A stretch of DNA of 45,279 nt. It comes from Candidatus Levyibacteriota bacterium (GTDB taxonomy: Bacteria; Patescibacteriota; Microgenomatia; Levybacterales; UBA12049). Position 1 is the first letter of the stretch. Each line of letters starts with the position of its first letter. The stretch lies in assembly GCA_016188975.1 (NCBI GenBank), contig JACPGQ010000027.1, positions 1 through 45,279 of the forward strand, read 5' to 3'. Below are positions 1 through 45,279 of this stretch, piece after piece. A model generated the notes under the pieces. The model was not told the origin of the DNA and made no database searches. It saw only the letters and a list, made by a program, of their open reading frames with translations. A program made the translations under genes and the position numbers.

Positions 1-122
1 AATGTGGATGTAGTCGTGTAGAGGTAACGACCCGTTTCCAAAGAGAAAAAGCTCAAGCCTTTTATAAGCGATTAGGTTATGAAGCGACGTCATATAAGTT
101 CGTCAAGCCATTAATTGTATGA
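1..122 (+). CDS. GNAT-type acetyltransferase, C-terminal fragment
   Basis: Reading in the frame that starts at base 3 gives about 39 residues before the TGA at 120-122. The fragment contains the pattern AQAFYKRLGYEATSYKFVK. The A-x-x-F-Y-x-x-x-G-Y/F element is typical of the last helix and strand of GCN5-related N-acetyltransferases, which move an acetyl group from acetyl-CoA to an amine. The stop overlaps the ddl start as ATGA, so the two genes are translationally coupled. The N-terminal domain lies outside the window and the substrate cannot be told. Confidence 0.7.
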   Translation, partial: CGCSRVEVTTRFQREKAQAFYKRLGYEATSYKFVKPLIV

Positions 123-1276
123 AACCAAAAATACGGGTCGGGATTCTTTTTGGAGGACAGTCCGCAGAACATGAAGTATCACTCCAGTCTGCCAAAAATG
201 TCATCGAAGCTCTGGATAAGGAGAAATATGAGCCAATACTTCTTGGCATTGATAAACAGGGGAAATGGCATCTGCAGCAGCAATCGGAGTTTCTTCTCAA
301 TGCAAACAATCCAAAGCTTATCGCTCTTAACAAAACAGCAACCAATGTTTCTTTGACGCCGTGGAGAACTGAAAGCAATATTCAAGTGCAGGGAAATGGG
401 GGATCACAGGGAGGGGTTGATGTTATTTTTCCGGTACTCCATGGCCCCCTCGGAGAAGACGGGACTGTTCAAGGCCTTCTCAAATTAGCACATGTTCCTT
501 TTGTAGGCGCCGGTGTTCTTGGATCAGCGATCGGGATGGATAAAGACGTCATGAAGCGGCTACTCAGCGCAGCTTCAATTCTCGTTGCACGGTTTATTGT
601 GCTTACGAGTTTGCATGTTCAAAAAAAGAAATCGAAAAACAAAAATCCGCGCAAGTTCAGCGTAGGAAAAAATTGTGATGGAATTGAGTTTGAGGAGATT
701 ACAAGACTTTTAGGACTTCCTTTTTTTGTAAAGCCTGCCAATCTTGGTTCATCTGTGGGCGTGAGCAAGGTACACTTGAAGGATGAATTTCAGAAAGCAA
801 TCGACGAAGCCTTTTCCTTTGATACAAAGATTTTGATAGAAGAGTTTGTTGAGGGAAGAGAGCTCGAGTGTGCAGTTCTTGGCAATGAGAAGCCAATCGC
901 TTCTCTAGCTGGCGAAATCGTTCCTACGCATGAGTTTTATTCATACGATGCCAAGTATATTGACGAGAACGGAGCAAAGCTTCTTATTCCAGCAGACATT
1001 CCAGAGCGGGTACTGAAACGATTGCAAGACTTGGCAGTCCACGCATTCAAAACGCTTTGTTGTGAAGGGATGGCGCGCGTTGATTTTTTCCTCTCCAAAG
1101 ACGGCAAACTTTACGTCAATGAAATTAATACCATTCCTGGATTTACCAAAATAAGCATGTATCCCAAACTTTGGGAAGCGAGTGGGGTTAGTTATTCGGA
1201 ACTTATCGATCGATTAATTCAACTAGCAATAGAGCGCTTTGAAAAAGAAAAAAATCTTAAAACGAACGTTTTCTGA
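119..1276 (+). CDS. ddl: D-alanine--D-alanine ligase
   Basis: ATP-grasp ligase that joins two D-Ala molecules for the peptidoglycan stem peptide in the cytoplasm. The N-terminus has the family pattern GILFGGQSAEHEVSL (residues 8-22). The centre has the glycine-rich ATP loop VKPANLGSSVGVSKV, and the C-terminus has ARVDFF and VNEINTIPGFT, which supply Mg and ATP ligands. At 385 aa it is about 20 residues longer than the usual enzyme. The extra length is a basic stretch (rich in Lys, near residues 165-185) just before the ATP-grasp loop, where DdlA enzymes have a short linker. The start overlaps the upstream acetyltransferase stop by four bases. The assignment is firm; only the role of the basic insert is unclear. 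Confidence 0.95.
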   Translation: MKPKIRVGILFGGQSAEHEVSLQSAKNVIEALDKEKYEPILLGIDKQGKWHLQQQSEFLLNANNPKLIALNKTATNVSLTPWRTESNIQVQGNGGSQGGVDVIFPVLHGPLGEDGTVQGLLKLAHVPFVGAGVLGSAIGMDKDVMKRLLSAASILVARFIVLTSLHVQKKKSKNKNPRKFSVGKNCDGIEFEEITRLLGLPFFVKPANLGSSVGVSKVHLKDEFQKAIDEAFSFDTKILIEEFVEGRELECAVLGNEKPIASLAGEIVPTHEFYSYDAKYIDENGAKLLIPADIPERVLKRLQDLAVHAFKTLCCEGMARVDFFLSKDGKLYVNEINTIPGFTKISMYPKLWEASGVSYSELIDRLIQLAIERFEKEKNLKTNVF

Positions 1277-1287
1277 ACATAATCCGC

Positions 1288-1309
1288 GGGTGGAGCCTCT
1301 CATCCACCC
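1288..1309. repeat. Small intergenic hairpin after ddl
   Basis: GGGTGGA (1288-1294) and TCCACCC (1303-1309) form a perfect 7-bp stem with an 8-nt loop, 11 bases after the ddl stop. No T-run follows, so it is not a classical terminator. It may be an mRNA-stabilising hairpin or a small member of the palindromic repeats seen across the window. Confidence 0.45.
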
Positions 1310-1340
1310 CAAGGGTGGGCAGCAGGAAAACGATAATAGT

Positions 1341-1895
1341 ATGCAAAGAGCTATTTCAGTTCATGGGTGGGGAGGACATCCCGATGAGGGGTGGAGACCA
1401 TGGCTTGGCAAAGAACTGGAAAAAAACGGAATCACGTTCATCAGTCCGTTGATGCCAAATACTCAGCTTCCTCAGCAGGGAGAATGGGTCTCATTCCTGC
1501 AAAAGACAGTCGGGAGACCTGATACCAAGACGTATCTTATCGGGCATAGTCTCGGAGTAATTGGAATACTTCGATATTTAGAAACCCTTCAAAAAGACGA
1601 AGAGATTGGTGGAGTAGTGTTCGTTGCAGGTTTTACTGATGATTTGGGAATCCCGGAGCTTACAAATTTTTTCCAAAAGCCTATTGATTGGCAGAAGATA
1701 AAAACACATGTTGATAAGGTTGTTTCTTTACAATCTGATAATGATCCGTATGGTTTGGCAAAATACAATGAAGATTTTAAGAAGCATTTGAATGCAGAGA
1801 CATTTTTGCTACATGACCGGAAGCACTTTTCTGGAGATGACGGCATTACGGAATTACCAGAAGCTCTGCACGCACTACGTGATATCATGATTTAA
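1341..1895 (+). CDS. RBBP9/YdeN-family serine hydrolase
   Basis: Small alpha/beta hydrolase of about 184 aa, the usual size of the RBBP9/YdeN family. Visible motifs are HGWGGHPDEGW near the N-terminus (oxyanion region), the nucleophile elbow GHSLG, an acidic residue in SDNDPYG and the catalytic His in DRKHFSGDDG. The start at 1341 is chosen because homology begins at MQRAISVHGWGG; the open frame extends upstream to 1239 but only into ddl and non-conserved sequence. A weak AGGA lies about 12 bases upstream. Substrates of this family are mostly unknown. The last codons and stop lie inside a 26-bp perfect palindrome. Confidence 0.85.
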   Translation: MQRAISVHGWGGHPDEGWRPWLGKELEKNGITFISPLMPNTQLPQQGEWVSFLQKTVGRPDTKTYLIGHSLGVIGILRYLETLQKDEEIGGVVFVAGFTDDLGIPELTNFFQKPIDWQKIKTHVDKVVSLQSDNDPYGLAKYNEDFKKHLNAETFLLHDRKHFSGDDGITELPEALHALRDIMI

Positions 1896-1906
1896 ATCAT
1901 GATATC
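1881..1906. repeat. 26-bp perfect palindrome over the hydrolase stop codon
   Basis: The 13-base half gatatcatgattt is followed directly by its exact reverse complement. It encodes the last residues and the TAA stop of the hydrolase and ends 8 bases before the maf start. There is no T-run, so it is either a cruciform/operator-type site or an RNA hairpin separating the two cistrons. Confidence 0.8.
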
Positions 1907-1914
1907 AACACAAT

Positions 1915-2502
1915 ATGAGAATGATAATACTTGCATCTTCATCCCCACGACGTAAGCAGCTTCTTGAGAGCTTGGGGATTGATTTTAAGGTAGTGCCGAG
2001 CAATATCGAGGAAAAACTGAATCCCCGGCTGAGGATAGCTGCACAGGCGGTTGAGCTCTCAAGACAGAAGGCTCAAGCAGTGTTGCTAAAAGCCCCGAAG
2101 GGATCAATCATTCTTGCTGCTGATACTCTTGTAGAGCTAGATGGAGACCTTATAGGAAAACCTGAGACAATTGAAGAAGCAAAAAGAATGTTGCGCAGAC
2201 AACAGGGAAAAGTGCAAACGGTTGTTACCGGCTTTACTATCGTTGATAAAGATTCAGAAAAAGTCATATCTGGTGCAGAGGAGACGAGAGTTTGGATGAG
2301 AAAATTGACAGTCAGAGAGATAGATGCATACGTTAGGAAAGAATATGTGCTTGATAAAGCTGGCGGGTATGCGATGCAAGGAATAGGATCAGTGCTGTTT
2401 GAAAAAATTGAGGGAGATTATTTCAATGTGGTTGGTTTGCCTATGGCAAAAGTCTTTCTTAAACTGAAAAAATTTGGTTTTGATATCCTTAAGAATTTTT
2501 GA
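1915..2502 (+). CDS. maf: Maf family nucleoside-triphosphate pyrophosphatase
   Basis: House-cleaning pyrophosphatase that hydrolyses non-canonical or methylated nucleoside triphosphates to monophosphates; the family was first known as septum-formation inhibitors. The phosphate-binding pattern SSSPRRKQLL is at residues 8-17. The catalytic Asp region AADTLVELDGDLIGKP is at 68-83 (Asp70), and the C-terminal AGGYAMQGIG and EGDYFNVVGLP motifs are intact. At 195 aa it has the normal length. A second ATG six bases inside (1921) is an equally possible start. A hairpin with a short T-run follows the stop. Confidence 0.93.
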   Translation: MRMIILASSSPRRKQLLESLGIDFKVVPSNIEEKLNPRLRIAAQAVELSRQKAQAVLLKAPKGSIILAADTLVELDGDLIGKPETIEEAKRMLRRQQGKVQTVVTGFTIVDKDSEKVISGAEETRVWMRKLTVREIDAYVRKEYVLDKAGGYAMQGIGSVLFEKIEGDYFNVVGLPMAKVFLKLKKFGFDILKNF

Positions 2503-2511
2503 TTCATAATT

Positions 2512-2552
2512 CACGCAAAATATCTCAATTGAGAAAAATTGCGTGGTTTTTC
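2512..2552 (+). terminator. Probable intrinsic terminator after maf
   Basis: CACGCAA (2512-2518) pairs with TTGCGTG (2539-2545). The loop contains the self-complementary CTCAATTGAG, which extends the stem, and GTTTTTC follows. It lies between maf and the peptide deformylase gene. The stem is AT-rich and the T-run short, so termination may be partial. Confidence 0.5.
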
Positions 2553-2578
2553 AGAAAGAGCATTGTGAATAATTATCT

Positions 2579-3193
2579 ATGACTCTAAAACGACTTTCGC
2601 CAGAAGATCCGAGGCTTAGACAGGTTTGTGAAGACATGTCATTAGCTGAGCTGAGAAGGAAAGAGATGCAAAAGACTATTGATTCTCTTCTTGATTTCGT
2701 TTTTCAAAGAAATAACAAAGGACCTGCTCATAATAAAAAAAAGCCGACCATTATTGGTCTTTCTGCCAACCAAGTCGGAGTGATGAAACGGATTTGTATC
2801 GTTGACTTGGCAATACGAAGGAAAGGATATAGTGAAATTCATGTTCTGGTAAATCCTCATATTACCTGGAGGTCAAAAACCATGCAACTTCGCAAAGAAG
2901 GTTGTGTCAATCTCCCAAATATCTGGGGGTACGTTCCTCGCAGTATAAAAATTGATGTTTCGTATCTTGACCGATGGGGAAATTCCTATGAGATGCGTGC
3001 AGTGGGGTGGGCGGCGACACTTATTCAGCATGAAGTAGACCATCTCAATGGCCTCCTCTTTATTGACCGTATTGAAGACCCCAAAAAAGCGCTGCATGTT
3101 GAGGAATCGGATTTCTTAGCATATAAGAAAGATCCAAAAAAGTGGGATAAATATATCGATGTTTCGAAATTAACCCGAGCAATTTCAAAGTAG
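2579..3193 (+). CDS. def: Peptide deformylase
   Basis: Metalloenzyme that removes the formyl group from the N-terminal Met of new proteins. All three family motifs are present: GLSANQVG (residues 60-67, Gln65), EGCVNLP with metal-ligand Cys109, and QHEVDH with His151, catalytic Glu152 and His155. Compared with the standard enzyme (about 170 aa) this 204-aa protein has a longer basic loop between the first helix and motif 1 (residues 40-57) and a C-terminal extension. It converges with the following minus-strand gene, only six bases apart. The identification is solid; Val-Asn replaces the usual Leu-Ser after the motif 2 Cys. Confidence 0.93.
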   Translation: MTLKRLSPEDPRLRQVCEDMSLAELRRKEMQKTIDSLLDFVFQRNNKGPAHNKKKPTIIGLSANQVGVMKRICIVDLAIRRKGYSEIHVLVNPHITWRSKTMQLRKEGCVNLPNIWGYVPRSIKIDVSYLDRWGNSYEMRAVGWAATLIQHEVDHLNGLLFIDRIEDPKKALHVEESDFLAYKKDPKKWDKYIDVSKLTRAISK

Positions 3194-3199
3194 CTGGAG

Positions 3200-3814
3200 T
3201 TACTTGGATCCGAGGAGTTTACGGTAGACGTAAGCGTATGCCAGCATGGTGATTGGAACGGTTATAAAGAGGCCAATGCCGAGTGCGAGTGCTCCGACAA
3301 TATTGATAAGGCCGCAGGCTAGACCAAAGAGCAACAGATCCCACTTCACGCCTTTTGTTATCTCACCGCTTTTTTTGAGTGCTTCAAGTGGTCCCATATT
3401 TTTGTCGACGATAAGATAGCTATAGAAATGATACTTAATGCCAAAAATAATGCCCGGAATGATCAGGAGAAGCAAGCCTACGCCGACAAGTATCGCGTAG
3501 ATAATTGATGAGAGGATAAAATTAAGAAGAAGTGGATAGCCATTAAATAAATCTACTATCTCTGCTTTTTTGTTGTCGATAATTTTTAGTGAAATTTTAA
3601 TTGCTCCAAGGCTAACAAGCATTGAAAGCACCCAGACCGCAAGACTGAGAAGTCCTGAGAGCATCGGCGTATCTTCACGAAGTCCCTGCAGAAGGAAGTT
3701 TGGCGCGAAGTTTACAAGACCCGTGATCAAAATCACGACGACGAAGAAAGGGAGATGGGCTTTGGTTGTCTGCCAACCATATGAGAGCGCTCCACCAATG
3801 GTAAATTTTTTCAT
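3200..3814 (-). CDS. Polytopic membrane protein, DUF975-like
   Basis: A 204-aa protein with about five or six hydrophobic segments, including strongly hydrophobic blocks near residues 20-40, 52-75, 100-128 and 160-195. The pattern LLIIPGIIFGIKYHFYSYL followed by a loop with GPLEALKKSGEITKG resembles the DUF975 and related membrane families, where a Pro-Gly in a helix precedes an aromatic-rich turn and a short amphipathic helix. Function is unknown. It has a well-formed promoter whose -10 ends 8 bases before the ATG, so the message should be nearly leaderless. Confidence 0.75.
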   Translation of the reverse strand: MKKFTIGGALSYGWQTTKAHLPFFVVVILITGLVNFAPNFLLQGLREDTPMLSGLLSLAVWVLSMLVSLGAIKISLKIIDNKKAEIVDLFNGYPLLLNFILSSIIYAILVGVGLLLLIIPGIIFGIKYHFYSYLIVDKNMGPLEALKKSGEITKGVKWDLLLFGLACGLINIVGALALGIGLFITVPITMLAYAYVYRKLLGSK

Positions 3815-3822
3815 CCATGATC

Positions 3823-3851
3823 AGCGTAGGGAGTTTTGTACCCTTTGTCAA
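3823..3851 (-). promoter_or_regulatory. Promoter of the DUF975-like gene
   Basis: On the minus strand: -35 TTGACA (3851-3846), 17-nt spacer, -10 TACGCT (3828-3823). The start codon at 3814 is 8 nt beyond the -10, so transcription should begin within about two bases of the ATG. Confidence 0.6.
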
Positions 3852-3884
3852 GAGGTGGATGCGTAAGTATTCAATGCGCGGGCT

Positions 3885-4361
3885 TTACCCCTCATTACCT
3901 ATCTCATTAAGAGCAATGTCAAAAAGGGCATTAGTGTCTACACCATTTTCTTCTAGGATGTCGAATATTGGACTTCTTGAACTGGGAATAATCTTAAAGA
4001 ATAAAATAGATGGTGTAACTGCAGGGAGTTTTCGTTTTTCAGCAGTCAATCTTGCATCATTTATTATGTTTTTACTGTGCCAGGTGAACGGAGGACTGTT
4101 TGTGAAATACGGGAGTCGGTCATCAACTTTTCCTAGAAATCTTGTTGATAATGCTATATGTAACCTGGTAATCGAACCTCCATGTTCTGTGATAAGTTTT
4201 TGAATGTCTTCAAAGTCTAGCAATCCTCTGAAAAGATCGACCTCGTCGATGTAATTATTTCTGACGTCTAGAGCGTTCTGCCTTACAGAGGCAACCATAC
4301 GTTCTAGCTCCTCTGAGAGTGGAGGCAGGTCCGGAAGAGGTGCATATTCTGCATCAGTCAT
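3885..4361 (-). CDS. Clp N-terminal (ClpR) repeat protein without ATPase
   Basis: A 158-aa protein that looks like the two-repeat Clp N domain alone. Repeat 1 is near residues 20-60 (VRQNALDVRNNYIDEVDLFRGLL) and repeat 2 is near 105-150, with AEKRKLPAVTPSILFFKII and LEENGVDTNALF matching the pattern Ala-x5-hydrophobic, His/Asp-Leu-Leu, then L-x-x-x-G-V-D. In ClpA/ClpC this domain binds substrates or adaptors. Here no AAA+ module follows, so the protein may be an adaptor or free substrate-binding domain. It lies directly downstream of tRNA-Leu on the same strand and probably shares its transcript. Confidence 0.65.
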   Translation of the reverse strand: MTDAEYAPLPDLPPLSEELERMVASVRQNALDVRNNYIDEVDLFRGLLDFEDIQKLITEHGGSITRLHIALSTRFLGKVDDRLPYFTNSPPFTWHSKNIINDARLTAEKRKLPAVTPSILFFKIIPSSRSPIFDILEENGVDTNALFDIALNEIGNEG

Positions 4362-4371
4362 GTGTATAAAG

Positions 4372-4454
4372 TGGGCGAGGAGAGATTCGAACTCTCAAGA
4401 CCTTGCAGTCAATAGTTTTTGAGACTATCGCGTATACCGTTCCGCCACTCGCCC
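4372..4454 (-). tRNA. tRNA-Leu (anticodon CAA)
   Basis: On the minus strand the 7-bp acceptor stem GGGCGAG/CTCGCCC encloses a D arm and the anticodon stem ATAGT/ACTAT with loop CTCAAAA (anticodon CAA, reads UUG). A long variable arm typical of class II tRNAs follows, then the T arm GAGAG-TTCGAAT-CTCTC and discriminator A at 4372. CCA is not encoded: the next bases are C-T-T. The long variable arm, discriminator A and anticodon all agree on leucine. Confidence 0.95.
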
Positions 4455-4467
4455 GCATATTTACCAT

Positions 4468-4496
4468 TTGAGATTTGCCTTTCTATATTATATACT
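4468..4496 (+). promoter_or_regulatory. Promoter of the NIF3-family gene (leaderless)
   Basis: -35 TTGAGA (4468-4473), 17-nt spacer, -10 TATACT (4491-4496), then 7 nt to the ATG at 4504. The predicted start point falls on the start codon. Confidence 0.7.
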
Positions 4497-4515
4497 TGAA
4501 GCTATGACGATTCAA
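4487..4515 (-). promoter_or_regulatory. Promoter of tRNA-Leu
   Basis: On the minus strand: -35 TTGAAT (4515-4510), 17-nt spacer, perfect -10 TATAAT (4492-4487). The start point would be near 4480, about 26 nt before the mature tRNA. The -35 lies inside the NIF3-family coding region, and the -10 overlaps that gene's own -10 on the other strand. Confidence 0.6.
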
Positions 4516-5460
4516 CAAATTTACGATTTGGCAGTTGCGATGGGAATGAAGGCAGATCCTCGTGGAGCAGCCGGAGTGAAAGAGTTTATGTCCCATACAA
4601 GACAACAATACGAAAAACTCTCTGAGAAAAAAAAGAAATATTTTGATAAAGAAAGCCTGATCCATCCGTACTCAGACTCCCGTCTTCTGTTTGGTGACCC
4701 CAAAAAGCAAGTGAAAAAAGTTATGGCCGGTATTGATGCTGAGGTGGGAGAAGTTCTCATGGTTGATAGACTCAATGAGCGTCGGGAGCATATAGACCTT
4801 CTTATCTCTCACCATCCTGATGGGCATGCTCTCTCCAGTTTGCATGAGGTTATGGACGTTCAGATTGACATGTACAAAGAAGCAGGTGTGCCGGAAAATA
4901 TTGCCGATGCGCTTTTTGAAGAGCGAAAGGGAGAAGTAAAAAGGCGATTTAACCCACTTAACCACGCGCGCACTGTTGACGCTGCGAGACTTTTAGGCGT
5001 ACCACTTCTCGCTCTTCACACGATTTGGGACAACATGGGTCATGACTTCATGGAGAAATACGTTGGCAAACGTACGTTCTATACTGCTGGAGATGTGCTT
5101 GATTATATTAACGAGATCCCTGAATTTATTGAAGCGATCAAAGGGAAGGCAGGGCCGGCGCTTGTTTCAGGGTCAGAAAATCGTCGAGCAGGGAAAATCG
5201 TCGTCGGATTTACTGGGGGTACAAATCCCTCAGTTGAGCTTTATAAAGAGATGGCAAAGGCAGGAGTAGGAACAATTATTGAAATGCACGTCGGGGAAGA
5301 TGCACTGAAAGAGCTTCGAAAGCTCCACGTCAATGTTATCGATGCTGGACACATGGCTGCAGATTCTATCGGCGCAAATCTCTTCCTCGACCAACTTGAA
5401 AAACACGGCATTGAGGTTGTCCCGTGTTCGGGACTGGTGAGAATCAAGAGAGTGAAATAG
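4504..5460 (+). CDS. NIF3/DUF34-family metal-binding protein
   Basis: A 318-aa protein of the NIF3 (NGG1-interacting factor 3-like) family, often annotated as GTP cyclohydrolase 1 type 2 homologue although its biochemical role is unsettled. The two metal-binding regions are visible: DLLISHHPDGHA near residue 100 (family DLIITHHP) and VIDAGHMAADSIG near 275 (family VIDAGHYASE). In the second motif Ala-Asp replaces the usual Ser-Glu metal ligand. The start at 4504 is preferred over the in-frame 4468 codon because 4468 is part of the promoter and 4504 sits 7 nt after the -10. Confidence 0.75.
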   Translation: MTIQQIYDLAVAMGMKADPRGAAGVKEFMSHTRQQYEKLSEKKKKYFDKESLIHPYSDSRLLFGDPKKQVKKVMAGIDAEVGEVLMVDRLNERREHIDLLISHHPDGHALSSLHEVMDVQIDMYKEAGVPENIADALFEERKGEVKRRFNPLNHARTVDAARLLGVPLLALHTIWDNMGHDFMEKYVGKRTFYTAGDVLDYINEIPEFIEAIKGKAGPALVSGSENRRAGKIVVGFTGGTNPSVELYKEMAKAGVGTIIEMHVGEDALKELRKLHVNVIDAGHMAADSIGANLFLDQLEKHGIEVVPCSGLVRIKRVK

Positions 5461-5463
5461 CTA

Positions 5464-5488
5464 GATAGTTACATAGTTACATGGTTAA
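5464..5488. repeat. 8-bp tandem repeat before efp
   Basis: Units ATAGTTAC, ATAGTTAC and ATGGTTAA run in tandem just after the NIF3-family stop codon. The stretch resembles the GTTAC/GTCAC tandem units at the carA-carB junction. Confidence 0.5.
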
Positions 5489-5513
5489 ATAGAATAATTT
5501 GCGTTCTAGCCAT

Positions 5514-5543
5514 ATAGCTATTCAGCTATGTAGCCATTTTTTT
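5514..5543 (+). terminator. Possible intrinsic terminator upstream of efp
   Basis: ATAGCT (5514-5519) pairs with AGCTAT (5524-5529) across a 4-nt loop. Eight bases later there is a run of T (from 5537). The distance between stem and T-run is longer than in a textbook terminator. Confidence 0.3.
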
Positions 5544-5546
5544 ATT

Positions 5547-6101
5547 ATGATTTCAGTCAACGATTTACGAGCCGGCACAACATACGAAGAAGCTGGGCAG
5601 CTTTTGCAGGTGCTTTCATTTGAGCATATCAAGATGGGTAGGGGGAGTGCTAATATCAAGGTAAAAGTTCGCAATGTCCGAAGCGGTGACACAATGGAAA
5701 AAAGCTACATCAATACCGCGAAGGTACAGAATGTAGCGGTGTATAAGAGGGAAATGCAGTTTTTATATAAGGATGAGGATAGCTGCTACTTCATGCATCC
5801 TGAGACATTTGAGCAAATTGCCATATCGCTCCAGCTTATCCCTGATCATCAATTTCTCAAAGAAGGGGAGAGTTTTCCGGTCAGCTTTTTAGGCCAGGAG
5901 CCCCTATCAGTGCTTCTCCCGCCAAAAATGGTGTTTCGCGTTGTCGAAACAGGTCCTTCTATAAAAGGAAACTCTGCTACCAATGTCTTTAAAGATGCGA
6001 TTTTGGAAAACGGCATAAAAACCAAACTGCCTCTTTTTATCAACACTGGTGATACAATACGTGTTGATACGAGAACTGGGAACTACACCGAAAAAGCGTA
6101 G
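5547..6101 (+). CDS. efp: Translation elongation factor P
   Basis: EF-P relieves ribosome stalling at proline stretches. The 184-aa length and three-domain composition fit: an N-terminal KOW-like domain (MISVNDLRAGTTY), then two OB-fold domains ending in the signature VDTRTGNYTEKA. The start at 5547 is where homology begins; the longer frame to 5499 only adds intergenic sequence. The tip of domain I, which in many bacteria reads PGKG with a modified lysine, reads MGRG here. The residue is therefore Arg and the preceding Pro is lost. No Shine-Dalgarno is visible before the ATG. Neighbouring genes include no EF-P modification enzyme. Confidence 0.92.
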   Translation: MISVNDLRAGTTYEEAGQLLQVLSFEHIKMGRGSANIKVKVRNVRSGDTMEKSYINTAKVQNVAVYKREMQFLYKDEDSCYFMHPETFEQIAISLQLIPDHQFLKEGESFPVSFLGQEPLSVLLPPKMVFRVVETGPSIKGNSATNVFKDAILENGIKTKLPLFINTGDTIRVDTRTGNYTEKA

Positions 6102-6157
6102 GGATCTGTTTCTCCTTGCTTCGCTGTTTATAATTACGTAGGAGTAAGGAATATTGC

Positions 6158-7423
6158 ATGAAGTACTCCATTATTGACGCCCTGCGGGTTAAACCATTTG
6201 CATACCTCATGTCTGCTGAGCTTTTCACTCAGCTCGGAGCGAATATTTTTAACTTCTACCTGATCCTCGTCGTTTTTTCCCTGACAAGTTCAAATATAGC
6301 AGTTGCCGGAATTGTGCTTTCTTTTACCATCCCAGCAATCCTATTTGGAGTACCAGCAGGCGTCTATGTAGACAGGTGGGAAAAAAAACGAGTGTTATTT
6401 TTATCGAATTTTATCCGCGCCTTTCTTCTCATCTTTCTTGCTTTCTTCCATCAAAACTTGCTCATCATATTTGTCATCTCATTTTTGATCGCAGTGTTAA
6501 CGCAGTTTTTTATTCCAGCTGAATCACCAATCATCCCGCTCATCGTCCCGCAGAAGCTGCTCTTGTCAGCAAATGCACTCTTCGGCTTGGGGATATACGG
6601 CTCGATGCTTATTGCATTTATTCTCTCGGGCCCAATCATTATTCTGTTTGGACAAGTAAAGACGCTACTTCTACTCGCTTGTATGTTTTTCGCAAGTTGT
6701 TTTTTTCTCTGGTTAATGATGGTACCCACCAGAACTTCAAAGAATCACAAGGGTGTCGGAAAAGTTACGAAAGCCATGGTTGAGGAGATACGTGACGTTG
6801 TACGTCTCTTATCAAATACGAAAGAAGTCCACCACTCATTATTCCTACTCGCGCTCTCACAAGTACTGATTCTCTTGATAGCATCACTTGCTCCTGGATA
6901 TGCTACATCTGTTCTCAAGGTAACAGTTGAGAGTTTTCCGATTTTGTTTATTGCTCCTGCAGCATGCGGTGTTTTTATAGGGGCAATTTCTGTGAGCCTT
7001 CTTCAGAAGGTAAAAAGGGATAAAATTATCACGATTGGTCTTTTTCTCTCAGGAGCTGCAATGCTTATTCTTCCATACGGTTCGAGGATAGCTGCAAAAG
7101 ATGTTATTATCACTATCAATCAGTATCTTCCCTTGTTTCTTAACGTAACAATCCATCATATTGTTACACTCCTTGCGTTTCTGCTGGGCTTCTCAAACGC
7201 TTTTGTCTTCGTACCGTCCAATACGATTCTTCAGGAGAAGACATCTGATGAAGTCCGTGGAAAAGTGTATGGGGTGCTTAATACGATTGTCGGTATTTTT
7301 TCACTACTTCCGCTTATTATTGCAGGTTGGCTTTCAGATGTTCTCGGAGTTGCAGCAGTTATTGTCGGCATAGGCATTACGCTTCTCGGACTTGGGATAT
7401 TTCGAGTGATTTTTAAAGTATAA
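6158..7423 (+). CDS. Major facilitator superfamily transporter
   Basis: A 421-aa polytopic inner-membrane protein with about 12 hydrophobic helices. The loop between TM2 and TM3 carries the MFS motif A variant GVPAGVYVDRWEKKRVL (residues ~62-78). It resembles the MFS_3/EntS-type exporters, but the substrate cannot be told. A GGAGTAAGGA Shine-Dalgarno region precedes the start. It is followed after 3 nt by the Lgt-like gene and then the pseudouridine synthase, which suggests one transcript. Confidence 0.85.
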   Translation: MKYSIIDALRVKPFAYLMSAELFTQLGANIFNFYLILVVFSLTSSNIAVAGIVLSFTIPAILFGVPAGVYVDRWEKKRVLFLSNFIRAFLLIFLAFFHQNLLIIFVISFLIAVLTQFFIPAESPIIPLIVPQKLLLSANALFGLGIYGSMLIAFILSGPIIILFGQVKTLLLLACMFFASCFFLWLMMVPTRTSKNHKGVGKVTKAMVEEIRDVVRLLSNTKEVHHSLFLLALSQVLILLIASLAPGYATSVLKVTVESFPILFIAPAACGVFIGAISVSLLQKVKRDKIITIGLFLSGAAMLILPYGSRIAAKDVIITINQYLPLFLNVTIHHIVTLLAFLLGFSNAFVFVPSNTILQEKTSDEVRGKVYGVLNTIVGIFSLLPLIIAGWLSDVLGVAAVIVGIGITLLGLGIFRVIFKV

Positions 7424-7426
7424 CAT

Positions 7427-8116
7427 ATGATTTTTTATTTTCTCTTTTTACTGGTTGGAATGATTACATTTCTTTTCTCAGTGTATGAGTTGGGGAAGGA
7501 TGATATGACATTTATCAGAAAAAACGTCAGTTTGGATGGATTATTTACGACAGCGTTCCTAACAATGGGAGTTGGGATTCTTTTTGCGAGGGTTTTTTAT
7601 GTGCTTTTTCATTTCAATTCGAATTATCTGAATCCTTTGATGTTTTTTCTTATCTTCTACTATCCGGGACTGTCATTTCCGGGTGGGCTTTTGATAGGAG
7701 CCATTTTTCTTCTGTTTTATGCCCGGCGCAAGAAAATGCCTCTTGGCCATACGGTAGATTACTTCGGCCTAGCCCTTTTATCTGCGATGCCATTTGGTTA
7801 CATCGCGAATGCGTTTTTGGAACCTTTCAGTACTTATAAGCACGTTTTCTTACCAGTTATCGTGACAGCACTTTTCACTATCGGAGCGGGAATTTTACTG
7901 CCCCGAACACACAGGCATGAGTTAAAAGCGGGGACACTTGGAGCATCATCAATTCTTGTTGTTTCATTTATCAACTTTCTGACAAATGTCCTCAATCGTA
8001 CGCAAGCAGGGGAACTCTCAATAACGTCTACTGACATTGTTTCACTCGTCACATTCCTTACCTCGCTGATTTTCTTTATAAAACAAGAGTACATCTTGGC
8101 GAAGGTCAAAAAGTAA
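7427..8116 (+). CDS. Lgt-like membrane protein lacking catalytic residues
   Basis: A 229-aa protein with about seven membrane segments that aligns by eye with prolipoprotein diacylglyceryl transferase. Its ARVFYVLFHF corresponds to the Lgt region GRIGYVLFYN, PGLSFPGGLLIG to the Lgt SFHGGLIG, and AMPFGYIANAFLE to the Lgt PFGLGAGRLGNFINGE. The catalytic His of SFHGG is Pro here, and the essential Arg of GRLGNF is missing. It is therefore unlikely to transfer diacylglycerol as Lgt does. It may be a lipid-binding relative or have another catalytic role. It is co-directional with and tightly linked to the MFS gene upstream. Confidence 0.6.
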   Translation: MIFYFLFLLVGMITFLFSVYELGKDDMTFIRKNVSLDGLFTTAFLTMGVGILFARVFYVLFHFNSNYLNPLMFFLIFYYPGLSFPGGLLIGAIFLLFYARRKKMPLGHTVDYFGLALLSAMPFGYIANAFLEPFSTYKHVFLPVIVTALFTIGAGILLPRTHRHELKAGTLGASSILVVSFINFLTNVLNRTQAGELSITSTDIVSLVTFLTSLIFFIKQEYILAKVKK

Positions 8117-8117
8117 C

Positions 8118-8948
8118 ATGGAAAACTCCACGATACAAATTATTTACGAAGACGAGTCCGTTTTGGTGATCAATAAACCTGCCGGGATTACCGTAAACCG
8201 TTCTGAAACAGCGAAGGAAGATACTGTGCACGATTGGGCAGAGGAATATCTAAAAATCCGAAGCCCCGTACCATATGGTACAGGGCGAAGCACTGAGCAC
8301 CCGCCGCGGGGCGAGAATTTCGAATGTTTAAATAGGGGAGGTATTGTTCATAGGCTTGATAAGGAAACGTCAGGAGTTTTGCTGCTTGCCAAGACACCCG
8401 AAGTATTTGTTGAGCTTCAGCGACAATTCAAAGAACGACTTGTTGAAAAAACCTATATTGCCCTCGTTCATGGAATGGTGAAGCCCTCAATAGGTGAAAT
8501 ACGTGCTCCTGTCGGGAGATTGCCCTGGAACAGAAAACAATTTGGGATTGTACCCGGAGGGCGAGAATCGGTGACGAAATATAAGGTAATTTCAAATTTC
8601 AAATTTCCCCACTCCGCTGAAGCTTCGCCGAATAGGCCTACTCGGCGGGGCAAGCAAATTTCTAATGACCAATACGAAGAATTGACTCTTGTTGAGCTCC
8701 ATCCAGAAACAGGGAGGACCCACCAGATTCGTGTTCACCTCAAGTACATTGGACATCCCATCGTCTCGGATTTTTTGTATGCGGGTCGCAAGACTGCCCG
8801 TGATGATCGCAAACATCTCTCGCGGGTATTTTTACATGCGCAGTCGCTTTCGTTTCTCCATCCGACGACAGGGGAGAGAAAGACGGTCTCCGCTCATTTT
8901 CCAGAAGAACTCTCAGCATTTCTAAATTCTCTTGAGAAGGTTGAATAA
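8118..8948 (+). CDS. RluA-family pseudouridine synthase
   Basis: Converts specific uridines in rRNA or tRNA to pseudouridine. The catalytic motif HRLDKETSG (residues 78-86, Asp81) is intact. The VINKPAGITV N-terminal strand and the C-terminal GRTHQIRVHL and HPIVSD motifs are present. The start lies one base after the preceding stop, so translation is probably coupled. Two segments do not belong to the family: residues ~48-73 and ~158-180. Both correspond to palindromic repeats inserted in frame. The target RNA and position (RluD or RluC type) cannot be decided from the sequence. Confidence 0.88.
   Translation: MENSTIQIIYEDESVLVINKPAGITVNRSETAKEDTVHDWAEEYLKIRSPVPYGTGRSTEHPPRGENFECLNRGGIVHRLDKETSGVLLLAKTPEVFVELQRQFKERLVEKTYIALVHGMVKPSIGEIRAPVGRLPWNRKQFGIVPGGRESVTKYKVISNFKFPHSAEASPNRPTRRGKQISNDQYEELTLVELHPETGRTHQIRVHLKYIGHPIVSDFLYAGRKTARDDRKHLSRVFLHAQSLSFLHPTTGERKTVSAHFPEELSAFLNSLEKVE
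8263..8286. repeat. Palindromic element inside the pseudouridine synthase gene (1)
   Basis: A 24-bp near-perfect palindrome with the 14-bp core GTACCATATGGTAC (8268-8281), flanked by GCCC/GGGC. It encodes a segment absent from the family. Confidence 0.7.
8626..8647. repeat. Palindromic element inside the pseudouridine synthase gene (2)
   Basis: CGCCGA (8626-8631) and TCGGCG (8642-8647) enclose the self-complementary AGGCCT. The surrounding 8590-8665 is bounded by repeated AAATTTC motifs and encodes a non-conserved loop of the enzyme. Confidence 0.6.
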
Positions 8949-8972
8949 TTGAGGGTTTTTCGGTAGGATAGA

Positions 8973-9101
8973 GATATCCGAATTTATCCGAATGAAATTA
9001 CTCGTATGAATCCGGATTCTGAGTATAAAGATTTGGTTAATGCCTAACGCATGGCAAGATTCGGATATATTAGGATTAATACAATTTGGATACATTCGGA
9101 T
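8973..9101. repeat. Nested ATCCGAAT inverted repeats
   Basis: GATATCCGAAT (8973-8983) and ATCCGAATG (8986-8994) are matched in inverse orientation by ATTCGGATAT (9059-9068) and CATTCGGAT (9093-9101). The perfect palindrome GAATCCGGATTC (9008-9019) lies in the loop. The region fills the gap between the pseudouridine synthase and the 45-aa gene and could fold into one long branched hairpin. A related CCGAAATCCGAATTTAG stretch is near 14027. Confidence 0.65.
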
Positions 9102-9117
9102 TAGGGTGGTGAGGAAA

Positions 9118-9255
9118 ATGGCTGGACAAGGATTTTTTAAAGGAGAAAAGAAAAAACAAAAAAAAGATAAACAGAAACCGTCGATTGGTGTAACTTCTAG
9201 TAAGCCAATTTTTACTCTCCCTGAAGTCATTTCTAAAAAAGACAAAGCGTACTAG
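9118..9255 (+). CDS. Small basic protein, 45 aa
   Basis: MAGQGFFKGEKKKQKKDK begins a 45-residue, strongly basic protein ending in LPEVISKKDKAY. The start at 9118 is chosen because a GTGAGG Shine-Dalgarno sits five bases upstream. In-frame codons further upstream fall in the inverted-repeat region. The Phe-Phe-Lys opening followed by a Lys-rich stretch suggests an RNA-binding or ribosome-associated peptide, but this is a guess from composition. I do not recognise a named family. Confidence 0.6.
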   Translation: MAGQGFFKGEKKKQKKDKQKPSIGVTSSKPIFTLPEVISKKDKAY

Positions 9256-9292
9256 GTGATACATACATGCCTCGTTTGCAGTTCTTGCTTTC

Positions 9293-10105
9293 ATGAGAGA
9301 TCGTACTCTGTCCCATTCCAGCAAAAGCTTACGGCTGCTCGTGGTTTTCCTTGCAATCGTTTTTTTGCTGAGCGCTCTTTCTTTAGGAGTAAAACTATTC
9401 CGACTGATTCAGGCAAGCAGCTATGACGGAAGTCATCGGTTTATTGTGAGTGTTGTCGATGCGAAGAAACACATCTGGATTGCGTCTCTTGCGCCTTCTG
9501 AGAAGGCGCTTCTCCTCTCGTTAAAGCAAGCGGATTCCAAACAGGATATCGCTTCACGTCTCTTAATACCCATAAATGGAACCATCCTTCTGCAACAAGA
9601 GGCAGACACTTCATCGTTGTCTACGCTTTTTGCTACAGCACTGTTTGACCCACAAACCCGATATGAAAACATGACAGTCTATGACATGTTCCGCTTGTAC
9701 CTGGACGCACTGCGAATCGCTTCAAAAGATACAACTGTTGCTTCATATACTTTCAGTGAAGACGTGAATACTATTTCTGATGCGCTCAGAAGGCTTTTTG
9801 TTGACAGTAAGCTCGTCGCAAACGATCAAACGATTGCGATAGAAAATGGTTCCGGAACATCGGGAATTGGACAAAGGCTTGAGAGGATAGTGACACTTCT
9901 TGGGGGAAACGTCGTCTCGGTGACGACAGCACGCGCGACCCAGCAGCCTACCTATATCTACTACTCAGGAGAAAAAACCTATACAACAAAACGTCTCGAG
10001 CGATTACTAAAACAGCAGGCAGAAGTAGGGGACACAAAAATTGCAGATATTCTTGTCGTAGTCGGTGTACGTAGCCTTCAGCTTGATATTTTTGCTACAA
10101 TCTAA
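9293..10105 (+). CDS. Membrane-anchored protein with LytR_C domain
   Basis: A 270-aa protein with one N-terminal membrane helix (residues ~13-35) and a large extracytoplasmic part. The C-terminal ~90 residues match the LytR_C pattern: IENGSGTSGIGQRLERIVTLLGG-like opening, then a variable strand, then a YYSGEKTYTTKRLERLL-like helix and a final ADILVVVG strand. LytR_C usually follows the LytR-CpsA-Psr phosphotransferase domain, but that catalytic domain is absent here. It may bind cell-wall glycopolymer. The gene is followed two bases later by a 54-aa membrane protein. Confidence 0.7.
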   Translation: MRDRTLSHSSKSLRLLVVFLAIVFLLSALSLGVKLFRLIQASSYDGSHRFIVSVVDAKKHIWIASLAPSEKALLLSLKQADSKQDIASRLLIPINGTILLQQEADTSSLSTLFATALFDPQTRYENMTVYDMFRLYLDALRIASKDTTVASYTFSEDVNTISDALRRLFVDSKLVANDQTIAIENGSGTSGIGQRLERIVTLLGGNVVSVTTARATQQPTYIYYSGEKTYTTKRLERLLKQQAEVGDTKIADILVVVGVRSLQLDIFATI

Positions 10106-10107
10106 CT

Positions 10108-10272
10108 ATGCTTATTCTTGTCATCCTTCTTATTGCGCTCATTTCCATCAGCCTGTCGTTTCTGTCGCTTCGGAATATGAAAAAAATGGGGGAAATGCAT
10201 CAGGCGAAGAAGGACCTTAAAAAACATCGCGTTGTCTTTCAGAAGGATTCGCCCATCTCATCTTCTGAATAG
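10108..10272 (+). CDS. Small single-pass membrane protein, 54 aa
   Basis: A short gene directly after the LytR_C gene. Residues 2-20 are a hydrophobic helix (LILVILLIALISISLSFL), followed by a charged amphipathic tail with KKMGEMHQAKKDLKKHRVV. The likely topology is N-out, C-in, with a cytoplasmic coiled-coil-like tail. Its last 34 bases overlap the 3' end of the minus-strand TPR gene, so the two messages are complementary there. It is too short for a confident family call, but the two-base spacing to the upstream gene and the clean helix-plus-tail design favour a real gene. Confidence 0.55.
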   Translation: MLILVILLIALISISLSFLSLRNMKKMGEMHQAKKDLKKHRVVFQKDSPISSSE

Positions 10273-11000
10273 GAAGCATCCTCGGAATCCTCATCGTCTC
10301 CTTCACGTTTTTCCGACATCTTTTCGATGCGTTTCCCGTTGGTATTCTCCAGAACAAATCGCGTTTTGTCACTCGTTGCAAACGAAGGTTGATTCTTAAA
10401 GCGCGCGACTCGTTTTGTCTCTTTGATAAAAACCGCTACTTTATGATTGTTGATTGTTTTTACAAATGCTTCGTACGTGTTCCCGCCGTTTATGAATTTT
10501 ATGAGGCGTTTACTTAAGTCGTCAGGGAGCATACCGATGAAATGCTTGTCATTGTCCAGTACGAAGATTTTCATTCGTTTGACATGAAGACCAATCCCTT
10601 CGCCGCAACGGAGTTTACTGATGACTTTTTGGTCGGCGATGTTGATAAGTTCAACAACCTTCGTTTTCCCTGGTTCTTCAATGAAGATATTATTCATCGG
10701 GACAAATGAAAAATCAGCAGTTGCTTTTTTTGTGTCAACCGCTGTAAGCCGTTTGAGATTTTTTAAAGCAATTGGGTTTTGAACATCAAGAGAGAGAACT
10801 TTTTGGTAGCTATGTTTGGCCTGCTTGATATCACCCATGCTTGCAAAGGCAAATGCAATTCTGTTGAGAGCGTCTATGTCATCGGGAAATTCTTGGAGTA
10901 TTTGTTTGTTTAATGCAATTGCCCTCGTCCAATCACCTTTCAGTGCAGTTTGTATTGCTTGGGATTTAATTGCAGTTATGAGGTTCGGAGTTTTGTCCAT
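10239..11000 (-). CDS. TPR-repeat protein
   Basis: A 253-aa cytoplasmic protein. Residues ~10-80 form two tetratricopeptide repeats (KGDWTRAIALNKQILQEFPD, then DALNRIAFAFASMGDIKQAK) with the usual Trp/Leu/Gly/Tyr/Ala/Pro spacing. The rest is a beta-rich domain without a recognised name, ending in a highly acidic tail. ATG 11000 is chosen; the same frame also has a TTG at 11036 that is closer to the predicted start of transcription. It is divergent from yebC, and their promoters share a region with back-to-back -35 boxes. Confidence 0.7.
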   Translation of the reverse strand: MDKTPNLITAIKSQAIQTALKGDWTRAIALNKQILQEFPDDIDALNRIAFAFASMGDIKQAKHSYQKVLSLDVQNPIALKNLKRLTAVDTKKATADFSFVPMNNIFIEEPGKTKVVELINIADQKVISKLRCGEGIGLHVKRMKIFVLDNDKHFIGMLPDDLSKRLIKFINGGNTYEAFVKTINNHKVAVFIKETKRVARFKNQPSFATSDKTRFVLENTNGKRIEKMSEKREGDDEDSEDASYSEDEMGESF

Positions 11001-11050
11001 TTGTCTGCCCGAAGGATCGACAAGCAGTTGTCGCAAAAATGAATGGAGTT

Positions 11051-11079
11051 ATTCTACTGTCCTTTATTGCAAAAGTCAA
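11051..11079 (-). promoter_or_regulatory. Promoter of the TPR-protein gene
   Basis: On the minus strand: -35 TTGACT (11079-11074), 17-nt spacer, -10 TAGAAT (11056-11051). The start point is near 11044, giving a leader of about 44 nt to the ATG or about 8 nt to the TTG. Confidence 0.55.
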
Positions 11080-11096
11080 TGGGGAAAAGGTATAAT
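11067..11096 (+). promoter_or_regulatory. Promoter of yebC
   Basis: -35 TTGCAA (11067-11072), 18-nt spacer, perfect -10 TATAAT (11091-11096). A leader of about 22 nt carries a strong AAAGGAG Shine-Dalgarno, unlike the leaderless promoters elsewhere in the window. Confidence 0.65.
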
Positions 11097-11124
11097 TATT
11101 CGAAATTACGACTGAAAGGAGTAT

Positions 11125-11868
11125 ATGAGTGGGCATTCAAAATGGTCAACTATTAAGCGTCAAAAAGGTGCAGCGGATACGAAACGAAGCCAATTATTTA
11201 CCAAACTCTCAAATGCGATAACGCTTGCTGTCAGGCAGGGTGGGGGAGTCGGAGATCCTGCACTCAACTTCAGACTCCGACTTGCGATAGAGGCTGCCAA
11301 GGCTTCCAACATGCCCAAAGATAATATAGAGCGGGCGATCACCCGGGCTCAGGGAGCATCAGCATCAGATATGCAGGAGGTCGTGTATGAAGGATTTGGC
11401 CCCGGGGGATTCAGTATCATTGTGCAAGCAGTAACAGACAACAAGCTTCGGACAAATGCAGAGATCCGGAATATATTTGATAAGCATGGTGGAAGTTTTG
11501 GTGTGCCTGGATCAGTCAGTTATCAGTTTGCCCAAAAGGGAAGTATCATTGTATCAAGAAGAGGAAAGACTGTTGATGATATTTTTCTTTTGGCTGCTGA
11601 TAGTGGGGCGGAAGATGTGGAAGAAGCGGGGGAAGAAGTGATTATTTACACCCGGCCGGAGGAATTAGGGATCGTCCGTGAGGCTTTACAAAAAGAGGGA
11701 ATTGAGCTCCGGGAAGCGAAGCTTATTCGGAAGCCTCTCATGCTTTTTCCGATCACTGATGCTGCAACTGCCAATAAAGCACTTTCGTTCACGTCGCTTC
11801 TTGAGGACCATCAGGATGTACAGGAAGTGTTCACCAATTTCGATATTCCCGATGAGCTCCTTGAGTAG
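11125..11868 (+). CDS. yebC: YebC/PmpR-family regulator (TACO1-like)
   Basis: A 247-aa protein of normal length beginning with the signature MSGHSKWSTIKRQKGA, followed by KLSNAITLAVRQGGG and NMPKDNIERAI. The family includes DNA-binding regulators such as PmpR and the translational activator TACO1; recent work links bacterial members to relief of ribosome stalling. The strong Shine-Dalgarno AAAGGAG lies six bases before the ATG. The family assignment is certain. Whether this member acts on transcription or translation is not. Confidence 0.95.
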   Translation: MSGHSKWSTIKRQKGAADTKRSQLFTKLSNAITLAVRQGGGVGDPALNFRLRLAIEAAKASNMPKDNIERAITRAQGASASDMQEVVYEGFGPGGFSIIVQAVTDNKLRTNAEIRNIFDKHGGSFGVPGSVSYQFAQKGSIIVSRRGKTVDDIFLLAADSGAEDVEEAGEEVIIYTRPEELGIVREALQKEGIELREAKLIRKPLMLFPITDAATANKALSFTSLLEDHQDVQEVFTNFDIPDELLE

Positions 11869-11887
11869 AGCAGTTGTCGTACCCTTC

Positions 11888-12766
11888 ATGAAGCGGTTAC
11901 TTTCAAAATTACGTCTTCGCCTAAGACGCGAGACACCACGCAAGGTAAGACATCCAAAAAAAACGATACTTATCGCCCTGGATAAACGACAAAAATTCGT
12001 TATCGGCGTGCTCATTCTCTCGGTTCTTTTGTTCGTTTCTGAATTTTACCATTTCCGTTTTTCAAAATCTGGTTTTCTCGTATCATTTGGACTATCGGTT
12101 TTAAGCGACATCTTTCTCTATTGGGCAATACGCAGTGATTTGCCAAAACAGAAAACGCTCAATGCCTATACAATTTTTATACTCCCATTTTTTTATACGC
12201 TTGCCTTTACGCTTTTCTATTTTCTCGTTCCAGCCCGCATTCTGTCTCGAGTTATTCTGACGGGACTGTATGCAATCGGTCTTTATTCGCTGTACCTTTG
12301 CCAGAACATTTTCACAGTCGGCGTTACGAAAACAATTCAACTTCTTTCAGGAGCGAGAATAGTCTCTTTTGTGCTCACGCTCCTCTCGCTTTTCTTCCTG
12401 ATGAATATACTCTTTACACTTCATTTTCCAGTGTATGTTATTGCGCCGTTTATTTTTATCATTACGTATCTTCTGATGTATCAATCAATCTGGACGTACG
12501 CAATGCAACCGGAGACGACGCAACCGCTTCCTTTGTGGACAATGCTGTTAACACTCTGCGTTTTACAAGTAGCGATTATGATTTGGTTTTGGCCGAGCAC
12601 ACCAACGATAAGCAGCCTTTTTCTCACAGGACTTTTTTATACGATTGTCGGGCTCTCACATGTTTGGTTTGATCGAAGATTGTTCCGTGGAGTGTTGTGG
12701 GAATATGTGTGGGTAAGTGCAGTTGTCTTTTTTGTCCTTATTTTGGCAACGCCGTGGGGGAAGTAG
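11888..12766 (+). CDS. Polytopic membrane protein, unknown function
   Basis: About 292 aa. A short basic N-terminus (KRLLSKLRLRLRRETPRKVR) is followed by eight or nine hydrophobic helices with few charged residues between them. No family motif is recognised. The start at 11888 lies 19 bases after the yebC stop; an alternative ATG at 11852 would overlap yebC by 17 bases, and neither has a good Shine-Dalgarno. Synteny with yebC suggests co-transcription. Confidence 0.6.
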   Translation: MKRLLSKLRLRLRRETPRKVRHPKKTILIALDKRQKFVIGVLILSVLLFVSEFYHFRFSKSGFLVSFGLSVLSDIFLYWAIRSDLPKQKTLNAYTIFILPFFYTLAFTLFYFLVPARILSRVILTGLYAIGLYSLYLCQNIFTVGVTKTIQLLSGARIVSFVLTLLSLFFLMNILFTLHFPVYVIAPFIFIITYLLMYQSIWTYAMQPETTQPLPLWTMLLTLCVLQVAIMIWFWPSTPTISSLFLTGLFYTIVGLSHVWFDRRLFRGVLWEYVWVSAVVFFVLILATPWGK

Positions 12767-12784
12767 CTCCGCCGAAGGCGAAGA

Positions 12785-12895
12785 ATGTCAAATACTCCAA
12801 TGACATCCGCCAGCCGATAGGGCTTTGCCTGGCGGACCAATGTCCAATGTAATTTAATTTGACATTTATCATTTGATATTGGACATTTTACATTT
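12785..12895. repeat. Dispersed palindromic element, intergenic copy
   Basis: The core CCGCCAG...CTGGCGG is flanked by inverted AATGTC/GACATT motifs, including CAATGTCCAATG and TATTGGACATT. The same CCGCC(A)/(T)GGCGG core is found inside pyrC (29781), gyrB (43761) and the transaldolase gene (16292). Confidence 0.6.
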
Positions 12896-12939
12896 CTTAC
12901 AAACCAGAGCAGGGAAGAGGGGAAGGCGTGGTTCAATAG

Positions 12940-13765
12940 TTAAGCCCTATAGAATCTGATACAGTCTGATATAGTAATCAAAATTATAGGATCTTATTAG
13001 CTTCAAATGTGGATAAGTTTTGACGTTTTCACGGTTTTTTAAGGTCAGTTTTCACAGTGGGATATCTCCTTCGGGGAAAGTGTAAGTACGCCACGAGAGC
13101 TTGTTGTGTAGCATAATAAATAACACGTGCATTGTGATCTGATGTGAAGCGAGAAAACAAAGATCAGGGGTTCCTTCACTCCAAAGAGTAGATTGCCAAA
13201 CTTCTTTGAAAAAAATGCGAATGCCTAATCTGTAAGATTTTAAGGCTAAAATATGAGAATAGACTGTTATATCAATCTAAACGGAAATGCGTATTTGAGT
13301 GTTCTATATTTATCATTTTTGAAGCTAAAATAACCAAATTAGATTGATAAATCAATCTAAATGGAGAGGCCCTACGATGCCCGATGGAGCCCGTTTCCTG
13401 AAGAGCGACTGTATGTGTGCATCTTTATTCATTATCAGTGGCGTTGTCCACTCTATGCTTGGTAGTTTGAGGGAGTAGGAGCTTCTTGCTCCCTTGTCAC
13501 TTAAGGCCTGTATTTATGCATTGCCCTCGCTGTCGTACATTCATTGGTCGGATGCAGGTTGGGAAGCTAGATATATCATGTCGCACAATAATACTTTTAC
13601 GACGCTGTAGAGGCTAGAGCGTCTCGGGGGGGCCTCCCGGTTTCTGATCATTTCGGCCGTCCAAGTATACATTTTTTTTTATTATTTTCTCTGTACTCCC
13701 TCATATCGCACTCGTCTTTTTCGTATAAATAGAAAATTTCTCCTGTTCCCTACTATAGGGCTTAA
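12940..13765. other. 826-nt non-coding region bounded by perfect 13-bp inverted repeats
   Basis: TTAAGCCCTATAG (12940-12952) and its exact reverse complement CTATAGGGCTTAA (13753-13765) bound a stretch with no convincing gene. Inside are a TTTGAAGCTAA motif (inverted at 12997, direct at 13318, and again outside at 13796), a 22-bp palindrome (13339-13360), a GACGCT/AGCGTC hairpin near 13600, a GGAGC/GCTCC hairpin near 13479, and a GGGGGG/CCTCCC stretch with a T-run near 13670. Two overlapping 33-34 codon frames begin at 13361 and 13377. It could be a large structured RNA closed by the terminal stem, or a non-autonomous mobile element. No conserved rnpB or tmRNA signature was seen. Confidence 0.45.
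13339..13360. promoter_or_regulatory. 22-bp operator-like palindrome
   Basis: TTAGATTGAT-AA-ATCAATCTAA, with perfect 10-bp arms. The half-site plus flank ATCAATCTAAA(C/T)GGA occurs again 80 bp upstream at 13271-13285. A GGAGAGG Shine-Dalgarno and an ATG (13377) follow, so it may control a very short frame. It could also be part of an RNA fold. Confidence 0.45.
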
Positions 13766-14145
13766 TTCGTGCGTGAAAATGAAAAATCGTGCGTTTTTGA
13801 AGCTAATTTTTATGAAATGGGTCTTCTTCGCAAAAATCGCTTAGAGGGAAGCATTTTCTCGACATTTCATTTGCCTCTTGCCATTGAGATGACTAGATAC
13901 ACGTCGTGTGAGTTTCAGAGGCCTTCTAGGGCATTCTGTGAGGTCATGTTTAGGCACGATTTCGGTCAATGATCTTGGATCTATTTTAATGAGCAAAAGC
14001 TCTGATAGTGCTTACAAACTTAAATCCGAAATCCGAATTTAGATTTTTTGAAGTTAGAGGTGAGACGTTTTTGATCTTGAATATTTGAAAATTGGATTTG
14101 TTGATCATCAAGAATTTAAAGGGAATGTCGCAATTCGAATTTTAA
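13766..14145. other. Non-coding stretch before the trehalase gene end
   Basis: 380 bases with no supported gene. The region has AT-rich composition, a repeated cgtgcgt motif near 13768-13794, a copy of TTTGAAGCTAA (13796-13806), a GAGC-AAAA-GCTC hairpin (13991-14002) and CCGAAATCCGAATTT near 14027. A 67-codon open frame here starts with GTG, lacks a Shine-Dalgarno and looks random. Confidence 0.5.
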
Positions 14146-15504
14146 TCAATGAGGTATCGCTAACTTGTAAGGAGGCATTTGTAGTTTTGGCTCGACGTAT
14201 AGCGCTTCGCCTTTATCTATGCTGTCAAGAATTTGGGTGTATCGATAGAAAATCGCGTTGGTCCAGCCAAATCCCAGCTGCAGTTCATAATCATACCTCC
14301 CGGATGGCTCGCCAGTGACGCCGTTTATTTTTTCAAAAAATGTCTTGTATTCACGAAAAAGTTTTGCATGTGTTCTGATGTATTTCTCCATAAGCCGACG
14401 CGCGACGTCTAAGAAGCCATACTTTAACAGCCCAACGACAGTGAGGTATTCTAGTGGCGGCCACGCATTAGGATAGTCCCACTGCTTTGCCCTCAGCATA
14501 TCTTCAAGACCAATTCTATATGCAGACGGAAGACCTTGAAGCCTCACTTTTGGTGCAAGTGATTCCTTGGCTGTTATCGTCAGCGCGTAGTCTGTCTCAA
14601 AAAGCTCGAGTTTTTTTACCATTTTCTCTGCTTGTTTCTGATCCGCCAAACCAGCCCACAACGGCGTAAATCCTGCTAGAGAGAGAAATGTACTTTGGAG
14701 TTTGTGTGTATAGTCGTAATCAAAGAAAAAGCCCTCGTTTTCATTCCACAGGTACTCATTTATCGCGTCTTTCCTCTTTTGTGTAACGTTTTTCCACAGC
14801 TCAAATTCCTCCTTGTCCCCAAGGATTGATGCAATTTTGGCAAAATCACGTTCGTACTTATAGAGGTAGACATTAAGATCAATCGGGAAAAAATCATCAG
14901 CCCGATTGTAGTATCGTGAGGTAAAGTCCCAACCCGATTCAATCTCTGATGAGTGTGCATAGCCTATATCCCGATCACCATAACGACTGAGTGTCCATCC
15001 GGGAACACTATGATAATGGATGCGGTCTTTATCAATCCAGACTTTTTCATACTCGAGTTTGGCATAGATTATCGCCCTTTTCAGCCAACGTTTTGGGTCA
15101 TCAAGTGCAGTGATTGCTTTCAAAAATTTGTTCTTCTTTTTATACGCATAGTAGTAGCCGTTATACGTATCCAGAATCATTGATGAGAAGAAAGGCGGCT
15201 GCGATCTCCCCATCGCTCCGGGAGCGTTAAAATTAGGTACTGCTCCGTACGTCTCGAGAAGGTACATAAAATTCTCTACCATCTCTTTCATCAGCCATTC
15301 ACGTTTGGTTCTGATGAGTCCCCGAAACATAAAAAACGAATCCCAGTAGAAGATATAGGAGAACTTGCTATGGTTTGGGGTGAAGAATGCATGGGGGATA
15401 TGGACGACCTGGTGATTAATCACCTTCTTCATGGGGGGATATGTCACCTTCTCCCAGTAATTGTCTATATATTCCAAGCAATCTTTGTATCTATCGCTCC
15501 ACAT
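14146..15504 (-). CDS. GH37 trehalase-family glycosidase
   Basis: A 452-aa (alpha/alpha)6-barrel glycosidase. The trehalase signature Q-W-D-x-P-x-[GAV]-W-x-P is present as QWDYPNAWPP near residue 346. SEIESGWDFTSRYY near 190 carries the candidate acid Asp, IFYWDSFF near 52 matches signature 1, and LQLGFGWTNAIF near 420 closes the active site. The Glu of YELQ is the likely base. There is no signal peptide, so it should act in the cytoplasm. The likely reaction is trehalose to two glucose, although related enzymes cleave other alpha-glucosides. It has its own promoter and stands alone beside a transaldolase gene, which would fit feeding glucose into sugar phosphate metabolism. Confidence 0.85.
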   Translation of the reverse strand: MWSDRYKDCLEYIDNYWEKVTYPPMKKVINHQVVHIPHAFFTPNHSKFSYIFYWDSFFMFRGLIRTKREWLMKEMVENFMYLLETYGAVPNFNAPGAMGRSQPPFFSSMILDTYNGYYYAYKKKNKFLKAITALDDPKRWLKRAIIYAKLEYEKVWIDKDRIHYHSVPGWTLSRYGDRDIGYAHSSEIESGWDFTSRYYNRADDFFPIDLNVYLYKYERDFAKIASILGDKEEFELWKNVTQKRKDAINEYLWNENEGFFFDYDYTHKLQSTFLSLAGFTPLWAGLADQKQAEKMVKKLELFETDYALTITAKESLAPKVRLQGLPSAYRIGLEDMLRAKQWDYPNAWPPLEYLTVVGLLKYGFLDVARRLMEKYIRTHAKLFREYKTFFEKINGVTGEPSGRYDYELQLGFGWTNAIFYRYTQILDSIDKGEALYVEPKLQMPPYKLAIPH

Positions 15505-15516
15505 GGGCAGAAATAC

Positions 15517-15544
15517 ATTGTACTAGTCCTTACCAAAAAGACAA
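15517..15544 (-). promoter_or_regulatory. Promoter of the trehalase gene
   Basis: On the minus strand: -35 TTGTCT (15544-15539), 16-nt spacer, -10 TACAAT (15522-15517). The ATG at 15504 is 12 nt beyond the -10, giving a leader of about 5 nt. Confidence 0.55.
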
Positions 15545-15567
15545 TACCCATGTTCGAACGCTAATTC

Positions 15568-15586
15568 TGCAAGGCGTGGCCTTGCA
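15568..15586. repeat. GCAAGGC palindrome, intergenic copy
   Basis: TGCAAGGC-GTG-GCCTTGCA, the same arm sequence as the 38-bp palindrome inside folD (38169-38206). Confidence 0.6.
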
Positions 15587-15601
15587 AGAAAAAATGCGAA
15601 T

Positions 15602-16399
15602 TTAAGAGCTCATTAGACTGTTCCAGTCGTCTGAGAAGCGGATGATTCCCTTGTCAGTAAGATCATGATGGAGATCAAGCTTACCTGAGGTGATTGCCTC
15701 CATAAAGCCGTCGACAGTTTCGATTTTCAACAATTCTTCACTCGGTTCCCAATACGGAATAGGCTGTAGTCGGATTTCTTTGGTAGAAGCTTGTATACCT
15801 TGGAAGTAATCTCTGTACACTTTTGCGGGAGCAGTGACGAGCATTCCTTGTAAACCAATATCATCAAGTCGGCCCACGAATGGCGAGATGAAAGGCGGCC
15901 ACAGTGGCTCCTCTAACGAGAATTCTTTCCGAACTATTTGCTCATGGAGACAAATCGCAAAAATCTGTTGCTGAGAAAAGACAAGTGTGTTATTGGTGAG
16001 GAAACCGTTTCTTCGAAGTTCAGTTCGTGCTTTAAATCCTTCAATCGTTGTCGGGAGTTTGACAACAATCCTATCATGCCATGCTGCGATCTCCTTGCCC
16101 TGAGAAATCATCTCATCAGCTTGCGTATTTGTATCAGCATATACCTCAGCTGATACTGCGCCTTCGACAATATCGAGGATTTCAAGGACAATCTTTTTCT
16201 GAAGCGCAAACGCTTCATCTCTCGTGATTTTTTGACCAGTAAGTTTTTTGGCAATAAGCGTTGGATTGGTCGTCGCTCCCCAGAGCTCCTGCCCGCCAGT
16301 GCCAGGCGTTGGCAGGCGGGCTTTCCCCCTCTCCTTTACCAAGGCAGCAATTTCACGATATTCGTCCGGGTCGCCACTATCGAGTAAGAATTTGATCAT
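15602..16399 (-). CDS. Transaldolase-family protein
   Basis: A 265-aa class I aldolase-type barrel. It opens with MIKFLLDSGDPDEYREI, has WGATTNPTLIAKKL (residues ~40-53, the family GVTTNPTLIAK element) and VVKLPTT near residue 113, whose Lys is the Schiff-base residue. PFISPFVGRLDD near 173 is also conserved. It would move a dihydroxyacetone unit between sugar phosphates in the non-oxidative pentose phosphate pathway, or act as a fructose-6-phosphate aldolase. Residues ~27-39 are encoded by an inserted palindrome (16292-16320) just before the TTNPTL strand. The gene is separated from the upstream GH18 gene only by a ~110-nt structured repeat. Confidence 0.85.
   Translation of the reverse strand: MIKFLLDSGDPDEYREIAALVKERGKARLPTPGTGGQELWGATTNPTLIAKKLTGQKITRDEAFALQKKIVLEILDIVEGAVSAEVYADTNTQADEMISQGKEIAAWHDRIVVKLPTTIEGFKARTELRRNGFLTNNTLVFSQQQIFAICLHEQIVRKEFSLEEPLWPPFISPFVGRLDDIGLQGMLVTAPAKVYRDYFQGIQASTKEIRLQPIPYWEPSEELLKIETVDGFMEAITSGKLDLHHDLTDKGIIRFSDDWNSLMSS
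16292..16320. repeat. Palindromic element inside the transaldolase gene
   Basis: CCCGCC-AG-TGCCA and TGGCAGGCGGG form a hairpin with a two-base bulge. It encodes a Pro/Gly-rich loop not found in transaldolases. Confidence 0.7.
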
Positions 16400-16408
16400 A
16401 TAAGAAAA

Positions 16409-16520
16409 TAGGTATGGGTGTAGGTTTAGCTGCCAGTATGGTTAGAAGGTATAGTCAGAGAGAAATCAACATTGCCTTTAACCATACCTGTACAGGCTGC
16501 CACAACCAAAACTATACCTA
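16409..16520. repeat. ~110-nt hairpin repeat, copy A
   Basis: The outer arms TAGGTAT (16409-16415) and ATACCTA (16514-16520) are perfect. Inner motifs GTTTAGCTGCCAGTAT, GGTTA, AAGGTATAGTCA, GCCTTTAACCATACC and GGCTGC pair imperfectly into one long hairpin. A second copy is at 41241-41349. Both lie exactly between two minus-strand genes, here GH18 (its stop codon is inside the arm) and transaldolase (start 10 bases away). Confidence 0.75.
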
Positions 16521-17972
16521 ATTCGTAGTCAGTATACGCGAAAATTTCTCAGCGATCAAGGTTCGTAGGTCTGAATTGAGTCCGTCATACCCCAGCGCCC
16601 ATATCCCGATGCCCCGCATATTCTTTCGATTGACATAATCATACTTCACACCAAGTGACCGCGGATTCTCGAAATATACTATTCTTTTCTGCCCTGACGT
16701 AGGATCAGTATAGGTATAAAATGGCGATTGTGCTGCGTCATCCCACTGGATAGTGTGGTTTTTGCTCATTGCAGCGAGCTCTGCGTATGGAAGCACTTTT
16801 GCACTGCTGCTTGGTGGATTCGTCCAGTCATATCCGTAGTATGCTACGGCCAGGACGAGTTTTTCGGGAGATACCTTCTCAAAATAACTCTGAAGAAATC
16901 CGATCGTACTATACCCTCCTCCTTCCATCGGAGCGATAGGCCCTGGTCCGCCTCGTGGTGTATGGAAGTCATAATCCATAATGATAAACGCGTCAACCGT
17001 ACTCTCAAGTGCTTCGAGATCTATAAGCCGAGGTATTGCAGCCTCGCTGACATAGGTGTCAAGTGTGAGGCTGAGGTTTGGGTATTGGCGTTTCATCTCT
17101 AAGCGTAGGTTTTGGATCATGCGCGTGAAGCCATCCCGTACTTCTTTCATCGGCGTTCCAACGTATTCAAAGTCGAGGTTCACTCCATCCAGTCCCTTAC
17201 TGTTGACCATAAAGAGAACATTGGCAATAAAGGTTTTCTGAGCATCGTCTGAAAGAACGAGTGCTTCGGTGTTGGCATTACTAAACGATTTAATACCGAG
17301 TTCGACTTTGATTCTTCGTTTCTTGGCTTTATTTATAAACAGATTGAGTGACGGATTACTCCACATATCCCATCCAGGAGATGTTTTCCCATCAGGACCG
17401 GTTGCTATCATATTGCCTTTACGATCCACGTCAAGTGCAAAAAGACCTATTGTCGTGAGAGCGTTGAGACTTATCTCATCGTATGCCGGGAGCATCCAAT
17501 ACGGGAAAAAACCGTACACCTCCTTTTTGGGTTCACCGGTAAATGCGAGTGTCACTTTTGAAGCAGGATATGAGAAGATTTGCTTGGGATCAACGACCGC
17601 ATCGCTGGCATAGACCGGCCGGACGACTTCATCTGAAAGTTCTCGAATGCTCTTGTCGACCTCTGCGTCACTTAGTTGGACAGAGTTTCCAGTTTGATTA
17701 TTTGTGTTTTTTTGGTTTTGTAAAAAAGAAGCAATTGAGGGAAGAATGATATAGGCGCCGATAATGATAACGATACCAAGAAATACTAGAATATGTGTTG
17801 CGATATCAAGCTCGAGGAGTTTGGTTACAAATTTCGATCGTTTTTCATCTTTGTTACCATCAGAGTTTTGGACTGGAGTCTCGATCTCTGTTTCGTTTGC
17901 TATTTCTTGGATGCTTTCTTCCATACTATCAGTATCTGAATTTTCGTGCTTTATTGTCAAGGAAGCTTGCAT
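16518..17972 (-). CDS. Membrane-anchored GH18 glycoside hydrolase
   Basis: A 484-aa protein. An acidic cytoplasmic N-terminus (residues 1-55) is followed by one membrane helix (residues 60-83), a Gln/Asn-rich linker, and an extracytoplasmic GH18 barrel. The catalytic strand is LDGVNLDFEYVG (residues 261-272). The motif reads D-x-x-N-x-D-x-E, with catalytic Glu269 intact and Asn in place of the middle Asp. YGFFPYW at the first barrel strand and GIWALGYD at the last are typical of the YaaH/SleL-type peptidoglycan N-acetylglucosaminidases. A role in cell-wall remodelling is likely, but chitin-like substrates are not excluded. Confidence 0.88.
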   Translation of the reverse strand: MQASLTIKHENSDTDSMEESIQEIANETEIETPVQNSDGNKDEKRSKFVTKLLELDIATHILVFLGIVIIIGAYIILPSIASFLQNQKNTNNQTGNSVQLSDAEVDKSIRELSDEVVRPVYASDAVVDPKQIFSYPASKVTLAFTGEPKKEVYGFFPYWMLPAYDEISLNALTTIGLFALDVDRKGNMIATGPDGKTSPGWDMWSNPSLNLFINKAKKRRIKVELGIKSFSNANTEALVLSDDAQKTFIANVLFMVNSKGLDGVNLDFEYVGTPMKEVRDGFTRMIQNLRLEMKRQYPNLSLTLDTYVSEAAIPRLIDLEALESTVDAFIIMDYDFHTPRGGPGPIAPMEGGGYSTIGFLQSYFEKVSPEKLVLAVAYYGYDWTNPPSSSAKVLPYAELAAMSKNHTIQWDDAAQSPFYTYTDPTSGQKRIVYFENPRSLGVKYDYVNRKNMRGIGIWALGYDGLNSDLRTLIAEKFSRILTTN

Positions 17973-17988
17973 CCACCACTCACGACGC

Positions 17989-18017
17989 TTGTTTTTTCGG
18001 ATACTACGTCGTACAAT
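17989..18017 (+). promoter_or_regulatory. Promoter of the Xer recombinase gene (leaderless)
   Basis: -35 TTGTTT (17989-17994), 17-nt spacer, -10 TACAAT (18012-18017), then 7 nt to the ATG at 18025. Confidence 0.6.
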
Positions 18018-18024
18018 AATTCTG

Positions 18025-18957
18025 ATGGCTGCCCCACTACCCCACCTTATTGATCAGTTTCTTGAATATCTCGAAATCGAAAAGAACTGTTCAAAACTTA
18101 CGATTCGTGACTATCGTCATTACCTGGAAGTTTTTCTTGTTTGGTTTAGCAAGTTTCACCCAAATAAATCAATCAGTGATATAAATCTTGATATCATCCG
18201 TAGATACCGAGTCTTTTTATCAAAAAAGGCTGATGTGAAGGGTCAAACGCTGAAAAAAGTCACCCAAAACTACTACGTCATTGCGCTCCGTTCCCTCCTA
18301 CGATATCTTATAAAAAACGACATCAAGACGCTTGAGCCCTCGAAAATTGATTTACCTAAGACGGAGAGCCGGAGTCTGAAGTTTTTAGAGCGTGAACAAA
18401 TTGACCGTCTCGTGACAATGCCTGACACTTCAAGAGAAGACGGTGTTCGAGATCGTTCGATTCTCGAACTGCTGTTCTCGACAGGCCTTCGAGTTTCTGA
18501 ACTTTCCAAGCTTAATCATCCTCAGATAAATATAGAGCGTCGCGAGTTTGGAGTCGTCGGCAAAGGAGGACGCGCAAGGGTCGTGTTTATCTCAGAGCGC
18601 GCTGCACAGTGGCTTGAGCGGTATCTCACGATGCGCAAGGATATATTTAAGCCGCTTTTTATTCGCTACTCAGGGAAAGTCGATGAGGAGTATAGCGGCG
18701 AAAAGATGCGGCTGACTCCACGAAGTATCGAACGAATTGTCAAAAAGTACGTCCGACTCGCCCGCCTTCCGGTTGACGCGACAGTCCATACACTTCGCCA
18801 TTCATTTGCGACAGACTTATTGACCAATGGTGCAGACCTTCGCTCAGTCCAGGAGATGCTTGGGCACAAAAATATCGCGACTACTCAAATTTATACCCAC
18901 GTAACTAACAAACAGTTACGCGATGTGCATAAATCCTTTCATAGTGGAAATAAATGA
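18025..18957 (+). CDS. xer: Tyrosine recombinase XerC/XerD-type
   Basis: A 310-aa site-specific recombinase with an N-terminal SAM-like core-binding domain (residues ~1-95) and a C-terminal catalytic domain. The catalytic set is complete: Arg156 in TGLRVSEL, Lys180 in VGKGGRARVV, His255 and Arg258 in HTLRHSFATDLL, His281 in LGHKNIATTQIY and nucleophile Tyr290. The length and the GADLRSVQEMLGH motif fit the chromosome dimer resolution enzymes rather than phage integrases. The start at 18025 is supported by the -10 box 7 nt upstream; the open frame continues upstream but overlaps the GH18 gene. No second Xer gene is present in the window. Confidence 0.9.
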   Translation: MAAPLPHLIDQFLEYLEIEKNCSKLTIRDYRHYLEVFLVWFSKFHPNKSISDINLDIIRRYRVFLSKKADVKGQTLKKVTQNYYVIALRSLLRYLIKNDIKTLEPSKIDLPKTESRSLKFLEREQIDRLVTMPDTSREDGVRDRSILELLFSTGLRVSELSKLNHPQINIERREFGVVGKGGRARVVFISERAAQWLERYLTMRKDIFKPLFIRYSGKVDEEYSGEKMRLTPRSIERIVKKYVRLARLPVDATVHTLRHSFATDLLTNGADLRSVQEMLGHKNIATTQIYTHVTNKQLRDVHKSFHSGNK

Positions 18958-19023
18958 GTGTTATTCCCATCTTTTGTGTTGGGAGAGGCATTTGTTGAGA
19001 GTATTGCTATAGGATTTAAAAAG

Positions 19024-19803
19024 CTATTGGGCGCTGAGGATATTGGCCTGTTGTTGTGGGATCGTTCGCGTTACTGTCCCGAATGTTGCTGAGACGGCGA
19101 GAGGTTCTTGGCCTTTTTCTCTGGGACTTCCATTTAAGTTTGCTAGGACAGCCCTCCATCCTCCGTTTTCATTTTTCATAACGTTAGCTTTCGGATACCA
19201 GAGACCTACACGTTTATTTGGATCAGTGGTTGACTGGAGATTGCCAAACTTTTCAGAGTTATATGTTCCTCCTTCTGCGCAGAGAAAGATACCATCAGTT
19301 CCATTCATTTCCTCCCTAAGCTCAGATGATGTATAGTTTTTGCCGTTATCGACACGATCGTCAAGTCCTTCTCGAACGATGACGACTTCGGGTGAATCTG
19401 GATCAAGATCAATTTTTTTCGGCACGAGTTTCAATACCAAGAGATCTGGTTTAGGAGTTCTTCGCAACGTTCCGTCTTCTTTTATTCTGACAAATGTTAA
19501 CCCACTCCGAGAAAGTTCTGACAGATCAACGTCTTCATGGGATAAGTCGAGAGTTTCTAGGCTGGCAATGTTTCGGGGCCTTTCTGTAGGCGTAGGTGTA
19601 GGCTCGGGAGTTGCAGGTTGCGATGCTCTTTGGTTCCCTCCTCTACCTACTCGAGTAAGGAGTCCAGCAAAAGCCGTGCTGAGCCCTGCAGTGACGAATG
19701 CCCTGCGAGTACTTGTTCTTTGATCTGGGGTTTTCTTCTGTTTTCCTGCGGATGAAAACTCTTGTCCTTCTGGAGATTGGTCCGGTGACCGTCCTTCACT
19801 CAT
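19024..19803 (-). CDS. Exported protein with twin-arginine signal, unknown function
   Basis: A 259-aa protein. Residues 1-31 are polar, and then STRRAFVTAGLSTAFAGLL (31-49) matches a twin-arginine signal (S/T-R-R-x-F-x plus a mild hydrophobic segment), followed by a Pro/Thr-rich linker (residues 62-77). The mature domain contains LVLKLVPKKIDL, GTDGIFLCAEGGTYNS and GLWYPKANVM, and I do not recognise a family. It lies two bases after the SIMPL gene, so both are translated from one message. The Tat assignment is from the motif only; there is no clear cleavage site of the AxA type. Confidence 0.6.
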   Translation of the reverse strand: MSEGRSPDQSPEGQEFSSAGKQKKTPDQRTSTRRAFVTAGLSTAFAGLLTRVGRGGNQRASQPATPEPTPTPTERPRNIASLETLDLSHEDVDLSELSRSGLTFVRIKEDGTLRRTPKPDLLVLKLVPKKIDLDPDSPEVVIVREGLDDRVDNGKNYTSSELREEMNGTDGIFLCAEGGTYNSEKFGNLQSTTDPNKRVGLWYPKANVMKNENGGWRAVLANLNGSPREKGQEPLAVSATFGTVTRTIPQQQANILSAQ

Positions 19804-19805
19804 AG

Positions 19806-20552
19806 TTATAGTGTTTGATAGGATAGTGAGACAGTGATGCGGACAGTGTTTTCGCCGGGAGCAATTTGCGTTGGTTCTCCTGCCCCTCTCCCCTCAAGAG
19901 CTTTATCAGCTGTGTAGATACCTGGGGGTTCTATGCCCGGTGACTCATAGACGCTCACAACTTTGCCGAGCCGTAAGCCTGAGAGATTAGCCAGCTCTTG
20001 GGCTTTTTTCTTTGCGTTATCGATGGCCTGTTTTCGTGCTTGCTCTTCAAGCTTTTCCTGTTCTTTTTCGTCCAGAACAAAACTCACGCCACCTACCATA
20101 TTTGCGCCGTCACTCGTGACGACATCAATTGCCCGATTTGCCTGATCAATTGGCTTCAGACGAACTTCCATGTTTTGTGAGACATTATAACCGGTAATAC
20201 GCTGACCGCCCTCCGTGTAATCGTAATTCGGATAGATGCTATAATTGGTGGTTTTTATGTTTTTTACTTCGACGCCGAGTCCTTTGAGATCGTCTGTGAT
20301 TTTTTTAGCAATTTCATTGACCTGATCGCGTGCTTGTTGGACTGTCGTTGCCTGTTTGGTGACGCCAAAAGAGAGGAGTGCCGTATCGGGGATTCCTGTT
20401 GTCTCCCCTGTCCCATCGACTGTGAAGAGGTCAGTTTTGTTTGTCGTGACGCTGTTGACTGAAAAAGGGAGCGGTCCAAAGAGAGTAGTGAAGATATAGA
20501 GAAAAGCGAAGATGAAAAGAACCGTAAAGAAAGGAACTTTCAGATTTGCCAC
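19806..20552 (-). CDS. SIMPL-domain (DUF541) envelope protein
   Basis: A 248-aa protein with an N-terminal membrane helix or signal (residues 7-27) and the SIMPL domain: VDGTGETTGIPDTALLSFGV, TTNYSIYPNYDYTEG, GYNVSQNMEV, an AIDNAKKKAQELANLSG helix and SVYESPG. Relatives form oligomeric beta-rich assemblies in the cell envelope; the exact role is unknown. The start codon is GTG at 20552, supported by a textbook promoter whose -10 ends exactly 6 nt upstream, so the message should be leaderless. Confidence 0.85.
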   Translation of the reverse strand: MANLKVPFFTVLFIFAFLYIFTTLFGPLPFSVNSVTTNKTDLFTVDGTGETTGIPDTALLSFGVTKQATTVQQARDQVNEIAKKITDDLKGLGVEVKNIKTTNYSIYPNYDYTEGGQRITGYNVSQNMEVRLKPIDQANRAIDVVTSDGANMVGGVSFVLDEKEQEKLEEQARKQAIDNAKKKAQELANLSGLRLGKVVSVYESPGIEPPGIYTADKALEGRGAGEPTQIAPGENTVRITVSLSYQTL

Positions 20553-20558
20553 AGATGT

Positions 20559-20587
20559 ATGGTAGTCTATCCCCTTTTCTCTGTCAA
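20559..20587 (-). promoter_or_regulatory. Promoter of the SIMPL gene (leaderless)
   Basis: On the minus strand: -35 TTGACA (20587-20582), 17-nt spacer, -10 TACCAT (20564-20559), 6 nt, then GTG at 20552. The tandem GGCTTGGTTA repeat lies just upstream of the -35. Confidence 0.65.
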
Positions 20588-20604
20588 GGCTTGGTTAGGC
20601 TTGG

Positions 20605-21246
20605 TTAGGCCGCAGGATCTTCCCGGTCGTTTATACCATAATCCTGCATTCTGTATGGACTTAGCATAAGAACATACTCGCCTGAGCTTTCTTTTATGAG
20701 CTTTCCTTCCATTAATTTTTCATCTGAACTTCTTCGCAAAACGTCATCAATCATCTCTGTCCCTGCATCTTGTTTGATATTGTTGGTTGGCGATGGGAGG
20801 AATCCTCGCAAGGTCAAAATCGTATCGACATCATCAAACTCCGGTTTTCCTGCTATCAGTACACACTCGCCTACTTCAGTCCCTTTAATCCGTCGAATAT
20901 ACAACGAGTGATTCCTGAGTTCTATTTTTCCGGATTCACTCTTATGTGTAAGTCTTGCTATTTCCAATGCATCGACAGACTTATCTTTTTGACTAGGGTA
21001 GTAGAGATGCTTGGCAAGTACTACTCTGTCGGCAGACAGGTTCTGATGGACATCAACAATGGGTTCATTATCTGTGATGCGCGATTCAGAAGGCAGGACG
21101 AGCTGGCCGTTTTGCAGAGATTGCACTGCTGCAATAATATCTTTGGCGAGCCATCCTTCTACGGGAAGGAACTTTTTCTCATCGACAGCACTCCCGTTTT
21201 CGGGGTGAGAGACGGAGTTAAAAGGCGCTTCTTCCGGCTGTGTCAT
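20605..21246 (-). CDS. Hypothetical protein, 213 aa
   Basis: An acidic soluble protein, without signal or membrane helix. Recognisable stretches are PVEGWLAKDIIAAVQSLQNG, DRVVLAKHLYYPSQ, SLYIRRIKGTEVGECVLIAG and EGKLIKESSGEYVLMLSPYRM. The alternation of charged loops and strands suggests a compact alpha/beta domain. No family is recognised. It lies upstream of, and in the same direction as, the SIMPL gene but is separated by the SIMPL promoter. Its own promoter was not identified convincingly. Confidence 0.6.
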   Translation of the reverse strand: MTQPEEAPFNSVSHPENGSAVDEKKFLPVEGWLAKDIIAAVQSLQNGQLVLPSESRITDNEPIVDVHQNLSADRVVLAKHLYYPSQKDKSVDALEIARLTHKSESGKIELRNHSLYIRRIKGTEVGECVLIAGKPEFDDVDTILTLRGFLPSPTNNIKQDAGTEMIDDVLRRSSDEKLMEGKLIKESSGEYVLMLSPYRMQDYGINDREDPAA

Positions 21247-21393
21247 GGTTATTTTTCGATGATAGTATTTTTTGTTTATGAGTCATTCGCATGCTACTAT
21301 CCCCATACAGACTTGTCTTATCAAACTTATTTGTGCGGTTTCATATTATGCGCTCGTGCGTGTTAAAAGTCTATGGCGAGAAATTGGGAGAAA

Positions 21394-22101
21394 CTATCGT
21401 TTTCTGCCAAAAGTGGTGTAATCGGTAAGTTTTTGGAGATCGAGGACGGTAACCCTTCCTCTGTTTACTCGTATAATTCCCTCATCTTCGAGCCTATGAA
21501 GCGAAAGGGTGACTGTTTCGCGAAATGCACCGACGAATTCAGCGATGCGTTGATGCGTCAGTTCAAGTCCTATTTCGATCTCATTTTTTACCTTGATACC
21601 AAATTTCTCAGCGCAATCAGCCAGAAAAATTGCAACACGAGGAGTCGTACTCGCATAAATAAAACTCTCGAATTTTTTTTCCGTGAGGGCGAGACGGTCT
21701 CTATATGCTTGGAGGAGTTCTACGAGAATCTCAGGGTTATTGGCGATCCGATCGAAGCATTCTTTGCGAGATATTGTTTGTACTTTCAGAGGTGTCACTG
21801 CCTCTGCTGCATGGAGTGTGCGGTCATCCTTACTGAGGAGTGTTCGAATGCCCAGTAGCTGGCCTGGGCCGAGAAGATAACTTGTCGTTTCTCTTCCCTC
21901 TTCAGATAAGCGATAAATTTTGAGATAGCCTTCTCGTATTAAATATAATCTGCCCAGTGGATCACCTGTGTTGAAAAGTACCGAACCTTTTTTGACAAAC
22001 TGTACTGGCGGTGCGTCCGGCTCTGAGAAAAGCGAGGTAAAATCAGGCGGATCCCAGACCCGATCGAGTCGCTCCTTGAGTTTTCGTTTCTGCTCGTCCA
22101 C
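21394..22101 (-). CDS. CRP/FNR-family transcriptional regulator
   Basis: A 235-aa protein with an N-terminal cyclic-nucleotide-binding-like beta roll (residues ~32-115; KGSVLFNTGDPLGRLYLIREGYLKIYR-like), a dimerisation helix (~122-148) and a C-terminal winged helix. The recognition helix is GAFRETVTLSLHRLEDEG (residues 191-208). Arg194 and Glu195 match the CRP pair that reads the site, but the CRP Arg185 position is Leu199. No cysteine set for an Fe-S cluster as in FNR is visible, and the effector is unknown. The start is GTG at 22101, six bases after a TATAGT -10. The gene is divergent from the KAS III gene and is the prime candidate to control the lipid cluster. Confidence 0.88.
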   Translation of the reverse strand: MDEQKRKLKERLDRVWDPPDFTSLFSEPDAPPVQFVKKGSVLFNTGDPLGRLYLIREGYLKIYRLSEEGRETTSYLLGPGQLLGIRTLLSKDDRTLHAAEAVTPLKVQTISRKECFDRIANNPEILVELLQAYRDRLALTEKKFESFIYASTTPRVAIFLADCAEKFGIKVKNEIEIGLELTHQRIAEFVGAFRETVTLSLHRLEDEGIIRVNRGRVTVLDLQKLTDYTTFGRKR

Positions 22102-22107
22102 ATCATG

Positions 22108-22113
22108 ACTATA
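22108..22113 (-). promoter_or_regulatory. -10 box of the CRP-family gene (leaderless GTG)
   Basis: TATAGT on the minus strand, followed by 6 nt and the GTG start. No good -35 is at 16-18 nt, which is compatible with a regulated or activator-dependent promoter. Confidence 0.5.
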
Positions 22114-22139
22114 CCATATGACTTTTCAAATTGCTGACA

Positions 22140-22157
22140 TTTGTATGATAGTACAAA
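22140..22157. promoter_or_regulatory. Operator-like palindrome near the CRP-family gene
   Basis: TTTGTA-N6-TACAAA, perfect 6-bp arms, centred about 47.5 bases upstream of the predicted regulator start point. It is a candidate autoregulatory site. Confidence 0.4.
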
Positions 22158-22206
22158 GAGCGTCGTTTTAAACACGTTGTTATGACGTGACGTTTGCAGA
22201 GAAAAA

Positions 22207-22223
22207 TTGTAAATTTGTTACAA
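22207..22223. promoter_or_regulatory. Operator-like palindrome between regulator and KAS III
   Basis: TTGTAA-N5-TTACAA, perfect arms. The half-site TGTAA is the same as in the palindrome at 29258-29273 in front of the reductase operon, though the spacing is one base shorter. Confidence 0.4.
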
Positions 22224-22285
22224 AAGTTTTTGGTATATCGTACAGACAGAAATTTTGATTAGCAATATTATTGTGAACAGACCGT

Positions 22286-22316
22286 TAGGGTAGGCTCTTG
22301 ACAGATATTTACCCTA
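22286..22316. promoter_or_regulatory. Inverted repeat straddling the KAS III -35 box
   Basis: TAGGGTA (22286-22292) and TACCCTA (22310-22316) flank TTGACA (22298-22303) with a 17-nt gap. A protein dimer bound here would cover the -35, as a repressor would. Confidence 0.45.
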
Positions 22317-22326
22317 CAGTTAGTAT
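22298..22326 (+). promoter_or_regulatory. Promoter of the KAS III / KAS II pair (leaderless)
   Basis: Perfect -35 TTGACA (22298-22303), 17-nt spacer, -10 TAGTAT (22321-22326), 6 nt, then ATG at 22333. Confidence 0.75.
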
Positions 22327-22332
22327 CAACAT

Positions 22333-23445
22333 ATGTTACCAATTGAAGCACGAGCTGGAATGATTCCAGCGATTACAGGGGTTGGAAGCGCAGTTGGATC
22401 TGAAATTAAGACAAACGATGATCTGATACCTCATATAACTGCAGCAAACCCAGAGAAATGGGGTGGAAAAGAGCGTGCTTTCCGAATGCTCATGTATAAA
22501 GTTGGAATCCAAACGAGGCCACAGGTACGTATAGGAGAACAGGCAACCTCTCATTTGGCAACAGAAGCATCGAGAATAGCGATGGAGATGGCAGGAATAA
22601 GACCTGAGGATATCGGCTCAGTAGTAATTGCTACTTCCTCACAAGATTATTTAGGTCTTCCAGTTTCCCCTATGGTCCAAGATAATCTTGGTATTCCGAA
22701 TGATGTTGGAGCTTATGATCTCATGGCAGCCTGTCCAGGGTTTGGGCATAACCTCAGAAATGCTTTTTATGAGGTGACTCATCCTCTTTGGGATGGTAAG
22801 CCGATGCTTATAGGAGGGGCTGAGACAATAAGCCCATACACTGACGCTACGGATGAGAATACCTACCTGCTCTTTGGAGATGCCGCTGGATCGGTGATAG
22901 TTGATTTAGTGAAACCCGATGAAGGTGCACCGACAATATGGAAGATTGTCAGATGGTCAGACGGTAGTAAACGTATGGCAATTAGGGTCGATGCTGGAGG
23001 AACAATGAATCCACCAACTGAAAGGACTGTAAGGGAAAAACAGCATGTACTACGTCTAGATGGAAAAGTAGTAACTCAAACAGCTATTGAGCAGATGACA
23101 AGGCAAATAAAAGACGTACTCGAGCAAACGGGATATCCTGCCGAAGAGGTAAAACTTATTCCACATCAAGCAAATAAGAGTATTATGAATCCTGTAGCAG
23201 AGAATGTTGGGGTTCCTCGCGAGCATGTTGTGGTGACGATTGATAGATACGGAAACACATCTTCAGCAAGTATTCCGACTGCTCTCTACGAAGGTTTTCT
23301 GTCGGGACAGGTAAAACGTAATGAAGTTGTGGTATTTTGTACAGCAGGAGCTGGAATCAATGTCGTATCGGGAGTAATTCCGATGGTTGGATTACCTCAG
23401 GAACCAGATCCGCGATTTCATACGGTTGCAAGAGTTGCAGCTTAA
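22333..23445 (+). CDS. Beta-ketoacyl synthase III (FabH-like)
   Basis: A 370-aa thiolase-fold condensing enzyme. The complete KAS III triad is visible: Cys134 in DLMAACPGFG, His278 in LIPHQANKSI and Asn308 in RYGNTSSAS. In FabH this enzyme condenses a CoA-linked starter with malonyl-ACP to begin a fatty acid. The C-terminal FCTAGAGINVVSGVI is the usual glycine-rich end. It is about 45 residues longer than E. coli FabH, mostly at the N-terminus (residues 1-50) and the C-terminal tail. The KAS II gene follows after six bases, so the pair forms one operon. The start is fixed by a promoter with the ATG 6 nt beyond the -10. Polyketide or HMG-CoA-synthase-like roles remain possible, but the HQAN and GNTSSAS motifs favour FabH. 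Confidence 0.88.
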   Translation: MLPIEARAGMIPAITGVGSAVGSEIKTNDDLIPHITAANPEKWGGKERAFRMLMYKVGIQTRPQVRIGEQATSHLATEASRIAMEMAGIRPEDIGSVVIATSSQDYLGLPVSPMVQDNLGIPNDVGAYDLMAACPGFGHNLRNAFYEVTHPLWDGKPMLIGGAETISPYTDATDENTYLLFGDAAGSVIVDLVKPDEGAPTIWKIVRWSDGSKRMAIRVDAGGTMNPPTERTVREKQHVLRLDGKVVTQTAIEQMTRQIKDVLEQTGYPAEEVKLIPHQANKSIMNPVAENVGVPREHVVVTIDRYGNTSSASIPTALYEGFLSGQVKRNEVVVFCTAGAGINVVSGVIPMVGLPQEPDPRFHTVARVAA

Positions 23446-23451
23446 TTATCT

Positions 23452-24690
23452 ATGATTGATACTGAACCGAGACGAGTTGTAGTCACTGGTATTGGAGCGT
23501 TTTCCGCTCTCGGAGATTCTGCCTCGAAAAATTTCCAAAACCTCGTTGATGGGCAAATCGGCATTTCCCCTCTTCCATTTGAACATTCAACAATAAAGCT
23601 TGCAGGGCAAATAGCAAATTTTAATCTACGGGTAGTTTTTAGTGGATTCGACAATGCTCGGTTTAAAGAAACGAGACGGCTCCCCCGCGCTGCTCAAATA
23701 AGCGATGCTGCTGTTCAGGAAGCTTTACGAAGCGCTTGGCTTTTGAATGATGATTCTTGGTTCAGGGACCCAAGTCTCGCTGAGGAACTCCCTATATATA
23801 TGGCGACAGCAATTGGTGGTGGTTTTGACGTCGACGGACCTGATGCAAAGACGAAGATAAAAATAATTCAAGTTCTTCCTGATACAGTTGCCAGCGGACC
23901 AGGAAGACTATTTGGATTAAAAGGAACAAACATGTCACCGGTAGCAGCCTGTGCAGGCAGCGGTGAAGCTATAGGGATAGCGTTGAGAAATATCAGACAT
24001 GGATACAACGACATCGCTGTTGCAGGGGGAGCTGAGAGCGGCATAATGTCCCGACATCTTGATTACTATGCGGAGATAGGAGCGTTATCAAATTCAGAAG
24101 ATCCTCAGAGAGCAAGCATGCCGTTTGATGCAAACGCTTCTGGTATTGTTCTGGCAGAGCTGGGAGCAGCATTGGTACTCGAGTCAGAGGAGCATGCGGT
24201 GAGAAGAGGAGCGCAGATTTTTGGAGAAGCGTTAGAATTTGCCACCGGATCTGATGCATCCCATCCAACGATGAGCGATGGGTCTGCGCTGCGAAAAACG
24301 ATGCGTCGTGTCCGTATGGCTTTCGATGAAGAAAACACAGATGGAGTCATATTTGTTCAAGCCCATGCCACAGGAACTGAGGGAGATATTGTAGAAGGTG
24401 AAGTAATTGAAGAAGCGCTTGCAGAAGATCGTGAAAAAGTTGTTTATTCGTATAAAGGGAGAACCGGCCATCCGCTTGGTGCTGCAGGGGGATATGGTGC
24501 TTTCGTAACATTATTTGTCCTCAATAGTGGCACTGTGCCCCCGAATAATATTGAACATCCGGTTAAGAATTTTGACTTTGAGCTTCCACAACAAGCAGTT
24601 CAGAAAAGGGTTACGGCAGGGATAAGCAACTCATTAGGATTTGGGGGAAATACAAATTCTCTTGGGTTCGTGCCATACGTGCCCCACTAG
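23452..24690 (+). CDS. Beta-ketoacyl synthase II (FabF-like)
   Basis: A 412-aa elongating condensing enzyme. RRVVVTGIGAFSALG (residues 7-21) is the standard KAS I/II opening. The Cys-His-His set is present: Cys167 in SPVAACAGSGEAIG, His305 in VQAHATGTEGD and His340 in GRTGHPLGAAGG. The end SNSLGFGGNTNSL matches the family FGFGGTNA loop. It should extend acyl-ACP chains by two carbons with malonyl-ACP. Its length is typical of FabF. It is downstream of the KAS III gene in one operon and converges with the second KAS III-like gene 34 bases away. No acyl carrier protein gene, which normally neighbours fabF, is found here. Confidence 0.88.
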   Translation: MIDTEPRRVVVTGIGAFSALGDSASKNFQNLVDGQIGISPLPFEHSTIKLAGQIANFNLRVVFSGFDNARFKETRRLPRAAQISDAAVQEALRSAWLLNDDSWFRDPSLAEELPIYMATAIGGGFDVDGPDAKTKIKIIQVLPDTVASGPGRLFGLKGTNMSPVAACAGSGEAIGIALRNIRHGYNDIAVAGGAESGIMSRHLDYYAEIGALSNSEDPQRASMPFDANASGIVLAELGAALVLESEEHAVRRGAQIFGEALEFATGSDASHPTMSDGSALRKTMRRVRMAFDEENTDGVIFVQAHATGTEGDIVEGEVIEEALAEDREKVVYSYKGRTGHPLGAAGGYGAFVTLFVLNSGTVPPNNIEHPVKNFDFELPQQAVQKRVTAGISNSLGFGGNTNSLGFVPYVPH

Positions 24691-24724
24691 GTTAGTTTTG
24701 GCATCTGTGTTCGTCGAATAGGAG

Positions 24725-25948
24725 TTACGCAGCGAGCCGATCTCGGTAGAGGTTTGGATCGAGGAAGACAAGTTCTGCAAAATCTTGAGACCCTCCTGCT
24801 CCGTAAGCAAATATTATTACACTCCGCCCTGGCTCTGTGATGTCACGTACGTTGCCGTCGTGATAATCAAAACCTCGATGAAGTACTTTTCCCAGGGTGG
24901 CTGCACTACTATTTCCATCCTCCTTAGCAAGAAAAGGCATAGGTGCAGGTATTTCGTTGCGTTTGAGATCTCCGACGAAGAGATCGAAGACCGGTAGACT
25001 CGGATTGTGGGCAAAAATGGGGGGGAGCTGTTTTCCAGGATGTGCATCCATGTAGGCCTTCATTTCTCGTAATAAGAACGGCCCGGACTTCCTTCCAAAA
25101 AACCGAAACGTTGCCATTCCATCCATCCAAATATCATACCCCTCTGGAGGCTCTGCCATGATTATCATCTCCGTATTGTTCTCTGAATCTACCTGCCAAT
25201 ACTGTCTTATATCTTTAGGATCTGTGATCGGTTTTGTTTTATCTTTGTAGGTCATTGTCGCAGCAAGTACGCCGTTTTCATCAGGAATAATTTCATGACG
25301 ATGATGATGTATCTCTGTTTCAACAAGAGAAACATATCCTGTTATGGATACTGAATTTGAAAACGCACGATATGATGTAATGTCTACTCTTTTAGGGTTA
25401 TTTGTATATCTTGTCATGCCCTCAACGTTCACTTGCAATATCCTTTTTCCCTGAAATTCTTCTCGCTCGTGTGCTGCAGCTAATCCATACGCTGGTGAAT
25501 TACAGGCCGCAAAGACGTTAAGTGTTGGAATGTCAGGGTCTAGACCGATTCGATCTGCTATCTCTCTTGCGTAATTTGGAATTTTCCTTTTCCCATTGAT
25601 GCCTGGCATACCGCTTGTTACGATTACGCCTCCGACATCGGGTTTTGCCCATTCTCTTTCTCTAATTACCTCGTTTCCTACAGTTACTGCAGCCTCGATC
25701 TCATCTGATATGGCAGCTTCATCGTCGAGTTGGGGGTCGGTTTGATAAATGCAGTCAAATCCAAGATCTTTTTTGCGGAGTTCGTCCTCTGGTACTTGAT
25801 AGTATGTTGAAGCTCTACTTATGACCTCGTCTCTTGATAGCTTTACTCCCCATTGGCCATTTATTCCGACAATACCGGTGACGCTTCGATGTCTGTCAAT
25901 ATCAATCGGAGTGCCACTCGAGAGTTTGGGAGGTGTCAGCGTTTCCAT
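24725..25948 (-). CDS. Divergent KAS III-like condensing enzyme
   Basis: A 407-aa thiolase-fold protein, last gene of the minus-strand lipid operon. The putative triad is Cys149 in NVFAACNSPAYG, His314 in FAHNPSLPVFD and Asn346 in EDGNSSAATLGKVL. The usual HQAN is replaced by HNPS, but Cys, His and Asn keep the right order and spacing. The mid-domain has long insertions (residues ~215-265, with HHHRHE). Such proteins occur as second FabH copies, as starter-unit enzymes in polyketide pathways or as OleA-like head-to-head condensing enzymes. Which applies here cannot be told. It lies 66 bases after the dehydratase-like gene. Confidence 0.8.
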   Translation of the reverse strand: METLTPPKLSSGTPIDIDRHRSVTGIVGINGQWGVKLSRDEVISRASTYYQVPEDELRKKDLGFDCIYQTDPQLDDEAAISDEIEAAVTVGNEVIREREWAKPDVGGVIVTSGMPGINGKRKIPNYAREIADRIGLDPDIPTLNVFAACNSPAYGLAAAHEREEFQGKRILQVNVEGMTRYTNNPKRVDITSYRAFSNSVSITGYVSLVETEIHHHRHEIIPDENGVLAATMTYKDKTKPITDPKDIRQYWQVDSENNTEMIIMAEPPEGYDIWMDGMATFRFFGRKSGPFLLREMKAYMDAHPGKQLPPIFAHNPSLPVFDLFVGDLKRNEIPAPMPFLAKEDGNSSAATLGKVLHRGFDYHDGNVRDITEPGRSVIIFAYGAGGSQDFAELVFLDPNLYRDRLAA

Positions 25949-26014
25949 ACGAAGAGTATATTGATTTTTGGATCTTGCGGTCAGTGCGGGAGATTACAAA
26001 GGATTAGTAGTTAT

Positions 26015-26971
26015 TTATGCTGCGAAAAGCGTTTGCGCTTGTTCAAATGGGATGAGTCCTGCTTGAGTTCTTTTGTACGACGTAACGAGCTCGTCTCGCT
26101 GATTGAGGACTGTAGCTCCTGATGCAACAATAACAACGTCTCCCATTGGTCTGATTTGGAGTCCTTGTGGAATAATTTGAAGCACATCCCCTACTCTAAC
26201 TGGTCTATAATACTCGGCTCCTGCAATTTTTTTGAAGACGCCTACTTTGAGTGGTTTTCCTTCTGCATCTACTGGAAGACCTCCTGTTCCCATAGCCGCC
26301 GTTGCTATGAATTGAATTGCTGCTTCATCAATCTCATCAAAGGGTAAAACCTCTTCATTCTTAGGTACCCGTTCAAACCTCACTCTTTTCATGCTTATTA
26401 CGTCTTGACCCCCACGTTTCCCTTTAATATCCGCATACACTCCATCAACGCCTGCTCCTTGTGTTTCGGCAGTAAATTCTGCAGTATCTCCTTTTCTCAC
26501 AACTCCCTCAAAATTGACTGTCTCACTACTCACGACGAATACATCATACTTCTGCCTAAATTCTTCAAGTGTTAGGTTGTATGCAGACAATACGGCTGTT
26601 GTTACACCAGCACGTTCACTATAGTGACCAGGAGTTGGTTTAAATTCTTGGAGTAACCCGTCAAAATGTCCTGTGGTTTGGAGATCTGCAGTAAAAGATC
26701 CTACCCCGTTTTGAAATGTGTCAAGCGTAGGGACCGATCGTGCCCATCGAACTAGTTCCGGAGTAACCGTGAGAAATCCTCGAGCATTTTCTCCTTCTCC
26801 ATCAACTCGGTGGATACGAATTGCCGGAGGTCCCCAAATATCGAGTGCTGTCTGTGGGACGGTAGGTGGGAGAATGATGTCGGCACGAGGCAGAGTTATA
26901 TCACTCGGTTTAGGTGCTTGAAATCCTGCTTCTTGTGGAGAAATTGGCTGTCTTGGTGTTCCGTCTAGCAT
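26015..26971 (-). CDS. Double-hotdog dehydratase-like protein
   Basis: A 318-aa protein that looks like two fused hotdog folds. Half 1 contains TTGHFDGLLQEFKPTPG (His102), which resembles the FabZ/DH histidine motif. Half 2 contains DEIDEAAIQFIATAA, whose Glu216-x3-Gln220 resembles the FabZ/FabA acidic helix, followed by YYRPVRVGDVLQIIP, the hotdog strand seen in FabA/FabZ. His in half 1 and an acid in half 2 is the layout of polyketide-synthase DH domains. The expected reaction is dehydration of 3-hydroxyacyl-ACP. The start ATG at 26971 lies one base after the stop of the upstream SDR gene (TAA-T-ATG), which rules out the longer frame to 27028. The fold call is by eye and needs a profile search. 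Confidence 0.6.
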   Translation of the reverse strand: MLDGTPRQPISPQEAGFQAPKPSDITLPRADIILPPTVPQTALDIWGPPAIRIHRVDGEGENARGFLTVTPELVRWARSVPTLDTFQNGVGSFTADLQTTGHFDGLLQEFKPTPGHYSERAGVTTAVLSAYNLTLEEFRQKYDVFVVSSETVNFEGVVRKGDTAEFTAETQGAGVDGVYADIKGKRGGQDVISMKRVRFERVPKNEEVLPFDEIDEAAIQFIATAAMGTGGLPVDAEGKPLKVGVFKKIAGAEYYRPVRVGDVLQIIPQGLQIRPMGDVVIVASGATVLNQRDELVTSYKRTQAGLIPFEQAQTLFAA

Positions 26972-26972
26972 A

Positions 26973-28169
26973 TTAAATCGGACTTCTGAATGTGAGCATT
27001 GGATGGTCTTGAGGAATTTCCCTGACAATATTTGCTCGCGCTTCCTCTGGGGTTCCTGTCGGACCTAATACATAGAGTTTTCGCGGTTGTCCTGGCGTCC
27101 AAAGCTCAGGATCGTTGGGATCTGAGAGAAGCATGATCTGGACCGCCCTGGACATATCGGCTTTCATCATTGGCTTGTTGGTATCTGTGTATCGTTTTCT
27201 ATCATCTTCTGATAGTAAGGGCAAAAGGTATTGGTTTACCATTCTTCCAACACCAGTATCGTCTATCACCTGTCCTACAACAGTGTATGGGAAAACTCCA
27301 TTGGATTCCAGATAGCTTCTTCCTTCATCAGAATGTATTTCGTCGTCATGAGCTTTTTTTGATTCTGATATCGTGCGATACCAGTTAGGGACAATTGTGT
27401 CCTCATCAAGATCTCGTGCAGATTCCGCAACCTTTTCCGCTTCACTCCACGCGCTAGCAAAATTTATATATTTTGCTTCGTCTGTAAAAAGACCTTTCTG
27501 GATAAGATCTTCTAGCAGCAAACTTGGTCCAGCGTAATTTACTTTCATTGCCATCGGCATTGACCGAATTACCCACTGCACAACATCCTGTTGTAGTTTG
27601 GCACGCGCTTCTACAAATGCCTCTTCACCTTGTTCAGTACGTATAGTTGCCAATTTCCCCATCGCTTTCGTAAGTCTTAGTGCGTAGAATTCTATTCCTC
27701 CGGCGCTTACATTTATCTCTGCAGAGAATTTATCACCGCCTTTACTTTCTAGTTCGTTGCCAACATTTTTGATGCTTCGTCTGTTTAAAAAATCGACCTT
27801 GACCGGGGTAATATGTGCATCAATATCAATCTCTCCAGAAATTTTTCCTCCTGCCTGAGACGTTTTTGCATCTTTAACAACTGACCCTTCAATTTTTTCT
27901 GGATTTCTTGTGAGAATTGTCACTTTCGCTCCCATCCCGACAAGATCTAGTGAGACTGTGGCTCCTGTGCCCCTACTCCCTCCCGTAACGAGGATTTCTT
28001 GCCCAAAAAGAGGTAGCCCTTCAGCTGATTCAGTTTGCGGGAGAAATGCAGCCGAAGCGTCTAGAGCTCGAGGGGTACCGAAATCTGCTCCTCCGCCACC
28101 CTTTCCCCCAAAAGGAGCTTCGGTTTGAGTGTTTGCAAAAACACCTGCTTCGAGTGCTGCTATTGGCAT
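26973..28169 (-). CDS. SDR reductase, candidate enoyl-ACP reductase
   Basis: A 398-aa short-chain dehydrogenase. After a 55-residue Gly-rich N-terminal extension, the nucleotide-binding strand is EILVTGGSRGTGATVSL (TGGSRGTG at 62-69). NVSAGG (153-158) and MKVNYAGPSLLLEDLI (208-223) are the SDR Asn motifs, and KYINFASAW is the Ser strand. No Tyr is placed in the classical Y-x3-K register. Instead Tyr264 and Lys271 have the Y-x6-K spacing of FabI-type enoyl reductases. This suggests it does the second reduction of the cycle, but it could be a ketoreductase with an altered site. Long insertions (residues ~100-150 and 240-262) set it apart from standard FabI. It begins five bases after the FabG-like stop. 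Confidence 0.7.
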   Translation of the reverse strand: MPIAALEAGVFANTQTEAPFGGKGGGGADFGTPRALDASAAFLPQTESAEGLPLFGQEILVTGGSRGTGATVSLDLVGMGAKVTILTRNPEKIEGSVVKDAKTSQAGGKISGEIDIDAHITPVKVDFLNRRSIKNVGNELESKGGDKFSAEINVSAGGIEFYALRLTKAMGKLATIRTEQGEEAFVEARAKLQQDVVQWVIRSMPMAMKVNYAGPSLLLEDLIQKGLFTDEAKYINFASAWSEAEKVAESARDLDEDTIVPNWYRTISESKKAHDDEIHSDEGRSYLESNGVFPYTVVGQVIDDTGVGRMVNQYLLPLLSEDDRKRYTDTNKPMMKADMSRAVQIMLLSDPNDPELWTPGQPRKLYVLGPTGTPEEARANIVREIPQDHPMLTFRSPI

Positions 28170-28174
28170 ATTTT

Positions 28175-29224
28175 TTAGGCTGCGAGCCAGGTTGGGATTT
28201 CTCCTCGACCAAACATTGGTATTACTTGACCTGTGATTCCGTCGGAGTACGGACCCATCAAATAGGCGAGCATAGCTCCCGGTTCACCTGCATCAAGTTC
28301 TCTGTCGGCTCCCATTTTTGTAACAATTCCTGCACGAACCTCTGGTGATAATCCGGCAACTAAGGGGGTATCAACAAGTCCTGGGGCAATTGCGTTTACT
28401 TCAATATTGTGAGGTGGTCTGCCTTTTTCAAGAGCTCTCTGATTCAGAATATTAAGCTCGTCTGCAAGAGCTCTTATCCCTGCGTGAAATGCGCCTTTCG
28501 CCATTGAGTATTCAATTTGAAAAGCGTTTCCAATTCCAGAAGCACTTCCAATCCCAGCTATTTTCCCTCCAGCTGGGTTCTGGCTTTGCATAATCTCTGC
28601 AGCAGTTATAGCGGCAAACATTGGCCCCTCGGCGTCCTTTAATAGAATCTCTCGTACCTTTTCTGGTTCAACTTTTTTGTATGACCAAGTGTTCTGCATA
28701 TCTCCAGATCCCACGATGAGGCCATCCAGTCTGCCCCGCTCTTTTGCAACCTGCCGTACGAGTCTTTGACCATCATACATTTCGACTTTTTTTCCCCTAT
28801 CGTTTGTCACCGAAATCCAAGCTGCAACATCTGAACCCATCCACTGCGCATTTGGGCCAAGCTTTTCAAGAAATTCTCTCATTCCTGAACTTTTCGGTTC
28901 GCCAGAATCGGTCATCCGAGAACTCACCACTACAAACGCACCCTGTAAAATCAGCTCCCTTGCTGCAGCACCAGCCATTCCTTTAGGGCCAGCTCCAAGT
29001 GCAAGAATCACTTTTCCTTGCATTACCTGATTTTCTCTTGCCTCACGGATTGTCTGGGCATTAAATCCTGTAATGTCTGGATTAAAAACTTGAAGGCTTA
29101 ATTCCAGTGGCTTCGCTACCTGTTGTTCCGCTCCGCCTGGTAGTACTCCTGTATCAGGATATAAAAGTTCTGTGCGTCCGATTCTGGCGAGGGGTCCTGC
29201 AAATGTTTCTATTCCTGCTGCCAT
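28175..29224 (-). CDS. SDR 3-ketoacyl reductase (FabG-like)
   Basis: A 349-aa protein, first gene of the minus-strand lipid operon. A 68-residue N-terminal extension (with LARIGRTELLYPDTGVLPGG) precedes the Rossmann domain with VILALGAGPKGMAGAAA (residues 72-88, G-x3-G-x-G type). GIGSASGIGN (224-233) gives the catalytic Ser, and Tyr239-SMA-Lys243 is the classical Y-x3-K. NAIAPGLVDTPL (near residue 283) is the FabG-style loop. It should reduce 3-oxoacyl-ACP with NADPH. The start is at 29224, six bases after a TAAATT -10, with a CRP-type palindrome centred at -41.5. Confidence 0.82.
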   Translation of the reverse strand: MAAGIETFAGPLARIGRTELLYPDTGVLPGGAEQQVAKPLELSLQVFNPDITGFNAQTIREARENQVMQGKVILALGAGPKGMAGAAARELILQGAFVVVSSRMTDSGEPKSSGMREFLEKLGPNAQWMGSDVAAWISVTNDRGKKVEMYDGQRLVRQVAKERGRLDGLIVGSGDMQNTWSYKKVEPEKVREILLKDAEGPMFAAITAAEIMQSQNPAGGKIAGIGSASGIGNAFQIEYSMAKGAFHAGIRALADELNILNQRALEKGRPPHNIEVNAIAPGLVDTPLVAGLSPEVRAGIVTKMGADRELDAGEPGAMLAYLMGPYSDGITGQVIPMFGRGEIPTWLAA

Positions 29225-29230
29225 GGAATA

Positions 29231-29273
29231 AATTTAGACTTTATTGGCGGGGAAATCTGTAATGTCTCTTACA
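29231..29273 (-). promoter_or_regulatory. Activator-type promoter of the lipid operon
   Basis: The -10 TAAATT (29236-29231) is 6 nt before the ATG at 29224, so the start point should coincide with the start codon. The -35 position (CAGATT) is poor. The palindrome TGTAA-N6-TTACA (29258-29273) is centred between 29265 and 29266, exactly -41.5, the class II site of CRP/FNR activators. Confidence 0.55.
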
Positions 29274-29441
29274 AAAGTTGAGGAAGTTTTGTGGTCATTT
29301 TTAGTACACGTGACATATTAGTTTTTTGCTTATAATATTTGTCTATCAGCAGAAGTATTTCTCAAAACATCACAAATTTGTCCTAGGGAAAAAATGTGAT
29401 GATTATGAAGTTTATGACTCAGACAGCGTCAGAATACTAAC

Positions 29442-30623
29442 CTAAGCAGATATTATTTTTCCAGATCCGGGTTTGGCGAGGACCATTCTATCCTCAAACA
29501 CTTTTTCTCCCCTTAGAAAAACTCTTTTGACTCTCCCCTTCACTTTCCAGCCGTTGAAAGGAGACCATTTGCACTTCGTGAGAAGTTTGTCGTTTGAAAT
29601 CTCCCATTCTTCATCAAGATCAACTTCTGCATACGTGTTTTCATGTATCGATACATGAAAACAACGGGCTGGGCCGGTGTGACAAAGTCTAACAACGTCG
29701 TCAATTAGAAGTTTATCCTCATGCACTGCGGTGAGCAGCAGTGGTAGTGTTGTCTCAAGTCCGGGAACGCCATAATGTGGTCCGCCAGCTGGCGGATCTG
29801 ATCGTTTTTCATCAACGGTATGGGGAGCATGATCAGATTCAATCACGTCAATTGCGTCCAGATGTTGCCACAAAAAGTCTATGTCTTCCCTACTCTGAAG
29901 CGGTGGTTTCATTTGACCAAGATGTCCAAGTCGTCCTTCGTCCTCAGACGTCAAAAATAAATGGTGCGGTGTTACCCCGCACGTTACTGGTAATCCCTGG
30001 CTTTTCGCCTCGATAACTCTTTTCAGTTCATACGAGGTGCTCAGGTGGCAGAGATGAATTGGGCGGGGATGTTCCTTGAGGACATTCAGGACAATGTCAA
30101 ATGTTTCATTTTCCGCGTGAAAGAGGATTGGGCTATTGTGTGTCCATTCCACAAAGATACGCATTAGCGTAGGTTTGTGATTTAGTGTGTAATTTCCCGT
30201 GGTGGGATTCAGATATAGTTTGAGTCCAAAAACTTTCAGATTATTGTTCGAGCTATGTCGAGAACCTCCATTGTTAAATTGTTTCATTGTTCCATTGCTT
30301 CTCGACTCGTCGCCTTGCGAAGCCCTATTGGTGGCGAACTCGCTCAAAGGATAAGTTAGCTTTTCAAACTCCTCTAGATTATCCCCCATCGAGCCGAAGT
30401 AAAATCCAACATCACAAACAATTTTTTCTCTTGCTACGTTGATTTTTTCTTCCAGTCTCTGAGCAGTCGTGATAGGAGTCTTATTGTTGGGCATATCAAG
30501 GACTGTCGTGAATCCCCCGGCAAGCGCAGCAGAAGTCCCAGTAAAAAAATCCTCTTTCTCCGTTTGTCCGGGATCACGGAGATGCACATGTGGATCGATA
30601 AGGCCAGGTAATGTAATCGTCAT
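29442..30623 (-). CDS. pyrC: Dihydroorotase
   Basis: A 393-aa zinc amidohydrolase that cyclises carbamoyl-aspartate to dihydroorotate, step 3 of pyrimidine synthesis. The metal/substrate motif GLIDPHVHLRDPGQTEKED (residues 7-25; His12, His14) is intact. Also present are the VLDMPNN loop, metal-site His residues in HAENET and HLCHLS, and the catalytic Asp region in ESDHAPHTVDEK. Two insertions are repeat-derived: residues ~91-129, rich in Asn and Ser (30237-30350), and the PPAGG loop encoded by a perfect 16-bp palindrome (29781-29796). It is the last gene of the pyr operon. Confidence 0.92.
   Translation of the reverse strand: MTITLPGLIDPHVHLRDPGQTEKEDFFTGTSAALAGGFTTVLDMPNNKTPITTAQRLEEKINVAREKIVCDVGFYFGSMGDNLEEFEKLTYPLSEFATNRASQGDESRSNGTMKQFNNGGSRHSSNNNLKVFGLKLYLNPTTGNYTLNHKPTLMRIFVEWTHNSPILFHAENETFDIVLNVLKEHPRPIHLCHLSTSYELKRVIEAKSQGLPVTCGVTPHHLFLTSEDEGRLGHLGQMKPPLQSREDIDFLWQHLDAIDVIESDHAPHTVDEKRSDPPAGGPHYGVPGLETTLPLLLTAVHEDKLLIDDVVRLCHTGPARCFHVSIHENTYAEVDLDEEWEISNDKLLTKCKWSPFNGWKVKGRVKRVFLRGEKVFEDRMVLAKPGSGKIISA
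29781..29796. repeat. 16-bp perfect palindrome inside pyrC
   Basis: TCCGCCAGCTGGCGGA, the short form of the CCGCC/GGCGG element. It encodes part of a loop next to the catalytic Asp region. Confidence 0.75.
30237..30350. repeat. Repeat-derived insertion inside pyrC
   Basis: Contains tandem CATTGTT/AATTGTT/CATTGTT motifs and inverted TTCGAGC/GCTTCTCGA-like segments. It encodes an Asn/Ser-rich segment between two conserved dihydroorotase strands and keeps the frame. Confidence 0.55.
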
Positions 30624-30631
30624 AGGTAGCG

Positions 30632-31069
30632 TTAGTCGGTTATGATGCTCGTATCGTCAGAAGGTTTCGTCAGAGGTCTTTTAAAGGTTGACCATGCAAT
30701 AGTAAGTTTATAGAGTTGCCGTGATGCCATATCGTATGTATCAACGAGTTTATTAATGAGCTCTTTTTCAATTGCGTAGATGTCGCGACATTGCTCGAGG
30801 CTCACAATAGTTTCGTTCGATTCTCCCATTGCATCGTCGAGATATTTTTGAAATCCTGCTTTCTGATGCCTTTTTCCGTAGCCTTCAGCGATTAGTCTTG
30901 GAATTGCTTTACAAGATCTGCTGAGTTGGTCTCTGAGGTCAAATTTTTCAGAGTCTGGAAGCTTGGGAGTAATCTCCTTCATCACAATGAGCATTGCCTG
31001 ATAGGTATTTTGATAAACACGAAGATCTCTAAAACTTTTGATTTGAGGATTATTGCTATTTGAGTTCAT
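30632..31069 (-). CDS. Four-helix-bundle protein (S23 / rRNA-intervening-sequence type)
   Basis: A 145-aa all-helical protein. The opening SFRDLRVYQNTYQAMLIVMKE, the central DQLSRSCKAIPRLIAEGYGKR and the E-rich fourth helix match the S23/IVP family. This family is found in 23S rRNA intervening sequences and free in many genomes as a small pentameric bundle of unknown function. The start at 31069 is chosen because the family homology begins there; upstream codons lie in the gap to carB. It sits inside the pyrimidine operon, 8 bases before pyrC and 56 after carB, which is an unusual place. Confidence 0.82.
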   Translation of the reverse strand: MNSNSNNPQIKSFRDLRVYQNTYQAMLIVMKEITPKLPDSEKFDLRDQLSRSCKAIPRLIAEGYGKRHQKAGFQKYLDDAMGESNETIVSLEQCRDIYAIEKELINKLVDTYDMASRQLYKLTIAWSTFKRPLTKPSDDTSIITD

Positions 31070-31125
31070 ACGATAACTATAACACGTAACCGAAACGAGC
31101 TTCGTTACCACAACCTATTTCCTAA

Positions 31126-34100
31126 CTATAAATACTCATCCCACGATTTGATGAGGAGATCATCAAGCGGTTTTGTGGTGATTGCCTTTATAAAAAGTTC
31201 TGCTTTTTTGAGATCTGTATAGAGTGGGATGTTGTTGTCAATTGCATTCCTGCGGATTAGATAGCCATCTGTAACTGCTTTTTGCGATCCTGTCTCGGAG
31301 ATATTTATTGCGAGATCGACTTTTCCGTCATGGAAGTACTCCAGGACCGTTGGCGAATGCTTCTCAAAGATTTTATGCAGTCTCTTTGCTTTTATCTTGT
31401 GCGCTTTGAGAAATGCTGCAGTTTTTTCAGTAGCATAGAGTGGGAGCTGAAGCGAGGCAATCCTTTTTGCGCTTTCAAGAAATGCTGTCTTGTTCTCATC
31501 GCCTCCTATCGAAATGAATATCCCTTTTGCGGGAATCTTTCCGCCAACTGCTAGCTCTCCTTTGAGGAATGCCTCCTCAACATCCTCTCCAAAGCATGCC
31601 ACTTCCCCAGTTGATGACATTTCGACGTGAAGTATAGGATCTGCACCAGTGATACGGGAGAAGGAAAACTGCGCGACTTTTACCGCCACACCGTCTATGG
31701 GGTGCTGGATTACTTTTTTTGGTGGATTGTTGAAGAAAGCGTCTACAGCTAGGTCGATATAGTTCACGCCGGTTACTTTTGAAATAAACGGAAACGTCCG
31801 GGATGCTCGAACATTTATCTCGATGACTGAGACGTTGTTGTCTTTTGCGAGAAACTGTATATTAAACGGCCCTGTGATAGTGAGAGCCTGAGCAAGTTTT
31901 TTAGCAATATCCTCCATGAGACGCATGGTTTGGACGTAGACTTTTTGAGGAGGCAGCACGATCGTAGCATCCCCCGAGTGGACTCCGGCATTTTCGACGT
32001 GTTCTGAGATGACCGTTTGGAGAAGCTTACCTTTATGTGCGACACCGTCAAGCTCTATTTCTTTGGCGTCTTCGATAAATTTCGAGACAGTGATCGGATA
32101 CTCCGGGGAGACAAGTGTCGCTTTCTCTATATACGACACAAGTTCTTCATGAGTGTGGGAGATGCGCATATATGCTCCGGAGAGTACGTATGATGGACGA
32201 ATGAGCACTGGATAGCCTACCTTGTCGCAGAATCTTTGCAAAGCGGTAAAATCCGTAAATGTTGCCCATTCAGGTTGTGCGATTTGTAGCTTATCAAGAA
32301 GGGCTGAAAATTTGTTGCGGTTTTCAGCCTTATCGATGTTTTTCGGGTCTGTCCCAAGTATTTTGCATCCGTACGACTTCAGAGCATTTGCTCTGTTGTT
32401 TGGTGTTTGGCCTCCGACAGAAATAATAACACCATAAGGCTTTTCAAAATCATAAATATCGGCAATTCTCTCAAAGGTCAGTTCTTCAAAATACAGTCTG
32501 TCAGAAATATCATAATCTGTCGAAACAGTTTCAGGGTTGCAGTTAATCATGATGGATTGCTTCTTGTACCGTTTGAGCGCCGTTGCAGTGTTCACAGTCG
32601 TCCAGTCAAACTCAACAGACGAACCGATCCGGTAGGGGCCGCTCCCAAGCACCATAACGCCTTTTTTCTTCGTCGGTTTCACATCGTTGTGATGTCCGTT
32701 GTAGGTCATATAGAGATAGTTCGTTTTTGCTGGGAACTCGCCTGCTAGCGTGTCGATTTGGAAAACGCTTGGTAGTATTCCATGTTTTTTCCGAAGTAAC
32801 CTTATATCAAGTCCTGTTTTTCCGACAAGCATGCCAATACGTTTGTCTGAGAAGCCGAGCTGCTTGAGGTGAAGTAAGAGTTCTTTTGTAAGCCCTTTGT
32901 CATTGCGAGGAGACGAAGTCGACGAAGCAATCTTTTTCGTATGAGATTGCTTCACTCCGTTCGCAATGACACCTAATTGTTTATTGTGTAGCTGCTTAAT
33001 CTCTTTCTCTTTATTAACTATATTGTTGATTCGATACAAAAACCAAGGATCAATGCCTGTTGCTTTGTAGACAGCATCTATTGAAATTCCTTGGTAAAAC
33101 GCTTTACTCAGCAGGAACATACGGTGAGGAGTGGGTTTTTTTAGGAGCTGTACTGTTTCTTCTTTGGGTATGCTATCTCCGACAAGCATCTGTTCATTTA
33201 CCGTACCTTCAAACTCTAGGTCAAGCATGCGGACCGCTTTTTGGTATGCTTCTTCAAATGTACGGCCTATGCCCATCACCTCACCGACTGACTTCATGCT
33301 GCTTCCAATCGTTTCTTCTGCCTTTTGGAATTTATTGATATCCCAACGTGGGATTTTGACCGTCACATAATCGAGTGCAGGTTCAAAACAAAACTGTGTC
33401 GCTTTTGTGACTTTGTTTTGAAGCGACGTCAGGTTTTTTCCAAGTGCTAATTTTGCGGCGACATATGCAAGCGGATAGCCGGTGGCTTTGCTTGCGAGTG
33501 CTGAGCTGCGGGAGAGACGCGCGTTTAGCTCGATGACGTAGTATTCGAACGGAGGGTCAATGTCGTTTCGACCCGCCCTTGGCCCGCTTCGCCCATCTAT
33601 ACTCAGCGAGGCGGGCGAGGGAGAAATCCCCTTGGGATCTCTCAGTCGTTCCTCCTTCGAGATGACAGATGATGACGGCTTTGGACTCAACGCAAACTGC
33701 ACATTACATTCCCCAACAATCCCAAGACTTCGTACGATTTTTATCGCAATAGTCCGGAGCGTATGATATTCGTAGTTGGTGAGCGTCTGGCTCGGAGCGA
33801 TGACGATTGACTCTCCAGTATGGATTCCAAGCGGATCCATATTCTCCATATTGCAGACGGTGACACAGTTGTCGTCCTTGTCTCTTACGACTTCATACTC
33901 CACTTCTTTATAGTGATGGAGATATTTTTCAACGAGTATTTGCGGAACAAATGCAAACGCTTTCTCACAGATTCTCGTGAGCTCCTCAGTATTTTGTGCT
34001 ATGCCTGATCCTTGACCGCCAAGCGCAAAACCTGATCGAATCATAACAGGAAACCCCATCTCTTTTGCGATTTTTATTGCCTGTTTTGGTGATGTCGCTG

Positions 34101-34530
34101 CATGGTTGGGAGGTGTAGTAACACCTATTTTTGCCAAATGATCTGCAAATTTTTGTCTGTCCTCAGTGATAATAACGGCTGATACTGGTGATCCAAGGAC
34201 GGCGACGCCATATTTTTTAAGCACACCATCATTGTGCAGTGACATACCACAATTGAGCGCAGTTTGTCCGCCAAACGAGAGAAGAATGCCATCTGGCTTT
34301 TCTTTCTCAATAATACGTGTTACAAAATCTGGAGTGACGGGGAGAAAGTAAATTGTATCAGCGAGAAATGATGATGTCTGAATGGTTGCGATGTTTGGGT
34401 TAACAAGTATTGTCTGAATCCCCTCCTCCTTCAGTGCTTTGATAGCCTGGCTTCCTGAGTAATCAAACTCGCCAGCCTCCCCTATTTTGAGTGCTCCGCT
34501 ACCGAGTATTAGTACCTTCTTATATTGCAT
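31126..34530 (-). CDS. carB: Carbamoyl-phosphate synthase, large subunit
   Basis: A 1134-aa tandem ATP-grasp enzyme that makes carbamoyl phosphate from glutamine-derived ammonia, bicarbonate and two ATP. Both synthetase halves are visible: the N-half opens with VLILGSGALKIGEAGEFDYSG and the C-half with VMVLGSGPYRIGSSVEFDW (near residue 620). A C-terminal MGS-like allosteric domain follows. It is about 60 residues longer than usual because of two in-frame repeat insertions, at residues ~288-323 (33561-33667) and ~520-544 (32899-32970). The second lies in the oligomerisation domain. It starts 33 bases after carA, with the AGGTGACC of the tandem repeat as a possible ribosome site. Confidence 0.95.
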   Translation of the reverse strand: MQYKKVLILGSGALKIGEAGEFDYSGSQAIKALKEEGIQTILVNPNIATIQTSSFLADTIYFLPVTPDFVTRIIEKEKPDGILLSFGGQTALNCGMSLHNDGVLKKYGVAVLGSPVSAVIITEDRQKFADHLAKIGVTTPPNHAATSPKQAIKIAKEMGFPVMIRSGFALGGQGSGIAQNTEELTRICEKAFAFVPQILVEKYLHHYKEVEYEVVRDKDDNCVTVCNMENMDPLGIHTGESIVIAPSQTLTNYEYHTLRTIAIKIVRSLGIVGECNVQFALSPKPSSSVISKEERLRDPKGISPSPASLSIDGRSGPRAGRNDIDPPFEYYVIELNARLSRSSALASKATGYPLAYVAAKLALGKNLTSLQNKVTKATQFCFEPALDYVTVKIPRWDINKFQKAEETIGSSMKSVGEVMGIGRTFEEAYQKAVRMLDLEFEGTVNEQMLVGDSIPKEETVQLLKKPTPHRMFLLSKAFYQGISIDAVYKATGIDPWFLYRINNIVNKEKEIKQLHNKQLGVIANGVKQSHTKKIASSTSSPRNDKGLTKELLLHLKQLGFSDKRIGMLVGKTGLDIRLLRKKHGILPSVFQIDTLAGEFPAKTNYLYMTYNGHHNDVKPTKKKGVMVLGSGPYRIGSSVEFDWTTVNTATALKRYKKQSIMINCNPETVSTDYDISDRLYFEELTFERIADIYDFEKPYGVIISVGGQTPNNRANALKSYGCKILGTDPKNIDKAENRNKFSALLDKLQIAQPEWATFTDFTALQRFCDKVGYPVLIRPSYVLSGAYMRISHTHEELVSYIEKATLVSPEYPITVSKFIEDAKEIELDGVAHKGKLLQTVISEHVENAGVHSGDATIVLPPQKVYVQTMRLMEDIAKKLAQALTITGPFNIQFLAKDNNVSVIEINVRASRTFPFISKVTGVNYIDLAVDAFFNNPPKKVIQHPIDGVAVKVAQFSFSRITGADPILHVEMSSTGEVACFGEDVEEAFLKGELAVGGKIPAKGIFISIGGDENKTAFLESAKRIASLQLPLYATEKTAAFLKAHKIKAKRLHKIFEKHSPTVLEYFHDGKVDLAINISETGSQKAVTDGYLIRRNAIDNNIPLYTDLKKAELFIKAITTKPLDDLLIKSWDEYL
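32899..32970. repeat. 72-bp two-stem palindromic element inside carB
   Basis: Outer arms GTCATTGCGA (32899-32908) and TCGCAATGAC (32961-32970) and inner arms GAAGCAATCT (32924-32933) and AGATTGCTTC (32944-32953) are all perfect. The length of 72 bp equals 24 codons, so insertion keeps the reading frame. Confidence 0.85.
33561..33667. repeat. Palindromic element inside carB (N-half)
   Basis: Outer arms TGTCGTTTCGA (33561-33571) and TCGAGATGACA (33657-33667), with internal CCCGCC/GGCGGGC and GGGAGAAATCCC/GGGATCTCT segments. It is the same family as 34998-35083 and 36914-36983, and encodes a Ser/Pro/Arg-rich segment absent from CarB. Confidence 0.8.
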
Positions 34531-34566
34531 AGGTTACCTAGGTCACCTAAGTTACTTAGGTCACTT
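34531..34566. repeat. Four 9-bp tandem units at the carA-carB junction
   Basis: AGGTTACCT, AGGTCACCT, AAGTTACTT and AGGTCACTT stand head to tail; each unit is itself nearly palindromic. The carA stop lies in the last unit, and on the minus strand AGGTGACC is a possible Shine-Dalgarno for carB. Confidence 0.7.
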
Positions 34567-35718
34567 AAGCTTCTCCAAAAAGTAATCAAATACCCACTCA
34601 GTATCCTGTGGACCTGGTGTAGCTTCTGGATGGAATTGGACTGACATAAAAGGGAGTTTGGTGTGAATAATTCCTTCATTTGATAAGTCATTGGCATTTG
34701 TGAACCATGTCTTAAATCCTTTCGGCAGCTCACTCACAGCAAATCCATGATTTTGTGTTGTAATATAGCACCGGTTCGTTCCCTCCATAATACATGGACC
34801 GTTTTGCCCTCTATGTCCGTACTTAAGTTTTTTGGTGTTCCCTCCTCCTGCGAGACAGAGAAGCTGATGACCAAGACAGATCCCGAGGAGTGGCATTTTT
34901 GTTTCCATTATTTTTTTTGTCGTAGTGATTGTTTTGCCAGCGAATTTCGGATCTCCCGGACCGTTGGAAACGACGAAACCGTCAATAAGATCTAGAATGT
35001 CATTTCGACGAACTTGCTTCGCAAGTGAGGAGAAATCTCCATTGGATTTCTCGTCCCGATATAGATCGGGACTCGAAATGACAGCTTGCAATTTGTCCAC
35101 ATTGTCTTTTTTGAATGGATCAAAGTCCCACGGTACGACGATCGCATTCGCACCACGTTTTTGAAGACAGGTGATCATATTTTTTTTGCCGCCGCAATCG
35201 ATGTAGAGGATATTTTTTGTTTTCCCGCTACCGAACGCTTTTTGAACAGAAATCTTTTTGACACTCACTTGAGCGACCAAATTCTCCAGATTCGGGTCAT
35301 AAAAATCGACGTCTTTTTCGATAACGACTTTTCCAAGCTGTGATCCCTGGTCACGAAGCTTCTCTGTCAGAAGCCGTGTATCCTTGATCTGAATCGCCGG
35401 GATTTCTTCATCTTGTAACCACTGAGAAAGCGAACGCTCAGACATGAAATGAGAAGGCGTGTCATTGTAGTTACTGACGACTAGCCCCGATACTTTGATA
35501 CTTGGGGATTCCCAATACTTTTTATCCGGTACACCGTAGTTGCCAATGAGCGGATACGTCAGAACGAGAATTTGGCCTTGGTATGAAGGATCGGTTATGC
35601 CCTCGGGGTATCCGACCATCCCTGTTGAAAAAACGACCTCTCCTGCCCTACTTTTTTGTGAGCCAAATGATATTCCCTCAAACGTAGTACCGTCTTTGAA
35701 GACGAGATGACCCACCAT
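34561..35718 (-). CDS. carA: Carbamoyl-phosphate synthase, small (glutaminase) subunit
   Basis: A 385-aa protein. The N-terminal CPSase small-chain domain has FKDGTTFEGISFG and GYPEGITDPSYQGQILVLTYPLIGNYGV. The C-terminal class I amidotransferase domain has DGFVVSNGPGDPKF, the nucleophile elbow LGICLGHQLL and the His-Glu pair SVQFHPEATPGP. It hydrolyses glutamine and passes ammonia to CarB. A palindromic element (34998-35083) adds about 28 residues at ~212-240, between the Asp-Pro-rich loop and the amidotransferase strand, without breaking the frame. It is preceded by an 82-base gap after pyrB that contains two copies of GATTyACACGGAT. Confidence 0.95.
   Translation of the reverse strand: MVGHLVFKDGTTFEGISFGSQKSRAGEVVFSTGMVGYPEGITDPSYQGQILVLTYPLIGNYGVPDKKYWESPSIKVSGLVVSNYNDTPSHFMSERSLSQWLQDEEIPAIQIKDTRLLTEKLRDQGSQLGKVVIEKDVDFYDPNLENLVAQVSVKKISVQKAFGSGKTKNILYIDCGGKKNMITCLQKRGANAIVVPWDFDPFKKDNVDKLQAVISSPDLYRDEKSNGDFSSLAKQVRRNDILDLIDGFVVSNGPGDPKFAGKTITTTKKIMETKMPLLGICLGHQLLCLAGGGNTKKLKYGHRGQNGPCIMEGTNRCYITTQNHGFAVSELPKGFKTWFTNANDLSNEGIIHTKLPFMSVQFHPEATPGPQDTEWVFDYFLEKLK
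34998..35083. repeat. Cloverleaf-like palindromic element inside carA
   Basis: Perfect 11-bp outer arms TGTCATTTCGA (34998-35008) and TCGAAATGACA (35073-35083) enclose three smaller hairpins: ACTTGC/GCAAGT, AGAAATC/GATTTCT (with flanks) and GTCCCGAT/ATCGGGAC. It is the best-preserved member of the family. Confidence 0.85.
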
Positions 35719-35800
35719 GACTGTTCGTGATTTACACGGATTTATAGCGGATTCACACGGATCTGTGGCAATCGGCTATTCATCAGCGAAAATCACATCT

Positions 35801-36793
35801 TTATAATTTCCCGAGTATCAATGCCAATAGTGCCATTCTTACATACACTCCGTTTTCGATTTCATCTCGAAAATATATTGCTCTCGAATCACTGTCAACT
35901 TCCGTGAGGATTTCTCCTACCCGTGGAAGCGGATGCATGAGGATGAGCTGGTCACTGCCATATGTATCAACGAGTTTTTTCGTGAGAATGAAGCTGTTTT
36001 TTGTGCGTTCGTATTCGTTTAGGTCAGTGAACCGTTCTTTTTGCACACGCGTCCAATACCAAACATGTGCGTCTTTGGGTAGGTCAGTTTCTTTTTCTAT
36101 TTCTACCATTTTTACTCCTCGCTCTTTGTAAAGATTGAAATGTTGTCTACTCAGACGGAGTATTTTTGGCGAGAGAAGATACACCGTAGTATTTTTGAAG
36201 AGGCTTAAACCCAGGAGTACCGAATGAACGGTTCTGCCATTGAGCATGTCTCCAGCAAAAACGACTGTGAGATTATCAAGCGTCCCAAATCGATTATTGA
36301 TCGTATATAAATCCATCAGTGCTTGGGTTGGGTGCTCTCCTATGCCATCACCGGCATTGATAAGTGGAACGTTTGCGGCATTTGCGGCATTTGCGGCGGC
36401 CCCTGTTTCTGAATGACGGAGGACGATCAGGTCAGAGTATGTTTGGAAAACACCCATGGTATCTTCAAGCGTTTCGCCTTTTGCAACAGACGATGAGGTT
36501 TTTGCATCATGTATTGGAATTGTTTGGCCACCAAGCCGCAAAGTGCTTGACGAGAATGAACCAAACGTCCTACTCGAAGGTTCATAAAAAAGAAGGGTAA
36601 CAATGTTACCCTTCAGAAGATCAAGTATCGTCCCCTTCTTGCGAAGCTTCGCCATTTCATCGGCATGTTGGAAAAGAATTCCTAGGGATCTTTGGTCAAA
36701 TTGAGAAAGCGAGAGGATGTCTTGCCCTTTGAAGTTTCCGTTAATCCCGGTTTGATCGGGATTAATTTGAGGTGCTTTTACGGATATAGCCAT
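35801..36793 (-). CDS. pyrB: Aspartate carbamoyltransferase catalytic subunit
   Basis: A 330-aa enzyme that joins carbamoyl phosphate and aspartate, the committed step of pyrimidine synthesis. FYEPSSRTFGSF carries the S-x-R-T carbamoyl-phosphate site, GEHPTQALMDLYTI the HPxQ site and MHPLPR the aspartate loop. An Asn-Pro-Asp-Gln opening encoded by an inverted repeat (36741-36765) and a triple Asn-Ala-Ala stretch encoded by a 9-bp tandem repeat (36372-36398) are additions. No pyrI regulatory subunit is seen. The start at 36793 directly follows the T-run of a terminator-like hairpin and has no accessible Shine-Dalgarno. Confidence 0.95.
   Translation of the reverse strand: MAISVKAPQINPDQTGINGNFKGQDILSLSQFDQRSLGILFQHADEMAKLRKKGTILDLLKGNIVTLLFYEPSSRTFGSFSSSTLRLGGQTIPIHDAKTSSSVAKGETLEDTMGVFQTYSDLIVLRHSETGAAANAANAANVPLINAGDGIGEHPTQALMDLYTINNRFGTLDNLTVVFAGDMLNGRTVHSVLLGLSLFKNTTVYLLSPKILRLSRQHFNLYKERGVKMVEIEKETDLPKDAHVWYWTRVQKERFTDLNEYERTKNSFILTKKLVDTYGSDQLILMHPLPRVGEILTEVDSDSRAIYFRDEIENGVYVRMALLALILGKL
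36372..36398. repeat. Three 9-bp tandem units inside pyrB
   Basis: tttgcggca, tttgcggca, tttgcggcg. They encode repeated Asn-Ala-Ala in front of the conserved VPLINAGDG. A unit change alters protein length by three residues, so this is a possible length-variable locus. Confidence 0.7.
36741..36765. repeat. Inverted repeat inside the pyrB 5' coding region
   Basis: TTAATCCCG (36741-36749) and CGGGATTAA (36757-36765), perfect 9-bp arms. They encode residues ~10-18 of PyrB. Confidence 0.65.
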
Positions 36794-36839
36794 AAAAAAT
36801 CAGAACGTGTGTCTCCCCTGGGGGCGAGATTGGTTCTGA
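36794..36839 (-). terminator. Leader terminator / attenuator hairpin of the pyr operon
   Basis: On the minus strand TCAGAAC (36839-36833) pairs with GTTCTGA (36806-36800). Inside lies a second stem, TCTC-G-CCCC pairing with GGGGAGA, and a run of six T (36799-36794) follows immediately before the pyrB ATG. The first base of the stem coincides with the predicted start point, so the whole leader is this hairpin. Confidence 0.7.
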
Positions 36840-36845
36840 GATTTA

Positions 36846-36874
36846 ACTATACTCATTTGTCAGGTTTTTGTCAA
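36846..36874 (-). promoter_or_regulatory. Promoter of the pyr operon
   Basis: On the minus strand: perfect -35 TTGACA (36874-36869), 17-nt spacer, -10 TATAGT (36851-36846). The predicted start point is near 36839-36840. Confidence 0.8.
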
Positions 36875-36913
36875 CGATCAGTTGAGTGGCCATTCAGTTC
36901 TTTCCCATGAATG

Positions 36914-36983
36914 TGTCATCTCGAGTCTTCGACGAGAGATCTACTAGGAGATTTCTCCTCGCCTTTGGTGGGTCGAAATGACA
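36914..36983. repeat. Palindromic element forming the end of a hypothetical gene
   Basis: Outer arms TGTCATCTCGA (36914-36924) and TCGAAATGACA (36973-36983), with internal AGGAGA-TT-TCTCCT. It supplies the last ~21 codons and stop of the minus-strand gene 36916-37245. Confidence 0.75.
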
Positions 36984-37245
36984 ACGTATTGGAGAAAACT
37001 GAGTATATACTCAGTTGATTAGTAATAAAGATCGGGTGGTATTGGCGCTCCAGGTTGCTTGGCACAAATTCCGGCAATGAAGCCAGAGCCGCTCGTGCTT
37101 CAATTTCTGAAAAAACTGTACCAGCTTGCGTAACTTTGCTTTCGCCAGAAACAGCGACTGGAGGTTCTCCCGGAACTGCGAGGAGAATAGGTGTTGGTTC
37201 AGGAGTCGTTTGCTTCTCTTCTGAAGACAGTCTCAGTCCTTCCAT
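36916..37245 (-). CDS. Hypothetical protein with repeat-derived C-terminus
   Basis: A 109-aa protein, start chosen at ATG 37245, seven bases after the stop of the upstream gene. It has a Pro/Thr-rich N-terminal part (EEKQTTPEPTPILLAVPGEP), a short helix-forming segment (EIEARAALASLPEFVP), and a tail with TKGEEKSPSRSLVEDSR encoded by a dispersed palindrome. No family is recognised. The repeat insertion may have replaced the original stop codon. It is moderately likely to be real because it continues the operon-like order of the two genes before it. Confidence 0.45.
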   Translation of the reverse strand: MEGLRLSSEEKQTTPEPTPILLAVPGEPPVAVSGESKVTQAGTVFSEIEARAALASLPEFVPSNLERQYHPIFITNQLSIYSVFSNTLSFRPTKGEEKSPSRSLVEDSR

Positions 37246-37252
37246 AAAAGTA

Positions 37253-37768
37253 TTATCGTATCTCGCCCGTTGGGATCGGTTCCCAGTGATAAACTCGTGT
37301 GGGTTCGAAACTGACAACCGTGAATGTGGTTTGATCTCTCACAATCGCTGCCAATGGGCTCTTTTCAAAAGCGTACCTATTGGGAGATGTCCGAAACATA
37401 ATACTGCATTCTGTTTCGCGAATTCGAGAAAGAGAACCGAGTGCTGACACAAATTGATCGGGAAGCGGTCGTTCAGTAGCAATTTGAATGTCGATAATAT
37501 CTGTATGCACGTTGTCGTTATTCGCTTCAGATCTTACGATGGCTTCCCCTGCCCTAAGACCAACGAAGTCTGCATGTTTGAGTCCAGCGAAAGCTTCTTG
37601 TGCACGGAATGCTGCTAACCTAACTTCTTCTGGAAGCGATGCAATATCACCATGCGGGTGAAGAAGAAATTTGGCAACAGCGTTTGGATCTTTTTTTTCT
37701 GGTCTCCCCTCTTCTAAGCCTGCGAAAGAAGCCTCTCTCAGATGGCCTTCGGTGTCTATATATGCCAT
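37253..37768 (-). CDS. Hypothetical protein, 171 aa
   Basis: Starts at ATG 37768 (MAYIDTEGHLREASFAG), ten bases after the folD stop. Charged soluble protein with HPHGDIASLPEEVRLAAFRA, an Ala-rich helix, and a C-terminal beta-rich part with IDIQIATERPLPDQFVSALG and FTVVSFEPTRVYHWEP. No family is recognised. The DIQIATERPLPDQF segment has the look of an alpha/beta sandwich strand-helix pair. It is probably co-transcribed with folD. Confidence 0.55.
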   Translation of the reverse strand: MAYIDTEGHLREASFAGLEEGRPEKKDPNAVAKFLLHPHGDIASLPEEVRLAAFRAQEAFAGLKHADFVGLRAGEAIVRSEANNDNVHTDIIDIQIATERPLPDQFVSALGSLSRIRETECSIMFRTSPNRYAFEKSPLAAIVRDQTTFTVVSFEPTRVYHWEPIPTGEIR

Positions 37769-37778
37769 AAGGAGGGTA

Positions 37779-38630
37779 TTATACCATACTCGCAGCCTCA
37801 ATGACGTTTTTGAGGAGCATGGCGACATTGACTGGTCCGATGCCCCCCAGGACTGGTGTGTAGAATGAGGCGATATCTTTTATTTCATCCTCCTCATAGT
37901 CACCGTGCAATTTGCCGTCGTTTCCGCGAAACATGCCGATGCTGAGGAGTATTACGCCTTTTTTGATTTCGTCAGCTTTTACCATTCGAGCTCGTCCAAC
38001 ACATGAGACGATGATGTCTGCTTGTTTCTTGGGCTCCTCTGGACGTTGTGTTTTACTGTCAATGACTGTCGGTTCGACTCCTAATTTTTTCAGCTTTTGG
38101 ATAATTGGCATGCCACCTGTCTCTCCTTTCCCAATAACAACAACCTTTTTCTGTCTCAGCCACCTCCTCAAGGCCACGCCTTGCGGGCCCGCAAGGCGTG
38201 GCCTTGCAGAAATCTCTTCTAGAATTACTACGACCGCTTCGGCGATGGGAGGAGTAAATGCAGACAGCGGGTGGAATCCATCGACATCCTTTTTTGGATC
38301 CGTTGCCTCGACGAGTTTTTTTGCATCAATATGATCTGGGAGTGGTTGCTGGATAATGATTCCATGAACATTGTTGTCATTGTTGCATTGTTCGATTGCT
38401 GATAAGAGAAGTGTAGTTGTAACATTTTCTTTATAGTGATGTATCGATACATGAATACCGATAGCTTCACCTTTTAACTTTTTTTGCCGGACATACGCTT
38501 CAGATGCAGGATCATTTCCTACCAAGATAACCACAAGGTGGGGGTTTATTCCTTTTGTCTTGAGTGTCGTGACCTGTGCTCGGAGCGTTTCGAGGATTGT
38601 TGTGGCAAGCTGTTTTCCGTCAATCTTCAT
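37779..38630 (-). CDS. folD: Methylenetetrahydrofolate dehydrogenase/cyclohydrolase
   Basis: A 283-aa bifunctional folate enzyme that interconverts methylene-, methenyl- and formyl-tetrahydrofolate. SEAYVRQKKLKGEAIGI holds the catalytic Tyr and Lys (KK near residue 51), IIIQQPLPDHI the QLPLP motif, DPKKDVDGFHP the substrate Asp motif and PVLGGIGPVNVAMLLKN the C-terminal motif. The Cys of the usual PCTP loop is missing (FTPPIAEAV). A 38-bp perfect palindrome (38169-38206) encodes an extra Arg/Pro/Gly-rich loop before the NAD(P)-binding strand KKVVVIGKGETGG. It follows gyrA and a 14-bp-arm hairpin. Confidence 0.92.
   Translation of the reverse strand: MKIDGKQLATTILETLRAQVTTLKTKGINPHLVVILVGNDPASEAYVRQKKLKGEAIGIHVSIHHYKENVTTTLLLSAIEQCNNDNNVHGIIIQQPLPDHIDAKKLVEATDPKKDVDGFHPLSAFTPPIAEAVVVILEEISARPRLAGPQGVALRRWLRQKKVVVIGKGETGGMPIIQKLKKLGVEPTVIDSKTQRPEEPKKQADIIVSCVGRARMVKADEIKKGVILLSIGMFRGNDGKLHGDYEEDEIKDIASFYTPVLGGIGPVNVAMLLKNVIEAASMV
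38169..38206. repeat. 38-bp perfect palindrome inside folD
   Basis: The half CAAGGCCACGCCTTGCGGG is followed without a spacer by its exact reverse complement. The arm motif GCAAGGC/GCCTTGC also occurs at 15568-15586. It has the GC-richest composition in the neighbourhood. Confidence 0.9.
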
Positions 38631-38637
38631 TTGCGTA

Positions 38638-38667
38638 CAAGGAGACTCCTAGATAGGAGTCTCCTTG
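38638..38667. repeat. Perfect 14-bp-arm hairpin between gyrA and folD
   Basis: CAAGGAGACTCCTA (38638-38651), GA, TAGGAGTCTCCTTG (38654-38667). It begins three bases after the gyrA stop and ends eight before the folD ATG. No T-run follows on the gyrA strand. On that strand the second arm offers AGGAG to the folD start but would hide it when folded, so it may be a translational switch or a processing site. Confidence 0.7.
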
Positions 38668-38669
38668 TT

Positions 38670-41228
38670 TTAGCTAGATTCTTTTTCGATACACGTTGCT
38701 GAGACAATTTTGTCTGATTTATCCGAAAAACGCATCAGGATCACTCCTTGGGTGTCGCGTGAGAGTTTAGGAATCTGTGAAACCGGAAGTTTCACTACCT
38801 GGCCTTTCAGGGACGTGATAATTATCTCATCAGCATTTGCAGGGATGATCTGTGAAACGACAACCTTGCCTGTTTTGGGCGAAATCTTCGCGACCTTTAT
38901 TCCCTGCCCTCCTCTGTTTTGTCCCCGAAAAAGATCAGCTGCTGTTTTTTTACCGAGCCCGTTTTCCATGAGAGTGAGAAACTGTGGTTTATCACCTTTC
39001 CCAATGACATCCATTCCTATCACGACATCCTCTCCGATGAGCTTTATCCCAGATACTCCCATTGTCGCCCTTCCTAATGGCCTGACTGATTTTTCTGAAA
39101 AGCGAATGACTTTTCCATCCCTTGTCACAATAAAGACATCATCCTCACCATGAGTTAGGTTGCTCCAGACAAGCTCATCGTCTTTATCGAGCTTAATTGC
39201 CACAATGCCGTTTCTCCTGATATTTTCAAACTCCTTCAGAGCAGTTTTTTTGACCGTGCCTTTTCTGGTTGTGAGGAAAACATACCTATCTTTTGTATCT
39301 TTCCCATAGGCGATGAAAGATTCCACCTTTTCACCTGCTTCAATGTTGAGGAGATTCACGATCGCCGTGCCTTTTGAGATTCTGCTTCCTTCCGAGATAT
39401 CAAATGAGCGTATTTGGTAAACTTTTCCTTTATTCGTGAAGAAAAGTATATTGTCATGCGTCTCTGCAAAGCGGATGAGGTAGATTGCATCCTCTTCTTT
39501 GGTTGTCATGCCTTTTACTCCTTTCCCTCCCCGTTGTTGGGTATGGAAGCTGTTGAGTGATTGGCGTTTGATGTAACCGGTATTGGTAAGCGTGATAACA
39601 GTTGACTCATTGGGGATAAGATCTTCCTCTGAGAATTCACCGATCTTGCCTTTGTAGACTTTGGTTCGCCGTTCATCGCCGTATTTGTCCCTCAGTTTCT
39701 TAAGCTCGTCTTTGATAACCGTCAAAATTTTCTCAGGATGCGCGAGGAGATCTTCAAGGTAGGCAATGGTTTCTTTTACCATCAGAAGTTCATCTTCAAT
39801 TTTTTGCCTCTCGAGTGCTGCGAGGCGGCGCAGCTGCATATCAAGGATTGCTGTAGCCTGAATTTCAGAGAGTTTAAACTTGCTCATCAAGTTTTTCTTT
39901 GCATCGTCCTGGTCTTTGGATTCGCGGATTGTTTTGATCACCGCATCGATATGATCAACAGCGATTTTGAGTCCTTCAAGAATGTGAAGCCGTGCTTTTG
40001 CTTGCCTTAATTCAAACTCCGAGCGGCGTTTGACGACAATGTAGCGGTGTTTGAGGTACTCTTCTAGAATCGTTTTCAGATTGAGCGTTTGTGGTGTCCC
40101 ATCGACCAAAGCGACCATATTGACTGGGAATGTTGTCTGGAGCGCTGTATGTTTAAAGAGGTTATTGAGGATTTTTTTCGGCACTGCATCGCGTTTCAGT
40201 TCGATATATATTCGAAGTCCCCTTCTATCTGATTCATCACGAAGGTCTGAGATACCTTCAATTTTCTTCTCTTTTGCCAAATCCGCGATTCGTGCGACGA
40301 GTTGCGCTTTGTTTACCTGATACGGTAGCTCTGTCACGATAATTGCAGACTTGCCTTGTCCGACATCTTCGATCTCTGCTTTTCCGCGGATGACGATCTT
40401 GCCACGTCCAGTAATATACGCGTTTTTAATCTCAGCTGCGTCATAAATTGCACCAGCTGTCGGGAAATCAGGACCTTTGACAAATACAAGCAGTTCATCA
40501 ATGGTTGCCTCGGAGCTGAGAATGACTTCTCCTTTTGTGGCTACGGGTTCGACATCTTTTCCTGTTGTGAGAACTGAGCTTTCTTTGCCGTCTTTTCCCA
40601 TCGTGCTTTTCTTGTCAGAAAGTGTAAACGTCGTCTTCCCGATCATGTGAATAATCGCATCTACGACTTCACTGAGATTGTGGGGCGGGATCTTTGTTGC
40701 CATACCGACAGCGATTCCTTCTGATCCCATGAGCAAGAGGTTTGGAAGCTTTGCCGGAAGATAGATAGGCTCTTGCATGGTGGCGTCAAAATTTGGAAGG
40801 TAATCGACTGTCTCTTTTTCTAAATCAGCCAGAAGTTCTGAAGCAATTGCTGCCATTCGTGCCTCTGTATAGCGCATCGCAGCCGGAGGATCACCGTCAA
40901 TTGAGCCGAAGTTTCCTTGCCCATCTATCAAAGGGTAGCGCATCGCAAAGTCTTGAGCGAGGCGGACGAGTGCGTCATAGATTGGCATATCGCCATGAGG
41001 ATGGTATTTACCCATGACCTCTCCGACGATTTTTGCTGACTTTGAGTATTTCGCCTGATGCGTGAGGTTCATCTCATGCATGGCAAAGAGAATCCGTCTG
41101 TGAACTGGTTTGAGGCCGTCTCGTACATCAGGGAGTGCCCTCGCGACAATGACAGACATGGCGTAATTGAGGTACGCCTTCTTCATTTCCTGTGTAATAT
41201 TGACTTGTTGTAACTTACCAATCTGCAT
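38670..41228 (-). CDS. gyrA: DNA gyrase subunit A
   Basis: An 852-aa type II topoisomerase subunit that cuts and rejoins DNA. The winged-helix and tower regions are present, and catalytic Tyr120 is in [10 protein letters not shown]. The GyrA-box [10 protein letters not shown] near residue 563 identifies it as gyrase rather than topoisomerase IV, and the beta-pinwheel C-terminal domain is complete. At the position of E. coli Ser83 (HGDSAVYD) the sequence reads HGDMPIYD, so Met replaces Ser. A ~36-residue insertion ([14 protein letters not shown] and following, residues ~200-235) lies before the [16 protein letters not shown] strand. It is downstream of ppa, from which a ~110-nt hairpin repeat separates it. 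Confidence 0.94.
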
Positions 41229-41240
41229 AATTATTTTGAA

Positions 41241-41349
41241 CTAGGTTTGGTTTTGGGTTTAGCTGCCAGTATAGTTAAAAGGTATGGTCAAAGGAAAATA
41301 ACACTTAGCCTTTTGACAATACCCTTACTGGCTGCACAATCATACCTAG
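41241..41349. repeat. ~110-nt hairpin repeat, copy B
   Basis: Arms CTAGGTTTG (41241-41249) and CATACCTAG (41341-41349) with inner GTTTAGCTGCCAGTATAG, AAAAGGTATGGTCAAAGG, GCCTTTTGACAATACC and TACTGGCTGC. It is homologous to copy A at 16409-16520 over most of its length and is likewise lodged between two minus-strand genes (ppa and gyrA). Confidence 0.75.
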
Positions 41350-41353
41350 ACCT

Positions 41354-41872
41354 TCATACTTTCAGCCCTTTCTTGATCGCTTCTACCGCCTTATCCTTCC
41401 CCTGCCAATTTTTCACTTTTACCCACTTCCCCGGCTCGAGTGTCTTGTAATTCTCAAAGAAATGCTTCATTTTGTTTTTGATCGCTTCGGGTACATCTTC
41501 GATGGTGACGAAACTTCCGAAGAACGGATCGATCTTTTTCGTGGGGACAGCAAGGATTTTGGTATCAATTCCTGCTTCATCCTCCATCTCAAGCATTCCT
41601 ATGACGACTGACGGGATCACAACACCCGGGGCAACAGGATGCTCACTCATGACGAGGACATCAACTGCGTCACCATCTTCTGCATGCGTCCCTGGGATAA
41701 ATCCATAGTTAAATGGGTAGACCATTGCCGTATGGAGAAACCGATCGACAAAAATAAATCCAGAATCCTTGTCAACCTCGTATTTGATATTCGAATCCTT
41801 CGGAATCTCGATAAGAACATTTACTTCCCCGGCTTGTGGATTTTTACCTGATGATAATTTACTAAAATTCAT
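41354..41872 (-). CDS. ppa: Inorganic pyrophosphatase
   Basis: A 172-aa family I soluble pyrophosphatase that splits pyrophosphate to drive biosynthesis. [22 protein letters not shown], the signature [10 protein letters not shown] (the D-x-D-P-x-D type motif, with Ala for Pro), and the C-terminal [20 protein letters not shown] are all in place. A strong GGGGAGGTGAT Shine-Dalgarno precedes the ATG. It is located between a small repeat protein and gyrA on the same strand. Confidence 0.95.
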
Positions 41873-41934
41873 TTGGTATCACCTCCCCTAGCTAATCATT
41901 TGGCTTTATTTTGCGCTATCTCCACAATAAAAAT

Positions 41935-42219
41935 TTATCCCCAATAGCCACGAGTAGATATAGGATCCACCCTTTGTAATTTTCCTGCTGATTCCGTATT
42001 TGGAATAGCAACAACTATTGTTACTGTTGGGCCTTCGCTCACCCAGTCTCCTCGTGTTGATCTAGGCACAACCCTTCTTGCTCCTTGTGCGTCTTCTGTT
42101 TTTGGCAACTTAAAAACCAATGGCTCAAGGTCTCCATAATGTCCGCGAACTGAGACTGGTTCAACTACTTGAAAATTTCGAAACCCGAAACGTCTTGGTC
42201 TTGCTTCTTGTATTATCAT
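41935..42219 (-). CDS. Small protein with repeated P-x-S-T/V-R-G motif
   Basis: A 94-aa protein. Three similar stretches occur: VEPVSVRGHYGDLEP, RVVPRSTRGDWVSEGP and RVDPISTRGYWG, with hydrophobic strand segments between them (VTIVVAIPN). A strong AAGGAGGTTAG Shine-Dalgarno lies before the ATG, so expression is likely high. There is no signal peptide or membrane helix. I do not recognise the family. Its place between gyrB and ppa on the same strand may only be operon economy. Confidence 0.65.
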   Translation of the reverse strand: MIIQEARPRRFGFRNFQVVEPVSVRGHYGDLEPLVFKLPKTEDAQGARRVVPRSTRGDWVSEGPTVTIVVAIPNTESAGKLQRVDPISTRGYWG

Positions 42220-42242
42220 ACTAACCTCCTTTTCCCTTATTT

Positions 42243-42296
42243 GTCATTCTGAGGCTTCGCCGAAGAATCTAAATTCTTCACTACGTTCAGAAAGAC
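42243..42296. repeat. Palindromic element downstream of gyrB
   Basis: GTCATTCTGA and TTCAGAAAGAC as outer arms, and GAAGAAT-N4-ATTCTTC inside, with TTCGCCGAA. It belongs to the dispersed TCATT.../...AATGA class. Confidence 0.6.
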
Positions 42297-42350
42297 GTTT
42301 TTTTTACTTTTACATTGCAATTTTGAATTTTGCGTTTTGATCTTCGCACT

Positions 42351-44405
<2,055 letters not shown>

Positions 44406-44424
44406 TCAGTTTTCCAATGAGTTG

Positions 44425-45072
44425 TTATTTCGATCCCGATGCAATCGGGGAGAAATCTTTATTGGTCTGTTCGGTGGGAAGGGGCTCTCTTTTCGTGAAC
44501 TCGTCTTTTACGGCCATTACAACTCCCATACCTGCCTCAAGTTCTGCCCGCTCTTTGCGTGATAAACGTCTTCCTGACGAATCTTTTACTGACCGTCCCT
44601 CAATATCAGCATTCATGAGTATTTCTTCAGAGTGATCGTCACCTACCTTCACAAGGGCTACCTGTGAAAGTTCTGGTTGCTCGCCTTCTTTCCATGTGTA
44701 TCGCCCAACAATATGAACACTTTCGTGTCCATTAAGTAGTAAAAGGGATAGTGCGGTTCGTGATAGGCAAACACGGTAAGAGGATCCTTTAACCTCCCTG
44801 CCTTCTCCTAAAGCGTATTGCCCGTCATCTCCTCTATACCGCTCTTCTTGTGGTGTCATTGCATAGATAGAGATGAGACCACCAAGAATATATTGCTCAA
44901 CACCATTTGGGGTACGGTGACCGATTTCATCATCAATTTGTCCCTGGGTTGGTCGAGAATCTGTTGGGATTGCAGAGAGCACTTGTTGGAACACGTGGTC
45001 TTTTCCAAAAGAACTTCTTTCCTGTGAGAACAGTGGTTCATATGTGTGTGTTGCTATTTCCTCCTCTGCCAT
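44425..45072 (-). CDS. Hypothetical protein, ~215 aa
   Basis: Soluble, acidic protein. ATG 45072 is chosen because CATAAT lies exactly 6 nt upstream, as at the other leaderless genes; an in-frame ATG at 45102 is the alternative. Recognisable stretches are RTPNGVEQYILGGLISIYAM, SYRVCLSRTALSLLLLNG, VHIVGRYTWKEGEQPELSQVALVKVGDD and a basic helix SRKERAELEAGMG. The LSR-TALSLLLLNG and VGRYTWKEG segments suggest a beta-rich domain. The last residues (SPIASGSK) come from a small palindrome (44435-44449). No family is recognised. Confidence 0.55.
   Translation of the reverse strand: MAEEEIATHTYEPLFSQERSSFGKDHVFQQVLSAIPTDSRPTQGQIDDEIGHRTPNGVEQYILGGLISIYAMTPQEERYRGDDGQYALGEGREVKGSSYRVCLSRTALSLLLLNGHESVHIVGRYTWKEGEQPELSQVALVKVGDDHSEEILMNADIEGRSVKDSSGRRLSRKERAELEAGMGVVMAVKDEFTKREPLPTEQTNKDFSPIASGSK
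44435..44449. repeat. Small palindrome at the end of the hypothetical gene
   Basis: CCCGAT (44435-44440), three-base loop, ATCGGG (44444-44449), followed by GAGAAATCTTTATTGG. It resembles the internal part of the carA element. Confidence 0.55.
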
Positions 45073-45140
45073 CTTCGCATTATGTGCAGTGTCGATGCAC
45101 ATATAGGTAAATGATGGATGAGAGAGAGGTAAGAATCCAC

Positions 45141-45163
45141 AAAAACCCCGGTTCCCCGGGGTT
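45141..45163 (-). terminator. Intrinsic terminator
   Basis: On the minus strand AACCCCGG-N4-CCGGGGTT (45163-45144) is followed by TTTTT. It terminates the partial gene that enters from the right end of the window. Confidence 0.85.
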
Positions 45164-45184
45164 GAGAAGAGAAGGAGTGTTAGG

Positions 45185-45279
45185 CTACCTCGTTACAGAG
45201 ATGGTCTCTGAGAGTTCAGCACCAGGAGCTGAGACAGTGATTCTGCTGTTGTCACTGATCTGCTGGATATCATAGCCTG
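45185..45279 (-). CDS. Unknown protein, C-terminal fragment
   Basis: The last ~31 residues of a minus-strand gene, stop TAG at 45187-45185. The readable end is GYDIQQISDNSRITVSAPG followed by AELSETISVTR. The alternating pattern suggests beta strands. It is followed by a clear terminator. Nothing more can be said because the rest is outside the window. Confidence 0.5.
   Translation of the reverse strand, partial: GYDIQQISDNSRITVSAPGAELSETISVTR

Follow-up and report, generated by a model that had tools for sequence, protein, structure and literature searches.

A diverged type II fatty acid synthase-like gene cluster, with a candidate enzyme for each elongation step, in a genus of Microgenomatia

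In a genus of Microgenomatia, six neighbouring genes of the window, that is, the whole 45,279-nt stretch of DNA analysed here, probably encode the chain-elongating part of a strongly diverged type II fatty acid synthase (FAS-II), a reading that we hold with moderate confidence from the sequence. It draws on gene content, intact active sites, synteny with a sister species, linkage to a regulator gene and an upstream box across genera, and a FabD gene in the same genome. As originally predicted, the six genes could supply a full elongation cycle, with a candidate enzyme for each step. The contig that forms the window comes from a 1.31-Mb genome (G000), 94% complete, and the genome of the sister species (G001) is 89% complete. 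From the names of the regulator's relatives (Levyibacteriota, Daviesbacteria, Blackburnbacteria and other Patescibacteria MAGs) we infer that G000 belongs to the class Microgenomatia, which agrees with its earlier placement in the Patescibacteria. The features of the locus are:

21394..22101, minus strand: CRP/FNR-family regulator, divergent from fabH (cNMP_binding, HTH_Crp_2)
22207..22223, no strand: perfect dyad TTGTAA-N5-TTACAA between crp and fabH, putative regulator site
22333..23445, plus strand: FabH-type KAS III (FabH1), C134-H278-N308, C-terminus -VAA
23452..24690, plus strand: FabF-type KAS II, C167-H305-H340
24725..25948, minus strand: KAS3b, divergent KAS III-like protein, C149/H314/N346, C-terminus -LAA
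26015..26971, minus strand: double-hotdog protein (HD), probable 3-hydroxyacyl dehydratase, from a weak 4HBT match, its fold and homology to the L098 fusion
26973..28169, minus strand: SDR2, Y-x6-K short-chain reductase, probable enoyl-thioester reductase, from a Rossmann match and homologues
28175..29224, minus strand: SDR1, FabG-like 3-ketoacyl reductase (YSMAK), adh_short_C2, C-terminus -LAA
29257..29274, no strand: CTGTAATGTCTCTTACAA, putative box for the regulator, 33 bp before the start of SDR1

All six open reading frames were found where the original prediction had placed them, and the proposed catalytic residues of FabH (Cys134/His278/Asn308) and FabF (Cys167/His305/His340) fell in the expected alignment columns. 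The claim that all the proteins carry unusual N-terminal extensions had to be dropped, as FabF begins like an ordinary KAS II. SDR1 is the opening gene of the minus-strand operon, in which the stop of SDR2 and the start of HD are one base apart in the window and the sister alike; the gene order suggests tight coupling of the genes. For HD, the ATG at 26971 is more likely to be the start than the TTG at 27028 of the ORF list, because the sister protein begins MLDGTP. The GC content of the locus equals that of the remaining contig, which speaks against recently acquired foreign DNA.

Profile and PDB comparison show FabH and FabF to be FAS-II enzymes of the ordinary kind, although diverged. FabH1 matched ACP_syn_III_C above the Pfam cut-off (2.5e-24), the NCBIfam FabH subfamily under that model's cut-off (3.9e-66) and FabH entries in the PDB down to 2e-38. 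FabF matched ketoacyl-synt above the Pfam cut-off (6e-27), NCBIfam fabF under that model's cut-off (6.2e-71) and a FabF in the PDB (1.2e-48), and the best solved relatives of both proteins were primary FAS enzymes. The proteins were aligned with 12 other KAS II proteins and with eight further KAS III-type proteins, which included one HMG-CoA synthase; FabH1 and KAS3b kept Cys/His/Asn and FabF kept Cys-His-His in the catalytic columns. KAS3b was recognised by a KAS III model only (NCBIfam, 6.4e-6), and the Pfam search gave zero matches. It was found in just two of 40 relatives, a scan of named genomes returned no further relatives of it, and it appears so far to be unique to this genus. Full-length KAS II genes were rare in the class, being present in 10 of 233 sampled genomes (E < 1e-20), and one of them was a modular PKS.

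Among the family assignments that had been proposed, profile searches bore out those of FabH, FabF and SDR1 above the Pfam cut-off, and those of SDR2, HD and KAS3b weakly or in part. SDR1 matched adh_short_C2 at 1.5e-19 and has the YSMAK motif; its score against FabG models was about 65 bits, far under their curated cut-offs. SDR2 is a 398-aa SDR with an N-terminal extension carrying QTE motifs, and it matched SDRs over the Rossmann (nucleotide-binding) start only. Its sequence YRTISESK is a Y-x6-K motif as in FabI. The same spacing was present in five of the six reductases compared (SDR2 of the window and four relatives), and the sister has Y-x5-K. A search of Pfam and NCBIfam for a specific enoyl-reductase model gave no match, and the predicted structure (pLDDT 36) was too poor to argue an active site. 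SDR2 has homologues in G018, a genome of the same family (E 2e-13), and in the N-terminal half of the fusion L098 (E 6e-9). Its extension (window 28169-28020; L003:2390-2650) contains the repeated short motifs GVFANTQTEAP and AAFLPQTESAE, with three copies in the sister, and a similar ESGE stretch lies ahead of the SDR core in L098 and L044. These repeats are perhaps docking motifs.

HD matched 4HBT below the Pfam threshold, and a Pfam search for FabA or FabZ gave no match. The top Foldseek matches were double hotdogs, thioesterases and dehydratases, obtained with a low-confidence query model (pLDDT 46) that was too poor to argue an active site. HD was homologous to the C-terminal half of the L098 fusion (E 8e-10); its direct similarity to the hotdog-like protein of G018 was not significant, and the two are linked solely via that fusion. 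HD is a probable 3-hydroxyacyl dehydratase, and it could instead be a thioesterase. In Daviesbacteria, SDR2 and HD are fused (L098), and in L095 and G244 an SDR with Y-x6-K is fused to a FabZ-type hotdog.

The cluster recurs in the sister species, so it is not absent from related genomes. In G001 (locus L003, contig JAUYMJ010000027.1) it has the same neighbours, pyrC on one side and the CRP gene on the other, with all genes on one strand. The CRP proteins of the two species were 87% identical, KAS3b 85%, pyrC 67%, SDR2 42% and HD 36-40%, and FabG, KAS III and FabF were only 18-29% identical (FabF 24%, KAS III 18%). FabH1 and FabF of the window were nearer to copies in other genera (G002, 38%; G109, 35%) than to those of the sister. 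Because the promoter of the minus-strand operon is conserved between window and sister despite the low enzyme identities, it seems that the genes within this fixed locus were exchanged or diverged. Contamination is unlikely, since the sister species has the same locus.

A more distant cluster was found in G018, which represents another genus of the family. One contig end (L058) holds a FabD-ACP fusion, whose PP-binding match exceeds the cut-off, together with AcpS, FabG and the first part of SDR2, and another (L134) holds the remainder of SDR2, a hotdog-like protein, FabF, a CFA synthase (CMAS, 2.8e-74) and an acyl-ACP desaturase (1.5e-93). The two ends, each holding part of SDR2, are joined here by inference only. 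The G018 cluster resembles that of the window in its homologous SDR2 and in the order FabG-SDR2-hotdog-KAS, but differs in having FabD-ACP, AcpS, CFA synthase and desaturase, and KAS3b was not seen on the two contig ends.

The regulator next to fabH matched cNMP_binding (2e-15) and HTH_Crp_2 (1.5e-15), both above cut-off, which places it in the CRP/FNR family, and it is a probable regulator of the cluster. A CRP/FNR gene adjoins FAS genes in seven Microgenomatia loci (G000, G001, L095, L097, L098, L099 and L100); L096, with no FAS neighbour, is an exception, and L101 is a cut locus. Seven copies of TTGTAA-N6-TTACAA with at most one mismatch were counted in 600 kb, of which six preceded FAS or regulator genes at those loci, and in a random control one of 400 intergenic sets had a dyad common to five or more regions; these numbers overstate the certainty, as the motif was picked from the same regions in which it was later counted and the loci are related. 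Near matches at other spacings were scattered, and in the window alone the dyad at two mismatches was not enriched. The spacing of the dyad at 22207..22223 is one less than the common N6, and the box at 29257..29274 recurs with its flanks in the sister. The shape of the dyad is what a CRP-type helix-turn-helix is expected to bind. The linkage of a CRP/FNR gene to fatty acid synthesis genes, together with a shared upstream box across Microgenomatia loci, is new. The same box, with two mismatches, also precedes the CRP gene of L096 (9902-9919), where the neighbour encodes a 1747-aa protein and is not a FAS gene.

Proteins ending in -AA made up 12 of 47 FAS-type proteins compared to 5 of 377 others of the same loci, counts in which related sequences are not independent and which concern a pattern noticed before testing. 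They include FabH1, KAS3b, HD and SDR1 of the window and FAS proteins of L003, L044, L084, L098 and L099. The tail is a possible degradation signal. Copies of the SsrA tag were considered and rejected, as the tags of three tmRNAs, one read by ARAGORN and two by eye from an alignment, end in AFA, FTA and YSA and are only loosely similar.

ACP, FabD and Acc genes are missing from the window, as had been noted. FabD lies elsewhere in the same genome (G000:C57; Acyl_transf_1, E 5.8e-26; GHSxG motif), so a search of the rest of G000 recovered fabD, and it returned neither acpP nor acetyl-CoA carboxylase. A search of G001 did not find FabD; this genome encodes BirA, a fused acetyl-CoA carboxylase (BC-CT fusion; C70/C94) and a small possible BCCP, read by eye and without a Pfam match. 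With FabD and the carboxylase encoded at these other sites, the earlier description of the pathway as self-contained does not hold. The missing carrier does hold when the whole genomes of both species in the genus are searched: the incomplete assemblies of G000 and G001 gave neither a PP-binding match, even with E relaxed to 10, nor an AcpS at E 0.001, with the AcpS control matching in 10 of 14 genomes. No ACP-like small ORF turned up either when the window and six further loci from this genus were scanned for motifs.

These absences come from searches of incomplete MAGs, and the gaps do matter, since FabD was not found in one of the two genomes and the carboxylase not in the other. From the completeness of 94% and 89%, the chance of a given gene missing from both assemblies is estimated at about 0.6% if the two are independent, and ACP and AcpS are therefore more likely to be truly absent or diverged past recognition than lost to chance gaps. 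The carrier may have been lost, become unrecognisable or been replaced by CoA. Given a FAS-II, an ACP that is too diverged to recognise, or that was missed by the assembly, seems to us likelier than CoA as the carrier, because FabD, whose known job is the transfer of malonyl from CoA to ACP, is retained and because the G018 cluster has FabD-ACP and AcpS. One candidate carrier was rejected, namely the ACP-like protein that six Microgenomatia genomes encode between nusB and rnc (L086:8622-8867, L087:9216-9455, L090:8848-9087, L091:5433-5675, L092:1147-1386 and L093:921-1169). Its phosphopantetheine serine is replaced in all six, by proline in five and by aspartate in one, so it is not a normal carrier, and a search of the genus for PP-binding matches of any kind found none.

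In the FAS-II that we propose, malonyl-CoA would come from the carboxylase, seen in the sister genome, and would be loaded by FabD, encoded on another contig. FabH would start the chain, as perhaps would KAS3b with a different primer, and FabF would elongate it. SDR1 would reduce the 3-keto group, the double-hotdog protein would dehydrate, and SDR2, FabI-like in its Y-x6-K, would reduce the enoyl group. The CRP/FNR regulator probably controls both transcription units via TTGTAA-N6-TTACAA-like sites, and the product would most likely be fatty acyl chains for membrane lipids.

The same enzymes might instead elongate CoA thioesters, with the carrier protein and AcpS truly gone, which we consider rather unlikely. 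Such an ACP-independent cycle would fit the lack of ACP (E up to 10) and AcpS in both genomes and the lost phosphopantetheine serine in all six of the only free-standing ACP-like proteins examined in class relatives, and the same idea was raised for Nealsonbacteria by Probst et al. 2020 (PMC7242380). However, FabD is present in G000, a relative of the same family has FabD-ACP and AcpS, and FabH and FabF are of the ACP type by profile. A similarly low probability goes to the combined reading in which several Microgenomatia lineages synthesise their fatty acids through a FAS-II regulon that is co-regulated and evolves fast, and in which the chain is held in this genus by CoA or some other carrier and not by ACP.

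A specialised lipid or polyketide pathway for a secondary metabolite, with a special condensation by KAS3b setting a dedicated acyl product, is unlikely. The three condensing enzymes do differ in type, and KAS3b, so far seen in a single genus, is far better conserved (85%) than its neighbours (18-42%), the sequences around it having turned over strongly. Yet the best matches of FabH and FabF are primary FAS enzymes, the G018 cluster lies next to an acyl-ACP desaturase and a CFA synthase, and no carrier or thiotemplate genes were seen among the window proteins examined. The previously undescribed pathway of the original prediction gives way on the same grounds: FabH and FabF are FAS-II enzymes by profile and PDB comparison, and the homologous G018 cluster adjoins fatty-acid modification genes. 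That the genes are decaying or non-functional, or contaminate a binned genome, is very improbable. The extreme divergence from the sister (FabF 24%, KAS III 18%) and the missing partner genes could be taken that way, but all frames are open, the catalytic residues are intact, the site between pyrC and crp is the same in two species, the GC content matches the contig and the promoter box is conserved.

Compared with bacterial FAS-II (FabH/FabF/FabG/FabI/FabZ, FabD, ACP, AcpS), the cluster likewise offers a candidate per elongation step, with FabD in the genome. Its enzymes, however, share only about 20-40% identity with the relatives used for comparison, the candidate for the dehydratase belongs by family to neither FabZ nor FabA, being a double hotdog, the reductase (an SDR of 398 aa) carries an extension, there is an additional KAS III-like enzyme, and ACP and AcpS were not found in this genus. 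The archaeal proposal of ACP-independent synthesis reportedly depends on thiolase-type condensation, whereas FabH/FabF-type synthases and FabD are present here. The likeness to that proposal (Lombard et al. 2012, cited in PMC7242380) lies in the missing ACP and AcpS.

According to Probst et al. 2020, a complete pathway for fatty-acid-based lipids is encoded in none of the reconstructed CPR genomes, and some Nealsonbacteria have a near-complete FAS-II without ACP synthase and FabD (PMC7242380). By that description, Nealsonbacteria (Parcubacteria) are another lineage of Patescibacteria that has FAS-II homologues and lacks ACP processing. FabD and AcpS are reported missing there, whereas FabD is present here and a family relative has AcpS and ACP; the shared regulator and box, set against that description, were seen here. 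A survey of 675 genomes found no known complete lipid pathway and suggested that lipids are acquired from community members (PMC7242380), and fatty acid synthesis is missing from a complete Microgenomates genome (PMC7143001). Our searches of the literature, with subscription journals mostly outside their scope, found no report of this cluster. The cluster challenges the notion that fatty acid synthesis is lacking in these bacteria, without overturning it. With near-complete FAS-II gene sets that are linked and apparently co-regulated in scattered Microgenomatia, the origin of Patescibacteria membrane lipids could be tested by expressing six to ten genes; should the carrier prove to be truly absent, this would also show whether FAS-II enzymes run without ACP. 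The cluster is thus a good test case for both lipid autonomy in Patescibacteria and carrier-free elongation.

Three further loci were observed in the course of the analysis. In L039 (8436-12305) a FabF gene lies between two acyl-ACP-desaturase-like genes, of which one passes the Pfam cut-off and the other does not. A small genome of the Microgenomatia class (L037; G225:C4) contains a PKS/NRPS-like cluster with carrier domains, which may be real or a binning error. On G000:C3, thiolase and HMG-CoA synthase-like genes sit among apparent mevalonate-pathway genes, as read by eye.

Follow-up and report, generated by a model that had tools for sequence, protein, structure and literature searches.

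The window, i.e., the whole stretch of 45,279 nucleotides that was analysed here, carries on its minus strand a CRP/FNR-family regulator gene and a group of fatty-acid-type genes headed by a short-chain dehydrogenase/reductase (SDR) gene, with a fabH-type and a fabF-type gene on the plus strand between them. Table 1 lists these genes together with the promoter elements and candidate regulatory sites.

Table 1. Genes, promoter elements and candidate sites in the window.
Feature	Position	Strand	Remarks
Candidate operator palindrome, TGTAA-N6-TTACA	29258-29273	.	centre at -41.5; same half-sites in congener (L050:1379-1394)
19-nt block ACAAAACTTCCTCAACTTT	29274-29292	-	directly upstream of palindrome; 19/19 identical in congener
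-10 box, TAAATT	29231-29236	-	6 nt ahead of start codon; same in L050
Predicted start point, A of ATG (leaderless)	29224	-	from -10 position and lineage-wide spacer-6 peak
SDR / FabG-like reductase	28175-29224	-	first gene of the putative controlled unit; Pfam adh_short_C2, 1.5e-19
Second gene, SDR-like N-terminal part	26973-28169	-	follows the SDR gene
Third gene, without Pfam family	26015-27028	-	homologue in congener cluster
Degenerate site TGTAATCTCCCGCACT	25983-25998	-	centre at -42.5 of FabH-like gene, which is leaderless with -10 TATACT; also at this place in congener
KAS III (FabH)-like gene	24725-25948	-	85% identical in congener
fabF-type ketoacyl synthase	23452-24690	+	Pfam
fabH-type gene	22333-23445	+	TTGACA-N17-TAGTAT-N6-ATG; without class II site
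TGTAA-N5-TTACA element	22208-22222	.	between regulator and fabH; -114 of regulator's predicted start; conserved in congener
CRP/FNR-family regulator	21394-22101	-	cNMP_binding and HTH_Crp_2; recognition helix RETVTL

Palindrome and promoter at the SDR start

The 217-base gap between the SDR gene and the dihydroorotase-type gene at 29442-30623 contains, on the plus strand, the sequence TGTAATGTCTCTTACA, a perfect TGTAA-N6-TTACA palindrome centred between 29265 and 29266, as the initial annotation of this DNA had reported. The TAAATT box, read on the minus strand, is separated from the start codon by the six bases TATTCC, which is the arrangement of a leaderless gene. With the A of the ATG taken as +1, the palindrome is centred at -41.5, and the geometry proposed earlier was thus reproduced, with the start point as a prediction. 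The -35 region, which had been called poor, offers at spacers of 15-19 no hexamer with more than 3/6 matches to TTGACA. Both elements of a class II layout are present in the window and in its congener: a site exactly at -41.5, given the predicted start, and a -10 box (TAAATT) accompanied by a best -35 hexamer of 3/6.

The assignment of position 29224 as +1 is supported by a lineage-wide pattern. Of 143 starts preceded by a gap of 60 bases or more, 18 have a TATAAT-like box (at least 5/6) with a spacer of exactly 6 to the start codon; any other spacer between 0 and 40 is seen in 0 to 6 of them, and the TAnnnT pattern peaked at spacer 6 as well (26 starts). Judged from these promoter sequences, leaderless promoters consisting of a -10 box, 6 nt and the start codon are a habit of this lineage.

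Conservation and recurrence of the candidate operator

A genome-wide motif search, which the initial annotation had proposed as a check, was carried out as a set of pattern searches and revealed no enrichment. The window genome (G000, 1.31 Mb in 76 contigs) has 2 exact copies of TGTAA-N6-TTACA, as compared with the 4 that the reversed word, used as a control, gives on each strand, and TGTA-N8-TACA and its control gave 22 and 23 matches in this genome and 13 and 15 in congener G046. With counts at the chance level, the palindrome by itself carries no genome-wide significance; what makes it significant is its conservation in the congener and its de novo recovery beside orthologous regulators. 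The only other exact copy in G000 lies at C36:10473-10488 (L001:1501-1516) and is followed by an N5 copy after some 24 bp; the frame downstream of the exact copy is one that we take, by eye, to encode 6-phosphogluconate dehydrogenase. The other exact copy in G046, at C91:32223, is intragenic and looks like a chance occurrence.

In G046, the only congener, both half-sites (5/5 each), the TAAATT box (6/6) and the centre at -41.5 are kept, which answers the upstream comparison suggested at the outset. Conservation extends over 29255-29292, where 35/38 bases match, whereas the remainder of the intergenic gap matches at 71/144 aligned bases and the 21-base spacer at 12/21 with its length unchanged. 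The SDR products of the two genomes are only 26% identical, so the promoter was preserved as the gene that it precedes either diverged or gave way to another. A comparison of window positions 26015-29224 with L050:1428-4580 showed that the three lipid genes are only 26-42% identical and most of their neighbours 67-91%, as though replacement or fast evolution had affected the genes that follow the kept promoter.

These observations also bear on the proposal that the palindrome acts in RNA, as a hairpin or as the terminator of the pyr genes that lie upstream, or has arisen by chance. The exact word is no commoner in the genome than its control, and as RNA the palindrome can form a short hairpin of -4.5 kcal/mol. 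Its fold is not unusual (z -1.65) and is followed by no T run, however, and a stronger hairpin is present at 29350-29415 (-14 kcal/mol, z -2.99), all of which disfavours the hairpin or terminator reading; chance, for its part, would leave the conserved half-sites, the geometry and the recovery beside orthologues unexplained. Taken together, an origin of this kind is highly improbable. The stretch at 29350-29415 consists of CATCACA...TGTGATG followed by TTTTG, and is a likely terminator of the pyr genes.

Recurrence was assessed at the loci of 12 regulator orthologues, 42-65% identical to that of the window, with the window and G046 left out. These orthologues come from Candidatus Levyibacteriota, Levybacteria, Daviesbacteria, Blackburnbacteria and organisms assigned only to Patescibacteria, and the relatives compared are mostly draft metagenome genomes. 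An unbiased palindrome scan (all 1024 five-base words combined with spacers 0-12) of 200 bases upstream and downstream, or less at contig ends, found, when one mismatch was allowed, TGTAA-N6-TTACA in 7 of the 12 loci. It was the top word, tied with its own inner register GTAAT-N4-ATTAC, and TGTAA with an N5 or N7 spacer was found in none of the 12 flank sets. Over 61 dinucleotide shuffles the maximum was 6 loci for any word and 1 for TGTAA-N6-TTACA. Additionally, sites scoring at least 7/10 were paired exactly 23 bp apart in 7/12 loci, while 300 shuffles gave at most 2 loci at this pitch and at most 5 at any spacing; with the looser threshold of 6/10, the 23-bp spacing no longer stood out among the 12 loci. 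The de novo recovery and the tandem copies argue for an operator; the 42-65% identity of the orthologues outside the genus counts against this reading. In L052, L054, L055 and L103 an operator copy starts 3 to 6 bases past the regulator stop codon. Upstream of the regulator in L101, three operator-like copies are found at offsets -115, -92 and -69, i.e., at the 23-bp pitch.

The genes near these sites point in the same direction. In 8/12 orthologue loci, Pfam searches identified fatty-acid-type genes no more than about 5 kb from the regulator: a KAS III (L051), an acyl transferase (L053, L055), an acyl transferase with an SDR and a ketoacyl synthase (L054), a ketoacyl synthase with FabG-type, SDR and FabA-like genes (L099), FabG-type, SDR and ketoacyl synthase genes (L101), an acyl transferase and a FabG-type gene (L102), and a ketoacyl synthase with an acyl transferase (L103). 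This association supports the operator reading; counting against it, no fatty-acid-type gene was seen among the genes scanned, a part of each locus, in L052, L056, L057 and L100. Also against it, the sites near FabG-type genes in other genera (L101, L102) lie at about -65 rather than -41.5. Outside the genus, the best SDR match across the 82 genomes of the order is just 31% identical, the only match there to the FabH-like gene of the cluster is a 29% one in G024, and the named genome collection holds no close SDR relative. A full-length ketoacyl synthase (E <1e-10) was counted by eye in 3/9 order genomes with the regulator and in 5/73 without it, a co-occurrence that is suggestive only.

When 44 leaderless-type starts were scored for TGTAA-N5..7-TTACA centred between -41 and -43, the four best were all fatty-acid-type genes, namely the SDR genes of the window and of G046 (10/10 each), the L051 KAS III (9, with N5) and a G046 ketoacyl synthase (8), which again supports the operator reading. 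These starts come from loci picked around regulators and SDR matches, in which fatty-acid-type genes are over-represented, and two of the top four have alternative promoters (TTGACC-N17-TATAGT at L050:7195 and a second possible start at L051:6414). Two further starts score 7, one in L059 and the other belonging to the FabH-like gene at 25948, upstream of which the block TTTGTAATCTCCCGCACTGACCGC (window 25977-26000) is conserved in both congeners. The plus-strand fabH-type gene, which has no such site, carries a perfect TTGACA -35 instead, a further point in favour of the operator reading. Counting against the preferred reading, the element ahead of the window regulator is one base short of the operator, with a spacer of N5 instead of N6. 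Its congener counterpart at L050:8621-8635 is also at -114, in a partly conserved gap, and further N5 elements are found at L050:5871 and L051:6365.

The regulator and its predicted half-site

Membership of the 21394-22101 product in the CRP/FNR superfamily was established by matches to PF00027 (2e-15) and PF13545 (1.5e-15), both above the gathering scores. Its AlphaFold2 model has a pLDDT of 87.3, with Mtb CRP, NtcA and GlxR as top PDB matches. The protein scores 89.7 bits against the NtcA equivalog (TIGR03697, cut-off 244.95) and 60.1 bits against that of cAMP-CRP (NF008732, cut-off 266), and with both scores under the NCBIfam cut-offs it is neither NtcA nor cAMP-CRP. In an alignment made by eye, counterparts of CRP Glu72 and Ser83 are not kept. 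The ligand is probably not cAMP. The arginine aligned with NtcA Arg88, a residue of the 2-oxoglutarate pocket comparison, varies among the orthologues. The counterparts of NtcA Arg129 and Glu134, residues whose roles are described in PMC12937710, are invariant in 14/14 aligned proteins, which would be compatible with a 2-oxoglutarate-like ligand.

The positions of E. coli CRP Arg180, Glu181 and Arg185 are occupied in the regulator by R194, E195 and L199, as had been noted from the sequence. Across 14 proteins from 13 loci (the window, the two copies of L050 and 11 others, with the L057 fragment left out), R194 and E195 never vary, and at the Arg185 position Leu, Ile, Val or Gly is found. The CRP contacts that the initial annotation had named are in print: PMC11253593 describes Arg180 as contacting G2, the first G of TGTGA, and Arg185 and Glu181 as contacting G4:C4, the second G:C pair.

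The suggestion that Leu199 fits a TGTAA half-site was examined in the regions upstream of 92 CRP-family frames, with a match of 9 or better taken as a site. The underlying 101 loci, a set that leaves out L028 (part of L057) and the three matches G078:C81, G005:C86 and G079:C92, had given 94 regulator frames at E 1e-3, from which two L167 rows (copies of L040) were dropped. Frames with RE and with Ile, Leu or Val at the Arg185 position have TGTAA-N6-TTACA upstream in 17/44 cases and TGTGA-N6-TCACA in 1/44, while those with RE and Arg have them in 0/31 and 5/31, respectively. The remaining 17 frames, with other helices and including one true orthologue (L103, RETVTG), have neither site. Ignoring relatedness, Fisher's exact test gave p = 3.3e-5 for TGTAA and 0.076 for TGTGA. 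A control on the tree found five class changes, with one or two supported independent pairs and none in the opposite direction, i.e., no significance once relatedness is allowed for. The split between Ile/Leu/Val and Arg across these 75 proteins agrees with the suggestion, with only one or two independent contrasts in the phylogeny.

The contrast is also seen within the window genome, where AGTGACCACTGTCACA precedes the paralogue with the RETVSR helix and TGTAATCTGGATTACG the one with RETVSV. The paralogue with Arg at the 185 position (G000:C68:30831, L135; G046:C104, L140) has a GTGA-N6-TCAC palindrome upstream in both species. The paralogue at G000:C62:7142 (L134; L139 at C72 in G046) has a TGTAA-N6-TTAC-type palindrome upstream of itself, whose distance upstream of the -10 box is greater in the congener by 11 bp, or roughly one turn of the helix.

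This last protein raises the question of whether a real operator at the SDR start has a different reader, either sole or competing, among the CRP-family proteins of this genome, in which case the neighbouring regulator would not be the main one. The C62:7142 paralogue (RETVSV) would be the foremost candidate, as its recognition helix is of the same class as that of the 21394-22101 product and the TGTAATCTGGATTACG site lies ahead of its own gene, with TGTAACGCATCTTACG at its G046 counterpart. The 21394-22101 regulator, however, is encoded no further than 8 kb from the SDR promoter in either congener, and in other genera its orthologues adjoin both fatty-acid-type genes and copies of TGTAA-N6-TTACA, and for this reason we consider a different reader improbable.

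A predicted class II promoter and its known counterparts

Altogether, these observations suggest that the palindrome probably serves as operator for a CRP/FNR-family protein, of which the 21394-22101 product is the likeliest, and which would act by class II activation of the SDR-led genes. In the mechanism that we propose, a dimer of this protein would bind the palindrome at -41.5 and recruit RNA polymerase to a leaderless promoter that has no -35 box, and the unit so activated would comprise the fatty-acid-type genes from 29224 to 24725.

The class II layout put forward in the initial annotation was retained, but E. coli CRP, its model, was replaced by cyanobacterial NtcA, whose promoters match more closely. 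In PMC3898017, NtcA-activated promoters are described as class II promoters with GTAN8TAC at about -41.5 and a TAN3T -10 box. The SDR promoter shares with them the GTA/TAC half-site core, the spacing, the centre, the TAN3T-type -10 box and the lack of a -35 box, and NtcA entries are among the regulator's best sequence and fold matches. It differs in the recognition helix of the regulator (RETVTL rather than the RVTVTR of NtcA), the candidate fatty-acid-type target, the predicted leaderless transcript and the Patescibacterium host. With the class II promoters of E. coli CRP (TGTGA-N6-TCACA) it shares the fold family, the N6 spacer, the -41.5 centre and counterparts of Arg180 and Glu181, but not the residue at the Arg185 position or the half-site. 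In DdrI of Deinococcus radiodurans, another CRP-family protein, position 185 has likewise changed, although to Lys, and the protein was tested on TGTGA-N6-TCACA (PMC11253593).

NtcA also represses, from boxes downstream of -35 (PMC3898017), and the bound protein could instead act negatively at the SDR start, covering the -35 region until a ligand lifts the block. Tandem copies near the regulator's own start in L054 and L056 (-58 and -35 in each) and at L100:9188, where autorepression is likely, would be in keeping with such a role. At the SDR promoter itself, the exact -41.5 centre and the lack of a usable -35 in both species are the layout of a class II activator, and a missing -35 is not something that a repressor needs, which makes repression there unlikely.

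The SDR promoter is best understood as class II and NtcA-like, with a new clade of CRP/FNR proteins as its reader. It is about as likely as not that this clade, in the Microgenomates, forms a dedicated regulator of fatty-acid-type sets, with its own TGTAA-N6-TTACA operator, often as a 23-bp tandem, read through a hydrophobic residue in place of Arg185, with a ligand other than cAMP, and with leaderless promoters whose -35 the operator replaces.

Most Patescibacteria are described as being without complete fatty-acid pathways (PMC7143001), and a conserved switch on a fatty-acid-type set raises the question of when and why a few of their lineages make such chains. A literature search, with subscription journals mostly outside it, returned no paper on leaderless genes or CRP operators in Patescibacteria/CPR bacteria, nor on Patescibacteria with FabH. 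The regulator and its candidate operator are a small pair that can be tested in vitro, and through the natural contrast between Leu/Ile/Val and Arg, present in a single genome, the CRP code for the second G of the half-site can be put to a direct test.

Two further features of the region were recorded. The congener carries a tandem second copy of the regulator (L050:9457-10170), 46% identical and directly behind the first. In the window, a gene for a 23S rRNA intervening-sequence-type protein (PF05635) lies at 30632-31111, between the carB-like and pyrC-like genes.
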